Notes under the pieces: model-generated
What the model saw: the letters and a program-made list of their open reading frames with translations, nothing else
The model's database searches: none
What the model was told of the DNA's origin: nothing
NCBI GenBank assembly: GCA_902627565.1
Contig: CACOJM010000001.1
Location: 1 to 64,000 of the forward strand
From: an uncultured Pelagibacteraceae bacterium
Lineage (GTDB): Bacteria; Pseudomonadota; Alphaproteobacteria; Pelagibacterales; Pelagibacteraceae
Reading direction: 5' to 3'
DNA: 64,000 nt
Position numbers and translations under genes: made by a program
Shown here: piece after piece, positions 1 to 64,000 of the stretch
Position numbering within the stretch: the first letter of the stretch is position 1
How the letters are laid out: the number at the start of each line of letters is the position of its first letter

Positions 1-1
1 A

Positions 2-835
2 ATGTCTAGAGGTTGTGATGGTATCTTAACATCTCTTACAGATAAAATGGATCAAGAAACTATTAATAAGCTTCCAGATACTATTAAAATTATTTCTAAC
101 TTTGCAGTGGGATTTGGAAATATTGATTTAGAAGCTGCAAAAAAAAAAAATATTGCAGTAACAAATACTCCTGAAGTTTTATCAGATGCAACAGCTGAAA
201 TTGGAATGTTATTAATTTTAGGTGCGTGTAGAAGAGCATCTGAGGGAATTGAATCTGCTAGAGAGGGTGGTTGGAAATGGTCAGCAGATTATCTAATTGG
301 AAAACAATTAACTGGAACGCGATTAGGAATTTTAGGCATGGGAAGAATTGGTCAAAAAATTGCAAAGATTGCAAGATCGCTTGGAATGATAATTCATTAT
401 CATAATCGATCAAAATTAAGTGATGAAAAAGAGCTAGGAGCTGTTTATCATAATGATATAAAAAGTTTATTTTCAGTTTCGGATGTTTTGTCAATTTGTT
501 GTCCTGCTACTAAAGAAACGGAAAACATGATTAATAAAGAAACAGTTGAATTTTTTCCTAAAGGTGCAGTAATAACAAATGTTGCCAGAGGTGATATTGT
601 TGATGATGAAGCATTAATAGATGCGTTAAATAGAAGAAAGATTTATGCGGTAGGTTTAGATGTGTATAAAAATGAGCCAAATTTAAATCCGGGATATCTT
701 AAAATTAAGTCTGCATTCATTTTACCTCATCTAGGAAGTGCAACTAAAGACACTAGAATTGCTATGGCAAATTTAGCAATAGATAATATCGATGAGTTTT
801 TTAAAACTGGAAACTGTAAAAATAAAGTAAATTAA
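2..835 (+). CDS. D-2-hydroxyacid dehydrogenase (glyoxylate/hydroxypyruvate reductase type), 5' end outside the window
   Basis: NAD(P)H-dependent reduction of a 2-oxoacid such as glyoxylate or hydroxypyruvate is the family role; the exact substrate cannot be read. The visible 277 residues hold the Rossmann motif GMGRIG (about 112-117) and the catalytic trio expected of the family: Arg in NVARGD (about 196), Glu in YKNEP (about 225) and His in LPHLGSA (about 243). Family members are about 310-330 residues, so some 40-50 N-terminal residues lie upstream of base 1 and the ATG at 2 is an internal codon, not a proven start. The next gene, 118 bp on, is a TRAP binding protein of the 2-oxoacid type, which fits 2-oxoacid metabolism. 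Confidence 0.88.
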   Translation: MSRGCDGILTSLTDKMDQETINKLPDTIKIISNFAVGFGNIDLEAAKKKNIAVTNTPEVLSDATAEIGMLLILGACRRASEGIESAREGGWKWSADYLIGKQLTGTRLGILGMGRIGQKIAKIARSLGMIIHYHNRSKLSDEKELGAVYHNDIKSLFSVSDVLSICCPATKETENMINKETVEFFPKGAVITNVARGDIVDDEALIDALNRRKIYAVGLDVYKNEPNLNPGYLKIKSAFILPHLGSATKDTRIAMANLAIDNIDEFFKTGNCKNKVN

Positions 836-953
836 TTCTACTCTAGATTGTAAAATTTTAAACTTCTGCGACATCTGAGTTTCTTTTTAGAAAGACTCCA
901 ATGTGAATCTATGCTTTAATTATTTGAGTTAATTAACTTTAATAGGAGTAATA
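836..953 (+). promoter_or_regulatory. Intergenic leader of dctP with strong Shine-Dalgarno
   Basis: The gap holds AGGAG at 944-948, five bases before the dctP ATG, one of the best ribosome sites in the window and in keeping with an abundant periplasmic binding protein. A small imperfect hairpin (GAG 877-879 with CTC 896-898, then TTTCT with AGAAA, bulged GA) lies upstream without a following T-run. I could not settle on a -35/-10 pair. Confidence 0.35.
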
Positions 954-2108
954 ATGACTAAAGAAAATAAATCATTGAAGGTGAAAACATCTTCAAGACG
1001 TAAGTTCTTTAAGACTGCTGCTAAGACTGGTGCTTTAGCTGCAGCCGCTGTTGCAATGCCTTATGTTAAGGCAAATGCTGCAACAACATTAAAGATGCAA
1101 GCTGCATGGCCAAGTGGAGCTAACATCTTTTTTGAAATGGCTGGCGACTATTGCAACATGGTAAAAGAAATGTCTGGAGGTTCACTTCAGATCGATCTTC
1201 AACCGGTTGGTGCAGTTGTAAAGACTTCAGAAATCGGACAAGCAGTAAGTTCTGGTGTAGTAGATATGGGTCACTGGGTGACAGCATATTGGTATGGTAA
1301 AAATCCAGCTGCATCATTATTTGGAACTGGTCCTTCATACGGTATGTCATCTCAAGAAGTAATGGGATGGATGGAGTATGGTGGAGGAAGAAAACTATAT
1401 GACGAAACTCTTGCAAAAGTAGGTTTCGACTACATTGGTTTTTTCCATATGCCTATGCCAGCACAGCCTTTTGGTTGGTTCAAAAAGAACGTAACTAAAG
1501 TATCTGATGTTAAAGGTATGAAGTACAGAACAGTTGGTTTAGCGACTAACGTTTTAACTGCAATGGGAATGGTAGTTAGACAATTACCAGGTGGTGAAAT
1601 TCAGCCAGCAATGAAAACTGGTTTGATTGAAGCTGCTGAGTTTAACAACCCAACTTCAGACTCTCAATTTGGTATGCAAGACGTTTCTAAGCACTATCAC
1701 TTAGGAAGTTTTCACCAATCTCAAGAGATGTTTGAAATACCAGTTAATAAAAAAACATATAATAGTTTATCACCTGCACACCAAGCAATATTGAAAAATG
1801 CTGCTTATGCTGCAAACAGTGATAACTACTTTAAAGCTCTAGTAAGATACTCAGCTGACTTAGCTAAGTTAATGAATGAGCATAAAGTAAATGTTTACCA
1901 AACTTCAGATGAGATTTTGGCTCAACAATTAAAAGGTTGGGACAAAGTAATTGGTGATTTCAATAAGAAAGATCCTTTCTTTAAGAAAATCGTTGATTCT
2001 CAAAAAGCTTATGCGAAGAGAGTAATGAAGTACTTGCTGATGAATCAGCCTAATTACAAACTTGCATATGAAAATGAGTTTGGTCCAATTGGAAAAGTTA
2101 AGATATAA
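954..2108 (+). CDS. dctP: TRAP transporter substrate-binding protein, DctP family (2-oxoacid/TakP-like)
   Basis: Periplasmic solute receptor of a TRAP importer that delivers an organic acid to the DctQM membrane pair. A twin-arginine signal (SSRRKFFK at about 13-20, then an Ala-rich stretch, cleavage near VKANA at about 42) suggests Tat export. The mature part has the DctP fold, with the family's carboxylate-binding Arg in MKYRT (about 192) and the GGEIQPAMKTGLIEAAEF segment near 214-231, which resembles alpha-keto acid binding TakP more than C4-dicarboxylate DctP. The 2-oxoacid specificity is inferred from that resemblance only. The start is fixed by the AGGAG site. A GC-rich terminator follows at once, so this gene is probably expressed far above dctQ and dctM. 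Confidence 0.9.
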   Translation: MTKENKSLKVKTSSRRKFFKTAAKTGALAAAAVAMPYVKANAATTLKMQAAWPSGANIFFEMAGDYCNMVKEMSGGSLQIDLQPVGAVVKTSEIGQAVSSGVVDMGHWVTAYWYGKNPAASLFGTGPSYGMSSQEVMGWMEYGGGRKLYDETLAKVGFDYIGFFHMPMPAQPFGWFKKNVTKVSDVKGMKYRTVGLATNVLTAMGMVVRQLPGGEIQPAMKTGLIEAAEFNNPTSDSQFGMQDVSKHYHLGSFHQSQEMFEIPVNKKTYNSLSPAHQAILKNAAYAANSDNYFKALVRYSADLAKLMNEHKVNVYQTSDEILAQQLKGWDKVIGDFNKKDPFFKKIVDSQKAYAKRVMKYLLMNQPNYKLAYENEFGPIGKVKI

Positions 2109-2130
2109 TTAACTTTTATAAATTTTATTA

Positions 2131-2154
2131 AGGGGGCTTCGGCCCCCTTTTTAT
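2131..2154 (+). terminator. Intercistronic hairpin terminator between dctP and dctQ
   Basis: A perfect 7-bp stem AGGGGGC/GCCCCCT (2131-2137 with 2142-2148) closes a TTCG tetraloop and runs straight into a T-rich tract. It is the only strongly GC-rich hairpin I found in the window. It lies inside the transporter operon, so it should act as a partial terminator or as a 3'-end stabiliser that raises dctP mRNA relative to the permease genes. Confidence 0.85.
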
Positions 2155-2192
2155 TTGATTAATTCATAACAATTCAATAAGAGTCTATATCT

Positions 2193-2786
2193 ATGATGAG
2201 ATCTTACATTAAATTCGCTGATCGATTGAGCGTCTCAATGGGGAAAGCATTCTCATGGTGCATAGTAATTTTAATGGGTGGAACTTGTTATGAAGTTTTT
2301 ATGGCGTATGCTTTGAATGCCCCAACCCTATGGAATTTCGATTTTAGTCTTCAAATGTATGGAGCAATTTTTATGATGGCAGGTGCATACACTTTATGCA
2401 CTGAAGCACATGTAAGAGGTGATGTAATATACAGATTATTTTCTCAAAGAACACAAGCTTGGATAGATGTAGTTCTATATTTTATTTTCTTTTTTCCAGG
2501 AGTTATCGCTTTAGCTTTTTACGGTTACGAATATGCAGCTCTAGCTTGGAAAATAAAAGAAACAAGCTGGAATAGTCCAGCTCAAATACAAATTTATATG
2601 GCAAAATCTTTGATACCTTTGTCTGGAACTCTTTTAACTCTTCAAGGAATTGGAGAGGTGTTTAGATGTGTAATATGCATTCAGACTGGTAGTTGGCCTG
2701 AAAGATCAACAGAGGGTGATGCCGAAGAAACAGAAAAAGTTTTAATGAGAACTTCACAAGAAGGAAATAAAGAAGATGCTATTTAG
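2193..2786 (+). CDS. dctQ: TRAP transporter small permease, DctQ family
   Basis: Small inner-membrane subunit that partners the large permease in Na+-driven organic acid uptake. The 197 residues show about four hydrophobic segments and a charged cytoplasmic tail rich in Glu after residue 170. Length is in the usual DctQ range (about 160-220). It starts 84 bp after dctP, beyond the terminator, and its 3' end overlaps dctM by 11 bp, which indicates translational coupling of the two membrane subunits. Family assignment rests on position and topology as much as on sequence, because DctQ is poorly conserved. Confidence 0.85.
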   Translation: MMRSYIKFADRLSVSMGKAFSWCIVILMGGTCYEVFMAYALNAPTLWNFDFSLQMYGAIFMMAGAYTLCTEAHVRGDVIYRLFSQRTQAWIDVVLYFIFFFPGVIALAFYGYEYAALAWKIKETSWNSPAQIQIYMAKSLIPLSGTLLTLQGIGEVFRCVICIQTGSWPERSTEGDAEETEKVLMRTSQEGNKEDAI

Positions 2787-4137
2787 TCTTACTAATCCAG
2801 AGGTAGCAATTATGATGATGGGAATATTTTTATTTGCTGTCCTATTAGGTTTTCCAATTGCATTCACTTTGATGGCTATGGGTTTAGGTTTTGGATACTA
2901 CGCTTACTTTGATCCTACTAAAATGGAACATTTGTTTGATAATAGGATATTCCAACTTTTTGTTCAAAATACTTACACTGTAATGGATAATAACGTGTTG
3001 ACCGCAGTCCCCCTCTTTTTATTCATGGGATATTTAGTTGAAAGGGCTGGTATTGTAGCTAAATTATTTTTTGCAATCAGATTAGCGTCTCACAAGCTTC
3101 CAGCTTCAATGGCAGTAGCTGCGTTAATTACCTGCGCGTTATTCTCAACTGCAACAGGTATCATAGGAGCAGTAGTAACGTTAATGGGTCTCCTTGCTTG
3201 GCCAGCAATGATTAAAGCTGGTTATGATAAAAAATTTGCCTCTGGAATTATCTGCTCAGGTGGTTGTTTAGGAATTTTAATTCCACCTAGCATTATGTTA
3301 ATTGTTTACTCCGTAATTGCACAGTTATCACCTTTAAGATTATTCGCAGCTGCAATTTTCCCAGGATTAATGTTAGCAGGACTTTACATAGCTTATGCAG
3401 TATTTAGAGCATGGTTAAACCCATCTATTGCTCCTAAACCTGCTGCAGAGGAGATACCACCAACTGCAGTAATATTAAAAGAGGTTCTCATTTCTTTTTT
3501 ACCTTTGTTCTCATTAATAATTTTAGTTTTAGGAACAATTCTTGCTGGAATTGCTACACCAGCTGAGGCTGCTGCGGTAGGTGCTTTTGGATCATTAGTG
3601 CTTTCTTATTTTTATAAAACATTAAAGTGGAAAAATTTTAAAGAGTCTGTGTTCCTAACAGCAAAAACAACAGCAATGATTATGTGGTTATTTATTGGTT
3701 CTTGGACATTTGCCTCAGTATTTTCATATCTTGGTGGTCACGAAGTTTTTGAACATTTCTTTAAATCTTTAAATTTACAGCCTTGGCAGTTTTTAGTAAT
3801 TACCCAATTAATAATATTTTTATTGGGATGGCCTCTAGAATGGACTGAGATTTTAATCATATTTGTTCCTATCTTTTTACCACTAGTTGAGTTTTTTGGA
3901 GTAAATCCATATTTTTTTGCAATGTTAATTGCATTAAATTTACAAACTTCATTTCTGACACCCCCCATGGCAATGTCAGCATATTACTTAAAAGGTGTAC
4001 AATCAAAGAATGTAGAACTAATGCAAATCTTTAGTGGAATAATGCCGTTCTTAGGAATTGTGATTTTAGCAATGGTTTTAATGTACCTTTTTCCAGGAAT
4101 AGCACTTTGGTTACCCGAAACATTATTTGCAAATTAA
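2776..4137 (+). CDS. dctM: TRAP transporter large permease, DctM family
   Basis: Large membrane subunit that forms the translocation path of the TRAP importer. The 453 residues contain about 12 hydrophobic segments and characteristic DctM motifs, including GGCLGILIPPSIMLIVYS (about 156-173) and GIATPAEAAAVGA (about 256-268). Length is normal for the family. It overlaps dctQ by 11 bp and is followed 6 bp later by an amidase gene, so the transporter and amidase are probably co-transcribed. Confidence 0.92.
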   Translation: MLFSLTNPEVAIMMMGIFLFAVLLGFPIAFTLMAMGLGFGYYAYFDPTKMEHLFDNRIFQLFVQNTYTVMDNNVLTAVPLFLFMGYLVERAGIVAKLFFAIRLASHKLPASMAVAALITCALFSTATGIIGAVVTLMGLLAWPAMIKAGYDKKFASGIICSGGCLGILIPPSIMLIVYSVIAQLSPLRLFAAAIFPGLMLAGLYIAYAVFRAWLNPSIAPKPAAEEIPPTAVILKEVLISFLPLFSLIILVLGTILAGIATPAEAAAVGAFGSLVLSYFYKTLKWKNFKESVFLTAKTTAMIMWLFIGSWTFASVFSYLGGHEVFEHFFKSLNLQPWQFLVITQLIIFLLGWPLEWTEILIIFVPIFLPLVEFFGVNPYFFAMLIALNLQTSFLTPPMAMSAYYLKGVQSKNVELMQIFSGIMPFLGIVILAMVLMYLFPGIALWLPETLFAN

Positions 4138-4143
4138 TTTTAA

Positions 4144-5472
4144 ATGACAGACATATTTTCTTTAAGTTTAGAGGAACTAGCATCGAAAATAAAAGATGCC
4201 CAGCTCTCTTCGGTTGAAGTTTGTGAAAAGTATGTTGAGAGAATAAATAAGTTTGAAAAAGATGTAAAAGCATGGGCTCATTTTGATAAAAAAGTTTTGT
4301 TAGAGAAAGCATCTGAAGCTGATGATCATAGAAGATCTGGGAAGCCAGTTGGTCCTTTGCATGGAGTACCAATAGCAATTAAAGATATAATAGGAACTGT
4401 TGATATGCCAACCGAGTGTGGGACAGTTATTAGGAAAGGTAAATCTTATTCTCAAAATGCAGAAATAGTAGATTTGTTGCATGCATCAGGAGCAATTGTG
4501 ATGGGAAAAACTGCAACTTCAGAACTTGCTTATTTAGGACCTCCAGCAACAACAAATCCACATGATAAATCTAGGACGCCTGGTGGTTCATCTAGTGGGT
4601 CTGCAGCATCTGTTGCATCTTTTATGGCTCCGGCCTCTATTGGTTCTCAAACTGGTGGATCTGTAATTAGACCAGCCTCTTACTGTGGTGTTGTAGGATA
4701 TAAACCAAGTTATGGACTTATTTCGAGAAACGGAGTTTTAAGAACATCATATAGTCTTGATCAAATTGGTATGTTTGGTCGTAAAGTAGAAGACGTAGCT
4801 ATGTTAGCAAAAGTTTTAATAAAAAAGGATAAATATGACCCTGCAACAATTCATTACTCAACAGAAAATATTTTGTCAGAAACAAAAAAAGGCCCTTTAT
4901 TTGAGCCAAAATTTATATTTTATAAAACTGAACATTGGAAAATAATTGATAAAAAATCTCGAGAATCTTTTGAATATTTTATTAAATCTTTTAAGAAAAA
5001 TATAGAGATTTTTGATACTCCCTCTTATTTTAAAGACATTCATAAATATCATCAAATAATCCACGAGACAGATTTAGCTAATAATTTTTCTGTATATTAC
5101 AAAAAGTTTAAAAAAAAACTTTCTAAATATATGCAAGATGCAATTGCAAACGGAAATAAGTATTCCGCTAAAGAATATGCTGAGGCGATAGATTTTATGA
5201 AAAGAAGTTATGAGTCTTATGAGGAAGTATTTGAAGACTACCATGGAGTGTTATCTCCATCTAGCCCAGGTGTAGCACCTAAAGGGTTGAAGAGCACCGG
5301 TACAGCGGAGTTTAATAAAGTTTGGTCTTATCTTGGAACACCTTGTATTTCATTACCTTTACTTGAGGGTGAAAATAATTTACCATTAGGAATTCAATTA
5401 ATTGGCAACAAATATGATGACCATAGATTTTTAGGTGTTGCAAGATGGTTAGAAAAAGAATGTGAGGAATAA
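4144..5472 (+). CDS. Amidase signature family hydrolase
   Basis: Hydrolyses a carboxamide to an acid and ammonia; the substrate is unknown. The Ser-cisSer-Lys triad is visible: Lys in IAIKD (about 80), the cis-Ser in GGSSSGSAA (about 149-151) and the nucleophile Ser in GSQTGGSVIRPAS (about 173). At 442 residues it is somewhat shorter than GatA (about 485), and no gatB or gatC lies near, so it is more likely a metabolic amidase than the Glu-tRNA amidotransferase subunit. Placement just after dctM suggests that it may act on a compound brought in by the TRAP system or release nitrogen from an amide; this is inference. Confidence 0.85.
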   Translation: MTDIFSLSLEELASKIKDAQLSSVEVCEKYVERINKFEKDVKAWAHFDKKVLLEKASEADDHRRSGKPVGPLHGVPIAIKDIIGTVDMPTECGTVIRKGKSYSQNAEIVDLLHASGAIVMGKTATSELAYLGPPATTNPHDKSRTPGGSSSGSAASVASFMAPASIGSQTGGSVIRPASYCGVVGYKPSYGLISRNGVLRTSYSLDQIGMFGRKVEDVAMLAKVLIKKDKYDPATIHYSTENILSETKKGPLFEPKFIFYKTEHWKIIDKKSRESFEYFIKSFKKNIEIFDTPSYFKDIHKYHQIIHETDLANNFSVYYKKFKKKLSKYMQDAIANGNKYSAKEYAEAIDFMKRSYESYEEVFEDYHGVLSPSSPGVAPKGLKSTGTAEFNKVWSYLGTPCISLPLLEGENNLPLGIQLIGNKYDDHRFLGVARWLEKECEE

Positions 5473-5477
5473 ATAGA

Positions 5478-5654
5478 ATGAATAAAATTACAACTATCAT
5501 TGGTTTATCATTCGCTGTGTTCTTTTTAATTGGATTGGCAACTACTCTGACAAGATCCATGATGATTGGTTTTTTAGATGTTATTCCAGTATATTTATTA
5601 ATGGGTGCAGCTATCGTAATGATGATATACGAAGCCTTTTTTGATAAAAGTTAA
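5478..5654 (+). CDS. Small two-helix membrane protein of unknown function (58 aa)
   Basis: A short open frame begins with ATG 5 bp after the amidase stop and ends 12 bp before the DMT permease start, so it fills the gap exactly in operon style. The peptide is MNKITTIIGLSFAVFF... with two hydrophobic segments at about 5-23 and 33-51, separated by a short TLTRSMMIGF linker, and a charged C-terminus FFDKS. There is no recognisable domain. The coding case rests on fit between genes, membrane-type composition and the lack of any alternative use of the 190-bp gap. It could be an accessory subunit for the neighbouring transporters. Confidence 0.65.
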   Translation: MNKITTIIGLSFAVFFLIGLATTLTRSMMIGFLDVIPVYLLMGAAIVMMIYEAFFDKS

Positions 5655-5666
5655 TTTTTACAAAAA

Positions 5667-6572
5667 TTGAGAAATCTCAACGTTAATATTTTTCCTCTTT
5701 CTCTTTTATTTATTCAACCAATCTTTATGGCAAGCAATTTAGTAGTTGCGCGAGGAGGTGTAGAATTTGTACCACCTATTTCATTAGCTTTTTGGAGATG
5801 GACATTAGTTTTTTTAATATTACTACCATTTACATATGTGAGTTTAAAAAAAAATTTTAAAGTTATAAAGAAAGAATACAAAAAATTATTTTTTTTAGGG
5901 TCAATGGGTTGTGGTGTTTGTGGCGCCTTCCCTTTTTTAGCTGGCGAAACTACAACAGTAACAAATATGGGAATTATATATACGTCATCACCTGTATTTA
6001 TAATTTTGATCTCATATTTTTTCTTTGATGAAAGAATTAATTTTACCAAAATAATTGGATTGATTGCATGTTTAATAGGAGTATTTACGATTATAATTAA
6101 AGGTAATCTAAAATTACTAATTAATTTGGAATTCACAATTGGTGATTTATGGATGTTAGCTGCTGCAATTGGATGGGCCTTATATTCTATTTATTTATTT
6201 TATTGGAATTCTAAACTTAAAATTTTTGAGAGATTTACTTTAATATCATTTTTTGGAGCATTGAGCTTATTACCCTTTTATGTTGGTGAGGAAATATTCT
6301 ATAAACAAACAAATTTTATACCTGAATTTTACTTATGGGTAATATTTGCAGCTGTTTCACCAGGAATAATTGCTTTTACCCTTTACACCATCGCTCAAAA
6401 AAAATTAGGTGCATCTTTAACTGGTTTTACACTTTACGTGTTTACAGTTTATGGTGCAATCTATGGATATTTTTTATTTGATGAAAAATTTGAAAATTAT
6501 CATTTCATTGGAACAATTTTAGTATTTTTTGGAATATACTTGGCGAAAAAAAATAATGTTAAAAAAGTTTAA
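5667..6572 (+). CDS. EamA/DMT-superfamily permease
   Basis: Inner-membrane carrier of the drug/metabolite transporter superfamily; substrate unknown. The 301 residues form about ten hydrophobic helices arranged as two EamA repeats (roughly 10-140 and 155-295), with typical features such as SLAFWRW in the first repeat and a GIYLAKK end. The start used here is TTG at 5667; the first ATG in frame, at 5727, would delete part of helix 1, so TTG is favoured. The 3' end overlaps the possible upstream extension of the next gene. Confidence 0.85.
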   Translation: MRNLNVNIFPLSLLFIQPIFMASNLVVARGGVEFVPPISLAFWRWTLVFLILLPFTYVSLKKNFKVIKKEYKKLFFLGSMGCGVCGAFPFLAGETTTVTNMGIIYTSSPVFIILISYFFFDERINFTKIIGLIACLIGVFTIIIKGNLKLLINLEFTIGDLWMLAAAIGWALYSIYLFYWNSKLKIFERFTLISFFGALSLLPFYVGEEIFYKQTNFIPEFYLWVIFAAVSPGIIAFTLYTIAQKKLGASLTGFTLYVFTVYGAIYGYFLFDEKFENYHFIGTILVFFGIYLAKKNNVKKV

Positions 6573-7374
6573 GGATAATTTGTTCTCATTTTTACAAATA
6601 ATTATTGTAGTTTATCTTTTAGTTTTGGTTTTTTTATATTTTTATCAGAGAAATTTATTGTACCACCCAAATGAAAATAATTACTCTAATGATCAGATAT
6701 CTGTGTCAATTGAAAAGGTAAAAATAAATACTTCAGACAATATTGATTTATTAGCTTGGTATCATGAAAAAGATTTAAAGAAATACAAAACCATTCTTTA
6801 TTTTCATGGAAACGCTGGTTCTTTAGAAAATAGAATTCATAAATTAAACCATTTTAGTGAGATGGATGTTAACTTTTTAATAATTGCCTGGAGAGGTTTT
6901 AGTGGGAATCAAGGAAAACCATCTGAGAAAGGTCTTTATGAAGATGGAAGAAGTGGAATAAATTGGTTAACCAACAAAGGTGTTAAAGAGGAAAATATTG
7001 TTATTTATGGTGAGTCATTAGGGACTGGTGTTGCAACTCATTTATCGCAAAAAAAAAATTTTGCCGGAGTTATATTAGAGACTCCATTTACTTCTATGGT
7101 TGATGCGGCTAAAATATTTTATCCCTACATACCCGTAAATCTATTATTAAAAGACAAATTTGATAATAAAAGTAAGATTAATAATATTAATGCTCCTATT
7201 TTAATAATGCACGGTGAGGCTGACCAGATAGTTCCATTCTTCATGGGGAAAAAAATTTATGAAATAGCCAACGAACCAAAATATTCTTATTTCACAAAAC
7301 ATGACAATCATATGATGGAGTTCGATGAAAACCTTGTCAAAGCTCTTAAATCTTTTTTAAAAAGTTTAAATTAA
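6556..7374 (+). CDS. Membrane-anchored alpha/beta hydrolase (BEM46/ABHD13-like)
   Basis: Serine hydrolase with an N-terminal anchor (hydrophobic residues about 8-30) and a YHPNE segment just after it. The oxyanion region HGNAGS (about 84-89), nucleophile elbow YGESLGTG (Ser about 154), an acidic residue in HGEADQIVP and a His in DNHMMEF near the C-terminus complete the triad. Substrate unknown. I chose ATG 6556 rather than the TTG at 6529: it gives the usual short N-terminus before the anchor and reduces overlap with the DMT gene to 17 bp. Confidence 0.8.
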   Translation: MLKKFKDNLFSFLQIIIVVYLLVLVFLYFYQRNLLYHPNENNYSNDQISVSIEKVKINTSDNIDLLAWYHEKDLKKYKTILYFHGNAGSLENRIHKLNHFSEMDVNFLIIAWRGFSGNQGKPSEKGLYEDGRSGINWLTNKGVKEENIVIYGESLGTGVATHLSQKKNFAGVILETPFTSMVDAAKIFYPYIPVNLLLKDKFDNKSKINNINAPILIMHGEADQIVPFFMGKKIYEIANEPKYSYFTKHDNHMMEFDENLVKALKSFLKSLN

Positions 7375-7404
7375 GCCACAATCTCAACAAATATACTTCA
7401 GAAT

Positions 7405-7410
7405 TATAAT
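7405..7410 (+). promoter_or_regulatory. Possible -10 element for the secreted hypothetical gene
   Basis: A perfect TATAAT lies 14 bp before the ATG at 7424. The hexamer 17 bp upstream (TCTCAA) is a poor -35, so the call depends on the -10 alone. If used, the transcript would have a 5' leader of only about 7 bases. In DNA this AT-rich such matches also occur by chance. Confidence 0.3.
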
Positions 7411-7423
7411 TTATTAAAAGATA

Positions 7424-7987
7424 ATGAAAAAATTATCTTTTTTATTTATTGTAGTCTTTATCTTTATTACCAACACTTATTCGCAAGATGAGTTTTTTCA
7501 ACCAGATGATTTATTTCATATAGATCATATGGACTCACATAACAAAGAGTTTAGCTTATATTTTAAAGGTAGAGAAAAATCTATTTTAGCTAGAGGTGAA
7601 AATGATAATTATATAAATGATTATCCAAAAGACCTTTATATTTTTAATCATTTAACAAAGTCCTCATCGCCTTTAATCTCTTATGAATGGTTTCCTTCAC
7701 AAGCTAAATATTTTTTACAAGAATATGATTTTCCAGTATTTCCAGATGATTTTGCATATTATTTATTAAAAGATGACAATACATTAGTAATGATTAGTGC
7801 TGTAAAAAGTTTAAATGCTAATTTTAAATATGACATCAGTAGTAAAAAACTAGAACTTTATCCTACCACTGGTAAATTTGATTTTATAATCTCTTCATTC
7901 TCTAAAGATTGTGGTCATTATAAATTTGATGATAATTACAGATGTAATATTTATAAACCTTTGATCTCTAGTAATTTAATTAATTAA
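7424..7987 (+). CDS. Secreted or periplasmic protein of unknown function (187 aa)
   Basis: I do not recognise this protein. It has a clear Sec signal peptide (MKKL, hydrophobic core to about 18, cleavage near TYS/QDE), then an acidic, aromatic-rich mature domain of about 165 residues. Two cysteines near the C-terminus (DCGHYKFDDNYRC) are 11 residues apart and could form a disulfide in the periplasm. The C-terminus overlaps the end of ftsY by 8 bp, convergently. A conserved SAR11 hypothetical is likely, but I cannot test this. Confidence 0.7.
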   Translation: MKKLSFLFIVVFIFITNTYSQDEFFQPDDLFHIDHMDSHNKEFSLYFKGREKSILARGENDNYINDYPKDLYIFNHLTKSSSPLISYEWFPSQAKYFLQEYDFPVFPDDFAYYLLKDDNTLVMISAVKSLNANFKYDISSKKLELYPTTGKFDFIISSFSKDCGHYKFDDNYRCNIYKPLISSNLIN

Positions 7988-8897
7988 TTTGGGTAAAAGC
8001 CTCGGCAAATTTTTCTGCTTCAAATAACTGTAAGTCATCTTCTTTTTCACCCAAACCTAGTGCAATAATTGGAATTTCATATTTCTTTGCTAATGCTAAC
8101 AAAATTCCTCCTTTAGCTGTGCCATCTAATTTTGTCATCACAATACCTGTTATTGGTATAATCTTATTAAATTCTTCTACTTGATTTAATACATTTTGAC
8201 CTGATGTTGCATCTAAAACTAATATGACATTGTGAGGTGCATTAGGATCTATTTTTTTTGTGACATTTGCTATTTTTTTATACTCCTCCATTAAATTTTT
8301 TTTATTTTGAAGCCTCCCTGCTGTATCTATTAAAACTTGATTAAAATTACTTTTAATAGCTTCATCTACTGCCTTAAAAGCAACAGAGGCTGGATCAGCT
8401 CCTTGAGATGATTTTATTATCTGAACATCTACTTTGTTTGCCCAATTTTCCAATTGTTCAATTGCAGCAGCTCGAAAAGTATCTGATGCTGCAAACATAA
8501 CTTTATTGCCATTAGTCTTCATTATTTTTCCTATTTTACCAATAGTTGTTGTTTTACCTACTCCATTGACTCCTGAAACCAAAGTTGCACTAAGTTTTTC
8601 TTTTTTTTCAAAAAAAGAATTGTTTTCCAAGGGCTTCATCAAAGAAATTATGTATTCTTTTAAAATTGAACTTATTTCTTTAGTTAAATCTTTATTTGGA
8701 TCAATTTTTTTTCTTGAAATTATTTCTTTTATTTCAGATGCGGCCTCAACCCCTACATCTGATCGAATTAAAAATTCCTCAATTTTATTCAAATTCTCAT
8801 CATTAATTTCTTTTTTGATAATTATTTCTTTAATTCCAGACGTGAAGGCTGACGCACTTTTTTGAAATCCAATTTTAAATTTATCAAAGATACCCAT
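7980..8897 (-). CDS. ftsY: Signal recognition particle receptor FtsY
   Basis: SRP receptor GTPase that docks ribosome-SRP complexes at the inner membrane. The 305 residues comprise an N-terminal helical domain and the NG GTPase domain: P-loop GVNGVGKTT (about 109-117), DTFRAAA (about 139-145), DTAGR (about 191-195) and TKLDGTAKGG. The long acidic A domain of E. coli FtsY is absent, as in many alphaproteobacteria, so membrane binding probably uses the short amphipathic start MGIFDKFKIGF. It overlaps dapF by one base (TAATG). Ffh, its partner GTPase, is divergently encoded about 1 kb away. Confidence 0.97.
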   Translation of the reverse strand: MGIFDKFKIGFQKSASAFTSGIKEIIIKKEINDENLNKIEEFLIRSDVGVEAASEIKEIISRKKIDPNKDLTKEISSILKEYIISLMKPLENNSFFEKKEKLSATLVSGVNGVGKTTTIGKIGKIMKTNGNKVMFAASDTFRAAAIEQLENWANKVDVQIIKSSQGADPASVAFKAVDEAIKSNFNQVLIDTAGRLQNKKNLMEEYKKIANVTKKIDPNAPHNVILVLDATSGQNVLNQVEEFNKIIPITGIVMTKLDGTAKGGILLALAKKYEIPIIALGLGEKEDDLQLFEAEKFAEAFTQIN

Positions 8898-9721
8898 TAT
8901 AATTTTATATTAATTTCTTTAATATCCGAGACAGGTCCTTTCATATGAATAGAATTATTTTCATCTATTAAAATTGATAATTTTCCAGTTGAAAACTCTA
9001 TATCAGTTTTATTTTCTGTAAGATTATTTAATTTACCAGCATATGCAGTAGCACATGCTGCAGTTCCGCAAGCTTTAGTGAGACCAGCTCCCCTTTCCCA
9101 CACTTTAACTTTGATTAAATTTTTATTGATAATTTGTGCAATTGTTACATTACATTTTTCAGGGAATAACTCATGATTTTCTATCTCAGGACCAACAATT
9201 TCCATATTAAAATCTCCAATTTTTTTTACAAAAAAAATAATATGTGGATTACCAACGTTAATTACTGTTCCACCTAAATGCTCGTTATTATTTGTGTCGA
9301 TAATTTTCATATTTAAATTTTTGGTATCTATCTCTTTTGACAAAGGTATTTCGTTCCATTTTAATTTGGCTTTACCAATTTCAGTCATAACAATTTTTTT
9401 TTCCAATATTTGAGATTTCAATTTTCCTGATAGTGTATTTAAAACTATAGAATTACTATTTTTTTCTTTTGAAATTAAATCTGCCACACATCTTGTTCCA
9501 TTCCCACATGCTCCAGATTCTCCTCCATCTGAATTAAAAAATCTCAAATTTGCATCTGCAGAATTATCTGACTCAATAAAAATTAGTTGATCACAGCCGA
9601 TAAAATTTCTATCACAAATTTTAACTATCTGATCCTTTGTTAAATTGGTTATTTTTTGTCTATTATCAATAATTACAAAGTCATTACCCAATCCATCCAT
9701 TTTAAAAGCTTTAATGTCCAT
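8897..9721 (-). CDS. dapF: Diaminopimelate epimerase
   Basis: Converts LL- to meso-diaminopimelate for lysine and peptidoglycan synthesis, without cofactor. Both catalytic cysteines are present: Cys72 in SGACGNGTR and Cys218 in TKACGTAAC, and the 274-residue length is standard. In many alphaproteobacteria mtaB lies between dapF and ftsY; here the two are fused directly by a TAATG overlap, a sign of local gene loss or rearrangement. A perfect -10 hexamer lies 40 bp upstream on this strand. Confidence 0.97.
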   Translation of the reverse strand: MDIKAFKMDGLGNDFVIIDNRQKITNLTKDQIVKICDRNFIGCDQLIFIESDNSADANLRFFNSDGGESGACGNGTRCVADLISKEKNSNSIVLNTLSGKLKSQILEKKIVMTEIGKAKLKWNEIPLSKEIDTKNLNMKIIDTNNNEHLGGTVINVGNPHIIFFVKKIGDFNMEIVGPEIENHELFPEKCNVTIAQIINKNLIKVKVWERGAGLTKACGTAACATAYAGKLNNLTENKTDIEFSTGKLSILIDENNSIHMKGPVSDIKEINIKL

Positions 9722-9761
9722 ATATAGTTATTTAACTTATTTATTGACTTTTTGAACCTCT

Positions 9762-9767
9762 ATTATA
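9762..9767 (-). promoter_or_regulatory. Possible -10 of dapF-ftsY inside the divergent gap
   Basis: On the minus strand 9767-9762 reads TATAAT, about 40 bp before the dapF start. The -35 position at 17 bp spacing (TTTTTG) is weak. The same bases read on the plus strand give TATTATAG, so the element is nearly palindromic and could serve divergent transcription of dapF-ftsY and ffh. A TTGACT on the plus strand at 9744-9749 is a candidate ffh -35 but its spacing to TATAGT is only 14 bp. Confidence 0.35.
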
Positions 9768-9781
9768 GTTTGTGCCAGTTT

Positions 9782-9878
9782 CCGCAAAAACGTTAAATTT
9801 GCGGTGTCTTTGGAAACAAAGAGATCGACACTAGTTAGCGAGGGTTCGCCCACTAGTGCGATTACTAATGCGTGTAAT
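9782..9878 (+). promoter_or_regulatory. Highly structured 5' leader (or small RNA) upstream of ffh
   Basis: Successive helices are visible in under 100 bases: P1 CCGCAAA 9782-9788 with TTTGCGG 9798-9804; P2 CTTTG 9808-9812 with CAAAG 9817-9821 closing a GAAA loop, extendable by GTGTC 9804-9808 with GACAC 9827-9831; P3 CACTAGT 9829-9835 with ACTAGTG 9852-9858, enclosing GCGA/TCGC; P4 ATTAC 9861-9865 with GTAAT 9874-9878, ending 4 bases before the ffh ATG. P3 and the outer P2 stem share CAC, so they are mutually exclusive. GC content here is well above the surroundings. I recall an RNA family named after ffh from Pelagibacter surveys but cannot verify that this is it. Confidence 0.65.
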
Positions 9879-9882
9879 AAAT

Positions 9883-11241
9883 ATGTTTGAAAATTTAACA
9901 AATAAATTTGAGGAAGTTTTTTCCTCCTTAAAAAAAGCACCATCACTTGATGAAAATCAAGTTGATGATGGATTAAGGGGTATAAGACAAGCTTTATTAG
10001 AAGCAGATGTATCTCTTGAAGTAGCAAAAGATTTTATCGAAAAAGTTAAACCTAAAGCTCTAGGTCAAGAAATAATTAGATCAACTTCCCCAGGTGATAT
10101 GGTTGTTAAGATTGTATATGATGAATTGGTTAGTTTACTGGGTGAAAAAAATAATGATGTAAATTTAAATGCAGTTCCACCAGTACCCATGATGCTAGTT
10201 GGATTACAAGGATCTGGTAAAACTACTACTACAGTAAAACTTGCGAGATATTTTGAAAATACAAAAAAAAAGAAAGTAATGATGGTTAGTTTGGATATTT
10301 ACAGACCAGCCGCGCAAGAACAATTGAGATCTTTAGGAGAACAAAATAATATTTTAACTCTCCCAATTTTAGAGGGACAACAACCGATTGATATTTGTCA
10401 AAGAGCAATTAGTGCTGCTAATTTAAATGGAGCTGAAATAATACTATTTGATACAGCAGGTAGAACACAAATTGATTTACAAATGATGAGTGAGATTAAG
10501 CAAATCGAAAATACCATTAAACCTGCAGAAACTTTCCTTGTTGCAGATTCTCTTACTGGACAAGTTGCAGCATCGGTTGCAAAAGAGTTTAAAAATACGG
10601 TTAATCTTTCAGGAATAATTTTAACAAGAGCTGACGGAGATGCAAGAGGTGGTGCTGCAGTTAGTATGAAATTTGTTTCTCAAGTTCCAATTAAATTTTT
10701 AGGTGTTGGAGAAAAAATTGAAAATCTTGAGGTGTTCCATCCAGATAGAATTGCAAATAGAATTCTTGGAATGGGAGATATTGTATCTCTTGTTGAAAAA
10801 GCAGCACAGGATTTGGGTGAAGAAAACATAAAAAAAACCGAGGAAAATTTAAAAAAGGGACAATTTTCAATGCAAGATTATTTAACTCAATTAAGACAAA
10901 TGAAAAAAATGGGTGGAATCGAGGGTATCATGTCTTTTATGCCAGGTGTTTCAAAAGTTAAATCACAAATGGATGCTGCTGGAATTGATGAAAGTGTTAT
11001 CACAAAAAATGAAGCTATAATTTTATCGATGACGAAAAATGAAAGAGAGAACCCAAAAATTATTGATGGTTCAAGAAAAAAAAGAATTGCTAATGGCTCT
11101 GGGACCGATCCAGCCACTATCAATAAATTGTTAAAACAATTTAAAATGATGTCTGAAATGATGAAAAAGATGTCTAAAGGAAATCTGAAAGGTATGTCCG
11201 ATAAAGGATTACCTCCAGAATTATTTAATCAACTAAAATAA
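9883..11241 (+). CDS. ffh: Signal recognition particle protein Ffh
   Basis: GTPase that binds SRP RNA and signal sequences. Starting at ATG 9883 (MFENLTNKFEEVF) gives 452 residues and the family's standard N-terminus; the longer reading from 9856 would translate part of the structured leader and is rejected. NG domain: P-loop GLQGSGKTT (about 107-115), then the DTAGR and RADGDARGG motifs. The Met-rich M domain fills the last 150 residues, with the RNA-binding helix-turn-helix around RKKRIANGSG and runs such as FKMMSEMMKKM. There is no Shine-Dalgarno before the ATG; the leader hairpin P4 occupies that place. Confidence 0.97.
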   Translation: MFENLTNKFEEVFSSLKKAPSLDENQVDDGLRGIRQALLEADVSLEVAKDFIEKVKPKALGQEIIRSTSPGDMVVKIVYDELVSLLGEKNNDVNLNAVPPVPMMLVGLQGSGKTTTTVKLARYFENTKKKKVMMVSLDIYRPAAQEQLRSLGEQNNILTLPILEGQQPIDICQRAISAANLNGAEIILFDTAGRTQIDLQMMSEIKQIENTIKPAETFLVADSLTGQVAASVAKEFKNTVNLSGIILTRADGDARGGAAVSMKFVSQVPIKFLGVGEKIENLEVFHPDRIANRILGMGDIVSLVEKAAQDLGEENIKKTEENLKKGQFSMQDYLTQLRQMKKMGGIEGIMSFMPGVSKVKSQMDAAGIDESVITKNEAIILSMTKNERENPKIIDGSRKKRIANGSGTDPATINKLLKQFKMMSEMMKKMSKGNLKGMSDKGLPPELFNQLK

Positions 11242-11255
11242 AAAAAGGAGTGTGA

Positions 11256-11723
11256 ATGTTAAAACTTAGATTATCAAGAGGAGGAACAAAGAAGAGGCCG
11301 GTTTACAAAGTTGTAGTCGCTGACAGTCGTTTTGCAAGAGATGGAAGATTTATTGAAAAAGTAGGTTTTTTTAATCCCTTGTTACCAAAAGAAAAAAAAG
11401 AGAGAATTGGATTGGAAGCTGAGAGAATTAAATACTGGTTGGGTCAAGGTGCGCAACCTACAACAAGAGTAGCAAGAATTTTGGGTGAAAATGAACTTAT
11501 GCCTATGCCTGCTAACAGCAACAATCCTCAAAAGGCTATTCCAAAAAAAGATAGAAAAAAAGAAGGTTCTGAGGAACCTAAAAAGCAAGATGCTCCAAAA
11601 ACTGACACAGCTTCAGCTGGAGAAGCCCCAAAGGCAGAAGCTAAAAAAGAAGAAGCCCCAAAGGCAGAAGCTAAAAAAGAAGAAGCCCCAAAGGCAGAAG
11701 CTCTTAAGGAAGAAAAAAAATAA
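11256..11723 (+). CDS. rpsP: 30S ribosomal protein S16 with repeat-rich C-terminal tail
   Basis: Ribosomal small-subunit protein. The first 80-85 residues are a normal S16 (MLKLRLSRGGTKKRPVYKVV). The remaining 70 or so are a Lys/Glu/Ala/Pro tail that ends in three tandem decapeptides of the type EEAPKAEAKK, encoded by nearly perfect 30-bp DNA repeats. A strong AAGGAG at 11245-11250 sets the start. The next gene is trmD after 14 bp; rimM, which usually sits between rpsP and trmD in proteobacteria, is absent. Confidence 0.97.
   Translation: MLKLRLSRGGTKKRPVYKVVVADSRFARDGRFIEKVGFFNPLLPKEKKERIGLEAERIKYWLGQGAQPTTRVARILGENELMPMPANSNNPQKAIPKKDRKKEGSEEPKKQDAPKTDTASAGEAPKAEAKKEEAPKAEAKKEEAPKAEALKEEKK
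11621..11710 (+). repeat. Three 30-bp in-frame tandem repeats at the 3' end of rpsP
   Basis: Unit boundaries can be set at 11621-11650, 11651-11680 and 11681-11710. The first two units are identical over 30 bases, and the third is identical over its first 22 and then diverges. Because 30 is a multiple of three, the repeats add ten-residue blocks (APKAEAKKEE) to S16. Identity at synonymous sites suggests recent copy-number change by slippage. Confidence 0.9.
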
Positions 11724-11737
11724 TTTAAGATCTATTT

Positions 11738-12424
11738 ATGTTGCAAGCTCAAATATTTACACTTTATCCAGAAATTTTTCCCGGACCTTTCGATAAAGGT
11801 CTTTATGGGAAAGCAATGGCTAAAAAATTATGGAGTTTAAAAGTGATTAACATAAGAGATGCAGCAACAGATAAGCATAAAACCGTTGACGATACACCAT
11901 ATGGTGGTGGAACAGGAATGTTGCTTAAACCTGATATTTTAGCAAAATCTATTGATCAAAACTTAAATAAAGGAGAAAGAATTTTTTACCTTTCACCAAA
12001 GGGTAAAAGATTTGATCAAAATCTTGCGATGGAATTATCCAAAGAAAAATCATTTTCTTTAATTTGTGGACATTTTGAGGGTGTAGACGAAAGAGTTTTA
12101 AGTACAAGAAATATCGAGGAAATTAGTATAGGTGATTATGTGTTGTCAGGTGGAGAAACAGCTGCACTTGTGGTTCTTGATAGTGTATTAAGACTTTTGC
12201 CTGGAGTTCTGGGAAATGAAAAATCAGCTTCTGAAGAAACTTTCGAAAATGGTCTGTTGGAGTATCCACAATACACAAAACCACAGATTTGGGAGCAAAA
12301 ATCAGTTCCGGAAGTGCTATTATCAGGAGATCACGCTAAAATTAAAGACTGGCGTTTATCTCAATCTGAGGCTATAACACGCGACCGAAGACCAGATTTG
12401 TGGCAAAAATATAAAAAAAATTAA
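11738..12424 (+). CDS. trmD: tRNA (guanine-N1)-methyltransferase TrmD
   Basis: Makes m1G37 in tRNAs, which prevents +1 frameshifting, using S-adenosylmethionine. It is a SPOUT enzyme with a trefoil knot: the conserved [10 protein letters not shown] (about 109-118) and [13 protein letters not shown] (about 128-140) segments are intact, and YGGGTGM is seen near residue 55. The 228-residue length is typical. It lies in the ffh-rpsP-trmD-rplS string with short gaps on both sides (14 and 16 bp). Confidence 0.97.
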
Positions 12425-12440
12425 ATTGTTAAATATTAAA

Positions 12441-13016
12441 ATGAAAACGATAGAAGAAATAAATCAATACAATGTAAAAAAAATTCTATCTGAAAAAAAA
12501 ATTCCAGAATTTTTTCCAGGTGATGTTGTTAAAGTTGGTGTAAGAATTACTGAAGGAAAAAAAGAAAGAATTCAATATTTCGAGGGTGTTTGTATTGCCA
12601 AAAAAAGTAGAGATTTAAATTCTTCATTTACTGTAAGAAAAATATCTTTTGGAGAAGGAGTTGAGAGAACATTTCCTTTATTTGGAACAGTCATTGACTC
12701 AATAAAAGTTATTCGTTCTGGAAAAGTAAGAAGAGCGAAGTTATACTATCTAAGAGATAGAACAGGTAAATCAGCAAGAATTGCAGAAAAAATTAGAAAA
12801 AAAATTGGTATAGATGTCGATGTAAAACCTGAGACAGTAACAGAGGAAAACTTAGCGCCAGCTACCAAAGAAACTGTAGCAGATTCAAAAAAAGAGGTTT
12901 TAGCAACCGATAAGTCTAAAAATGATGAATTTCAAAAAGAAGAAGCTAAAAAAGAAGCTTCTAAGGCCGAAATTAAGACTGAAAAAAAACTTGAAAATTT
13001 ACAAGAAAAAAAATAA
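12441..13016 (+). CDS. rplS: 50S ribosomal protein L19 with charged C-terminal extension
   Basis: Large-subunit protein at the 30S-50S interface. ATG 12441 gives [15 protein letters not shown], the family's usual start; the TTG at 12426 would add five residues and is not needed. The conserved L19 body ends near residue 120 ([16 protein letters not shown]). It is followed by about 70 residues rich in Lys, Glu, Ala and Thr, like the tails on S16 and, more briefly, L21. The stop region carries an A/T-only inverted repeat before leuC. Confidence 0.96.
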
Positions 13017-13027
13017 TTTTTTTCTAA

Positions 13028-14431
13028 ATGCCCAATACTCTTTACGATAAAATTTGGAATGACCATTTAGTTCATCAACAAGATGATGGTACAGCTTTAC
13101 TATTTGTTGATAGACATTTAGTTCATGAAGTTACTTCCCCCCAAGCTTTTGAGGGACTTAGAAATTCTAGACGTAGTGTCAGACATCCGAAATTAACATT
13201 AGCGGTTGCAGATCATAATGTTCCAACTACAGATAGATCAAAAGGCATTTCAGATCATGAGTCTAAAATACAAGTTGAGACTTTAGAAGCAAATTGTAAA
13301 GAATTTGGAGTGAAACTTTTTGGAATGAATGATAAGAGACAAGGTATTGTTCATGTCACAGGGCCTGAACAAGGATTTACTCAACCTGGTACTGTAATTG
13401 TATGTGGTGATAGTCATACAGCTACTCATGGCGCATTTGGAGCATTAGCATTTGGTATTGGAACTTCAGAGGTAGAGCATGTATTGGCTACACAAACATT
13501 AGTTCAAAAAAAAGCAAAGAATTTTAGAATAAATGTTGATGGCAAACTTCCGTTAGGAGTTACGTCTAAAGATGTTATTTTACAGATTATCGGAAAAATT
13601 GGAACAGCTGGTGGTACTGGTTGTGTGATAGAATACGCGGGAGACTTAATTAAATCGTTAAGTGTAGAGCAAAGAATGACAATTTGTAATATGACTATAG
13701 AAGGTGGTGCAAGAGCAGGATTAATTGCCCCTGATGAAAAAATATTTGAATATTTAAAAGGTAGGCCGATGTCACCAAAAGGAATAAACTGGGATAAAGC
13801 GATTGAAAATTGGAAAATTTTAAAAACAGATGGTGATGCAAAATTTGATAAGGAGATAAATCTTAAAGCTGAAGAAATTTTACCAATGATAACTTGGGGA
13901 ACATCTCCACAAGACGTAATTACTATTGATGAGAATGTTCCTAATCCTCAAAATGAAAAGGATGAAGACAAAAAAAATTCTTTAGAAAGAGCATTAAATT
14001 ACATGGGTTTAAAACCAAATATGGCAGCGAAAGATATAAAAATTGATAAAGTTTTTATAGGAAGTTGTACAAATGGAAGAATTGAAGATTTAAGAGAAGC
14101 TGCAAAAATTTTAAAAGATAAAAAAATAGCTTCCCATGTTCATGCAATGGTTGTGCCAGGATCTGGATTAGTTAAAGAACAAGCAGAACAAGAAGGATTG
14201 GATAAAATCTTTACGAATTCTGGGTTTGAATGGAGGGAGCCAGGTTGCTCTATGTGCCTAGCAATGAATGCTGATAAGTTAAAACCCGAAGAAAGATGTG
14301 CTTCTACATCAAATAGAAATTTTGAAGGGAGACAAGGAAGAGGTGGAAGAACTCATTTAGTTAGTCCTGGGATGGCAGCAGCAGCAGCTATATCTGGAAG
14401 TCTTGATGATGTAAGAAAGTATCAAAATTAG
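13028..14431 (+). CDS. leuC: 3-isopropylmalate dehydratase large subunit
   Basis: With LeuD it isomerises 2- to 3-isopropylmalate in leucine synthesis through a [4Fe-4S] cluster. Cluster cysteines are visible in GSCTNGR (about 347-353) and [11 protein letters not shown] (about 405-415). The 467-residue length is standard for the bacterial type. It starts 11 bp after rplS and abuts leuD directly, so leucine synthesis may be read from the ribosomal-protein transcript. Confidence 0.97.
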
Positions 14432-15037
14432 ATGCAAAAATTCAATACACTAAAAAGTATACCAGCATATTTACCTATTGTTAACATCGATACAGATATG
14501 ATTATACCAAAACAGTTTTTGAAGACAATTAAAAGGACAGGATTGGGTAAAAACTTATTTTTTGAAATGAGATATGATGATAATGGAAAAGAAATAGATG
14601 AATTTGTTTTAAACAAAAATCCTTTTAATAATTCTAAAATTTTAATAGCCGGGAAAAATTTTGGTTGTGGATCTTCAAGAGAACATGCACCCTGGGCATT
14701 ATTAGATTTTGGCATTACATGCATAATTAGTTCAAGTTTCGCAGACATTTTTTATAATAACTGTTTTAAAAATGGAATTTTACCAATAATTCTTGAAGAT
14801 GAAAAAATCAAAGAACTGTCTGAGTACTCAAATAGAAAAGAAGAGATTTTTGTAGATCTTAATGAAGAAAAAATAGTTTATGGAAATAATGAGATAAAAT
14901 TTAAAATTGATATATTCAAAAAAAAGTGCTTACTAGAAGGACTTGATGATATAGCGCTTTCTTTAAAAAAATCTGATAAAATTGAAAATTTTGAAAAAGA
15001 TCTGAAAAATAAAAAGCCCTGGATTTTTAATGATTAA
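14432..15037 (+). CDS. leuD: 3-isopropylmalate dehydratase small subunit
   Basis: Swivel domain of isopropylmalate isomerase that completes the active site on LeuC. The substrate-recognition loop [14 protein letters not shown] (about 75-88) is complete, and the length of 201 residues is normal. Its ATG follows the leuC stop without a spacer and its end overlaps leuB by 8 bp, so the three genes are translationally coupled. Confidence 0.96.
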
Positions 15038-16136
15038 AGTAAAAAAAAGAAAAATATTATTATTACCAGGAGATGGTATTGGTCCAGAGGTGATAAGTGA
15101 AGTTAGAAAAATAATCAATTGGTTTAATGATAAGAAATCTTTAGATTTTGAAATTGATGAAGATCTGGCCGGAGGTTGTTCTTATGACAAACACGGTACA
15201 CCAATTACTGATGAGGTTTTTTATAAAGCTCTAGAAAGCGCTGTAGTAATGTTAGGTGCTGTGGGCGGACCAAAGTGGGATAATATTGAGTTTTCAAAAA
15301 AACCAGAGAGAGCATTACTTAAATTGAGAAAAGAATTAAAACTTTTTGCAAATTTAAGACCTGCAATATGTTTTAAACAATTAGTAGATGCATCAACTTT
15401 GAAGCCAGAAATTGTTTCTGGCCTTGATATAATGATAGTCAGAGAATTAACTGGTGGAATTTATTTTGGTGAGCCACGAGGAATTAAACCAATTGAAAAT
15501 GGAGAAAGAAAAGGAATAAACACTCATACTTATACGAGTAGTGAAATAATTAGAGTAGCAAGAATTGCTTTTGATTTAGCAAAAAAAAGATCTAATAAAG
15601 TCACTTCTTGTGAAAAATCAAATGTGATGGAAGCAGGACAATTATGGAAAGAAGAAGTTCAAACTTTACATGATAATGAGTATAAAGATGTTGAATTAAG
15701 TCATATGCTTGCAGATAACTGCTCTATGCAACTATTAAGGAATCCAAAGCAATTTGATGTGATAGTGACAGATAATTTATTTGGAGATATGTTGTCTGAC
15801 CAAGCTTCAATGCTAACAGGATCTCTTGGATTATTGCCATCAGCTTCTTTGGGGGCGAAAAATAAAGATGGTGAAATGAGAGCTATGTATGAACCTATTC
15901 ACGGTTCTGCACCAGACATAGCGAGAAAAGGAATTGCTAATCCAATTGCTACTATATTAAGTTTCGCAATGGCCTTAAGATATTCTTTGGATCTTGATAA
16001 GGAGGCGGAGGCTTTAGAAAAAGCAGTCCAAGAGGTACTCAATGATGGGCTTAGAACCAAAGATATTTTATCAAAAGGAATGAAAGAAGTTTCGACCACT
16101 CAAATGGGTGATGCGATAATTTCAAAATTGCAATAA
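15030..16136 (+). CDS. leuB: 3-isopropylmalate dehydrogenase
   Basis: NAD-dependent oxidative decarboxylation of 3-isopropylmalate to 2-oxoisocaproate. The N-terminal [12 protein letters not shown] and the metal-binding [16 protein letters not shown] segment (about 248-263) are typical, as are the NAD-site residues around [13 protein letters not shown]-type sequence (here [11 protein letters not shown]). The 368-residue length is standard. leuA is not in the window. Only 26 bp separate leuB from dmdC. Confidence 0.97.
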
Positions 16137-16162
16137 TCTATTAATTATTTTAAACTAAGTTT

Positions 16163-17926
16163 ATGCCAAGCTATACAGCACCAATAGATGATATGATGTT
16201 TCTTTTTGAAAAATTAAGAAACAACAAAAATTATAATGAATTAGAAAAATATAAAGATGTAAGTTCAGACCTTGTAAAGGATATTCTACAAGAGGCTGCT
16301 AAAATAAATCAAAATCTTATTTTACCACTTGCAAAAGCTGGTGATGAAAATCCAGCAGTTTTAGAAAATGGAGTTGTGAGAACACCTCCGGGATATAAAG
16401 AAGCTTATAAGAAATATATAGAAGATGGATGGACATCTTTATCTTGTGATCCAAAGTATGGAGGTCAAGGTATGCCTAAAACTGTAAGTGCTTTTTTTGA
16501 TGAAATGTTATCCTCAGCCAGTCTTTCTTTCAAACTTTATAGTGAACTGAGTATTGGCGCTTATAATTGTATAAATCATCATGCTACAGATGATATTAAA
16601 AATAAGTACTTACCAAAAATAGTCGAAGGTAAATGGAGCGGTACTATGTGTTTAACAGAGCCAGTGTGTGGAACTGATTTGGGTTTGCTTAAAACGAAAG
16701 CAAAAAAACAATCTGATGGAACATATAAATTAACTGGACAAAAAATCTTTATTACTTCTGGTGATCATGATCTGACTGAAAATATTATTCATTTAGTTTT
16801 GGCTAGAGTCGATGACTCTCCATCTGGAACAAAAGGTATAAGCTTATTTTTAGTACCTAAATTTATCGTTAAAGACGATGGGACTGTAGGGCCTAGAAAT
16901 GGAATATCAACAGGGTCGATTGAAACTAAGATGGGCATAAAAGGATCAGCTACGTGTGTTTTAAATTTTGACGATGCAATTGGATACATGATTGGTGCTA
17001 AAGAAAAAGGTTTAAGTGCAATGTTTACGATGATGAACCTTGAAAGAATAGTTGTTGGTATTCAAGGTTTAGGTATTTCAGAAATTGCTTATCAAAATTC
17101 CCTATCCTATGCAAAAGAGAGAAAACAGGGAAAAACGAATAAATCAAAATCGAAAAATGGAGCTGATTTTATTATTGAACATGCCGATATCAGAAGAACA
17201 TTATTAAATATGAAATCAATTATCGAAGGTGAAAGAGCTTTATGTTTTTGGCTATCTCAACAGACTGAAGTTAGTTTGTATCATCCAGACGAAAAAATTC
17301 GTCAAGAAGCTTCAGATTATGTTTCATTAATGACACCTGTTGTAAAATCATTATTTACAGACTTAGCTATGGAAATAACAAGTGATGCAATGCAAATTCA
17401 TGGAGGTTATGGGTATACAAAAGATCAGGGAATAGAACAATTATATAGAGATAATAGAATTACACCTATATACGAAGGAACTAATTCAGTACAGGCTGCT
17501 GACCTAGTTTTTAGAAAACTATCAAATAAGAACGGAAGTATAATTAATAAATTTTTAGACCAAGTAAAATCTGAATGTAATTCTAATAATAAAAAAATTG
17601 AACCATTTATATCAGAATTTAATAATTATCTAAGTATATTAAAAAAATTTAGTGATTGGATGGTTGATAGAATGAAATTAGAAAAAGATGATGTAAGCGC
17701 AGCTGCAAATGATTATTTAAAAACTTTAGGTTATGTATCTATTGCATATGCATGGATTAAAGTTTTAGAGGTAAGCTTCAAAGATTATAGTGAAAATAAA
17801 AATTTCTATGATGACAAAATTGATACTGCAAGATTTTACTTTGACAAAGTATTACCAAGAGTTGAGCAACATTATAAATCAGCCATCTCTGGTAGTTCAA
17901 ATTTAATGAATTTCAAATTTAATTAA
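16163..17926 (+). CDS. dmdC: 3-methylmercaptopropionyl-CoA dehydrogenase (DmdC), acyl-CoA dehydrogenase family
   Basis: Oxidises methylmercaptopropionyl-CoA to methylthioacryloyl-CoA with FAD, the third step of DMSP demethylation. At 587 residues it is longer than ordinary acyl-CoA dehydrogenases, as DmdC is, with an extra C-terminal helical domain after about 460. Core motifs include MCLTEPVCGTDLG (about 156-168), the HGGYGYTKD stretch and the catalytic base Glu in IYEGTNS (about 438). Function is assigned from length, domain layout and co-location with dmdB and dmdA; other fatty acyl-CoA substrates cannot be excluded from sequence alone. Confidence 0.82.
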   Translation: MPSYTAPIDDMMFLFEKLRNNKNYNELEKYKDVSSDLVKDILQEAAKINQNLILPLAKAGDENPAVLENGVVRTPPGYKEAYKKYIEDGWTSLSCDPKYGGQGMPKTVSAFFDEMLSSASLSFKLYSELSIGAYNCINHHATDDIKNKYLPKIVEGKWSGTMCLTEPVCGTDLGLLKTKAKKQSDGTYKLTGQKIFITSGDHDLTENIIHLVLARVDDSPSGTKGISLFLVPKFIVKDDGTVGPRNGISTGSIETKMGIKGSATCVLNFDDAIGYMIGAKEKGLSAMFTMMNLERIVVGIQGLGISEIAYQNSLSYAKERKQGKTNKSKSKNGADFIIEHADIRRTLLNMKSIIEGERALCFWLSQQTEVSLYHPDEKIRQEASDYVSLMTPVVKSLFTDLAMEITSDAMQIHGGYGYTKDQGIEQLYRDNRITPIYEGTNSVQAADLVFRKLSNKNGSIINKFLDQVKSECNSNNKKIEPFISEFNNYLSILKKFSDWMVDRMKLEKDDVSAAANDYLKTLGYVSIAYAWIKVLEVSFKDYSENKNFYDDKIDTARFYFDKVLPRVEQHYKSAISGSSNLMNFKFN

Positions 17927-17927
17927 A

Positions 17928-19544
17928 ATGAGTCATTACGATACTAATTTGGATAAAAATAATGCAAATTATGTTCCATTGACACCCCTAACTTTTTTAA
18001 AAAGAGCTAAAGAAATTTATCCAAATTATGAGGCAGTTATTTATGAGGACAGAAAATATACATGGGATCAGGTTTATAAAAGAGCAGTTCAATTTGCGAG
18101 TGCGCTTAATAAAATAGGTGTTGAAAAAGGTGATACAGTTTCTTTTTTAGCTTTTAATACCCCTGAAATTTTTGAGGGTCATTATTCAGTTCCAATGACA
18201 GGTGCAGTGTTAAATACTATCAATATAAGATTAGATGCTAAAACAATTGCTTATATTTTAGACCACAGTGAAGCCAAAGTATTAGTTGTTGATAGACAAC
18301 TTCATGTAGAGGTAAAAAAGGCTTTAAGCACTTTAAAAAAAAAAATTATAATAATTGATATTATTGATAAATTTGCAGATCAATCTAAGTGTGAGAAGAT
18401 TGGTGAATTAGAATACGAAAGTTTTTTGAACACTGGTGATAAAAATTATGATTGGAAAATGCCAGAGGATGAATGGCAAGCAATATCATTAAGTTATACG
18501 TCTGGTACTACAGGAAATCCAAAAGGTGTAGTTTATCATCATAGGGGATCATACCTTATGTCCACTGGAAGTGCTGTTGCTTGGAATATGCCAAACAGAT
18601 TGAATTTTTTGACTATTGTTCCAATGTTTCATTGCAATGGTTGGGGATACCCGTGGACTATACCTATGTTGAATGGAAGAACTATATGTCTAAGAAATAT
18701 AGATATTAAAAAAATATTTGAATTAATTGATAAATATAATGTAACGCATTTCGGTGGAGCACCAATTGTGTTAAATATGATCACTGGTGCACCGGAGACT
18801 GACAGAAAAAAATTAAAACAAAAAGTTTATGTACTCACTGCTGGAGCACCACCCCCAAGTATTATATTTAAAAAAATGAATGAGCTAGGTTTTGAAGTGA
18901 TGCACGTTTATGGATTAACAGAAACTTATGGGCATGTTACTCAATGTGCTTGGAATGATGCTTGGAATGATTTTGACGAGGAGAAACAAAATGAGATTAA
19001 AGCAAGACAAGGAGTCAGGTATCCAAACACAGAGGGTATAGCAGTTATGAACCCAGAAACAATGATCGAAGTGCCTAAAGATGGGAAAACAATTGGTGAA
19101 ATAATGATCAAAGGAAATATTGTCATGAAGGGATATTTTAAAGATAAAGATGCAACATCCAAAGCTATGGATGGAGGTTGGTTTCATTCTGGAGATTTAG
19201 CTGTGATGCATCCTGACGGATATGTTAAGATTCAAGACAGGTCTAAAGATATTATAATTTCAGGTGGTGAAAATATATCCTCGATTGAAATAGAGAATAC
19301 TTTAGCAAAACATCCTTCAGTATCTATAGCAGCAGTAGTGGCAAAGCCAGATGAGAAATGGGGAGAGGTACCTTGTGCTTTTATTGAAATGGTTCAAGAT
19401 AAACCAGTAACAGAAAAAGAGCTAATCAGTTTTTGTAAAGAAACTCTTGCTGGATTTAAGGTACCAAAACAAGTAATTTTTTGTGATTTACCGAAAACTT
19501 CAACTGGTAAAATTCAAAAGTTTGAACTAAGAAAAAAATTTTAG
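17928..19544 (+). CDS. dmdB: Methylmercaptopropionate-CoA ligase (DmdB), AMP-forming acyl-CoA synthetase
   Basis: Activates methylmercaptopropionate to its CoA thioester using ATP. The P-loop-like SYTSGTTGNPKGVVYHH (about 189-205), VYGLTET (about 325-331), SGDLAVMHPDGYVKIQDR and SGGENISS motifs mark the ANL superfamily, and the late catalytic Lys is in STGKIQKF (about 528). The 538 residues match DmdB length. It follows dmdC by 1 bp and precedes the hydrolase and dmdA, which favours DmdB over a general medium-chain ligase. Confidence 0.82.
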   Translation: MSHYDTNLDKNNANYVPLTPLTFLKRAKEIYPNYEAVIYEDRKYTWDQVYKRAVQFASALNKIGVEKGDTVSFLAFNTPEIFEGHYSVPMTGAVLNTINIRLDAKTIAYILDHSEAKVLVVDRQLHVEVKKALSTLKKKIIIIDIIDKFADQSKCEKIGELEYESFLNTGDKNYDWKMPEDEWQAISLSYTSGTTGNPKGVVYHHRGSYLMSTGSAVAWNMPNRLNFLTIVPMFHCNGWGYPWTIPMLNGRTICLRNIDIKKIFELIDKYNVTHFGGAPIVLNMITGAPETDRKKLKQKVYVLTAGAPPPSIIFKKMNELGFEVMHVYGLTETYGHVTQCAWNDAWNDFDEEKQNEIKARQGVRYPNTEGIAVMNPETMIEVPKDGKTIGEIMIKGNIVMKGYFKDKDATSKAMDGGWFHSGDLAVMHPDGYVKIQDRSKDIIISGGENISSIEIENTLAKHPSVSIAAVVAKPDEKWGEVPCAFIEMVQDKPVTEKELISFCKETLAGFKVPKQVIFCDLPKTSTGKIQKFELRKKF

Positions 19545-19552
19545 GAAAATAA

Positions 19553-20329
19553 TTGATATTTCAAATAGAAAATAAGAAGATCCATGCATCTGATGCAGGT
19601 CAAGGAATAGACCCTAAAAAAGAAACTATTGTATTTTTGCATGGGAGTGGACTTTCGCACATAGTTTGGTCTCTTACTGAACAATTTTTTTCAAATAATA
19701 ATTTTAACGTATTATCACTAGATTTACCTGGACATGGAAATTCAGATGGGCCTTGCTTAGATAGTATTGAAAAAATTGCTGATTGGTTAGAGTCAGTATT
19801 CAAAAAACTAAATTTAAAAAATATAATTTTGATTGGTCATTCCCAAGGCTGCTTAGAGATACTTGAGTATGCTTTTAAATATAAAGAAAGATTAAATAAA
19901 TTAGTTTTCGTTGCAGGATCAAATAAAATGCCTGTTCATCCTGATTTAATAGACTTAGCCCAAAATGGAGATTCTAATGCTGTTAAATTAATGATGAAAT
20001 GGGGTTACGAGGGTTCAAAAAAATTTATAGGTGGTAATCCTGTAGAAAAAATAATTCAGTCACCAAGAGATATAAGTGAAATATTAGCAATTGATTTAAT
20101 TGCATGTAATAATTATTCCAATGGCTCTGAGGCCGCGAAAACAATACACTTGCCTGCATTATTAATTTTAGGAGAGTTTGATAAAATGGTTAACTTAGAG
20201 GTAGGAAAAAAATTTTCAGATTTACTAGAAAATTCCAAAACATATGTAATTAGCGGATGTGGACATATGATTATGATTGAAAAAGCTTTCGAAATGCGGG
20301 AAAAGATCCTAAATTTTTTAAATTCATGA
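19553..20329 (+). CDS. Alpha/beta hydrolase embedded in the DMSP demethylation cluster
   Basis: A 258-residue alpha/beta-fold hydrolase with HGSGLSH oxyanion motif (about 30-36), nucleophile elbow GHSQGC (Ser about 99), Asp in GEFDKM and His in GCGHMIM. It lacks a signal peptide, so it is cytoplasmic. The start is TTG at 19553, preceded by AGGAAAA. It lies between dmdB and dmdA and overlaps dmdA by 4 bp (ATGA), implying tight co-expression. Its role is not known to me: thioesterase or hydrolase activity on a CoA or methylthio intermediate is a guess. No crotonase of the DmdD type is in this cluster. Confidence 0.8.
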
Positions 20330-21435
20330 AAAACTACTCAATCGCAAAATCAAGAAGGATAAGAAGTTCTCCATATACTTCAAGGATAGAAAAACAAGGT
20401 GTTACCGCATATACGGTTTATAATCACATGCTATTACCTGCTGCATTTGGATCTATAGAAGAGTCATGCAAACATTTAAAAAAAGAAGTTCAAGTTTGGG
20501 ATGTGGCAGCTGAAAGACAAGTAGAAATTTCTGGTAAAGATGCAGCGAAACTCGTTCAGCTAATGACTTGTAGAGATTTATCAAAATCAAAAATTGGTAG
20601 ATGTTATTATTGTCCAATTATCGATGATAATGGGAATTTAGTAAATGATCCTGTAATTTTGAAATTAGCTGAAGATAGATGGTGGATTTCAATTGCTGAC
20701 TCAGATGTTATTTTTTTTGCAAAAGGCCTTGCATCTGGTAATAATTTTGAGGTTCAGATTTTTGAACCAAATGTTGATATAATTGCAATACAGGGACCAA
20801 AATCATTTGACTTAATGGAAAAAGTTTTTGGTAAAAAAATTACAGAATTAAAATTTTTTGGTTTTGAATATTTTAATTTTAGGGGTGTTAATCATTTAAT
20901 TGCAAGATCTGGTTGGTCAAAACAGGGTGGATTCGAAGTATATGTTGAAAATACTCAATCTGGTCTTGATCTATATGATTATCTTTTTGAGATAGGTAAA
21001 GAATTTAATTTAAAGCCTGGCTGTCCAAATCTTATAGAACGAATTGAGAGTGGTCTTTTATCTTATGGCAATGATTTTGATAATAATGATAATCCTTTTG
21101 AATGTGGTTTTGAAAAATATGTAAATCTAGACTCTGAGATATCTTTTCTAGGTAAAGAAAAACTAAAAAAAATTCAAAAAGATGGGATTAAGAGAAAATT
21201 AATGGGAGTTAAAATAGATACAGACAAAATTAATTTAACTAAATCTATAGATATTAAAGATGATAAAGGAAATTTCATTGGTGATCTAAGATCTGCTTGT
21301 TATTCTCCCCATTTTAAGAAAGTTATAGGAATAGCGATGATAAATAAGCCTTATTGTAAAGCATCTACGACAGGATTATTGGAAATTGATGGAAATTCTA
21401 TAGCCCTAAAAGTTTGCGATTTGCCTTTCATCTAG
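20326..21435 (+). CDS. dmdA: Dimethylsulfoniopropionate demethylase DmdA
   Basis: Transfers a methyl group from DMSP to tetrahydrofolate, giving methylmercaptopropionate and 5-methyl-THF. The protein belongs to the GcvT fold, but the N-terminal stretch ([20 protein letters not shown], then [21 protein letters not shown]) and the end (KVCDLPFI) match the Pelagibacter DmdA I remember almost residue for residue, and the length of 369 is the same. It is therefore not glycine-cleavage GcvT. It overlaps the hydrolase gene by 4 bp and is followed by asd after 15 bp. Confidence 0.95.
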
Positions 21436-21450
21436 TATAAAACTTACATC

Positions 21451-22458
21451 ATGAATATTGCAATTGTAGGAGCAACAGGAAATGTTGGAAGAAAAACTTT
21501 AGAAGTTCTTGAAAAAAAAGAACTATCTATTGATAATCTATATTTAATTGCATCATCAAAAAGCGCAGGTAAAAAAATTGGTTTTAAAGGTAAGGACTAT
21601 GAAGTTTTTGATTTGGAAAACTTTGATTTTTCTAAAGTAAAAATTGCTTTTTTTGCGGCTGGAGGAAAAATCTCAGAAAAATTTGCTAATAAAGCCTCGA
21701 AACATTGTTTAGTAATTGATAATTCAAGTTTTTATAGAATGGATCCAGATGTACCTTTGATAGTCCCACAAGTTAATTCAAATCATTTAGATGGAATAAA
21801 AAAAAATATTATTGCTAATCCTAATTGCTCAACAGCTCAATTAGTGATTGCATTAAAGCCTTTGCACGATCTGTTTGTAATCAAAAGAGTGGTAGTCTCA
21901 ACATATCAATCAGTTTCAGGAGGCGGTAAAGCACCTATGGATGAATTGATTGAACAAACAAAATTAGTTTTAGATGGTAAAAAAGTAAAATCAAAAAATT
22001 TTACAAAGCAAATAGCTTTTAATGCCATTCCTCATATAGATGAATTCTCAAATGATGGTTATACAAAAGAAGAGTTGAAAATGACTAATGAGACAAAAAA
22101 GATTTTAGATGATAAAATTGACTTAACAGCAACATGTGTGAGATTACCAATATCTGTATCACATTCAGAGTCAGTCAACTTACAATTTGAAAAATCTTTT
22201 ACTCTTGAAAAAGTTAGAAGTGCATTAAATAGTTTTGAGGGTTGTAAAGTTATTGATAAGAGAATTAATGGTGGATACTTCACACCATTAGAAGCTGAGG
22301 GAAAAAACGAAACATTTATCTCAAGGATAAGAGAGGATAAGACTGTGAAAAATGGATTAAATTTGTGGATTGTTTCAGATAATCTTTTACGAGGAGCGGC
22401 TTTGAATGCAGTGGAAATAGCTGAGACATTAATTAAAAATAATTTTTATGGAAAATAA
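21451..22458 (+). CDS. asd: Aspartate-semialdehyde dehydrogenase
   Basis: Reduces aspartyl phosphate to aspartate semialdehyde, the branch point to lysine/DAP, threonine and methionine. GATGNVG (about 7-13) binds NADP, and the nucleophile is Cys126 in ANPNCSTAQ. The 335-residue length is typical of the shorter bacterial form. Its 3' end overlaps sdhC by 11 bp, which places an amino acid gene at the head of the succinate dehydrogenase operon. Confidence 0.96.
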   Translation: MNIAIVGATGNVGRKTLEVLEKKELSIDNLYLIASSKSAGKKIGFKGKDYEVFDLENFDFSKVKIAFFAAGGKISEKFANKASKHCLVIDNSSFYRMDPDVPLIVPQVNSNHLDGIKKNIIANPNCSTAQLVIALKPLHDLFVIKRVVVSTYQSVSGGGKAPMDELIEQTKLVLDGKKVKSKNFTKQIAFNAIPHIDEFSNDGYTKEELKMTNETKKILDDKIDLTATCVRLPISVSHSESVNLQFEKSFTLEKVRSALNSFEGCKVIDKRINGGYFTPLEAEGKNETFISRIREDKTVKNGLNLWIVSDNLLRGAALNAVEIAETLIKNNFYGK

Positions 22459-22831
22459 ACCACCATTATCTCCTCATATTCAAATTTATAAATGGCATAT
22501 CTCATCGTTAGTATCTATTTCACATAGAATAACAGGTATAATAAACATAATTGCAATTACATTTATTTGTTTATTAGCTTCATTACTTGTTCTTGGTGAA
22601 AGTAATTACGAATATATCTATTTATTCTTAAGTTCGCTGATTGGTAAATTTACAATCTTAGGACTCACATGGTCTTTTTCTTTTCAAGCCTTAAGCGAAA
22701 TAAGACATTTAATCATGGATCTAGGTTATGGATTTGAACTGAAGACAACAAAAATAACTGGACTAATAGTTATATTTGGTTCTGTTATTTTAACAGTTAT
22801 TTTTTATCTAATTGGAAAAAATTTTTTTTAA
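22448..22831 (+). CDS. sdhC: Succinate dehydrogenase cytochrome b556 subunit SdhC lacking the haem histidine
   Basis: Membrane anchor of complex II that forms part of the ubiquinone site. The signature LSPHIQIYKW (about 7-16) and the SISHR motif (Ser23 and Arg27, equivalents of the E. coli quinone-site Ser27 and Arg31) are present, with three hydrophobic helices. The helix II segment reads FQALSEIRHLIMD, where the family normally has HxxxGIRHxxxD: Gln80 replaces the haem-ligating His (E. coli His84), while the second His (here 87) remains. It overlaps sdhD by one base (TAATG). Confidence 0.93.
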   Translation: MENKPPLSPHIQIYKWHISSLVSISHRITGIINIIAITFICLLASLLVLGESNYEYIYLFLSSLIGKFTILGLTWSFSFQALSEIRHLIMDLGYGFELKTTKITGLIVIFGSVILTVIFYLIGKNFF

Positions 22832-23154
22832 TGATTAACGCAACTAAAAAATGGATCTTTTTAAAAGTTAGTGGAGCGGTATTAGTTCCACTAATGATAT
22901 GGTTTATCTTAAACTTTATAACAATTTATGATCAAGATTATTTTATTGTTTTAAATTTTTTCATAAATCCACTATCTAAGTTTTTATTTAGTCTTTTCAT
23001 TATCAATGCATATTTTTTTTCAGCCTTGAGTATTAGTGAGGTTTTTGAGGATTATATTAAAAATGATAAAATCAAAAATGTCGCAAATAGACTTTTATAT
23101 CTATCAGCAGTGGTAATTCCCTCAATTACAATTATATTAATAACTAGGTTATGA
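22831..23154 (+). CDS. sdhD: Succinate dehydrogenase membrane anchor SdhD without histidines
   Basis: Second membrane anchor of complex II, 107 residues with three hydrophobic helices. The quinone-site Asp-Tyr pair is kept in VFEDYIK (Asp74, Tyr75). Twelve residues before this Tyr, where E. coli SdhD has the haem ligand His71, the sequence has Phe63; the protein contains no His at all. Together with Gln80 in SdhC this leaves no bis-His haem b site. It overlaps sdhA by 4 bp. Confidence 0.9.
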
Positions 23155-24926
23155 GTTCATACAAAATTATAGATCATGAATATGACGTAGTAGTCTTAGG
23201 TGCTGGTGGCTCTGGTTTAAGAGCTGCTGTTGGTTTAAGTGAGGCAGGGTTAAAGACAGCATGTATTTCAAAAGTTTTTCCTACAAGAAGCCATACCTCT
23301 GCAGCGCAAGGAGGTATTTCAGCCGCTCTTGGTAATATGGGAGAAGATGACTGGCGTTGGCACATGTATGATACCGTTAAGGGCGCTGATTGGTTGGGAG
23401 ATCAAGATAGTATTGAATATCTTTGTAAGGAGGCACCAAAAGCAGTTATTGAATTAGAGAAATATGGGGTGCCTTTTAGTAGGACAGAGGATGGAAAAAT
23501 TTATCAAAGGCCATTTGGTGGTATGACTAAAAATTATGGTAATGGAATTGTACAAAGAACCTGTGCAGCTGCTGATAGAACTGGTCATGCAATTTTACAT
23601 ACTTTGTATGGACAAGCGCTAAAACATAAAACAGAATTTTTTATTGAATATTTTGCTTTAGATTTATTAATGAAAGATGGAGCTTGCAAGGGACTAATAG
23701 CCTGGAATTTAAACGATGGGACTATTCATAGATTTAGAGCTCATACTGTAATAATTGCTACAGGTGGTTATGGTAAAGTTTATTATTCAGCAACATCTGC
23801 TCATACTTGTACGGGAGATGGTAATGCAATGGTATTAAGAGCCGGGCTACCTTTACAAGACATGGAATTTGTTCAATTTCATCCAACAGGAATTTATGGA
23901 CATGGAACATTAATAACAGAGGGTGCCAGAGGTGAAGGAGGATATTTGACAAATTCAAAGGGTGAGAGATTCATGGAAAGATATGCACCTAATGCAAAAG
24001 ATTTGGCTTCAAGGGATGTTGTCAGCAGATCAATGTCAATTGAAATTAACGAAGGAAGAGGTGTTGGAAAAGATCAAGATCATGTTCATTTAAATTTAAG
24101 TCATTTAGATAAAGATATTATTGAAAGTAGATTGCCCGGAATAACTGATGCAGCAAGATTATTTGCAAATGTGGATGTTACTAAAGAACCCATTCCAGTT
24201 GTACCAACTGTTCATTATAATATGGGAGGTATTCCAACAAATTATAAAGCAGAAGTTTTAACTGTAAACGGTTCAGAAAAAACTGTACCAGGATTAATGG
24301 CAATTGGAGAGGCTGCATGTGTATCAGTTCACGGAGCCAACAGACTGGGTTCAAACTCACTTATTGATTTGGTAGTCTTTGGAAGAGCTGCTGCAAAAAG
24401 AGCAGCTGAACTTATCAAACCAGGAACACCACATGAAGAATTAAATGAATTAGAAACTCAAAAATGTTTGGATCGGTTTGATAAAATTAGAAATGCTAAA
24501 GGTGATATTGGGACTGCAGAATTAAGACAGACAATGCAAAAAACAATGCAATCTAAATGTGCAGTTTTTAGAACTGAAAAAACATTGAAAGAGGGTGTAG
24601 ATCAAATTAAGAAGACTTATGATGGACTAGATTCTATATCAGTAAAAGATAAATCATTGATATTTAATACTGATCTAGTTGAAACTTTAGAATTTGATAA
24701 TTTAATAAGACAAGCAGTCGTAACCGTCGATTCTGCATATAACAGAAAGGAAAGTAGAGGAGCACATGCTAGGGAAGATTATCCTAAAAGAGATGATCAA
24801 AAATTTATGCAACATACCCTTGCTTGGTGTGATGGAAAAAATACTAAAATAGCTTATAGAGAGGTGCATAAATCTACTCTAACAAATGAAGTTCAGTATT
24901 TTCCACCTCAGGAAAGAGTTTATTAA
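23151..24926 (+). CDS. sdhA: Succinate dehydrogenase flavoprotein subunit
   Basis: Oxidises succinate to fumarate and passes electrons to SdhB. The N-terminal dinucleotide fold [12 protein letters not shown] (about 15-26), the FAD-linking His in [11 protein letters not shown] (about 46-56), and the substrate residues in HPTGIYGHG and [10 protein letters not shown] are all intact, so the catalytic subunit is normal despite the odd anchors. The 591-residue length is standard. It shares one base with sdhB (TAATG). Confidence 0.98.
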
Positions 24927-25705
24927 TGGTTCAAATAAATTTGCCTAAAAATTCTGAAATTAAAAAAGGCAAATATTTTAAAGACAAAACTGGTTCAAAA
25001 AATTTAAGAAAAATAAATATTTATAGATGGGACCCGTCTTCTGGAGAAAATCCCAGAGTTGATACTTATGAAGTTGATATGGACAATTGTCCCTCAAAAG
25101 TACTAGATATTTTAAATAAGATTAAAAATGAGATAGATCCAACGTTAGCATATAGAAGATCTTGTGCACATGGAGTTTGCGGTTCGTGTGCGATGAACAT
25201 GGCTGGAAAAAATGGTTTAGCCTGTACCACTCCACATGCCGATATTAAGGGTGATATTGATATTTATCCATTACCCCATTTAAAAGTAAAAAAAGATTTA
25301 ATTGGCGATTTAGATGGTTTATACAAACAATATCAATCAATCGAACCCTGGCTAAAATCAAATTCTAAATCTGAAACAAAAGAAATAATTCAATCGAAAG
25401 AAGAGAGGGCAAAATTAGATGGCGCTTATGAATGTATAATGTGTGCATGCTGCTCAACCTCATGCCCAAGTTATTGGTGGAATGGTGATAAATATTTAGG
25501 TCCAGCAGTTTTATTGCAAGCATATAGATGGATTGTCGATAGTAGAGATGAGGAAAGAAAAGCAAGATTAAAAAAAGTTGCTGATGAACTTAAGCTCTAT
25601 CGTTGTCATACAATTCTTAACTGTACAAGTGCATGCCCAAAAGGTTTAAATCCCGCAAAAGCTATAGCTGAAATAAAAAAAATGTTAGCAACTGCCAATA
25701 TTTAA
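24926..25705 (+). CDS. sdhB: Succinate dehydrogenase iron-sulfur subunit
   Basis: Carries the three Fe-S clusters that link flavin to quinone. The [2Fe-2S] cysteines lie in [13 protein letters not shown] and the following GLACTTP (about 73-98); the [4Fe-4S] and [3Fe-4S] ligands in [16 protein letters not shown] (about 171-186) and [11 protein letters not shown]. The quinone-pocket Pro and Trp in CPSYWWN are present. The 259-residue length is normal. A 42-bp gap then separates it from mmsA. Confidence 0.98.
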
Positions 25706-25747
25706 ACAATAGACTAATAAGAATTTTTACTCTAAAAGATCGTATTC

Positions 25748-28211
<2,464 letters not shown>

Positions 28212-28212
<1 letters not shown>

Positions 28213-29372
28213 TGAATATACACGAGCATCAAGCTAAACAAATTTTAAAACAATTTGGTGCAGTGGTACCGAAGGGAGTTTTTGGTTTTACTGTAGAGGA
28301 ACTGTTAGAAAAATGTAAATCCTTAAAAACTGAGAAATACGTCTTGAAAGCCCAAATTCATGCAGGCGGTAGAGGAAAAGCTGGTGGGGTAAAAATTTTA
28401 GATAATTTAAGTGAACTTGAAAAATCAGCAAAAGAGCTTTTAGGAAAAAGATTAATTACTCATCAAACAGGGCCAGAAGGAAGAGAAGTGAAAAGACTTT
28501 ATGTAGAGGTATCATCAAATATTGAAAAAGAATTTTATTTGTCTTGCTTAGTAGATAGAACTACATCAAAAATTGCATTTATTTCAAGCGATCAAGGTGG
28601 AATGGATATTGAGGAAGTAGCTGTTAAATCTCCAGATAAAATTTTAACAACTAAAGTTGAATTAAGTGAGGAAATTTCAAATGAAGCGTGTGAAAAGATT
28701 ATAAAAATTTTTAATCTAGAGAGCAGTTCAAAAAATGAGGCAATCGCTTTAATAAAATCAATTTATAAAATGTTTATTAAAACAGATGCAAATATGATCG
28801 AGATAAATCCATTAATATTAACTAGAGAAAAAAAAATTGTTTGTTTAGATGCAAAAATTAATTTTGATAGTAATGCTTTATTTAGACATCCAGAAATTTT
28901 AGAACTCAGAGATCTAAACGAAGAAGATCCAGCAGAAATAGAAGCAAGCAAATACGATTTAGCATATATTAAATTAGATGGAAGTATTGGTTGTATGGTG
29001 AATGGTGCGGGTTTAGCTATGGCAACAATGGATATAATTAAGTTGTATGGCGAAGAACCGGCAAATTTTTTAGATGTTGGTGGAGGTGCTTCAAAAGAGA
29101 AGGTTTCAGCTGCTTTTAAAATAATTTTATCAGATAAAAATGTTAAGGGTATATTAATTAATATTTTTGGTGGGATTATGAGATGTGATGTTCTTGCTCA
29201 AGGTGTAGTAGATGCAGCTAAAGAAATAAATATTAGTGTTCCACTAGTAGTAAGACTAGCAGGTACGAATTTTAAAGAGGGAAAAGAAATATTGGATAAC
29301 TCTGGTTTAAAATTAATTTCTGCTGAAAATCTTGATGATGCAGCTAAAAAAATTGTTGAGGCAATTAAATAA
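28212..29372 (+). CDS. sucC: Succinyl-CoA synthetase beta subunit
   Basis: ATP-grasp subunit that binds nucleotide and succinate in the reversible succinyl-CoA to succinate step. NIHEHQAKQIL at the N-terminus, the HAGGRGKAGGV nucleotide loop (about 49-59) and INIFGGIMRCD (about 315-325) are diagnostic. The 386 residues are the usual length. sucD begins right after its stop codon with no spacer, ensuring equal subunit synthesis. Confidence 0.98.
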
Positions 29373-30248
29373 ATGTCAGTTTTAGTTAATAAAGAAACTA
29401 GATTAATTTGCCAAGGTTTTACTGGATTACACGGAACATTTCACTCTGAACAATCAATTAAATATGGAACAAAATTAGTTGGTGGTGTCACACCAAAAAA
29501 AGGTGGACAAAAACATTTAGGATTACCTGTTTTTAATACTGTAAAGGAGGCAAAAGACTCTGAAGGTGCCAATGCTACTATGATTTATGTTCCAGCAAAA
29601 TTTGCTGCTGCTGCAATTATTGAAGCAATTGATGCATCAATTGAACTTATTGTTTGTATTACTGAAGGAATTCCTATTCAAGATATGCTTCAAGTAAAAC
29701 AAAGATTGTTAAAATCAAATTCAAGATTGATCGGACCAAACTGTCCAGGTATTATAACTCCTGATGAGTGTAAGATAGGTATTATGCCTGGAAATATTCA
29801 TAAGAAAGGATCAGTTGGTATTGTTTCTAGATCGGGCACATTAACTTATGAAGCTGTTGCCCAAACAACTGAAAATGGACTTGGCCAATCAACTTGTATT
29901 GGAATTGGTGGAGATCCAATTAATGGAACAAATTTTATAGATTGTTTAGATTTATTTTTAAATGATGAAGAAACTAAATCAATTTTAATGATAGGTGAAA
30001 TTGGAGGTACTGCTGAAGAGGAAGCAGCAGAATTTGTTAAAAATCACAAAATTAAAAAACCAATGGTTGGATTTATTGCAGGTGTTACAGCTCCTCCTGG
30101 AAGAAGAATGGGCCATGCTGGAGCTATTATTTCGGGTGGAAAAGGTGGAGCTAAAGATAAAATTAAAAAGATGGAAGATTGTGGTATAACTATTGCTAAC
30201 TCACCTTCTAAAATTGGTAAAGCTCTCTTCGATAAATTGTCTAATTGA
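29373..30248 (+). CDS. sucD: Succinyl-CoA synthetase alpha subunit
   Basis: CoA-binding subunit that carries the phosphohistidine. [13 protein letters not shown] (about 13-25) and [12 protein letters not shown] are typical, and the active His lies in [14 protein letters not shown] (about 246). The 291-residue length matches the family. A promoter-like pair for sucA begins inside its last codons. Confidence 0.98.
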
Positions 30249-30272
30249 AAAATTTTTTTCTAGGTCTATATT
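30245..30272 (+). promoter_or_regulatory. Candidate sucA promoter overlapping the sucD stop
   Basis: TTGAAA (30245-30250) and TATATT (30267-30272) are separated by 16 bp; the -35 overlaps the sucD stop TGA. Transcription would begin about where the sucA ATG (30281) begins, giving a leaderless or nearly leaderless mRNA. The local AT content makes chance matches likely. Confidence 0.38.
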
Positions 30273-30280
30273 AAAAAAAA

Positions 30281-33154
30281 ATGTCTTCTTCTAAAAATTT
30301 AGAGTTTAAAAAAACTGGCTTTTTAAGTAAATCAAATAGTGCCTTTATAGAACAAATGTATTTACAGTACATTAATAAAGATGCAAACTTACCTCAAAGC
30401 TGGAAAAATTATTTCGATGAGATTGGAGATGAGATAGATATTATTGTAAATGAAATTAATGGACCATCGTGGAGCCCAAAAAAAATTAAAATATCTGTAA
30501 AAGATATAAAAGAGAACATTACTGAAAATGGTGAAGATGATGATTTAGAAATAATCAAATCTAATGCTAATTCAATTAAGGCTGTAGCTTTGATTAGATC
30601 TTACAGACAACGAGGTCATTTAATAGCTAAGCTTGATCCTTTGGGAATGATGAAATCAGATTATTTGGATGAGTTACACCCCGAGTCATATGGTTTTATG
30701 AAAGAAGATTATAATAAAAAAATTTTTTTAGACGGAGTTATAAACAAGGAACACTCTAACATAAAAGAAATTCTTGAATTTTTAAGAAATAAATACTGTG
30801 GTTCAATTGGTTATGAATTTATGCATATATCAAATCCAACTGAGAGAAAGTGGTTTAGAGATAGAGTTGAAAAAACTGATGATTTCAAATTTACACAAAA
30901 TGGAAAGGAAGCCATCTTAAACAAATTAATCCAAGCTGAGGGATTTGAAAAATTTTTACACACCAAATATGTTGGGACTAAAAGATTTGGACTTGATGGT
31001 GGTGAAAGTTTAATTCCTGCATTAGAGCAAATAATTAAGATTGGTGGCCAATCTCAAGTTAAAGAAGTTAAGATTGGAATGTCACATCGTGGAAGACTTA
31101 ATGTTTTAGCTAATGTGTTGCAAAAATCTTATAAGAGAATCTTTAATGAATTTGCAGGAGAAATAAGCTCTTCTGAGGATGGAGCCGGTGATGTTAAATA
31201 TCATTTAGGTGCTTCATCTGATAGGGAGTTTGACGGCAATTCAGTTCACGTAAGTTTAACTGATAACCCATCTCATTTAGAAGCAGTTAATCCAGTTGTT
31301 TTAGGTCAAACTAGAGCTAAACAATTCTTCCACAAAGATAAAGATAGAAAAAAAGTTATACCAATATTAATTCATGGTGATGCTGCTTTTGCTGGACAAG
31401 GAGTCGTTGCTGAATGTTTTGCAATGTCTGGATTACCAGGTCATAATACTGGCGGTACCATTCATATTATAATTAATAATCAGATAGGTTTTACGACAAG
31501 CCCAAGATTTGCTAGATCCTCACCTTATCCTTCAGATATTGCAAAAATGGTTGAAGCTCCAATAATTCATGTCAACGGTGATGACCCAGAGGCGGTTGTT
31601 TATGCAGGAAGAATAGCTACAGACTTCAGATTAAAATTTAATAGAGATGTAGTAATAGACTTAATTTGTTACAGAAGATTTGGACATAATGAAGGTGATG
31701 AACCTTCTTTTACTCAACCTCTTATGTATAAGAAAATAAAATCTCATCCATCTCCCGTTAATGTTTATGGGGAAAGATTAGTTAGAAATGGAACAATTTC
31801 AAAAGATTTTTTAAATGATTCCATTAAAAATTTCAAAAGTTTACTTGATGATCAGTTTAAAACCGCAAAAGATTATAAACCAAAAATTGAGTGGTTTGAA
31901 GGAACATGGTCTAGATATAAACCTGAAAGAGGCAAAGATAAAAGAGGTGTAACTGGAGCAGATACAAAAAAACTATTAGAAATATCAAATAAAATAAATT
32001 CTATTCCAAAAGAAATTAATATTCACAAAACCATCGCTAAAATTCTAGATAATAGAAAACTAAGCATCAAAAAGGGAACAGGAATAGATTGGTCTACAGC
32101 AGAAGCACTTGCTTTTGGGTCCTTATTAGAAGAAGGTTATCCTGTTAGATTGGTTGGTCAAGACTCAGGAAGGGGAACATTTAGTCAAAGACATTCTGTT
32201 TTAAGAAACCAATTAGATAATTCAAGATATATTCCCCTAAATAATATCTCAAAAAGTCAAAAAAATTTTGAAGTAGTAGATAGTTTTCTTTCTGAATTGG
32301 CAGTTTTGGGATTTGAATATGGTTATAGTTTGGTTGAACCAAATACATTAACATTATGGGAAGCTCAATTTGGAGATTTTGCTAACGGAGCTCAAGTTGT
32401 GATCGATCAATTCATAGCTTCCGGTGAAAGAAAATGGTCTAGAGCATCTGGTCTAGTAATGTTATTACCTCATGGATATGAAGGACAAGGTCCAGAACAT
32501 TCTTCCGCAAGATTGGAGAGATTTTTACAAATGTGTTCAAATGATAATATGCAAGTTATGAATTGTACAACTCCAGCAAATTATTTTCATGCGCTTAGAC
32601 GACAAATGCATAGAGATTTTAGAAAACCTTTAATAATAATGTCACCAAAATCTTTATTGCGGCATAAATATTGTGTGTCTAATCTAGAGGATTTTAATAA
32701 AAAAAATTCTTTCCACAGAGTTTTATGGGATCATGCTATAGACCCTGAATCTAGAGGATTTATAAAATTAAAAAAATCAAAAGAAATAAAAAAAGTTATT
32801 CTATGTTCTGGTAAAGTATATTTTGATTTGTTAGAGGCTAGAGAAAAACGAAAAAGGAACGATATTGTTTTTTATAGAATTGAGCAATTATATCCATTTC
32901 CAGCAAAAAGCCTTGTTAAAGAATTAAGACCTTATGCTAAGGGTGCCAAATTTTATTGGTGTCAAGAGGAACCAAAGAATATGGGAGCTTGGTTTTTAGT
33001 TAGAGATTATATCCAATGGACATTAGATAGTATTAAGGCTAAAAATAACAATATTTCTTATATTGGAAGAAGCCCTGATGCATCTCCTGCAACAGGATAT
33101 GTTAAAAGGCACAATTCCCAACAACAAGAAATTATTAAGAAAGTTTTTGAATAA
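30281..33154 (+). CDS. sucA: 2-oxoglutarate dehydrogenase E1 component
   Basis: Thiamine-diphosphate decarboxylase of the 2-oxoglutarate dehydrogenase complex. The N-terminal region that binds E2 is present (NSAFIEQMYLQYINKDANLP, about 17-36). MSHRGRLNVLANV, HGDAAFAGQGVV and NNQIGFTTSPR mark the ThDP and substrate sites, and FGHNEGDEPSFTQP follows. The 957 residues are within the family's range. Only 32 bp lie between sucD and this ATG, and no ribosome site is seen. Confidence 0.98.
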   Translation: MSSSKNLEFKKTGFLSKSNSAFIEQMYLQYINKDANLPQSWKNYFDEIGDEIDIIVNEINGPSWSPKKIKISVKDIKENITENGEDDDLEIIKSNANSIKAVALIRSYRQRGHLIAKLDPLGMMKSDYLDELHPESYGFMKEDYNKKIFLDGVINKEHSNIKEILEFLRNKYCGSIGYEFMHISNPTERKWFRDRVEKTDDFKFTQNGKEAILNKLIQAEGFEKFLHTKYVGTKRFGLDGGESLIPALEQIIKIGGQSQVKEVKIGMSHRGRLNVLANVLQKSYKRIFNEFAGEISSSEDGAGDVKYHLGASSDREFDGNSVHVSLTDNPSHLEAVNPVVLGQTRAKQFFHKDKDRKKVIPILIHGDAAFAGQGVVAECFAMSGLPGHNTGGTIHIIINNQIGFTTSPRFARSSPYPSDIAKMVEAPIIHVNGDDPEAVVYAGRIATDFRLKFNRDVVIDLICYRRFGHNEGDEPSFTQPLMYKKIKSHPSPVNVYGERLVRNGTISKDFLNDSIKNFKSLLDDQFKTAKDYKPKIEWFEGTWSRYKPERGKDKRGVTGADTKKLLEISNKINSIPKEINIHKTIAKILDNRKLSIKKGTGIDWSTAEALAFGSLLEEGYPVRLVGQDSGRGTFSQRHSVLRNQLDNSRYIPLNNISKSQKNFEVVDSFLSELAVLGFEYGYSLVEPNTLTLWEAQFGDFANGAQVVIDQFIASGERKWSRASGLVMLLPHGYEGQGPEHSSARLERFLQMCSNDNMQVMNCTTPANYFHALRRQMHRDFRKPLIIMSPKSLLRHKYCVSNLEDFNKKNSFHRVLWDHAIDPESRGFIKLKKSKEIKKVILCSGKVYFDLLEAREKRKRNDIVFYRIEQLYPFPAKSLVKELRPYAKGAKFYWCQEEPKNMGAWFLVRDYIQWTLDSIKAKNNNISYIGRSPDASPATGYVKRHNSQQQEIIKKVFE

Positions 33155-33160
33155 TAGATA

Positions 33161-34468
33161 ATGAGTGAAAAAATTTTAGTCCCTGTTTTAGGCGAAAGTA
33201 TAACCGAAGCAACTGTATCAAAATGGCTTAAAAATGAAGGTGAAGTAGTTGAAGCTGATGAACCTATTGTTGAATTAGAGACTGATAAAGTAAATTTAGA
33301 GGTCCCTTCTCCTATATCTGGAACATTAGTTGAGATTAACTCAAAGGATGGTTCAGTAGTTGAAGTTGGTGCACTTCTAGGATCTGTCTCATCTGACTCA
33401 ACAAGCTCTGAAAAAGAGAAAAAAATTGAAAAAATTCAACCGACCTTAAAAGAGGATAATATTGTAAATTTAGAATCTCCAAAAAAAGAAACCAGAATTT
33501 TTGAAAATGAAACAGAAGAAAAGATTGATGAAAAACAAATAGAGATAGAGGAACCACTCATTTTGACTAATGAGGTTCAAAATGAGTCTTCAACAAAAAA
33601 ACAGCCTGCTGATCAAAACCTTTCTCCAGCAGTCAGAAAAATCATTACAGAAAATAAAATTGACCCAGCTTCAGTCAAAGGTTCAGGAAAAGATGGGAGG
33701 ATTTTAAAAGGTGATTTGATTAATCTTATGGGTGTAAACCCACCACCTTCGGAGAGAAAAGTTAAGTATGGTCAAGAGGAGAGAATTAAAATGACCAGAT
33801 TAAGACAAACTATAGCTAAAAGACTAAAACAAGCTCAAGAGACTGCAGCTCTATTAAGTACTTTTAATGAAGTTGATATGACCAATATAATGGAGATGAG
33901 AAAAGAAAATCAAGATGATTTTCAAAGTCGATATGGAGTAAAACTTGGTTTAATGTCGTTTTTCGTAAAAGCATGTGTGGTAGCATTGAAAAATTTTCCA
34001 GCAGTAAATGCCGAAATTGAAGGTGAAGAAATAATTTACAAGAATTATTATAATATTAGTTTTGCAGTTGGTACAGATAAAGGACTTGTGGTGCCAGTTT
34101 TAAAAAATGCTGATGAATTATCATTCGCGGACATTGAAAAAAAAATTAAAGAAATTTCTGACAAAGCTAGGGGTGGAAAACTTACGATTGAGGATCTTCA
34201 AGGAGGAACTTTTACAATTAGTAATGGTGGTGTTTATGGATCAATGCTCTCAACACCTATACTAAATTTGCCCCAATCTGGAGTTTTGGGAATGCATAAT
34301 ATAGTTGATAGACCAATAGTTGTTAATGGTGAAATTAAGATTAGACCTCTTATGTACTTAGCATTATCTTATGACCATAGAATAATTGATGGTAAAGATT
34401 CAGTTTCTTTTTTAAAAATGATTAAAGAAAACTTAGAGGATCCAAGAAGATTATTTTTAGATATATAG
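33161..34468 (+). CDS. sucB: Dihydrolipoamide succinyltransferase (E2)
   Basis: Core of the 2-oxoglutarate dehydrogenase complex. One lipoyl domain carries Lys43 in [13 protein letters not shown]; a long Glu/Lys linker (about 85-150) leads to the E1/E3-binding domain ([16 protein letters not shown], about 153-168) and the catalytic domain with SYDHRIIDG near 405. The 435-residue size is standard. It follows sucA by 6 bp and abuts lpd directly. Confidence 0.97.
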
Positions 34469-35869
34469 ATGTCAGAAAAATTTAAAGCAGTAGTAATTGG
34501 AGGAGGACCTGGAGGCTATGTATGTGCAATTAGACTTGCACAACTAGGATTAAAAACTGCTTGTATTGAGTCTAGAGGCTCACTAGGAGGAACTTGCCTA
34601 AATATTGGATGTATTCCTTCTAAAAGTTTATTAAATTTATCTGAGGAATTTCATAAAGTTAAAAATTTATCCAATAAAGGAATAGAGGTTGGTGAAGTAA
34701 AATTAAATTTAAGCAAAATGATGAAAAGTAAAGATAAAGCCGTCACTGTTTTGACTAAAGGCGTAGAGTTTCTTTTAAAAAAAAATAAAGTCACGTATTT
34801 TAAAGGTCATGGAAGCTTCAAATCAAAAAATGAAATTAATATAAAAGATGCTGATGACAAAGAAATATCAATAAGTGCAGATAATATAATAATTGCTACA
34901 GGATCGGTTCCAGTATCACTCCCTGGAATTAATTTTGACGAAAAAATAATTTTGTCTTCAACAGGAGCTTTAAAAATTGAGCAAGTTCCAAAAAAAATGG
35001 TTGTTGTTGGAGGTGGATATATTGGTTTAGAAATGGGATCAGTATGGTCAAGATTAGGAGCTGAAGTTCATGTTGTAGAATTTTTAGACCACATTACTCC
35101 TGGAATGGATAAGGAGATTTCCGAGGAGTTTATGAAAATATTGAAAAAACAGGGTATTAATTTTCATATGCAGCACAAAGTCGTAAAAATAAAAAAAAAC
35201 AATGATAGTGCAGTAGTTTCTACTATTGATAAAGATGGAAATAAAAAAGATTTTAATTGTGATGTTGTTTTAATTTCAGTTGGTAGAAAACCAAATACCA
35301 ATGGTTTGAATATTGGAGCTGTAGGAATTGGACTTGATGAAAAACAAAGAATAAAGACAGATAAAAATTTCAAAACTAATCAAAATAATATTTATGCTAT
35401 TGGAGATGTCATCACTGGTCCTATGCTTGCACATAAAGCCGAAGATGAAGGAATAGCCGTTGCTGAATATATTGCTGGACAGTCAGGCCATGTAAATTAT
35501 GATACTATACCTGGAGTTATTTACACAACACCAGAAGTTGCCTCAATAGGAAAAACAGAAGAGCAATTAAAGAAAAAAAATATAAATTATAAAATTGGAA
35601 AATTTTCATTTATGGCAAATTCAAGAGCAAAAGCTATCAATGATACTGAGGGATTTGTCAAAATTTTAGCTGATGCAAAAACAGATAAAGTTTTAGGAGC
35701 ACATTTAATAGGTCCTCACGCTGGTGAATTAATCGCAGAAATTGCTGTAGCCATGGAATTTGGAGCAAGTTCTGAGGATATTGCAAGAACCTGTCATGCA
35801 CATCCAACATTTTCAGAGGCAGTAAAAGAGGCAGCATTATCTGTAGATAAAAGAGCAATACACTCTTAA
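34469..35869 (+). CDS. lpd: Dihydrolipoamide dehydrogenase (E3)
   Basis: Reoxidises dihydrolipoyl groups and makes NADH. GGGPGGYVCA (about 11-20) binds FAD, the redox disulfide is in GGTCLNIGCIPSK (Cys43 and Cys48), VVVGGGYIGLEMGS binds NAD and HAHPTFSEA near the C-terminus supplies the catalytic His-Glu. The 466 residues are typical. As the only lpd in the window it may also serve other 2-oxoacid dehydrogenases, which cannot be judged here. Confidence 0.98.
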   Translation: MSEKFKAVVIGGGPGGYVCAIRLAQLGLKTACIESRGSLGGTCLNIGCIPSKSLLNLSEEFHKVKNLSNKGIEVGEVKLNLSKMMKSKDKAVTVLTKGVEFLLKKNKVTYFKGHGSFKSKNEINIKDADDKEISISADNIIIATGSVPVSLPGINFDEKIILSSTGALKIEQVPKKMVVVGGGYIGLEMGSVWSRLGAEVHVVEFLDHITPGMDKEISEEFMKILKKQGINFHMQHKVVKIKKNNDSAVVSTIDKDGNKKDFNCDVVLISVGRKPNTNGLNIGAVGIGLDEKQRIKTDKNFKTNQNNIYAIGDVITGPMLAHKAEDEGIAVAEYIAGQSGHVNYDTIPGVIYTTPEVASIGKTEEQLKKKNINYKIGKFSFMANSRAKAINDTEGFVKILADAKTDKVLGAHLIGPHAGELIAEIAVAMEFGASSEDIARTCHAHPTFSEAVKEAALSVDKRAIHS

Positions 35870-35891
35870 TAAATTTTCATATTATAAAAAT

Positions 35892-37847
35892 ATGAGGTTT
35901 CCGATTCTTTTACCAAATATATTTAATTATCCTTTTACTTATGAAAGTGACATTGAATTAAAAATTGGAGATTTTGTCGAGGTACCTTTTGGAAAATCTA
36001 AAATAATAGGTGTCGTATGGGATAATTTTGAAAAAGATAGCAATAAAACTTTTAAAGTTAAGAAAATAATTAGAAAGTTACAAATACCTAATCTAAAAAA
36101 AAAAACATTAGCTTTTTTGAACTGGTTTTCAGAATACAATCTTGTTCCAAAAGGAATGGCTTTAAAGCTTGTTCTATTAAGTGGAAAACCTATTGAGAAA
36201 TTAGATAAAAAATTTTACTTGAACTTTGAAAATAAAATTCAAAATAATTTTTTTAAGCTTACAAAAGAGCAAAAAAAATCTTTAAATGAAATAAACATTT
36301 CAAATCAAAAATTTAATGTCCATGTTTTACAAGGTACAACAGGATCAGGCAAAACAATTGTATATTTTGAAGCTTTAAAAAATATTTTAGAAAAAGGTTT
36401 TCAAGGATTAATTATGTTGCCAGAAATAGGTTTAACCAATCAATTTGAAAAAAAGTTCATAGAATTTTTTGGTTTTAAACCGGCGATATGGCATTCAGGT
36501 ATAACTAAAAAAAATAAGGAAATAATATGGTCTGGAATAATAAATACTAAAATCAATGTAGTTATTGGGGCACGATCATCATTATTTTTACCCTTCAAAA
36601 AATTAGGATTGATCATAGTTGATGAGGAACACGATCAATCATACAAACAAGATGAGGGAATAATATATAACGCAAGAGATATGGCAATATCCAGAGCATC
36701 ATTTGAAAATATCCCTATCAATTTGATTACCGCGGTGCCATCAGTTGAAACATACGAGAATATCAAAAAAAAAAAATATAATGTTTCTAAACTTACTCAA
36801 CGGTATAAAGATGCTTCTTTACCAAATTATGAAATAATAAATTTAAATAATGTCAAATTAGAAAAACAGTCATGGATTTCTAAGGAGATAATTAGCAAAG
36901 TAAATTTTCATCTTGAAAAAAAGGACCAGGTTTTATTTTTTTTAAATAGGAGGGGTTTTTCACCAAACGTTTTATGTAAAAAATGTTATAATAGTTTTTC
37001 ATGTCCAAATTGTTCAATAAATCTTGTTTATCATAAAAATAAAAAAAATTTACTATGTCATTATTGTGGTTTTAAATCGTCTCTAGAACGAAATTGTACC
37101 AAAGAGGGTGCTTGTGATTTTATATTTAGTGGGCCAGGTGTAGAAAGAATTTCAGATGAAGTCAAAAAAAATTTTCCATTGAAAAAGGTTGAAATTTTTT
37201 CAAGCGATACTATGAACAAAAAAAGTTCAAAAGATAAACTAGAAAAAATAATTAATAACGAAATTCAGATCCTAGTCGGTACGCAATTAATATCAAAGGG
37301 TTTTCATTTTCCAAATTTAAATTGTATTGTTGTAATTGATATTGATTTATCTTCTCAAGGTCATGACTTAAGAAGTGCTGAGAAAAATTTACAATTATAT
37401 CATCAATTATCTGGTAGGGCAGGTCGTACGGGTCAATCCTCAACAGTCTATTTTCAAACTTATAATTATAATACAAAAATGATTTCATATATTACTGATA
37501 AAAATCCAGAAATTTTTTTAGATAATGAAATAGAAATAAGAAGAAAAAATAGCCTTCCACCTTTTCAAAGATTTATCTCCCTAATTTTAACAGGAGAAAA
37601 TGAAATAAAATTAGAAAAAGAAGCCATAAAATTGAAATTATCTTTACAAAATAAAATCTATGGAAAAATTTTAGGTCCAGTAAGCGCACCTATATTTAGA
37701 TTAAAACGTAAATATCGAGTTAGATTACTTATTAGAGGTCCAAAAACTCTAAAGTTACAAAGTTCTTTGGTCTCAATAATTTCAAAATATAAATTTCCAT
37801 CAGGAATAAAACTTTCAGTTGATGTCGATCCAATAAGCTTTAATTAA
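35892..37847 (+). CDS. priA: Primosomal replication-restart helicase PriA
   Basis: 3'-5' DNA helicase that reloads the replisome at stalled forks. Walker A GTTGSGKT (about 149-156) and Walker B VDEEHDQS are intact, and motif III reads TAVPSVE. Eight or more cysteines from CKKCYNSFSCPNC to CHYCGF and the later NCTKEGACDF form the zinc-binding insertion (about 362-420). LSGRAGRTGQ is motif VI. At 651 residues it is shorter than E. coli PriA (732), mainly at the N-terminus. It lies 22 bp after lpd. Confidence 0.96.
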   Translation: MRFPILLPNIFNYPFTYESDIELKIGDFVEVPFGKSKIIGVVWDNFEKDSNKTFKVKKIIRKLQIPNLKKKTLAFLNWFSEYNLVPKGMALKLVLLSGKPIEKLDKKFYLNFENKIQNNFFKLTKEQKKSLNEINISNQKFNVHVLQGTTGSGKTIVYFEALKNILEKGFQGLIMLPEIGLTNQFEKKFIEFFGFKPAIWHSGITKKNKEIIWSGIINTKINVVIGARSSLFLPFKKLGLIIVDEEHDQSYKQDEGIIYNARDMAISRASFENIPINLITAVPSVETYENIKKKKYNVSKLTQRYKDASLPNYEIINLNNVKLEKQSWISKEIISKVNFHLEKKDQVLFFLNRRGFSPNVLCKKCYNSFSCPNCSINLVYHKNKKNLLCHYCGFKSSLERNCTKEGACDFIFSGPGVERISDEVKKNFPLKKVEIFSSDTMNKKSSKDKLEKIINNEIQILVGTQLISKGFHFPNLNCIVVIDIDLSSQGHDLRSAEKNLQLYHQLSGRAGRTGQSSTVYFQTYNYNTKMISYITDKNPEIFLDNEIEIRRKNSLPPFQRFISLILTGENEIKLEKEAIKLKLSLQNKIYGKILGPVSAPIFRLKRKYRVRLLIRGPKTLKLQSSLVSIISKYKFPSGIKLSVDVDPISFN

Positions 37848-37866
37848 AGCCGAAAAAAAACAGTTT

Positions 37867-37896
37867 TTAGCCAATGTGTTACTTGAAGACTATAAT
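37867..37896 (+). promoter_or_regulatory. Candidate promoter of the atpHAGDC operon
   Basis: A perfect TATAAT at 37891-37896 follows a weak -35 (TTAGCC 37867-37872) at 18 bp. It lies in the 108-bp gap after priA, about 60 bp before the atpH start. It is the best -10 in the gap. AAAGG at 37944-37948 is the ribosome site for the TTG start. Confidence 0.5.
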
Positions 37897-37955
37897 TGCA
37901 TATGCTAATTAAAACGTGATTTTTAAATTAATCAATTACATTTAAAGGTAAAAAG

Positions 37956-38513
37956 TTGAGTAAAAATAAAGGATTTTCTGATACGTCAGCCAATAGATAT
38001 TCTTTAGCTTTATATGAGCTAGCGAATGAGTCTAACTCACTTTCAAAAGTTGAGGAAAATTCTCATGAATTATTAAAGCTAATTTCAAATAGTAAAGATT
38101 TTAACGATTTTATAAAAGATCCGACAATAAATCGTGATACTTTAAATCAAGTTGTAATAAAGATATCTGATAATTTTAGTTTAGATGTTTTGTTTAAAAA
38201 CTTTTTAAGTTTTTTAATTTCAAAAAGAAGATTTTTCTATGTTCAACAAATTTTAGAAAATTTTAATGAAATTTGTTCAGAAAAAAGAGGTGAATTAAAA
38301 GCTGAGATAAAATCGTCCAAAGATTTAACGCAGGAAGAAATTAATAAGATAACACAGGAATTATCAAATAATTTTAAATCTGAAATAAAATTAAATTATA
38401 CCCATGATCAAAGTTTAATTGGAGGTTTAATCGTACAAATCGGTAGTACAATGATTGACACTTCTATTAAGAAGAAATTACAACAATTAGAAACAAGAAT
38501 GATTGAGGCATAA
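37956..38513 (+). CDS. atpH: ATP synthase F1 delta subunit
   Basis: Peripheral-stalk link between F1 and the F0 b subunits. The 185 residues include [10 protein letters not shown] (about 14-23) near the N-terminus and the conserved C-terminal [24 protein letters not shown]-type end (about 150-175). The start is TTG at 37956, supported by AAAGG seven bases upstream; the first in-frame ATG comes far too late. F0 genes (atpI, B, E, F) are not in the window, the split F0/F1 arrangement usual in alphaproteobacteria. Confidence 0.95.
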
Positions 38514-38514
38514 T

Positions 38515-40050
38515 ATGGAAATAAATCCTTCTGAAGTAACAAAAATATTAAAAGAACAAATTAAAAATTTTGGAGAAAAAGCTGAAATTTCAGAGGTAGG
38601 ACAAGTTTTGTCCGTAGGAGATGGTATAGCAAGAATTTATGGTCTAGATAATGTTCAGGCCGGAGAAATGGTCGAATTTTCAGATGGATCTAAAGGGATG
38701 GCTTTAAATTTAGAAAGCGAAAATGTCGGAGTAGTTATTTTTGGAGATGACCGAAATATTAAAGAGGGAGATGTTGTAAAAAGAACTGGAAGCATTGTTG
38801 ATACTCCAGTTGGAAAAGAGTTATTAGGAAGAGTTGTTGATGGATTAGGAAATCCAATTGACGGTAAAGGTGCTTTAGATAAAGGAGTAAAAAAAAGTAG
38901 AGTTGAAGTTAAAGCTCCAGGAATTATTCCAAGACAATCAGTTAGTGAACCGATGCAAACAGGTTTGAAATCAATTGACAGTCTTGTTCCAATTGGAAGA
39001 GGACAAAGAGAATTGATTATTGGTGATAGACAAACTGGAAAAACTGCAGTTGCAATAGATGCAATAATAAATCAAAAAAAAATTAACGAGTCAGGGGACG
39101 AAAAACAAAAACTATATTGTATTTATGTTGCAGTTGGGCAAAAAAGATCAACAGTAAGACAAATTCAAAAAACTTTGGAGGAGGCTGGTGCAATGGAATA
39201 TACAACAATTGTTGCTGCGACAGCATCAGATTCTGCACCATTACAGTTTTTAGCCCCTTATACAGGTTGCGCTATGGGTGAGTTTTTTAGAGATAACGGA
39301 ATGCATGCACTAATTATTTATGATGACCTTTCAAAGCAAGCAGTAGCGTATAGACAAATGTCACTCATATTAAGAAGACCTCCAGGAAGAGAGGCATACC
39401 CGGGAGATGTATTTTATTTACATAGTAGATTATTAGAAAGAGCTGCAAAATTAAGTGATGATCACGGCGGAGGATCTTTAACAGCGCTTCCAATTATTGA
39501 AACGCAAGGTGGTGATGTTTCTGCATATATTCCAACCAACGTAATTTCAATTACAGATGGACAAATATTTTTAGAGACAGAACTATTTAATCAAGGAATT
39601 AGGCCTGCTATTAATGTTGGATTATCAGTTTCTAGAGTTGGGTCTGCCGCTCAAACAAAAGCAATGAAAAAAGTTTCAGGTTCAATGAAGCTTGAATTAG
39701 CACAGTATAGAGAAATGGCTGCGTTTGCTCAATTTGGTTCGGATCTAGATGCTTCAACCCAACAATTATTAAATAGAGGGTCTAAATTGACTGAACTTTT
39801 AAAACAAAAACAGTATTCCCCTATGACTGTAGCAGAACAAGTGATCTCGGTATTTTGTGGAGTTAAAGGCTACCTAGATGATATTGATTTAAAGGATATT
39901 TCAGAATTTGAAAATAAGATAATTGATAGATGTAAATCTGATAAACCAGAGATTATTGAGTCAATCTTAGGTTCAGGGAAATTAGAGGAAGGAACAGAAA
40001 AAACTTTAATTGAAGTGATATCTACTTTAAAGAAAAATTTTAAATCTTAA
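38515..40050 (+). CDS. atpA: ATP synthase F1 alpha subunit
   Basis: Non-catalytic nucleotide-binding subunit of F1. ATG 38515 gives [19 protein letters not shown] and 511 residues, the family standard; the upstream TTG at 38503 would add only four residues and run into atpH. P-loop [13 protein letters not shown] (about 170-182), the [20 protein letters not shown] stretch and the Arg finger region [11 protein letters not shown] are present. It begins 1 bp after the atpH stop. Confidence 0.98.
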
Positions 40051-40058
40051 TAAATTTT

Positions 40059-42354
<2,296 letters not shown>

Positions 42355-42355
<1 letters not shown>

Positions 42356-42747
42356 TGAGCGAAGAGTTTAAAATAGAAATTGTGAATCCTGATAAGTCTT
42401 TCTTATCAAAAGATGACGTAACAGAAGTCATTGTTCCAGCATTTGAAGGAGAAATTGGAATTCTTAAGGATCATATCTCTATTATTTCTTTTTTAAAACC
42501 TGGAATAATTAAGATTTATTCACAAACTGGAGAGGATAAATTTTATGTTGAGGATGGGATTATAGAGTTTAAGAGCAATAATTTATCAGTTCTTACAAGT
42601 TCTATTTACAATCTAAAAGATATCAAAAAAAATAAAATTCAGGAACTATTAAAAATGGCTGAGGAAGAAATATCTAAAACAGAGGTAAATGATCAAACTA
42701 AATATTTAATAGATCAAAAAATTGATGTTTTAAGATCTATTAATTAA
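42355..42747 (+). CDS. atpC: ATP synthase F1 epsilon subunit
   Basis: Rotor-stalk subunit that regulates ATP hydrolysis. The N-terminal beta-sandwich includes VPAFEGEIGILKDHISIIS (about 26-44), and the C-terminal helical hairpin is Lys/Glu-rich. ATG 42355 is preferred over the GTG one codon earlier because it forms the usual TGATG overlap with atpD. Its 3' end overlaps rppH by 8 bp in convergent orientation. Confidence 0.95.
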
Positions 42748-43216
42748 TAATATTTTTTACTTTTTTTTGAATAATCTTATAAACCTCTAGTTTAAAATCA
42801 ACAACTACATCAGTTATCATTTCTAAATCGATCCACTTCCAATCAAGAAATTCTGGTTTATTTGTTTTTATGTTTATTTCATTATCACTTCCAATAAATC
42901 TCATTAAAAACCATTTTTGTTTTTGACCCTTGTATTTTCCTTTCCATATTATTCCCAATAAATGTTTAGGTAATAAATAAGTAGTAACTACATCTATTTC
43001 TTTAATTAATTTAACATTTTTGATACTAGTTTCTTCCTCGAGCTCTCGGTAAGCAGCGGCTAGAAAATTTTCTCCAACATCTACTCCGCCCTGAGGCATT
43101 TGCCAAAAATTTTTTGGATTATCTATTCTCTTTGCTACAAAAACTTTATTATCTTTATTTAATACAATTATACCAACACCATCTCTCAATGGTAAATCCT
43201 TAAATTTATTTTCCAT
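42740..43216 (-). CDS. rppH: RNA pyrophosphohydrolase RppH (Nudix)
   Basis: Removes pyrophosphate from 5'-triphosphate RNA to start decay. The Nudix box fits the consensus: GGVDVGENFLAAAYRELEEE (about 43-62) followed by TSI. The N-terminal LPLRDGVGIIVLN and NFWQMPQGGVD stretches are typical of RppH/IalA rather than other Nudix enzymes. The 158-residue size fits alphaproteobacterial forms. It is the last gene of the run that starts at rplU. Confidence 0.9.
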   Translation of the reverse strand: MENKFKDLPLRDGVGIIVLNKDNKVFVAKRIDNPKNFWQMPQGGVDVGENFLAAAYRELEEETSIKNVKLIKEIDVVTTYLLPKHLLGIIWKGKYKGQKQKWFLMRFIGSDNEINIKTNKPEFLDWKWIDLEMITDVVVDFKLEVYKIIQKKVKNIIN

Positions 43217-43218
43217 AT

Positions 43219-44355
43219 CTAGCCGTTAAGCAATTTTATAGCGTAATTTAATTGATTATCAGTCTCGGTTTTGATTTTAAAATTATCTAACTCTTCATCA
43301 ATCTCTATATCTGGCGATACTCCTACTTCAGAAATCGATTTACCAGATGGTAAATAATATTTAGCTACAGTTAGTCTAATTGCTCCTTTATTCTTTAAAG
43401 GAATTATTGATTGAACTGAACCTTTACCGTAACTATTTTCTCCTAATAATATTGCCCTTTTATGGTCTTTTAAAGCTCCAGCAACTATCTCAGAGGCGGA
43501 AGCAGAACCATAATTAATTAGTACAATTAAAGTTTTACCATTAGTAATATCACCTTTTTTTGCAAACCATTTTCTATTCTCGGAAGATTTTCGACTTTTT
43601 GTTGATACAATCTCACCATTTTCTAAAAAAAAATCCGATATTGTAATTGCTTGAGATAAAAGGCCACCTGGGTTATTTCTTAAATCTAAAATATAGGCTT
43701 TTAAATTCTTATTTTTTTCTAACTTTTTAATTTCCTTTTCAATTTGTTGTGCACTGTTTTCATTGAATGAAGTTAATCTTAGATATCCAATATTTTTATC
43801 CAAAAGATCAGCTTTTACCGATTTAATCTCAATTATTTCTCTTGTAACCTCAAATATTAAAGCTTTTTTTTCCCCACGCCTTCTAATAGTCAACTCAATA
43901 CTAGATCCGACTGGACCTCGCATTAAATCAACTGCTTCAGTTAGAGACTTTCCTTGAACTTGAGTATTATCAATTTTTACTATGTAATCGCCAGCTTTAA
44001 TACCAGCTTTAGACGCAGGAGTGTCATCTATTGGAGAAATAACTTTGACAACGCCAGATTCCATGGTTACTTCGATTCCAAGCCCTCCGAACTCCCCACT
44101 TGTATCGGTTTGCATCTCGTCAAAAGTTTTTGGTGACATATATCCAGAATATGGATCTAAAGACTGAAGAAGACCATCTATAGCTGCATCCATACTTTCT
44201 GATTGATCTATTTCATCAACATATTCTTTATTAATTTTATCTAAGACTTCACCAAAAAGATCAATTTTTTTATAAATATCGTTTTCTGATGAATATGAGT
44301 TTTTTAAAAAAAAAATACTAATCAAAAAAAATAAACATAGAATTTTCTTAAACAT
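43219..44355 (-). CDS. ctpA: Carboxy-terminal processing protease (S41 family, CtpA-like)
   Basis: Periplasmic serine protease that trims or degrades proteins from the C-terminus. There is a signal peptide (residues 1 to about 22), a PDZ domain (about 88-165, with GGLGIEV and AGIKAGDYIVKID) and the S41 core. The catalytic dyad is Ser286 in GSASASEI and Lys311 in ENSYGKGS, 25 residues apart as in E. coli Prc. The 378-residue form lacks long extensions. It overlaps rsfS by one base. Confidence 0.95.
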   Translation of the reverse strand: MFKKILCLFFLISIFFLKNSYSSENDIYKKIDLFGEVLDKINKEYVDEIDQSESMDAAIDGLLQSLDPYSGYMSPKTFDEMQTDTSGEFGGLGIEVTMESGVVKVISPIDDTPASKAGIKAGDYIVKIDNTQVQGKSLTEAVDLMRGPVGSSIELTIRRRGEKKALIFEVTREIIEIKSVKADLLDKNIGYLRLTSFNENSAQQIEKEIKKLEKNKNLKAYILDLRNNPGGLLSQAITISDFFLENGEIVSTKSRKSSENRKWFAKKGDITNGKTLIVLINYGSASASEIVAGALKDHKRAILLGENSYGKGSVQSIIPLKNKGAIRLTVAKYYLPSGKSISEVGVSPDIEIDEELDNFKIKTETDNQLNYAIKLLNG

Positions 44356-44705
44356 TATATTATCAACTTTTCTTTTGGAATTAGTTCAGACCACATTTTT
44401 TCAAGTTCATAAAATTTTCTTTTTTCTGGGTGAAAAATATGCACAATTAAATCAATACCATCAACCAATTTCCATTCACTACTCTCTTTGCCTTCTATTT
44501 TACATTCGTTAATACCATTATCTTTCAATTTCTCTAAAACTTGTTCAGATAACGCTTGAATATGCCTTGAAGATGTACCACTTGCAATGATCATATAATC
44601 AGCCATAGAACTTTTATCTTTTAAATCTATACTAACAATGTCTTGGGCTTTGTTAATGTCTAAGGTACTTATAACGATTTGTTTTAAATCTGAAATTTTA
44701 TCCAT
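44355..44705 (-). CDS. rsfS: Ribosomal silencing factor RsfS
   Basis: Binds ribosomal protein L14 and blocks subunit joining when nutrients are scarce. The 116 residues include IVSIDLKDKSSMADYMIIASGTSSRH (split: DKSSMADYMIIASG about 30-43) and WKLVDGIDLIVHIF (about 82-95), the family hallmarks. It stands next to nadD, the commonest neighbour of rsfS in bacteria, 17 bp away. Confidence 0.95.
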   Translation of the reverse strand: MDKISDLKQIVISTLDINKAQDIVSIDLKDKSSMADYMIIASGTSSRHIQALSEQVLEKLKDNGINECKIEGKESSEWKLVDGIDLIVHIFHPEKRKFYELEKMWSELIPKEKLII

Positions 44706-44722
44706 TAATTAGCTTAACATTA

Positions 44723-45241
44723 TCAAATTTTTCTCAATTGAGAAGATGAAATATTGACCTTATTAAATTTAATAAACATCAAATTTTTACCTTTTAGTCT
44801 TTTAAATGATACTGAATTTAAGGATTTTTTTTTATATCCATGACGATCAAAAACTACCAAATTACAGTTTTTTACAATCATTTTCCACTTATGCCATTTG
44901 TGAAAATTTATAAGGTTATCTGCGCCCATTAAAAAAAATATTTCATATTTATCATTTTTTTTAAGATAATTTATTAGATCTATAGTTTTATTTGATTTAA
45001 TAGTATCTTCATAAAATTTTATTTTAATCAAATTATTAGATTTTATAATTTTTTTACACCCATTAATTCTATCAGAAATACTCGTTCTACTTTTTTTCTT
45101 TAGAGGATTATTTGTTGTTATCGCCCATATTATTTTTTTTAATTTAAACTTTTTAAGCGCCTCTTTAGATATTGCTAGATGACCTTTATGAGCTGGATCA
45201 AAAGATCCACCAAGTATTCCAATTTTTTTTTTTGAATCCAA
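44723..45241 (-). CDS. nadD: Nicotinate-nucleotide adenylyltransferase NadD, unusually short C-terminus
   Basis: Makes nicotinate adenine dinucleotide for NAD synthesis. GILGGSFDPAHKGHL (about 8-22) contains the nucleotidyltransferase HxGH motif, and FFLMGADNL and WHKWK are typical. The second motif ISSSQLR is present, but the protein stops two residues later at 172; family members usually carry another 20-25 residues there. The stop TGA is directly followed by TAA, so simple readthrough does not restore the tail. The start is TTG at 45241, one base after the proA stop. Confidence 0.9.
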   Translation of the reverse strand: MDSKKKIGILGGSFDPAHKGHLAISKEALKKFKLKKIIWAITTNNPLKKKSRTSISDRINGCKKIIKSNNLIKIKFYEDTIKSNKTIDLINYLKKNDKYEIFFLMGADNLINFHKWHKWKMIVKNCNLVVFDRHGYKKKSLNSVSFKRLKGKNLMFIKFNKVNISSSQLRKI

Positions 45242-45242
45242 A

Positions 45243-46493
45243 TTACTTCCTTATTTTTCCATTACTTGTAATTTGATATTTATATGAGACCAGCTGGTTT
45301 AAACCAACAGGTCCTCTCGGTGGGAGTGTGTTAGTTGAAATTCCAACTTCTCCCCCAAAACCAAATTCACCACCATCAGCAAATTGAGTTGATGTATTGT
45401 GCATTGCGATAGAACTGTTAACGCTAGACAAAAATTTTTTTGCAGTTATTTTTTTTTTAGTAATAATAGAATCTGTATGCATTGTACCATACTTATTAAT
45501 ATGACTGATAGCTTCATTTAAATTATTTACTGATTTAACAGATACAGTAGGTGATAAATATTCTTTAGACCAGTCTTTATTAGAAGCCTTAAATATTTTC
45601 CCTTTATAAAATTTTCTAACATTTTTATCTCCAAGTATTTTACAACCATTTTTTTCTAAATTTTCTAAAATGTAGTTACATGATTTATTTAGAATTTTTT
45701 GGTGAATCAAAATAGTCTCGGTTGCACCACAAATTGCAGTGTTTCTTAATTTTGCATTATAAATAATTTTCTGAGCTATTCTAAGATTTGCATCTTTATC
45801 AACAAATGTATGACAAATTCCTTCTAAATGACCAATTATTGGCAAATTAGACAAAGCTTGAACTTTTTTTACTAATTGTTTTCCACCTCTTGGAATTATC
45901 ACATCAATATATTTACTCATTTTTGTTAATAAAAGATCAACAATTTTTCGGCTTTTATTATCAATAAATTGAACAAAGTTTTCATCAATATTATTTTTTT
46001 TTAGAGAAGTTCTGAACAGTTTTGATAAAATTCTATTGGAATTAATTGCTTCTTTTCCGCCTTTTAAAATTACAGCGTTTCCAGATTTAAAACATAGAGA
46101 TGCAACATCAGATGTTACATTTGGTCTACTTTCATAGATAACACCAATGATACCTATTGGAATTGAAATTTTTGAAATATTTAAGCCATTGGGTCTTTTC
46201 CATTTTTCTAAAACAATACCTGTTGGATCTTTGAGTTTTATTATAGACTCGATAGAATTAATAATACTTGAAATTTTTTTTTCATTTAAAATAAGACGAT
46301 CAATAAGATTATCTTTAAGCCCTTTTTTTTGTGCATCAAAAACATCTTTTTTGTTTTGATTAATAATTAACCTCTTATTTTTTTTTATTAGATAACAGTA
46401 ATATTTTAAAACTTTATTCTTTTTTTTTGAACTTAATTGAGAATTAATAGCTCTCTTAGATTTAATTCCAATATTGATTAATTCTTTTTTCAT
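45243..46493 (-). CDS. proA: Gamma-glutamyl phosphate reductase
   Basis: NADPH-dependent reduction of glutamyl phosphate in proline synthesis. ISIPIGIIGVIYESRPNVTSD (in parts, about 110-130), the Cys in NTAICGATE and the C-terminal GEFGFGGEVGISTNTLPPRG region (about 372-391) are diagnostic. I chose ATG 46493, which overlaps the proB stop as TGATG, over the TTG one codon upstream. Length becomes 416 residues, standard for ProA. Lys content is high, as in other genes of this AT-rich chromosome. Confidence 0.97.
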   Translation of the reverse strand: MKKELINIGIKSKRAINSQLSSKKKNKVLKYYCYLIKKNKRLIINQNKKDVFDAQKKGLKDNLIDRLILNEKKISSIINSIESIIKLKDPTGIVLEKWKRPNGLNISKISIPIGIIGVIYESRPNVTSDVASLCFKSGNAVILKGGKEAINSNRILSKLFRTSLKKNNIDENFVQFIDNKSRKIVDLLLTKMSKYIDVIIPRGGKQLVKKVQALSNLPIIGHLEGICHTFVDKDANLRIAQKIIYNAKLRNTAICGATETILIHQKILNKSCNYILENLEKNGCKILGDKNVRKFYKGKIFKASNKDWSKEYLSPTVSVKSVNNLNEAISHINKYGTMHTDSIITKKKITAKKFLSSVNSSIAMHNTSTQFADGGEFGFGGEVGISTNTLPPRGPVGLNQLVSYKYQITSNGKIRK

Positions 46494-47599
46494 CAAATTT
46501 TTACCATATCATCCTTATGGACAATTTCAGATTTTGAAACATAACCAAGTATTTTTTTAATTTCATTAGAGTGACATCCTAAAATTTTATTTATCTCACT
46601 TGAAGAAAAAGAACTTAAGCCTCTGGCAAATTCCTTTCTTTTATTATCTAAAATTTTAATATGGTCCCCTTTGTTAAAATTTCCTGAAACTTTTTTGATA
46701 CCAGCTGCGAGAAGACTTTTTCCATTTATAAGTGCTTTTTTAGCCCCATCATCAATAATTAGTTCTCCTTTTGGAGAAACAGAGCTAATAATCCATTTTT
46801 TTCTAGCATCTAATTTTGGTATAGAGGAAATAAACCAAGTACAATTATTTTTTTTTTCAATTTGATCTATAGGATTTTGGTGTAATCCATTAGCAATTAT
46901 CATGTTGCATCCTGCTAAATTGCAGATTTTGGCTGCCTCAATTTTTGTATCCATTCCTCCACTCCCAAATTCTGTAGTGCCTTTCATATTAATATTTCTC
47001 ATGTCTTCATGTAAATTAGAAATTCTTTTTATTAATCTTGCATTTTTAAATTTCTTTGGATTTTTAGTAAAAAGACCATCTACATCAGATAATAAAATCA
47101 ATGTATCAGCACCAGTAATTTGAGCTACACGAGAAGCTAGTCTATCATTATCGCCATATTTTATTTCTGAGGTTGCAATAGTATCATTTTCATTAACTAC
47201 AGGAACATAATCGAGTTGAAAGAGGTTTTCAAAAGTTCTTCTCGCATTTATTGATCTTCTTCTTTCCTCAGTATCGTCTAGAGTTAGAAGAATTTGTGAT
47301 ATGTTTATTTTATATTTAGAAAATGTGTGTGAAAATAAATTCATAAGTTCAATTTGGCCTATTGATGCTATTGCTTGGCTTTTATCTAATTTTAAATTAG
47401 CTTTATTATAATTCATTTTTTTACATCCAAGTGCAATAGCTCCAGAACTAACTATAACTATTTTTTTATTGTTCAATTTTAATTTTTTAATGTCATTTGC
47501 GAAACTTGTTAACCACTTACTCCTAATTTTTCTTTGTTTATCTACTAAAAGAGAAGATCCAATTTTGATAACAATAATTTTTGAGTTTTTAAGATGCAT
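46493..47599 (-). CDS. proB: Glutamate 5-kinase
   Basis: Phosphorylates glutamate, the first and feedback-controlled step of proline synthesis. The amino acid kinase domain shows [10 protein letters not shown] (about 10-19), VSSGAIALG (about 52-60), and NENDTIA (about 138-144). The last 90 residues form a PUA domain (about 275-355). The 368-residue length is standard. It overlaps obgE by 11 bp and proA by 1 bp. Confidence 0.97.
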
Positions 47600-48572
47600 A
47601 TAAAATCAATTTAGATTTAATTTTAGAAACAGAATCTTTTTTTAATGTCGATACAGTTAATATTTCACATTTTTTATCTTTTGAAAAATCTTTTATTTTC
47701 TTTTTTACGATATCTTCATCTACTAAATCTATTTTATTTAAAACAATTATTTCTTTTTTTTTAGTGAGTTCAAAACTATAATTTTGTAATTCTTTCTTGA
47801 CTTGATTGTAGGATTTCATCAAATCTTCATTAGTAATATCTATTAAATGTAAAAGTGATTTACATCTTTCTATATGTTTTAAAAATTGTGTTCCCAGTCC
47901 TGTACCTTCATGAGCTCCTTCAATCAAACCAGGAATATCGGCTAAAGTGATCTCTTTATCGTCATAAGTTGCAACTCCTAAATTTGGATTTAAAGTAGTA
48001 AATTGGTAATTTGCAATTTTTGGATTCGCATTTGTTACGGCTGCTAACAAGCTCGATTTTCCTGCGTTAGGTAATCCAATTATTCCAATATCAGCAATAG
48101 TTTTCAATTGGAGCCAAATCACAAACTCTTCACCAGCTGTTCCCTTAGTATACTTTCTTGGAGCTCTATTAGTTGAACTTTTAAATCTTGTATTTCCTAA
48201 TCCTCCCTTGCCACCATTAGCTGCTACAAACTCCTCACCAGTTTTAGTAAAATCATATATCAAAGTTTTATTATCTTCTTCGAATACTTGTGTTCCCAAA
48301 GGAACCTTTAGAATTAAATCTTCACCACCTTTTCCAGTACGATTTTGACCTGAACCATTTTCCCCTCGTTGTGCTTTATGATGCTGTTGATATCTATAGT
48401 CTATTAAAGTATTCAAGTTTCGTTCTACTCTTAGAATAACAGATCCACCTTTTCCACCATCTCCACCATCAGGTCCTCCAAACTCAATAAATTTTTCTCT
48501 TCTAAAGCTTGGGGAACCATCACCACCGTTTCCAGCTTTAATATAAATTTTTACTTGATCTAAGAATTTCAT
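47589..48572 (-). CDS. obgE: GTPase ObgE/CgtA
   Basis: Essential GTPase in 50S assembly and growth control. The Gly-rich OBG domain (about 1-158) holds [13 protein letters not shown] and [10 protein letters not shown]; the GTPase domain has G1 GLPNAGKSS (about 166-174), [12 protein letters not shown] and NKID. The 327 residues end without the C-terminal OCT domain, as is common in alphaproteobacteria. Its place after rplU-rpmA is conserved widely in bacteria. Confidence 0.98.
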
Positions 48573-48599
48573 AATACAACGCTTTTATTAGTTGTACTA

Positions 48600-48854
48600 T
48601 TAATTGGGTTTTACTGAAACAAAAGTTCTATCTGATTTAGTTTTTTTAAAAACTACTTTGCCTTTTATAACCGAAAATATCGAATGATCTTTGCCCATTC
48701 CAACGTTTTCACCAGGAAATATCTTTGTCCCTCTTTGTCTAACAATTATATTTCCAGGAATTACAGTTTCACCACCATACTTTTTAACCCCAAGTCTTCG
48801 TCCAGCACTATCTCGTCCGTTTCTTGATGATCCACCTGCTTTTTTTGTTGCCAT
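48600..48854 (-). CDS. rpmA: 50S ribosomal protein L27
   Basis: Large-subunit protein whose N-terminus reaches the peptidyl transferase centre. [20 protein letters not shown] opens the protein exactly as expected, followed by the [13 protein letters not shown] segment. No cleavable leader like that of Firmicutes is present. The 84-residue length is normal. It lies between rplU (13 bp) and obgE (27 bp). Confidence 0.98.
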
Positions 48855-48867
48855 AATTTTTTCCTAA

Positions 48868-49266
48868 TTACTTGCTCGTTTTCTTTTCTGCAACTTCTTT
48901 CTTTGAAGTTTTTGAAACTTTTTCAGCCTCTGATAAGATTTTACCATCTTTTGAAAAAATTTTGTTTATTTTAATCATTGAATATTGCTGTCTGTGTCCA
49001 TTTTTTCGTCTTGAATTTTGTCTTCTTCTTTTTTTGAAAATTAAAATCGTTCTATTTTTACTACTCTTTATTAAATCTGCCTCAACTTTAGCACCTTCTA
49101 CTGTTGGAGCTCCAACTTCAATTACTTTCTCATCACCATACGCAAGAATTTCTTTAAATTCAATTTTAGTATTAGTTTTAGAATTTGGCAGCTTTTCAAT
49201 TTTCAAGATTTCACCTGATCTTACTTTGTATTGCTTTCCACCTGTTTGTATTACTGCATAAGACAT
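48868..49266 (-). CDS. rplU: 50S ribosomal protein L21 with basic/acidic tail
   Basis: Large-subunit protein. The L21 body (MSYAVIQTGGKQYKV to about residue 103, with the KKRRRQNSRRKNGHRQQY rRNA-binding stretch at about 78-95) is followed by some 30 residues of Lys/Ser/Glu-rich tail ending KTSK. It leads the group rplU-rpmA-obgE-proB-proA-nadD-rsfS-ctpA-rppH and has its own promoter candidate. Confidence 0.97.
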   Translation of the reverse strand: MSYAVIQTGGKQYKVRSGEILKIEKLPNSKTNTKIEFKEILAYGDEKVIEVGAPTVEGAKVEADLIKSSKNRTILIFKKRRRQNSRRKNGHRQQYSMIKINKIFSKDGKILSEAEKVSKTSKKEVAEKKTSK

Positions 49267-49292
49267 AAAGAAAATGTAATTTTAATTACCGC

Positions 49293-49320
49293 AATATAAT
49301 CTTAGCGAAATTATAGTCAA
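49293..49320 (-). promoter_or_regulatory. Candidate promoter of the rplU-rpmA-obgE group
   Basis: On the minus strand, TTGACT (49320-49315) and TATATT (49298-49293) are 16 bp apart, about 27 bp before the rplU ATG. The 64-bp gap to gloB offers no better pair. A 5-bp hairpin GTAAT/ATTAC lies between the expected start of transcription and the ATG. Confidence 0.5.
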
Positions 49321-49330
49321 GCTATATAAG

Positions 49331-50050
49331 CTAAAAATTATCCTTTAAATCCCTAAGTTTTGAAAAAGTTTTTAGATCATTTGCTTTAAGAAATATATTA
49401 CATTCAAGCTCATCTTCTAAAATAGTCGGAATAGTGGGTAAATTTTTTTTAAGATTATTTTTGATTTTTGCTATCTTTTCTTTAAGTTTTAAATTTTCAG
49501 GATCGTTAGCTATACAAAAATTTGAATTTTGTAACGTGTATTCGTGGCCACAATAGATTTCTGTATCTTTAGGAAGTTGCTTGATTTTTTTAAGAGAATT
49601 GAACATTTGTTCATATGTACCCTCAAATAATCTTCCACATCCAAGAGAAAATAAAGTATCACCAGTAAAAATTTTTTTTTCTTTATAAAAATGAAAAGCA
49701 ATATGACCTGTTGTATGACCAGGAATATGATAAATTTTTGCTTCAAAGTTATCTTTTTTCCATGTTTGATTGTTTTCCAATAAAATGTCAATTTCTGGGA
49801 TACGATCGCTATCTCCCTTAAAACCCACAACATAAGAATTATATTTCTTTTTTAATTCACTATTTCCTCCAACATGATCATAATGATGATGAGTATTAAG
49901 AATATATTTGAGATTTATTTTTCTCTTATTCAAAAAATTAATAATAGGTTTCGCTTCACTAGGATCAACAACACATGCTATCTGAGTTTTTTCATCAACA
50001 ATCAAATAACTGAAATTATCTTGTAAACATTTTATAATTTCAATTTTCAT
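49331..50050 (-). CDS. gloB: Hydroxyacylglutathione hydrolase (glyoxalase II)
   Basis: Hydrolyses S-lactoylglutathione in methylglyoxal detoxification. The binuclear metal motif HHHYDH (about 54-59), GHTTGHI (about 114-120), GDTLFSLGCGRLFEG and CGHEYT are all present. The 239-residue length is slightly shorter than E. coli GloB. Its ATG abuts the metW stop, so it appears to be the third gene of the SAM-responsive metX transcript, which would be an unusual partner for methionine genes. Confidence 0.95.
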   Translation of the reverse strand: MKIEIIKCLQDNFSYLIVDEKTQIACVVDPSEAKPIINFLNKRKINLKYILNTHHHYDHVGGNSELKKKYNSYVVGFKGDSDRIPEIDILLENNQTWKKDNFEAKIYHIPGHTTGHIAFHFYKEKKIFTGDTLFSLGCGRLFEGTYEQMFNSLKKIKQLPKDTEIYCGHEYTLQNSNFCIANDPENLKLKEKIAKIKNNLKKNLPTIPTILEDELECNIFLKANDLKTFSKLRDLKDNF

Positions 50051-50647
50051 TTATTTCTCAATAAGGAATATTCCAAGTTCACCAAATAGATTTTTAAGGA
50101 ATAAATTTGAATTATTTATATTAGATATTTTCTTATTTTTTAAAGCTAAAGATTTAAAAATCTTAAAGCCAATTATTTCAGAAAATTTTACAAAATCTTT
50201 AATTGTACACATATGAATATTAGGAGTATTGTACCAATTATGTGGTAATGAATTAGTAATTGGCATTGTGCCTTTAATTAATAAATTTAGTCTAACTCTC
50301 CAATGTCCAAAATTAGGAATAGTTATAATAGTTTTTTTACCAACTCTTAAAAGTTCTTTAATAACTAATTCAGGATTTACAAAAGCTTGTAAAGTTTGTC
50401 CAAGAACAACATAATCAAATGAGTCATTTGGAAATTGTTTTAAATCAAATTCTGCATTTCCCTCAATTACAGTTAAACCCTTAGCAATACAAGTTTGAAC
50501 TTTTTCCTTAGAAATTTCTATACCCCTAATGTTGGTACTTTTATTAGCTTTTAAAAATTCCATTAAGGTTCCATCGTCACATCCCACATCTAATATACTT
50601 GAATTATTTTCAATAATATTTGCGATGATTTTATATTCAGTTTTCAT
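50051..50647 (-). CDS. metW: Methionine biosynthesis protein MetW
   Basis: Methyltransferase-fold protein that works with MetX in homoserine acylation in proteobacteria. The SAM-fold motif ILDVGCDDGTLMEFL (about 18-32) and NFGHWRVRLNLL (about 123-134), a MetW hallmark, are both clear. The 198-residue length is standard. It overlaps metX by 11 bp. Confidence 0.95.
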   Translation of the reverse strand: MKTEYKIIANIIENNSSILDVGCDDGTLMEFLKANKSTNIRGIEISKEKVQTCIAKGLTVIEGNAEFDLKQFPNDSFDYVVLGQTLQAFVNPELVIKELLRVGKKTIITIPNFGHWRVRLNLLIKGTMPITNSLPHNWYNTPNIHMCTIKDFVKFSEIIGFKIFKSLALKNKKISNINNSNLFLKNLFGELGIFLIEK

Positions 50648-51767
50648 TATAATTTTCCGCGTAAGATTTATCTAAAAAATTTTTAATTGCTTTTAAAAAA
50701 TCTGGAACATCTAGTAAAAAAGAGTCATGACCTTTATCAGATTCTATTTCTACAAAACCTACATTTGCATTAATTGCATTTAGAGCAATCACAATTTCTT
50801 TATTTTCTTGAGTTGGATAAAGCCAATCTGAAGTAAAAGATATTACAAAAAATTTAGTTTTTGTATTTTTAAAGGCATTAGATAAATTACCATTAAATTG
50901 TTTTACTAAATCAAAATAATCCATTGCTCTGGTTATATAAAGATAGCTATTAGCATCAAATCTATCTACAAAGACTGAACCTTGATATCTTAAGTAACTT
51001 TCAATTTGAAAGTCAGCATCAAAACCAAATTTAAGATCATCTCTTTCTTGTAACTTTCTTCCAAATTTTTCTTGAAGTCCTTTTTTTGACAGATAAGTAA
51101 TATGCGCAGCCATTCGTGCAACTGCTAATCCTTTGTCAGGTACAGTGTTTTTTGAGTTATAATTCCCATCTAACCAATTATGATCTGCTGTAATTGCTTG
51201 CCTACCCAGTTCGTTAAAAGCAATATTCTGAGCAGAATGATTAGACGTACAGGCAATCGGTATTGCTGTTCTAGCTTTGTCAGGAAAATTACTTACAAAT
51301 TGTAATACTTGCATACCACCCATTGAACCTCCTACAACTGAAAAAAGTTTATCAATACCAAAAAAGTCTAATAAATTAACTTGAGCGTTAACAATATCAT
51401 TAATTGTAATTACGGGAAAATCTGTACCATACATTTTTTTTGTTTTAGGATTTTCATGACTAGGCCCAAAAGATCCCATACATCCACCAAGTACATTTGC
51501 ACAAATGACAAAATATTTATTTGTATCGATAGACTTATTTGGACCAACTGCATATGTCCACCAACCATCTTTTTTAGTTATTGGATTTATACCAGTAACA
51601 AATTGATCTCCTGTTAAAGCATGGCAAACCAAAATTGCATTGTCTTTATTTGCATTAAGAGTTCCAAAGGTTTCATAGGCCAATGGAAAATTACTGATGG
51701 TTTGCCCACAATCTAATTTTAGTGGTTTATCAATAATCAATGTTTTTAAATTTGCTTTAGTATTCAT
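50637..51767 (-). CDS. metX: Homoserine O-acyltransferase MetX
   Basis: Acylates homoserine (acetyl- or succinyl-CoA) to commit it to methionine. Alpha/beta-hydrolase fold with nucleophile Ser148 in VVGGSMGGMQ, Asp in FTSDWLYP and His in DKGHDSFLLD. The GGCMGSFGPS loop is typical of MetX. The 376-residue length is standard. Whether acetyl or succinyl is used cannot be told with certainty. Expression is probably controlled by the SAM-II-like aptamer just upstream; no Shine-Dalgarno is seen next to the ATG. Confidence 0.95.
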   Translation of the reverse strand: MNTKANLKTLIIDKPLKLDCGQTISNFPLAYETFGTLNANKDNAILVCHALTGDQFVTGINPITKKDGWWTYAVGPNKSIDTNKYFVICANVLGGCMGSFGPSHENPKTKKMYGTDFPVITINDIVNAQVNLLDFFGIDKLFSVVGGSMGGMQVLQFVSNFPDKARTAIPIACTSNHSAQNIAFNELGRQAITADHNWLDGNYNSKNTVPDKGLAVARMAAHITYLSKKGLQEKFGRKLQERDDLKFGFDADFQIESYLRYQGSVFVDRFDANSYLYITRAMDYFDLVKQFNGNLSNAFKNTKTKFFVISFTSDWLYPTQENKEIVIALNAINANVGFVEIESDKGHDSFLLDVPDFLKAIKNFLDKSYAENYNEN

Positions 51768-51799
51768 AATGTTGCTGATTGGTGAATTGTGAGAAAAAA

Positions 51800-51853
51800 A
51801 ACTTTTTTAGCGGTTTTTTTAGAGCGCTCGCAATTCAGGTAAATCAGCGCATA
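51800..51853 (-). promoter_or_regulatory. SAM-II-like riboswitch upstream of metX
   Basis: Read on the minus strand, the leader contains GCGCTGATTTA (51850-51840), ATTGC, AGCGC (51828-51824) and GCTAAAAAAG (51811-51802), in the order and spacing of SAM-II. P1 pairs GCGCT (51850-51846) with AGCGC; GCTAAA is the conserved 3' pseudoknot strand that contacts SAM. SAM-II aptamers regulate metA/metX-type genes in alphaproteobacteria, so the context fits. Differences from the structure I recall lie in the L3 region, which is mostly A here, and at the 3' end, where AAAAGGG is replaced by AAAAAAG and a T-run. Confidence 0.8.
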
Positions 51854-51856
51854 AAT

Positions 51857-51885
51857 TTTGTACTAGAAGTTATTTGGTATGTCAA
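51857..51885 (-). promoter_or_regulatory. Promoter of metX-metW-gloB
   Basis: Minus strand: perfect -35 TTGACA (51885-51880), 17-bp spacer, -10 TACAAA (51862-51857). The start of transcription would fall near 51850, at the first base of the aptamer's P1 stem, so the riboswitch begins at the mRNA 5' end. The leader to the ATG is about 83 bases. Confidence 0.65.
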
Positions 51886-51970
51886 ATTTAAAAAATAATT
51901 ACACTTATAACTATATAAAAAATTCTTATTTTAATTATAAAGGGCATAAATATTAAAAAAGATAAGTATC

Positions 51971-53047
51971 ATGAGATTTAAAAAACTAAATATTGAAGCC
52001 TATAAACCAGGAAAATCTAGTATAAAGAAATTTAGAAAAATTATTAAACTTTCTGCAAATGAATCTGCTCTAGGCATGAGTTCAAGGGTTAAGAAAGTTA
52101 TGTCTAATAAGAAATTAAATTTTTTTAGATACCCAGATGGAAAATCAAAAGAATTAAGAAACCAAATTGCAAAAAAATTTAAATGTAATAAGGACAGAAT
52201 TATTTGTGGAGCAGGATCTGATGAAGTTATTCAAATGTTATGTCAATTATTTTTAAAACCTAAAGACGATGTGATTGTCTCACAATTTAGTTTTTTGATG
52301 TATAGAATTTATGCAAAAATAGTTGGTGCAAATATAATTTTTGCTAAAGAAATAAAATTTAAAGTATCTATTAAAGAAATAATCAAAAAGGTTACTAAAA
52401 AAACTAAGATTGTTTTTTTAGCAAATCCAAACAATCCAACAGGAACTTATCTTACTAAACTTGAGTTAATTGAATTAAGAAAAAAATTAAGAAAAAATAT
52501 TTTGTTGGTTGTAGATGATGCTTATGCAGAATATATGAAAAACTCTGATTATAAATCTGGCTTAGATTTATTTAAAAATAAACATAATGTTTTTATACTA
52601 AGAACATTTTCAAAAATTTATGGTTTATCTTCATTACGAATTGGATGGGGGTATGGCTCAAAGAAAATTATTGATGCACTTAACACCATCAAACCACCAT
52701 TTAATGTTAACGAGGTTGCACAAAAAGCAGCGCTAGAATCTTTAAAAGATGGTAAATTCATTACTAGATCAATAAAACACAATATTTTATATGCAACAAA
52801 ATTGAAAAATTTTTTAAGTATGTATGGTATCAGTTCAAATAAAGTTTCTGCTAATTTTTTATTATTAAACTTTACGAAATGTAAATTAAAAGCTAGGCAT
52901 GTTTATAAAAAATTAAAATTAAAAGGTATTATTTTAAGGTCTACTGAATATGGTTATAAAATGAAAAATATGTTGCGTTTAACCATTGGATCTAAAAAAG
53001 AAAATTTAAAGTTTATGAAAGAATTAGAAAGTATTTTTAATAAATGA
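51971..53047 (+). CDS. hisC: Histidinol-phosphate/aromatic aminotransferase
   Basis: PLP aminotransferase of the HisC type. NPNNPTG (152-158), Asp183 in VDDAYAEY and the Schiff-base Lys215 in RTFSKIYGLSSLRIGW are intact. The 358-residue length is typical. It overlaps tyrA by 4 bp, so it may act in tyrosine and phenylalanine synthesis as well as, or instead of, histidine synthesis; no other his gene lies near. The 203-bp gap upstream is shared with the divergent metX leader; no convincing promoter on this strand was found. Confidence 0.88.
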   Translation: MRFKKLNIEAYKPGKSSIKKFRKIIKLSANESALGMSSRVKKVMSNKKLNFFRYPDGKSKELRNQIAKKFKCNKDRIICGAGSDEVIQMLCQLFLKPKDDVIVSQFSFLMYRIYAKIVGANIIFAKEIKFKVSIKEIIKKVTKKTKIVFLANPNNPTGTYLTKLELIELRKKLRKNILLVVDDAYAEYMKNSDYKSGLDLFKNKHNVFILRTFSKIYGLSSLRIGWGYGSKKIIDALNTIKPPFNVNEVAQKAALESLKDGKFITRSIKHNILYATKLKNFLSMYGISSNKVSANFLLLNFTKCKLKARHVYKKLKLKGIILRSTEYGYKMKNMLRLTIGSKKENLKFMKELESIFNK

Positions 53048-53940
53048 AAAAAGTACTAATCATTGGATGTGGATTGCTAGGGTCATCTTTAGTAAGAAGA
53101 ATTTCTAAAAAAAAAATAGCAAAAAAAATATTTATTTATGAAAAATCAAAATCAAATATTTTAAAGATTAAAAGACTTAAGTTATCTGGAACAATAGTTA
53201 AATCATTAGAAGATGGTGTAGTCAATTCGGATCTAGTTATTTTTTGTACACCTATGAGTGAGTATAAAAAGCTTATTATTAAAATTAATAAATTTATTTT
53301 ATCAAAAACAATTATTACAGATATTGGTTCTTCAAAAACTGAGTCATCAAAAATTATCAAAAAATTTTTGAAAAGAGGTATTCACTGGATACAAAGTCAC
53401 CCTATAACAGGATCAGAGGTAAGCGGACCAGAACATGGTAAAGAAAATATGTTCGAAAATAAGTGGTGTATACTAATTAAAGATAAAAAAACTAAATCAA
53501 GAAATTTAAAATTTCTAAATTCATTTTGGAAAAAAGTTGGTTCTAAAACAGTAATGATGAATGCAGAAAAGCATGATAAAATTTTCTCAATTACAAGTCA
53601 TTTACCTCACTTGGTTGCTTACAATTTAGTAAAATCTGCCCAAGATTTTGAAAAAAAACAAAAATATGATTTAATTAAATTCAGTGCGGGTGGTTTGAGA
53701 GACTTTTCACGTATAGCAGCATCGAATGAAATAATGTGGCGAGATATTTTTTTTGATAATAAAATTAATGTTTCAAGAGCTATTGATATATTTGTTAAAA
53801 ATTTAAATTCATTTAAAAAGGATATTAATTCAAAAAATAGCAAGTCAATTATTAAGAAATTGATACAGACAAAAAAAGTGAGATCTAAAATCTTGAAATT
53901 AAAACAGGATATAAATAAACCTGATTTTGGAAGAAATTAA
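53044..53940 (+). CDS. tyrA: Prephenate/arogenate dehydrogenase
   Basis: NAD(P)-dependent oxidative decarboxylation of prephenate (or arogenate) in tyrosine synthesis. GCGLLGSSLV (about 8-17) binds the cofactor, DIGSSKTESS and IQSHPITGSEVSGPEHG (about 115-131) are characteristic, and TSHLPHLVAYNLV follows. The 298 residues lack ACT or chorismate mutase domains. The last four bases (TTAA) are shared with the convergent NlpC/P60 gene. Confidence 0.93.
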   Translation: MKKVLIIGCGLLGSSLVRRISKKKIAKKIFIYEKSKSNILKIKRLKLSGTIVKSLEDGVVNSDLVIFCTPMSEYKKLIIKINKFILSKTIITDIGSSKTESSKIIKKFLKRGIHWIQSHPITGSEVSGPEHGKENMFENKWCILIKDKKTKSRNLKFLNSFWKKVGSKTVMMNAEKHDKIFSITSHLPHLVAYNLVKSAQDFEKKQKYDLIKFSAGGLRDFSRIAASNEIMWRDIFFDNKINVSRAIDIFVKNLNSFKKDINSKNSKSIIKKLIQTKKVRSKILKLKQDINKPDFGRN

Positions 53941-54689
53941 TATTTTTTTATATTACTTACTTTTTTAACTTTTAAATTAGCTGTTTTTTCTATTAGTTTT
54001 ATTGTTTTATTTGTAGGCATTATTAATACTTTTTTTCTTGGTCCATAAGCGTGAATAAATCTAGATTTGTTTAAACACATACCAACATGACCTTTCCAAA
54101 AAATTATATCACCCTTATCAAAGTTTTTACTTCTTTTCTTTTTACAATATTTGAATTGATCTTTAGAATCTCGTGGAAAAAAAATTCTATTATAGTAAAA
54201 ATATATTTGAATTAAAGCAGAACAGTCAATTCCATCTAAAGTTTTGCCACCCCACACGTATTTACTATTTAAAAATAATTTTATTATTTTTAAATAATTT
54301 TTTTCATAATGATTAATAATTTTGGTATCCTTTTTTTTAATCCACTTATTTTTTTCAAATTCTAAATATTTTCTGTTTTTACTCAATATCGATATGCCTG
54401 AAGCAAAATAAAGAAAATTATTCGAGGGATAAAATTTGTTTTTTTTCTTAATATAAATCCTGGATTTCGATTTAAAAATCTTCAATTGAGGCTTAAAATT
54501 TTTTCTGAATTTTTGTTTCCTTATATAACCAATATAATTATCAAAATAAGTTTTAATCTTAAACCAACCTTTTTTTTTGCTCAATATTTCAAATTTTTCC
54601 CCATACAAGATTTGGGTACATACTTCTGATCTAATATTAGGTTTAGTATAAATGTTACTTACAGGAATATTTAAAAAATTATTTTCCAT
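53937..54689 (-). CDS. SH3-NlpC/P60 peptidoglycan peptidase
   Basis: Likely gamma-D-glutamyl-diaminopimelate endopeptidase of murein turnover. An N-terminal bacterial SH3 domain (about 10-60) and a second poorly conserved SH3-like part (about 75-120) precede an NlpC/P60 domain with Cys156 in GIDCSALIQ, His201 in KGHVGM and His213 in FIHAYGP. No signal peptide is seen, so it probably acts on cytoplasmic muropeptides. This agrees with its neighbour ampG, the muropeptide importer, which ends one base upstream. About 25 percent of residues are Lys or Arg, very basic. Confidence 0.88.
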   Translation of the reverse strand: MENNFLNIPVSNIYTKPNIRSEVCTQILYGEKFEILSKKKGWFKIKTYFDNYIGYIRKQKFRKNFKPQLKIFKSKSRIYIKKKNKFYPSNNFLYFASGISILSKNRKYLEFEKNKWIKKKDTKIINHYEKNYLKIIKLFLNSKYVWGGKTLDGIDCSALIQIYFYYNRIFFPRDSKDQFKYCKKKRSKNFDKGDIIFWKGHVGMCLNKSRFIHAYGPRKKVLIMPTNKTIKLIEKTANLKVKKVSNIKKY

Positions 54690-56150
54690 TTAATTTTTAA
54701 CGGGTGCTACTTTACTAATCCAAATTATCAAAAAGAGGACGGGTAAACCCAAAAAAGCTGTCAATGAGAAAAAGTATGGGTATCCCATAAAATCTACCCA
54801 ACCACCAGCATATCCTGCAATTAATTTTGGGATGAAAAGCATAATTGAACTAAATAACGCATATTGAGTTGCTGTAAATTTTATTGAAGTTAATCCAGAT
54901 AAATAAATTACAAATGCAGCACCTGCAAACCCACTAGATATATTGTCAGCGGTAATAACAGTTATTAAAAAATTAATACTTATTGGTGATATAGCTAACC
55001 AGGCAAATAATAAGTTGCTTGAAGCTGCAATTAAAGCTCCAAAAAATAAAGATTTCATTGTGCCAAATTTATAAGAGCAATAACCACCAATAAATCCTCC
55101 TAGTATTGTTGCGAAGACTCCAAAAAATTTTGAGTAAGTTGCAATTTCAGAAATTTTATATCCTTTTTCTAAATAGAATATATTTGCCATTACTCCCATT
55201 ACTATATCAGCAATTCTATAAAGAGAGATTAGAAGGAGTATCAAAAAAGCGAATTTTCCGTATCTTTTTATAAAATTAAAAATTGGACCCATATAACTTT
55301 TTGAAATTTTATTTTTGGGTGCAAATCCCATAAAGATTAGCAAGGAAATTATTATATAAGAAAAAATAAAACAGACTATTAATCTTGTTGTTGAAAAAAG
55401 AAAGCTAAGTAAAACTTCTTTTTTTTCAAAAGGATTATCAATTGTCGAGTACAAAAATATAAAGCTTACTACTGCAATAAAAATAGTAATTAAAAATTTT
55501 ATATGATTATCAGAATTAAAATTTCTTTTTAACTTTGGTTCATCCGAAACAAATGTTGCAAAAACACCAACTAACATGAAGATAGACATAATGAGATATA
55601 CCTTTTTCCAAACATTTTGATCATAAATTTCAGTTCCAAAAATAGACGCAAGCCATAAACTTCCAGCACCAGCAACAAGCATTGCAACTCTATATCCAGC
55701 AATATACATAGATGATAAAGGACCCTGTAAAGATTGTTGAGCTGACTCAATTCTAAATGCATCAATTAAAATATCTTGTGTTGCACTAAAAAAAGCTAAA
55801 ATCGTTATAAATAAAGCAGTAAAAAATAAACTTTCTTTTGGATCAGTAAATGCTGTTAATATTAATGCTGCAATAATAAGGAATTGGGATAATAAAAGCC
55901 AACTTTTTCTATGACCTAATTTTTTTAGTATTGGTAATCTGTAATTATCTACTAGTGGTGACCATAAATATTTAAATGCATAAGCAAAACCTGCCCAACT
56001 AAATAATGTTACAGTACTTCGACTGATCCCTGCTTTTACTAACCAAACAGAAAGAGTTGAAAAAACTAAAAGTATTGGAAGACCTGATGAAAATCCTAAG
56101 CAGATCATTTTCAAAGGTTTCTTTTCAAAAAAAATACTTATATTTTTCAT
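54690..56150 (-). CDS. ampG: Muropeptide transporter AmpG-like (MFS)
   Basis: Major facilitator protein of about 12-14 helices; AmpG imports anhydromuropeptides for cell-wall recycling. The N-terminal KMICLGFSSGLPILLVFSTL-type helix, WSPLVDNYRLP (about 62-72) and SATQDILIDAFRIE (about 121-134) are typical of the AmpG family. The 486 residues are close to E. coli AmpG. It sits between the NlpC/P60 peptidase and trkH with gaps of 0-3 bp. Confidence 0.9.
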   Translation of the reverse strand: MKNISIFFEKKPLKMICLGFSSGLPILLVFSTLSVWLVKAGISRSTVTLFSWAGFAYAFKYLWSPLVDNYRLPILKKLGHRKSWLLLSQFLIIAALILTAFTDPKESLFFTALFITILAFFSATQDILIDAFRIESAQQSLQGPLSSMYIAGYRVAMLVAGAGSLWLASIFGTEIYDQNVWKKVYLIMSIFMLVGVFATFVSDEPKLKRNFNSDNHIKFLITIFIAVVSFIFLYSTIDNPFEKKEVLLSFLFSTTRLIVCFIFSYIIISLLIFMGFAPKNKISKSYMGPIFNFIKRYGKFAFLILLLISLYRIADIVMGVMANIFYLEKGYKISEIATYSKFFGVFATILGGFIGGYCSYKFGTMKSLFFGALIAASSNLLFAWLAISPISINFLITVITADNISSGFAGAAFVIYLSGLTSIKFTATQYALFSSIMLFIPKLIAGYAGGWVDFMGYPYFFSLTAFLGLPVLFLIIWISKVAPVKN

Positions 56151-56153
56151 TAA

Positions 56154-57593
56154 TCAGTTTCTCCAAAAAGAAGGAAGAAATAAAACTAATATAGCAAATA
56201 GTTCTAGCCTGCCCAAAATCATACCAACGCTTAATATCCATTTAGATAAATCTGGTAAAGACGAAAAATCACCGTTTGGACCAATAGTAGAACCTAATCC
56301 AGGCCCAACATTAGATATGGCCGTTGCAGCTCCAGAAATTGATGTAATAAAATCAAGACCTGTAAGTGAAAGTAATGCGGTTATAAAAAAAAATATAATT
56401 AAATACATATATATAAATGAAATGATTGATGAAATAAATTTATTATCAATTGGATTTTGATCATATTTTAAAACAAAAATACCTTTTGGATAAATTATTT
56501 TTTTTAAACTATTAATTATAAAAGAATAAAGAATTTGAATTCTAAATATTTTAACCCCACATGTTGTAGATCCAGCACAACCTCCAATGAACATTAAAAT
56601 TAAAAATAGAACTAAAGAAAAACTTCCCCAACTATCGAATTGAGCATTAACATAACCAGTGCCAGTTAAAATTGAAATTATATTAAATAAAATTGCCATA
56701 AAATTGAAAGTATCTAAATTATGAATAGAAAGATATACTGACAAGATGACTATACTCACTAGTATTACTCTAAAAAAAGTTTGAATTTGGATATCATTAA
56801 AGAAAATCATTTTATTTCCATTAATAAATTTGATATAGGCAATGAAGGGTAGACTTCCTAATAAAATAAAAATCATAGCTGATATTTCAATAGAGGAACT
56901 ATTAAAATAACCAATAGACTCATTGTAATTCGAAAAACCTCCAGTAGCGATAGTTGTCATCGAATGAGTTATACTGTCAAACAAACTCATTCCAAAAATA
57001 AAATAAGAGATTGCACACAGAGTAGTCAAACCTGTGTAGATATATATTAATCTCATAGCTATTTCTTTTGATTTAGGAAGAATCTTTTCCGATGAGTCAT
57101 TATTAGAAATTTTGAATAATTGCATACCGCCAACATTCATAATTGGCATCAATGTTATAGCCATAATGATTATTCCAATTCCACCTAACCACTGTAGTAG
57201 AGCTCTCCATAATAAAATACCTTTTGGCATTTCATTTAGATTAGATATAACTGTTGAACCAGTGGTCGTTATACCCGACATACTTTCGAAAAAAGCATTT
57301 GTAAAAGAAAAATTTATGTTTGAGAATACAAAGGGAAGAGAGCCAAAAATTGCAATACTTAACCAAGATAATGCAGTCAAAAGAAATGCTTGTTGTAAAT
57401 TTAACTTTTTATCATGATCTAAATTAGATAAGAAAAATAAAGTTCCAAAGATTATTGTAACAATTGATGCACCAAAAAACGAGGAATCTATCTCTTCATA
57501 AATAAATTGAGCTATTATTGGAACAAACATAAAAAGCCCCAGGATTATTTGAAGGATTCCTAGTGTAAAAAAAACAGTTTTATAATTAGACAT
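56154..57593 (-). CDS. trkH: Trk/Ktr potassium uptake protein TrkH
   Basis: K+ channel-like transporter subunit. Four pore loops of the family can be seen: GITTTGST (about 105-112), TIATGGFSN (about 215-223), ILTGTGYVN (about 310-318) and AISNVGPGLG (about 430-439), among about ten hydrophobic helices. The 479-residue length is standard. The regulatory TrkA is not in the window. It is divergent from lysS across 88 bp with no clear promoter on either strand. Confidence 0.95.
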   Translation of the reverse strand: MSNYKTVFFTLGILQIILGLFMFVPIIAQFIYEEIDSSFFGASIVTIIFGTLFFLSNLDHDKKLNLQQAFLLTALSWLSIAIFGSLPFVFSNINFSFTNAFFESMSGITTTGSTVISNLNEMPKGILLWRALLQWLGGIGIIIMAITLMPIMNVGGMQLFKISNNDSSEKILPKSKEIAMRLIYIYTGLTTLCAISYFIFGMSLFDSITHSMTTIATGGFSNYNESIGYFNSSSIEISAMIFILLGSLPFIAYIKFINGNKMIFFNDIQIQTFFRVILVSIVILSVYLSIHNLDTFNFMAILFNIISILTGTGYVNAQFDSWGSFSLVLFLILMFIGGCAGSTTCGVKIFRIQILYSFIINSLKKIIYPKGIFVLKYDQNPIDNKFISSIISFIYMYLIIFFFITALLSLTGLDFITSISGAATAISNVGPGLGSTIGPNGDFSSLPDLSKWILSVGMILGRLELFAILVLFLPSFWRN

Positions 57594-57681
57594 TTTGAAA
57601 GAACATTATTTTATGGTAAATAAATTTCAACTCTATATGAATTAACCTAATCATATATTTAAGATTTTATAAGAAATATTA

Positions 57682-59244
57682 ATGATTAAAAAAGAAAATT
57701 TAGATAAAACTACTGCTTGGCCTTTTGTGGAAGCAAAAAAAATGCTTCGAGAGAGAAAATCTTTCATAGAAAAAAAAGGAAAAATCACACTTCAAACAGG
57801 ATATGGCCCTAGTGGTTTGCCACACATAGGTACATTTGGTGAGGTTGCCAGAACCTCAATGATTGTAAATGCCTTAAAAAATTTAACAAATCTTCCAACA
57901 GAAATTATAACTTTCTCAGATGATATGGATGGGCTCAGAAAGGTTCCAGATAATGTCCCTAATAAACATTTGTTGGAAAAAAATCTTCACAAACCTTTAA
58001 CACAAGTACCTGATCCATTTGATAAATTTAATAGTTTTGGCGAACACAATAACGAAATGTTAAAAAAATTTCTAAATAATTTTAGTTTTACTTTTGATTT
58101 TAAAAGCTCAACTGAACTTTATAAATCAGGTTATTTCAATCCGTCACTTCAAGTGATTTTAGAAAATTATGAAGGAATCATGGAAATAATTTTACCTACT
58201 TTAGGAAAAGAACGTCAAAAAACTTATAGTCCTTTTTTGCCTATTTGTCCTGATACTGGCCATGTTTTAGAAGTTCCAGTTAAAGAAATAGATAAAAAAA
58301 ATCTAAAAATTGTCTTTGATAATAATGGTAAGGAATTAGAGAAAAGTATTTTAGATGGAAATTGCAAACTTCAATGGAAAGTCGATTGGGCAATGAGGTG
58401 GTATGCTTTAGATGTAGATTTTGAAATGTACGGAAAAGATTTAATTGAAAGCGCTATTCTCTCAACAAAAATAATTAAACTTATTGGAAAAACTAATCCT
58501 TCGGGATTTGCCTATGAATTATTCTTGGATGAAAAAGGTGAAAAAATTTCTAAATCGAAAGGAAATGGGATTACAATCGATCAATGGCTTGAATATGCAT
58601 CACCAGAAAGTTTATCTTTATATATGTATCAAAATCCAAAAAGAGCAAAAAAATTGTACAAAGAGATAGTTTCAAAAACTGTTGATGAATATTTAGAATT
58701 ATTAGAAAAAACAAAAAATCAAGATGAATTACAACTTCTTATGAATCCCTTGTGGCATGTCCATAATAGTAATGTGCCAAAAGAACAAATGATAATGTCT
58801 TTCTCAATGCTTCTCAATTTAGTCGAAACAAGTAACGCTGATAATAAAGATCTTCTTTGGAAATTTGTTAAAAAATATAAAAAAGACATTAATGAAAAAG
58901 ATTACCCAATTTTTGATAAGCTAGTTGGATACGCAATTAGATATTTTAATGATGTTATTAAAAAGAATAAAAAATATAAAAAACCTAATAATGATGAAAG
59001 AATAGCTCTAGAAGCTTTAATTAAAAAGTTAGATAATTGTAATGACGGAATGTTACCTGAAGATATCCAAACATTAGTCTATTCAGCTGGAAAAGAGAAT
59101 GGTTATTCAAAAAATTTGAGAGATTGGTTTAGACTAATTTATCAAGTTGTGTTTGGTGATGAAAATGGACCAAGAATGGGTTTTTTTATAAGTTTTTTTG
59201 GTGTTAAAGAAACAAAAGATCTTATAAGAAATAAGATTAAATAA
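57682..59244 (+). CDS. lysS: Lysyl-tRNA synthetase, class I
   Basis: Charges tRNA-Lys. This is the archaeal-type class I enzyme, not the class II LysRS of most bacteria: HIGH-type motif SGLPHIGTFGE (about 44-54) and KMSKS-type motif EKISKSKGNG (about 287-296) are plain, and CPDTGHV follows the PICPD stretch. The 520 residues fit. Class I LysRS is usual in many alphaproteobacteria. It shares one base with pyrD (TAATG). Confidence 0.96.
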   Translation: MIKKENLDKTTAWPFVEAKKMLRERKSFIEKKGKITLQTGYGPSGLPHIGTFGEVARTSMIVNALKNLTNLPTEIITFSDDMDGLRKVPDNVPNKHLLEKNLHKPLTQVPDPFDKFNSFGEHNNEMLKKFLNNFSFTFDFKSSTELYKSGYFNPSLQVILENYEGIMEIILPTLGKERQKTYSPFLPICPDTGHVLEVPVKEIDKKNLKIVFDNNGKELEKSILDGNCKLQWKVDWAMRWYALDVDFEMYGKDLIESAILSTKIIKLIGKTNPSGFAYELFLDEKGEKISKSKGNGITIDQWLEYASPESLSLYMYQNPKRAKKLYKEIVSKTVDEYLELLEKTKNQDELQLLMNPLWHVHNSNVPKEQMIMSFSMLLNLVETSNADNKDLLWKFVKKYKKDINEKDYPIFDKLVGYAIRYFNDVIKKNKKYKKPNNDERIALEALIKKLDNCNDGMLPEDIQTLVYSAGKENGYSKNLRDWFRLIYQVVFGDENGPRMGFFISFFGVKETKDLIRNKIK

Positions 59245-60296
59245 TGTTTTCAAATATAAGATCATTAATATTCAAACTAGATCCTGAGACTGCACATAAT
59301 TTAGCAATCAAGTCTTTAAAATTTAATTTTGTTCCAAACATATTAGATAAAAATAAAGATGATCCTTTGTTTAAAACAGAATTATTTGGAAAACATATTG
59401 AAAATCCTATAGGGATGGCAGCTGGATTTGATAAAAATGCAGAAGTATATAATTCTTTATTTAATCTAGGTTTTGGTTTTGTTGAAGTCGGAACAATTAC
59501 CCCATTAAAGCAATATGGAAATCCAAAACCTAGAGTTTTTAGATTAGTTGAGGATGAAGCATTAATTAATCGTCTTGGTTTTAATAATCTTGGAGCAGAA
59601 AATATAATCAGAAAGATTAATTCAAATAAAAAAATTGGAATACTAGGAGTCAATATTGGACCTAACAAAGATTCAGAAAATAGAACAGAAGATTATTTGA
59701 AATGTTTAAAAATCTTTCATAACGCAGCAGATTATATCACTATCAATATTTCATCTCCAAATACTGAAAATTTGCGAAAATTTCATAATCAAGAACAATT
59801 AAATAATTTATTAAAAGCTATCGAAAAAGAAAAAAAAAATCTTAACTCCAAAATTCCAATAGTTGTAAAAGTTTCACCAGACATTCATAAAGATGAAATT
59901 AATGAAATTTCACAAGTCCTTTTAAGTAATGATATAAGTGGAGTAGTTGTTTCAAATACATCAGACTCAACTAGAGAAAGTTTAACAAATATTCAAAAAT
60001 ATCAAAAAGGTGGACTTTCAGGAAAACCAATAGAAACAAAATCTACTATTTTGATAAATAAATTTTATAAATTACTAAAAGGTAAAATTAAAATTATTGG
60101 CGTAGGAGGAGTAGATTCTGGCGAAAGTGCTTATGAAAAATTTCTGGCTGGAGCAAGTTATATTCAGTTATATACTGGTATGGTTTATAGAGGTCCCAAT
60201 ATTGTTAGTATAATAAAAAAAGAGCTAAGAGAATTATTATTAAAAGATGGTGTCAAAAATTTCAGTGAAATTATAGGAAAAAAAACAAATACTTAA
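59244..60296 (+). CDS. pyrD: Dihydroorotate dehydrogenase, class 2 (quinone-linked)
   Basis: Oxidises dihydroorotate to orotate with quinone as acceptor at the inner membrane. The N-terminal membrane-associated helices (IRSLIFKLDPETAHNLAIKS, about 5-24), NPIGMAAGFDKNAEVYN, and catalytic Ser in NISSPNTENLRKF (about 169-181) mark class 2. GVGGVDSGESAYEKFLAGAS binds FMN phosphate. The 350-residue length is standard. Confidence 0.97.
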   Translation: MFSNIRSLIFKLDPETAHNLAIKSLKFNFVPNILDKNKDDPLFKTELFGKHIENPIGMAAGFDKNAEVYNSLFNLGFGFVEVGTITPLKQYGNPKPRVFRLVEDEALINRLGFNNLGAENIIRKINSNKKIGILGVNIGPNKDSENRTEDYLKCLKIFHNAADYITINISSPNTENLRKFHNQEQLNNLLKAIEKEKKNLNSKIPIVVKVSPDIHKDEINEISQVLLSNDISGVVVSNTSDSTRESLTNIQKYQKGGLSGKPIETKSTILINKFYKLLKGKIKIIGVGGVDSGESAYEKFLAGASYIQLYTGMVYRGPNIVSIIKKELRELLLKDGVKNFSEIIGKKTNT

Positions 60297-60307
60297 ATGT
60301 ATTAAAC

Positions 60308-60336
60308 TTGACGCCATCAAAATCTCACCTTATATA
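60308..60336 (+). promoter_or_regulatory. Promoter of rpmB-yhhQ giving a nearly leaderless mRNA
   Basis: TTGACG (60308-60313), 17-bp spacer and TATATA (60331-60336) form the best-spaced plus-strand promoter in the window. Transcription would begin around 60343, about four bases before the rpmB ATG at 60347, leaving no room for a Shine-Dalgarno. Confidence 0.55.
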
Positions 60337-60346
60337 GTTCTGCTTT

Positions 60347-60661
60347 ATGTCAAAAAAATGTGAATTAACAGGAAAAATACCAATGAAAGGTAATAATGTT
60401 AGCCATGCTAACAATAAGACCAAAAGAAGGTTTTTACCAAATTTAAAGAAAGTAAAATTTACTAGCGAGCTATTAAAAAGAAGTTTTAAACTTACAGTAA
60501 GTAATGCAGGTGTAAGATCTGTTGATAAAAAAGGTAGCTTTGATGATTTCTTAAAAAGTGTTAAAAATAAAAATTTATCACCAAGACTTAAAAAATTAAA
60601 AAAAAGCTTACTAGTAAAATCTCCGTTTCAAAAAAAAACAGTTCACTCTAAATCAGTTTAA
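60347..60661 (+). CDS. rpmB: 50S ribosomal protein L28
   Basis: Large-subunit protein. [20 protein letters not shown], the [12 protein letters not shown] segment and [18 protein letters not shown] (about 55-72) are typical of alphaproteobacterial L28, which at about 100 residues is longer than the E. coli form (78). Its stop overlaps the start of the yhhQ-type gene by one base. Confidence 0.97.
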
Positions 60662-61209
60662 TGAATAAATCTTTTATTACTCTATCCTTTTTGATGGGGG
60701 CAGTTGTTTTATCCTCAAATTATCTTGTTCAATTCCCAATAAATTATTATGGATTAAATGAGGTATTAACTTATGGAGCGTTTAGTTATCCAATAGCATT
60801 TTTGATCACAGATTTAGCAAATAGGTCCTATGGGAAATTTGTTGCAAGAAAAATAGTATATTTTGGATTTTTATTGGGTATTGGATTTACAGTTTTATTC
60901 TCTACAGATTTTGCAGATTATATATCTATTAGAATTGCAGTTGGCTCTGGAACTGCTTTTTTAATTGCACAACTGATAGATGTACAAATATTTGATAACT
61001 TAAGAAAAAAGAAATGGTTTGTAGCTCCATTAACTTCTTCAATGATTGGATCAACTATCGATACATTCTTGTTTTTCTCAATTTCATTTTACGGAACAGG
61101 CGTTCCATGGTCTACATTAGCATTAGGTGATCTTGGCGTAAAAGTATTTGTAGCATTGACGATGTTAATTCCATTTAGATTATTGTTAAAAACTTTTAAA
61201 CCTATTTAA
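60661..61209 (+). CDS. yhhQ: Queuosine precursor transporter, VUT/YhhQ family
   Basis: Inner-membrane carrier that salvages queuosine precursors (preQ0/preQ1 in E. coli). About six hydrophobic helices; FSYPIAFLITDLANRSYGK (about 41-59) with the conserved TDL/N-x-x-YG pattern and AQLIDVQIFDNLR (about 102-114) identify the family. The 182 residues are shorter than E. coli YhhQ (221). Coupling to rpmB by TAATG suggests co-translation with L28. The stop is one base from the convergent agmatinase stop. Confidence 0.85.
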   Translation: MNKSFITLSFLMGAVVLSSNYLVQFPINYYGLNEVLTYGAFSYPIAFLITDLANRSYGKFVARKIVYFGFLLGIGFTVLFSTDFADYISIRIAVGSGTAFLIAQLIDVQIFDNLRKKKWFVAPLTSSMIGSTIDTFLFFSISFYGTGVPWSTLALGDLGVKVFVALTMLIPFRLLLKTFKPI

Positions 61210-61210
61210 T

Positions 61211-62098
61211 TTAATACATATATTTATAAGCTAAAATTTTATATGCTAGCTTTGCAACTAAGAAATTATAAGAATCGAAGCCTTTTATGGGAGATAATTC
61301 GTTAATATCTGCTCCTACTATGTTTGAATTTTTTGCGGCAATTTTAATTATATCTAAAGCTTCATTCCAAAGTAATCCGCCAGGTTCTGGTGTGCCAGTT
61401 GCAGGCATAATACTGCTATCAAATCCGTCTACATCAAACGTTAAGTAAACATTTTTATTTTTAATCAATTTTTTAAAATTTTTCATATTCCATTTAGTTT
61501 TATCTTTAGCCCAGAATATATTAATTCTTGACTTATTTTTTTTTAAAAAAAGTATTTCACTTTCTGAAATATTTCTTATTCCGAATGAAATTATAGAAAC
61601 ATTTTTATAATCTAGACATCTTCTGATAGCTGAGGCATGCGAAAACTTTTCTCCATTGTAACTATTTCTTAAGTCTGCATGAGCATCAAAGTGTAATAGG
61701 CAAATTTTCTTAAATTTTTTTACAAAAGGTTCAATACATCCAGGGGTTATTGAATGTTCACCTCCAAACGTCATTGGAAAAAGTTTTCTATCTAAAATTT
61801 TTTTATTAATATTCGCTATTTTTTTTAGAGCTTTTTTTAAACTTTTATCAATCCTAAAAGGCTTTAAAGTTTTGATACCAATTTTTTTGTAAGGCTCGCA
61901 ATCTAATTCTTCATCATAAAGTTCTACTTGATGTGAGGCTTTAATTATTTCTTTTGGCCCATTTCTAGTACCGCTACCATAACTGACTGTTTTTTCTAGA
62001 CCAAAGGGAACAATTACAACTTTTTCTTTAAAATTAGATTTATTATCAATTCCAAGAAATCCATTTTTATTAGAAAGATATTTCAATTTATTATCCAA
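61211..62098 (-). CDS. speB: Agmatinase/arginase-family ureohydrolase
   Basis: Mn-dependent hydrolase that releases urea from agmatine or a related guanidino compound. Metal ligands are complete: GGEHSIT, HFDAHADLRN and FDVDGFDSSIMP, followed by TGTPEPGGL. The start is uncertain: TTG at 62098 gives an 8-bp overlap with the upstream gene, while an open frame runs to 62164 (with ATG at 62155) and would overlap it by 65-74 bp. It is the third gene of the polyamine cluster. Substrate (agmatine, guanidinobutyrate, arginine) is not proven; a separate arginine decarboxylase is not visible. Confidence 0.88.
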   Translation of the reverse strand: MDNKLKYLSNKNGFLGIDNKSNFKEKVVIVPFGLEKTVSYGSGTRNGPKEIIKASHQVELYDEELDCEPYKKIGIKTLKPFRIDKSLKKALKKIANINKKILDRKLFPMTFGGEHSITPGCIEPFVKKFKKICLLHFDAHADLRNSYNGEKFSHASAIRRCLDYKNVSIISFGIRNISESEILFLKKNKSRINIFWAKDKTKWNMKNFKKLIKNKNVYLTFDVDGFDSSIMPATGTPEPGGLLWNEALDIIKIAAKNSNIVGADINELSPIKGFDSYNFLVAKLAYKILAYKYMY

Positions 62099-63131
62099 AT
62101 ATTTTAGAAAAATTTTTTCTATTTCTATTTTTCCACTCACCTTTATGATATGCATCACTAGCAATTAATGGCAAAACACTTGTTGCTTCAGCAAAAACCA
62201 TTTGTTCCTTTGTAACATCTACCTTACCCCATGAACTCGCTTCTTTTAAAGTCGAACTACTACAAGCACCATCTCTAGAGTCTGCAACTGTTATCTGAAT
62301 GGCATATTTATGCATATCTACATCTTTTCCAAGTAGTTCAGCACAAATTACTGTATCTTGTATAAAATTTTTTGGTACTCCACCCCCTATCATTAAAAGA
62401 CCAGATCCCTTCGATTGTATTTTAATTTCAGTTAATTCACGAAATTCTCTTATAGAATCTATCGTGATGTGTTTTTTTGGATTTTTTTCTTGATGAATAA
62501 CCAAACCAAATCCAGCACTAGAGTCAGTAAAAGCTGGACAAAATATTGGAACATTGTTGTCATACGCAGTTTCAATTAATGAGTCTTTTTTTACCGAGTT
62601 TTTTTTGAGATATTTGCCGATTTCACATATAAATTCTCTAGAAGTATAACTTCTAGGGTCCAAATTATCTGCAATTTCACAAATTTTTTTATCGCATATT
62701 TGAAGTTCATCTTCGTCTATGTATGTGTCGTAGATCCTATCTATGTAATTTTTTCTTAATTCAGTATCATCTTGAAATTGAGATCCCTGATAGTGTTTGA
62801 ACCCTAATGCTTCGAAAAAATCCATATCAATTATCGATGCTCCGGTAGCCACGATAGCATCAACCATATTATATTTTACTAAATCCTTGTATATACTCAT
62901 ACATCCTGCAGCAGATGTAGATCCAGCTAGTGTTAAAAATATAGTGCAATTTTTATCTTTAATCATTTCATTATAAATGTTGGCTGCGTTAGCAGTTTCT
63001 CTCGATACAAATGACATTTTTTCCATTGATGAAATTATTTTTCTGGCATCAAATGAAGTTATGTCAATATGTTCTACAGGATTTTTGAGAAAATCTTTCT
63101 TACTATTATGACCTACTTTTTTTTCAGACAT
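62091..63131 (-). CDS. Deoxyhypusine synthase-like protein (probable homospermidine synthase)
   Basis: NAD-dependent aminobutyl transferase fold. Bacteria lack eIF5A, so bacterial members are thought to make homospermidine or act on other polyamines. TLAGSTSAAGCMS (about 67-79), VATGASIIDMDFFEALG (about 95-111) and FCPAFTDSSAGFGL are typical, and the catalytic Lys is kept in EASSWGKVD (Lys303, human DHS Lys329 position). The 346 residues match the family. It starts in the stop of the decarboxylase (TAATG). Confidence 0.88.
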   Translation of the reverse strand: MSEKKVGHNSKKDFLKNPVEHIDITSFDARKIISSMEKMSFVSRETANAANIYNEMIKDKNCTIFLTLAGSTSAAGCMSIYKDLVKYNMVDAIVATGASIIDMDFFEALGFKHYQGSQFQDDTELRKNYIDRIYDTYIDEDELQICDKKICEIADNLDPRSYTSREFICEIGKYLKKNSVKKDSLIETAYDNNVPIFCPAFTDSSAGFGLVIHQEKNPKKHITIDSIREFRELTEIKIQSKGSGLLMIGGGVPKNFIQDTVICAELLGKDVDMHKYAIQITVADSRDGACSSSTLKEASSWGKVDVTKEQMVFAEATSVLPLIASDAYHKGEWKNRNRKNFSKIFG

Positions 63132-64000
63132 TAAGCAACTAAAGTAGCTTTATTAATGTCTTTATCATAAAGGCTCATGATTGGACTATCTTCAACCTCA
63201 TAAATTTCATTGGAAAAGAAACCATTAAATTGAGTTCTAAATGTTAATCCATAAGCTCCCAATTGTCCAAGTTCTATATAATCATTTTCACGAATATTAT
63301 TTGGCAATATAAAAGGACCCTTCATATAATCCATGCTATCACAAGTTGGACCATAAAAGTCAAAGGCAGTAAGTTTTTTTGAAATTATCTTATTTGAGCC
63401 TTCTTTGATAATTTTAGATGGATAAACAATATTTGGAGTTCCTGCATCAAAAAGGGTGCCATAAGTTCCGTCATTTATGTAAAGCTTTTGTTTTTTTCTT
63501 AAATTAACTCTTACTATTGTTGAGCCACTTTCAGCAACCAGTGCTCTACCTGGTTCACATATTATTTCTGGTAAATTGTTTAATCTTAAATTTTTTAAAC
63601 TTTTAATAATTTCATTAAAATAATTATCTAAAGATTGAGGAATTAGATCTGGATATATAGTTGGAAAACCCCCACCAACATTTATATAGTCTGGTACAAT
63701 TTTTGTTCTTTTTATTATATTTCCAATCTCATTAATTCCTTTCGTATAAGATATAGGATTCATACACTGAGAACCAACATGAAAGCTTAATCCAATTTTA
63801 TTTGCATATTGTTTTACTAGCCTTAATAATCCTACCGCTTCTGAATTTAATGCACCAAATTTTTTTGATAAATCTATTTCAGCATGCTCATTTGAAACTG
63901 CAACTCTTACAAAAAGATCAAGATCTTTAGCGCCACCTGTGCTTTCTATAATTTTAATTAATTCATCTTTTGTGTCCAGTGCAAATATTTTAATACCATA
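63131..64000 (-). CDS. speF: Ornithine/lysine decarboxylase (type III fold), N-terminus outside the window
   Basis: PLP decarboxylase of the alanine-racemase-like barrel type that makes putrescine (or cadaverine). The open frame continues unbroken to base 64000, so 289 residues are visible and about 90-100 N-terminal ones, including the PLP Lys, lie beyond. Seen: LSFHVGSQCMNP, NVGGGFPTIYP, EPGRALVAESG and the intersubunit catalytic Cys in FYGPTCDSMD. The ATG at 63763 is internal. The known alphaproteobacterial speF leader, if present, would also be outside the window. Confidence 0.92.
   Translation of the reverse strand, partial: YGIKIFALDTKDELIKIIESTGGAKDLDLFVRVAVSNEHAEIDLSKKFGALNSEAVGLLRLVKQYANKIGLSFHVGSQCMNPISYTKGINEIGNIIKRTKIVPDYINVGGGFPTIYPDLIPQSLDNYFNEIIKSLKNLRLNNLPEIICEPGRALVAESGSTIVRVNLRKKQKLYINDGTYGTLFDAGTPNIVYPSKIIKEGSNKIISKKLTAFDFYGPTCDSMDYMKGPFILPNNIRENDYIELGQLGAYGLTFRTQFNGFFSNEIYEVEDSPIMSLYDKDINKATLVA

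What the first reader, a model, noticed from the sequence alone, without database searches (positions are those of the whole stretch)
22448..23154. Complex II anchors have lost both haem b ligands
In SdhC the helix II motif that normally reads HxxxGIRH has Gln80 at the first His, and SdhD has Phe63 twelve residues before the conserved Asp-Tyr pair, exactly where E. coli has His71; SdhD contains no histidine at all. The quinone-site residues (SdhC Ser23/Arg27, SdhD Asp74/Tyr75, SdhB Pro/Trp) are kept. Losing both ligands together while keeping the quinone pocket suggests a functional succinate dehydrogenase without haem b. Haem-free complex II relatives exist (E. coli fumarate reductase), so it is chemically plausible, and it would save iron in an open-ocean cell.
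Basis: partly seen in the sequence, partly recalled or inferred. Interest (0 to 1): 0.75.

Follow-up and report, generated by a model that had tools for sequence, protein, structure and literature searches.

The report
Haem-free complex II in SAR11 bacteria
In this genus of SAR11 ocean bacteria the respiratory enzyme succinate dehydrogenase appears to have lost its haem group step by step and to hold its two membrane subunits together without it, much as was recently seen in baker's yeast.

Summary
In detail: SdhC (22448-22831) has Gln80 and SdhD (22831-23154) has Phe63 at the two haem b ligand positions. It is a trait of the genus: 34 of 34 scored genomes have SdhC Gln, 32 of 34 lack the SdhD His. 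(1) The ligands were not lost together: in two related genera the SdhD His is gone in 34 of 34 genomes while SdhC His is kept in 16. (2) The Gly one helix turn after the SdhC ligand goes with the ligands: 201 of 204 scored genomes either keep both His and this Gly, or lack a His and the Gly too. In the window's family it became Glu (70 of 70). (3) Haem-free complex II of otherwise type-C build is known from yeast, where Glu at the matching Gly of the partner subunit replaces a propionate contact (PMC13066397). Quinone-site residues are invariant and both genes are under purifying selection, so this is very probably a working haem-free succinate dehydrogenase. Loss occurred at least twice in Pelagibacterales and also in a few other Alphaproteobacteria. 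Absence of haem is inferred from sequence, not measured; iron saving was not tested.

The parts
22448..22831 (+). sdhC, cytochrome b556-type membrane anchor of complex II, 127 aa, haem ligand lost
   Evidence: TIGR02970 115.9 bits over cut-off 52.3; PF01127 97.8 bits over 25.8
22685..22687 (+). codon of SdhC Gln80, at the column of E. coli SdhC His84 (haem ligand)
22697..22699 (+). codon of SdhC Glu84, at the column of E. coli Gly88, one helix turn from the ligand
22514..22528 (+). SdhC Ser23-Arg27 (E. coli Ser27-Arg31), quinone-site and propionate-side residues, kept
22706..22708 (+). codon of SdhC His87 (E. coli His91, a propionate contact in E. coli), kept
22831..23154 (+). sdhD, second membrane anchor of complex II, 107 aa, no histidine
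   Evidence: TIGR02968 48.2 bits over 41.8; PF01127 26.8 bits over 25.8
22864..22866 (+). codon of SdhD Lys12, at the column of E. coli Arg20 (propionate contact)
23017..23019 (+). codon of SdhD Phe63, at the column of E. coli SdhD His71 (haem ligand)
23029..23031 (+). codon of SdhD Ser67, at the column of E. coli Gly75
23050..23055 (+). SdhD Asp74-Tyr75 (E. coli Asp82-Tyr83), quinone site, kept
23151..24926 (+). sdhA, flavoprotein of complex II, 591 aa
   Evidence: TIGR01816 957.4 bits over 727.35
24926..25705 (+). sdhB, iron-sulfur subunit of complex II, 259 aa; CPSYWW and YRCH motifs kept
   Evidence: NF004616 355.8 bits over 228; alignment with mitochondrial SdhB

Best explanation
sdhCDAB of this SAR11 genome encodes a working succinate:quinone oxidoreductase of type-C build whose haem b has been lost. 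Shown: both axial His are gone; the small Gly on the same face of SdhC helix II is Glu; the quinone site is intact; the genes are under constraint; haem-making and other haem enzymes remain in the genome. Inferred: electrons run FAD, three Fe-S clusters, ubiquinone, a route on which haem does not lie in E. coli; the two anchor subunits are held together by protein-protein contacts in place of the haem. The likeliest new contact is SdhC Glu84 with the basic SdhD residue Lys12 (E. coli Arg20), which normally binds a propionate. This would be the counterpart, across the pseudo-twofold axis of the SdhC/SdhD pair, of the Glu112(Sdh4)-Arg97(Sdh3) bond that replaces a propionate contact in haem-free yeast complex II. 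Loss was stepwise: SdhD His and SdhC Gly first, SdhC His to Gln later and several times.
For: Ligand loss fixed in the genus, 34 of 34 for Q84 and 32 of 34 for H71. Co-loss of Gly88 with the ligands: in genomes read by handle, 113 keep all three, 88 lack a His and the Gly, 3 are exceptions (n = 204); the named records, which partly overlap, give 14 and 66 with no exception (n = 80). Glu88 in 70 of 70 ligand-lost genomes of family f1, while the ligand column itself drifts (F, Y, N, H), as expected if the Glu matters and the ligand no longer does. Stepwise states H-E-F then Q-E-F on the trees. Ten haem-facing side chains sum to 1341 A3 in ligand-lost and 1198 A3 in ligand-kept Pelagibacterales (n = 86 and 40). 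dN/dS far below 1 in 17 pairs: sdhC 0.04-0.25, sdhD 0.05-0.38. Quinone-site residues invariant. Precedents: E. coli haem-free variant keeps significant activity and supports growth on succinate (PMC3290573, introduction); wild-type yeast complex II has no haem in cryo-EM maps and replaces propionate contacts with Arg97-Glu112 and others (PMC13066397); Tetrahymena complex II has no haem b (PMC10227065, passages). Haem is still made and used: ferrochelatase, COX1 and cytochrome b in the own assembly.
Against: No spectrum, structure or cofactor measurement exists here. A paper title on E. coli (seen only in a reference list) reports retention of haem in axial-ligand mutants, so loss of ligands alone does not prove loss of haem. 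Lys at the Arg20 column is not specific: 11 of 128 ligand-kept records have it, and an independent-pairs test of R20 against ligand loss gave nothing. The same test for Gly88 had only 3 supported pairs, all concordant, too few for significance. The Glu-Lys contact rests on pseudo-symmetry; no model of the SdhC-SdhD pair was made. The summed side chains fill only part of a haem-sized cavity, and f2 genera g17 and g18 show no filling.
Confidence: 0.85

Rival explanations
1. Haem b is still bound in the pocket, held by van der Waals and propionate contacts (SdhC Arg27, His26, His87) with water, Gln80 or no residue as ligand.
For: Propionate-side residues R31 and H91 are kept in 156 and 155 of 156 ligand-lost records; haem retention in E. 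coli axial-ligand mutants is reported in a paper title (reference list).
Against: Those residues also build the quinone site, so their conservation has another cause. Phe in place of one ligand, Glu in place of the porphyrin-facing Gly and larger pocket side chains all crowd the haem. Yeast complex II with one His left, a Tyr and a Glu at the matching Gly is haem-free.
Confidence: 0.1
2. The anchor genes are decaying or the complex serves another purpose than succinate oxidation by ubiquinone.
For: The anchors evolve faster than sdhA and sdhB, and some fairly complete SAR11 genomes show no complex II match at all.
Against: dN/dS is far below 1; all four genes are intact and in order; quinone-site residues are unchanged in 156 of 156 ligand-lost records; it is the only complex II found in this assembly.
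Confidence: 0.03
3. Haem was lost under selection to save iron in open-ocean cells, rather than by relaxed constraint in small streamlined genomes.
For: Open-ocean SAR11 lives with little iron (general knowledge); loss recurs in the order.
Against: Not tested: no habitat or iron data were compared. Genera g3, g5, g6, g8, g9, g12 of the same family keep both ligands in all 37 scored genomes. Haem is 1 of about 10 Fe in the complex (recalled cofactor counts), and other haem enzymes are kept.
Confidence: 0.25

Closest known systems
Saccharomyces cerevisiae complex II (PDB 9QDL/9QDM; PMC13066397, passages and sections 8 and 13 read)
   Same: Type-C build, intact quinone site, no haem; ligand lost in the SdhD-type subunit; Glu at the ligand+4 position in place of Gly
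   Different: In yeast the SdhC-type His156 is kept and bonds Tyr108 of Sdh4, and the new Glu112 is in Sdh4; in the window both His are gone and the Glu is in SdhC. Whether Glu-Lys replaces a propionate contact here is inferred.
E. coli succinate dehydrogenase SdhCDAB (PDB 1NEK, 2WDQ; PMC3290573, abstract, sections 3 and 12 and passages read)
   Same: Fold of both anchors, operon order, quinone-site residues
   Different: E. coli has bis-His haem b (SdhC His84, SdhD His71), Gly88 and Arg20; the window has Gln, Phe, Glu and Lys there
E. coli quinol:fumarate reductase, type D
   Same: Two membrane subunits, no haem (PMC10238741 passages); SdhD model matches 1KF6 chain D at Z 9.6
   Different: Different subfamily: the window's SdhA is TIGR01816 sdhA_forward over cut-off, and its hit to the fumarate reductase SdhA model TIGR01176 is below cut-off; PF02313 hits SdhC only below cut-off
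Tetrahymena thermophila complex II (PMC10227065, passages read)
   Same: Wild-type succinate dehydrogenase without haem b
   Different: Greatly enlarged complex with cardiolipin in the haem position; authors place it in type D

Membership tests
Succinate dehydrogenase (complex II), SQR | sdhCDAB operon with SdhA of the forward subfamily, SdhB and two 3-helix anchors | tested here: met
   anchor folds match E. coli SQR
Succinate dehydrogenase (complex II), SQR | ubiquinone-site residues SdhC Ser/Arg, SdhD Asp-Tyr, SdhB Pro/Trp/His | tested here: met
Succinate dehydrogenase (complex II), SQR | succinate:ubiquinone activity | not testable with these tools
   needs biochemistry
Type C complex II in the strict sense (one haem b) | one His ligand from each anchor | tested here: not met
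   Gln80 and Phe63; genus-wide
Type C complex II in the strict sense (one haem b) | haem b present | not testable with these tools
   absence inferred from pocket residues
Haem-free type C as in S. cerevisiae | type-C anchors with ligand loss | tested here: met
   against PMC13066397
Haem-free type C as in S. cerevisiae | new Glu at ligand+4 bonding a propionate-side Arg/Lys of the partner | tested here: inconclusive
   Glu present, but in SdhC rather than the SdhD-type subunit; contact not modelled
Type D (E. coli fumarate reductase) | membership of the fumarate reductase subfamily | tested here: not met
   best SdhA model is TIGR01816; TIGR01176 537.6 bits against cut-off 932.7; PF02313 21.7 against 25

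The most novel reading that the evidence does not exclude
Haem b has been dropped from complex II repeatedly in Alphaproteobacteria by a repeatable route: one His lost, the porphyrin-facing Gly of one anchor filled by an acidic or larger residue, then the second His lost. SAR11 uses Glu in SdhC, pairing with Lys/Arg of SdhD, which is the mirror across the pseudo-twofold axis of the yeast solution with Glu in the SdhD-type subunit; three other alphaproteobacterial lineages (G312, G362, G337) carry the yeast-side Glu. Complex II of a dominant ocean lineage would then be haem-free.
Probability: 0.5. Interest if true: 0.72.

Novelty: new variant of a known kind. Interest (0 to 1): 0.6.

Why it matters
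What the haem of complex II is for is a long-standing question: it is off the electron path in E. coli, and removing it artificially leaves activity. SAR11 offers a natural series inside one order: both ligands, one, or none, with the pocket remodelled in parallel. Comparing close relatives that have and lack the haem would show what it does (stability, quinone affinity, radical protection) without artificial mutants. It also means that textbook and model-based assignment of one haem b to every SAR11 complex II, for instance in iron budgets, is probably wrong for this genus. The yeast cryo-EM authors call for subdividing type C (PMC13066397, discussion); bacteria would belong in that subdivision.

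Tried and rejected
Other haem ligand: SdhD has no His; the remaining conserved SdhC His26 and His87 correspond to E. coli His30 (packs on a pyrrole) and His91 (propionate contact), not to iron ligands. Second complex II in the genome: PF01127 gave only SdhC and SdhD, PF13085 one match, in an 84.66% complete assembly. Loss of haem synthesis as cause: ferrochelatase is present.

Number of losses: a FastTree SdhA+B tree put g1 beside haem-ligand-keeping g3/g6/g8, but under a mixture model the clade g1+g2+g4 is not rejected and scores 8 log units higher (AU 0.655; 0.662). SdhC+D supports g1+g2+g4 (100/99) and rejects g1+g3/g6/g8 (AU 0.0001); without 81 of 221 pocket-helix columns the grouping stays (SH-aLRT 97) but the rival is not rejected (AU 0.09). 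RpoB rejects g1+g14+g2+g4 (AU 2e-11, 28 genomes). I suspected that the one g6 genome G046 was misbinned, because without it RpoB is undecided; five g6 genomes together then again stood beside g1+g14 (SH-aLRT 100, 34 genomes), so my suspicion was wrong. Hence the genes conflict: one loss with exchange of sdhCD between genera, or two losses. I leave this open.

Lys20 as a marker of loss: not supported by independent pairs and found in ligand-kept records. Residue-by-residue match of yeast Lys73 to SdhD Lys12: not settled; neither SAR11 nor general alphaproteobacterial SdhD profiles hit the yeast Sdh4 chain, and the fold alignment gives ranges only.

Literature: searches listed, as far as titles, abstract starts and the passages I opened show, no paper on haem loss in SAR11 complex II; the library holds only open-licence papers, so this is weak evidence of novelty. 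The 2007 E. coli haem-free paper and the 2010 ligand paper are not held. PMC5210497 was opened for passages and had none of the terms; PMC5953543 passages were irrelevant.

Full report
The window's genome is a SAR11 relative: its nearest named SdhC neighbours are records titled Pelagibacteraceae (L138, 88% identical). The operon asd-sdhC-sdhD-sdhA-sdhB is intact. SdhC and SdhD are recognised as succinate dehydrogenase anchors above curated cut-offs.

Survey. PF01127 searches gave matches in 92 of 118 genomes of the family, 128 of 147 of the order and 154 of 190 of the class, with overlap. I did not read all of them. I read 209 genomes by handle and 80 named loci (one search kept the best 80 of 583); the two sets overlap in part. 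284 of these 289 records could be scored; G077, G168, G365, G289 and G396 could not. The 78 scored genomes outside the order were the 30 best matches, 40 chosen for small genome or low score, and 8 of the 11 lowest, so they are not a random sample.

States, by E. coli columns SdhC 84, SdhC 88, SdhD 71. Own genus g1: Q-E in 34 of 34; SdhD F in 29, Y in 3, H in 2. g14: Q-E-N (1). g2: H-E-F in 2, Q-E-F in 14. g4: H-E-F in 14, Q-E-F in 4. g7: Y-E-N (1). Genera g3, g5, g6, g8, g9, g12: H-G-H in 37 of 37. Second family f2: g16 H-G-H in 4; g15 Y-C-H in 12; g17 Y-S-H in 3; g18 N-D-H in 1. Outside the order 73 of 78 are H-G-H; the others are G370 H-G-Y, G312 Y-S-H, G362 Y-G-H, G337 Y-E-H and G273 H-D-H. 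So both ligands are the rule in the class, and loss is a feature of SAR11 with a few scattered cases elsewhere.

Order of events. Because g2 and g4 include H-E-F genomes, loss of the SdhD His and the Gly-to-Glu change came before SdhC His-to-Gln, which then happened in g2 and g4 as well as in g1. In g1 the SdhD column has gone on changing: Phe, Tyr, Asn, and His again in G167 and G199, whose partner is Gln. The Glu by contrast is fixed in 70 of 70 ligand-lost genomes of family f1. A site that is free at the old ligand and fixed at the new Glu is what one expects when the haem is gone and the Glu has taken on a job.

Number of losses. If lost ligands are not regained, families f1 and f2 lost them separately, since each has genera with both His; G030 (g7, one genome 68% complete) would be a third. 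Whether g1+g14 and g2+g4 share one loss is open because the genes disagree: SdhC+D joins them (100/99), RpoB separates them, SdhA+B allows either. Exchange of sdhCD between genera, or convergence, would reconcile this.

Why the haem is probably gone. His84, Gly88 and His91 in SdhC, and His71, Gly75 and Gln78 in SdhD, are spaced i, i+4, i+7, so the Gly lies on the haem side of each helix (inference from spacing; His91 and Gln78 contact propionates in E. coli, PMC3290573). Of 204 genomes read by handle, 113 keep both His and Gly88, 88 lack a His and Gly88, and 3 are exceptions. The phylogenetically corrected test has only 3 supported pairs, all concordant, and cannot be significant. Ten haem-facing positions, taken from the residues listed in PMC3290573 plus the ligands and Gly, sum to 1198 A3 in 40 ligand-kept and 1341 A3 in 86 ligand-lost Pelagibacterales; the rise is seen in f1 and g15 but not in g17 and g18, so for f2 a Tyr-His or other ligated haem stays possible.

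Why it still works. sdhC and sdhD dN/dS is 0.04-0.25 and 0.05-0.38 in 17 pairs, higher than sdhA (up to 0.028) and sdhB (up to 0.069) but far below 1; several pairs have small dS, so single values are rough. SdhC S27, R31 and SdhD D82-Y83 are unchanged in all 284 scored records. SdhB keeps its quinone-site motifs. In E. coli the haem is off the path from FAD to quinone, and a haem-free variant keeps significant activity and supports growth on succinate (PMC3290573).

Precedent and mechanism. The 2026 yeast structure (PMC13066397) shows wild-type complex II of type-C build without haem: Sdh4 Tyr108 stands at the ligand position and bonds Sdh3 His156, and the propionate contacts are replaced by Arg97(Sdh3)-Glu112(Sdh4), Asp167(Sdh3)-Lys73(Sdh4) and Tyr157(Sdh3)-Thr84(Sdh4). 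Glu112 is the residue four after Tyr108, that is, the column of SdhD Gly75. SAR11 has its Glu at the matching Gly of SdhC. In E. coli SdhD Arg20 and SdhC Arg31 are equivalent across the pseudo-twofold axis (PMC3290573), so the SAR11 Glu84 would face SdhD Lys12 as yeast Glu112 faces Sdh3 Arg97. This is my inference; that Arg97 is the Arg31 column was not checked. Three other Alphaproteobacteria (G312, G362, G337) carry Glu at the SdhD Gly75 column together with SdhC Tyr84, which is the yeast-side choice.

What is new. Haem-free complex II is known (E. coli fumarate reductase, ciliates, Perkinsus, yeast). My literature searches listed none for SAR11 or for repeated loss in Alphaproteobacteria, in a library limited to open licences. 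I therefore file it as a new variant of a known kind. The absence of haem is a strong inference, the replacement contact a moderate one, and the iron-saving motive is untested.

Noticed in passing
L345 (G312), L346 (G362), L347 (G337), L348 (G289), L349 (G370), L350 (G273): Alphaproteobacteria outside SAR11 with altered haem sites: SdhC Tyr84 with SdhD Glu75 (G312, G362, G337), SdhC Tyr84/Thr88 with SdhD not scored (G289), SdhD Tyr71 (G370), and both His kept but Asp at both Gly columns (G273).
   Followed up: partly
L112 and L113 (G167, G199): Inside the window's genus two genomes have His at the SdhD ligand column with Gln at the SdhC one, perhaps a reversion.
   Followed up: no
G018, G193, G121, G212, G214: SAR11 genomes of 92-98% estimated completeness show neither PF01127 nor PF13085 matches; assembly gaps or true absence of complex II was not decided.
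   Followed up: partly
sdhCD loci of genera g1, g2, g4: SdhC+D and RpoB trees conflict on whether these genera belong together, which may point to exchange of sdhCD between genera.
   Followed up: partly
L262 (G378), L266 (G387), L292 (G257): Both haem His are kept but SdhC His91 and Asp95 are replaced, an unusual change beside the quinone site.
   Followed up: no
22448-22458: The end of asd (21451-22458) overlaps the start of sdhC by 11 bases, suggesting translational coupling.
   Followed up: no
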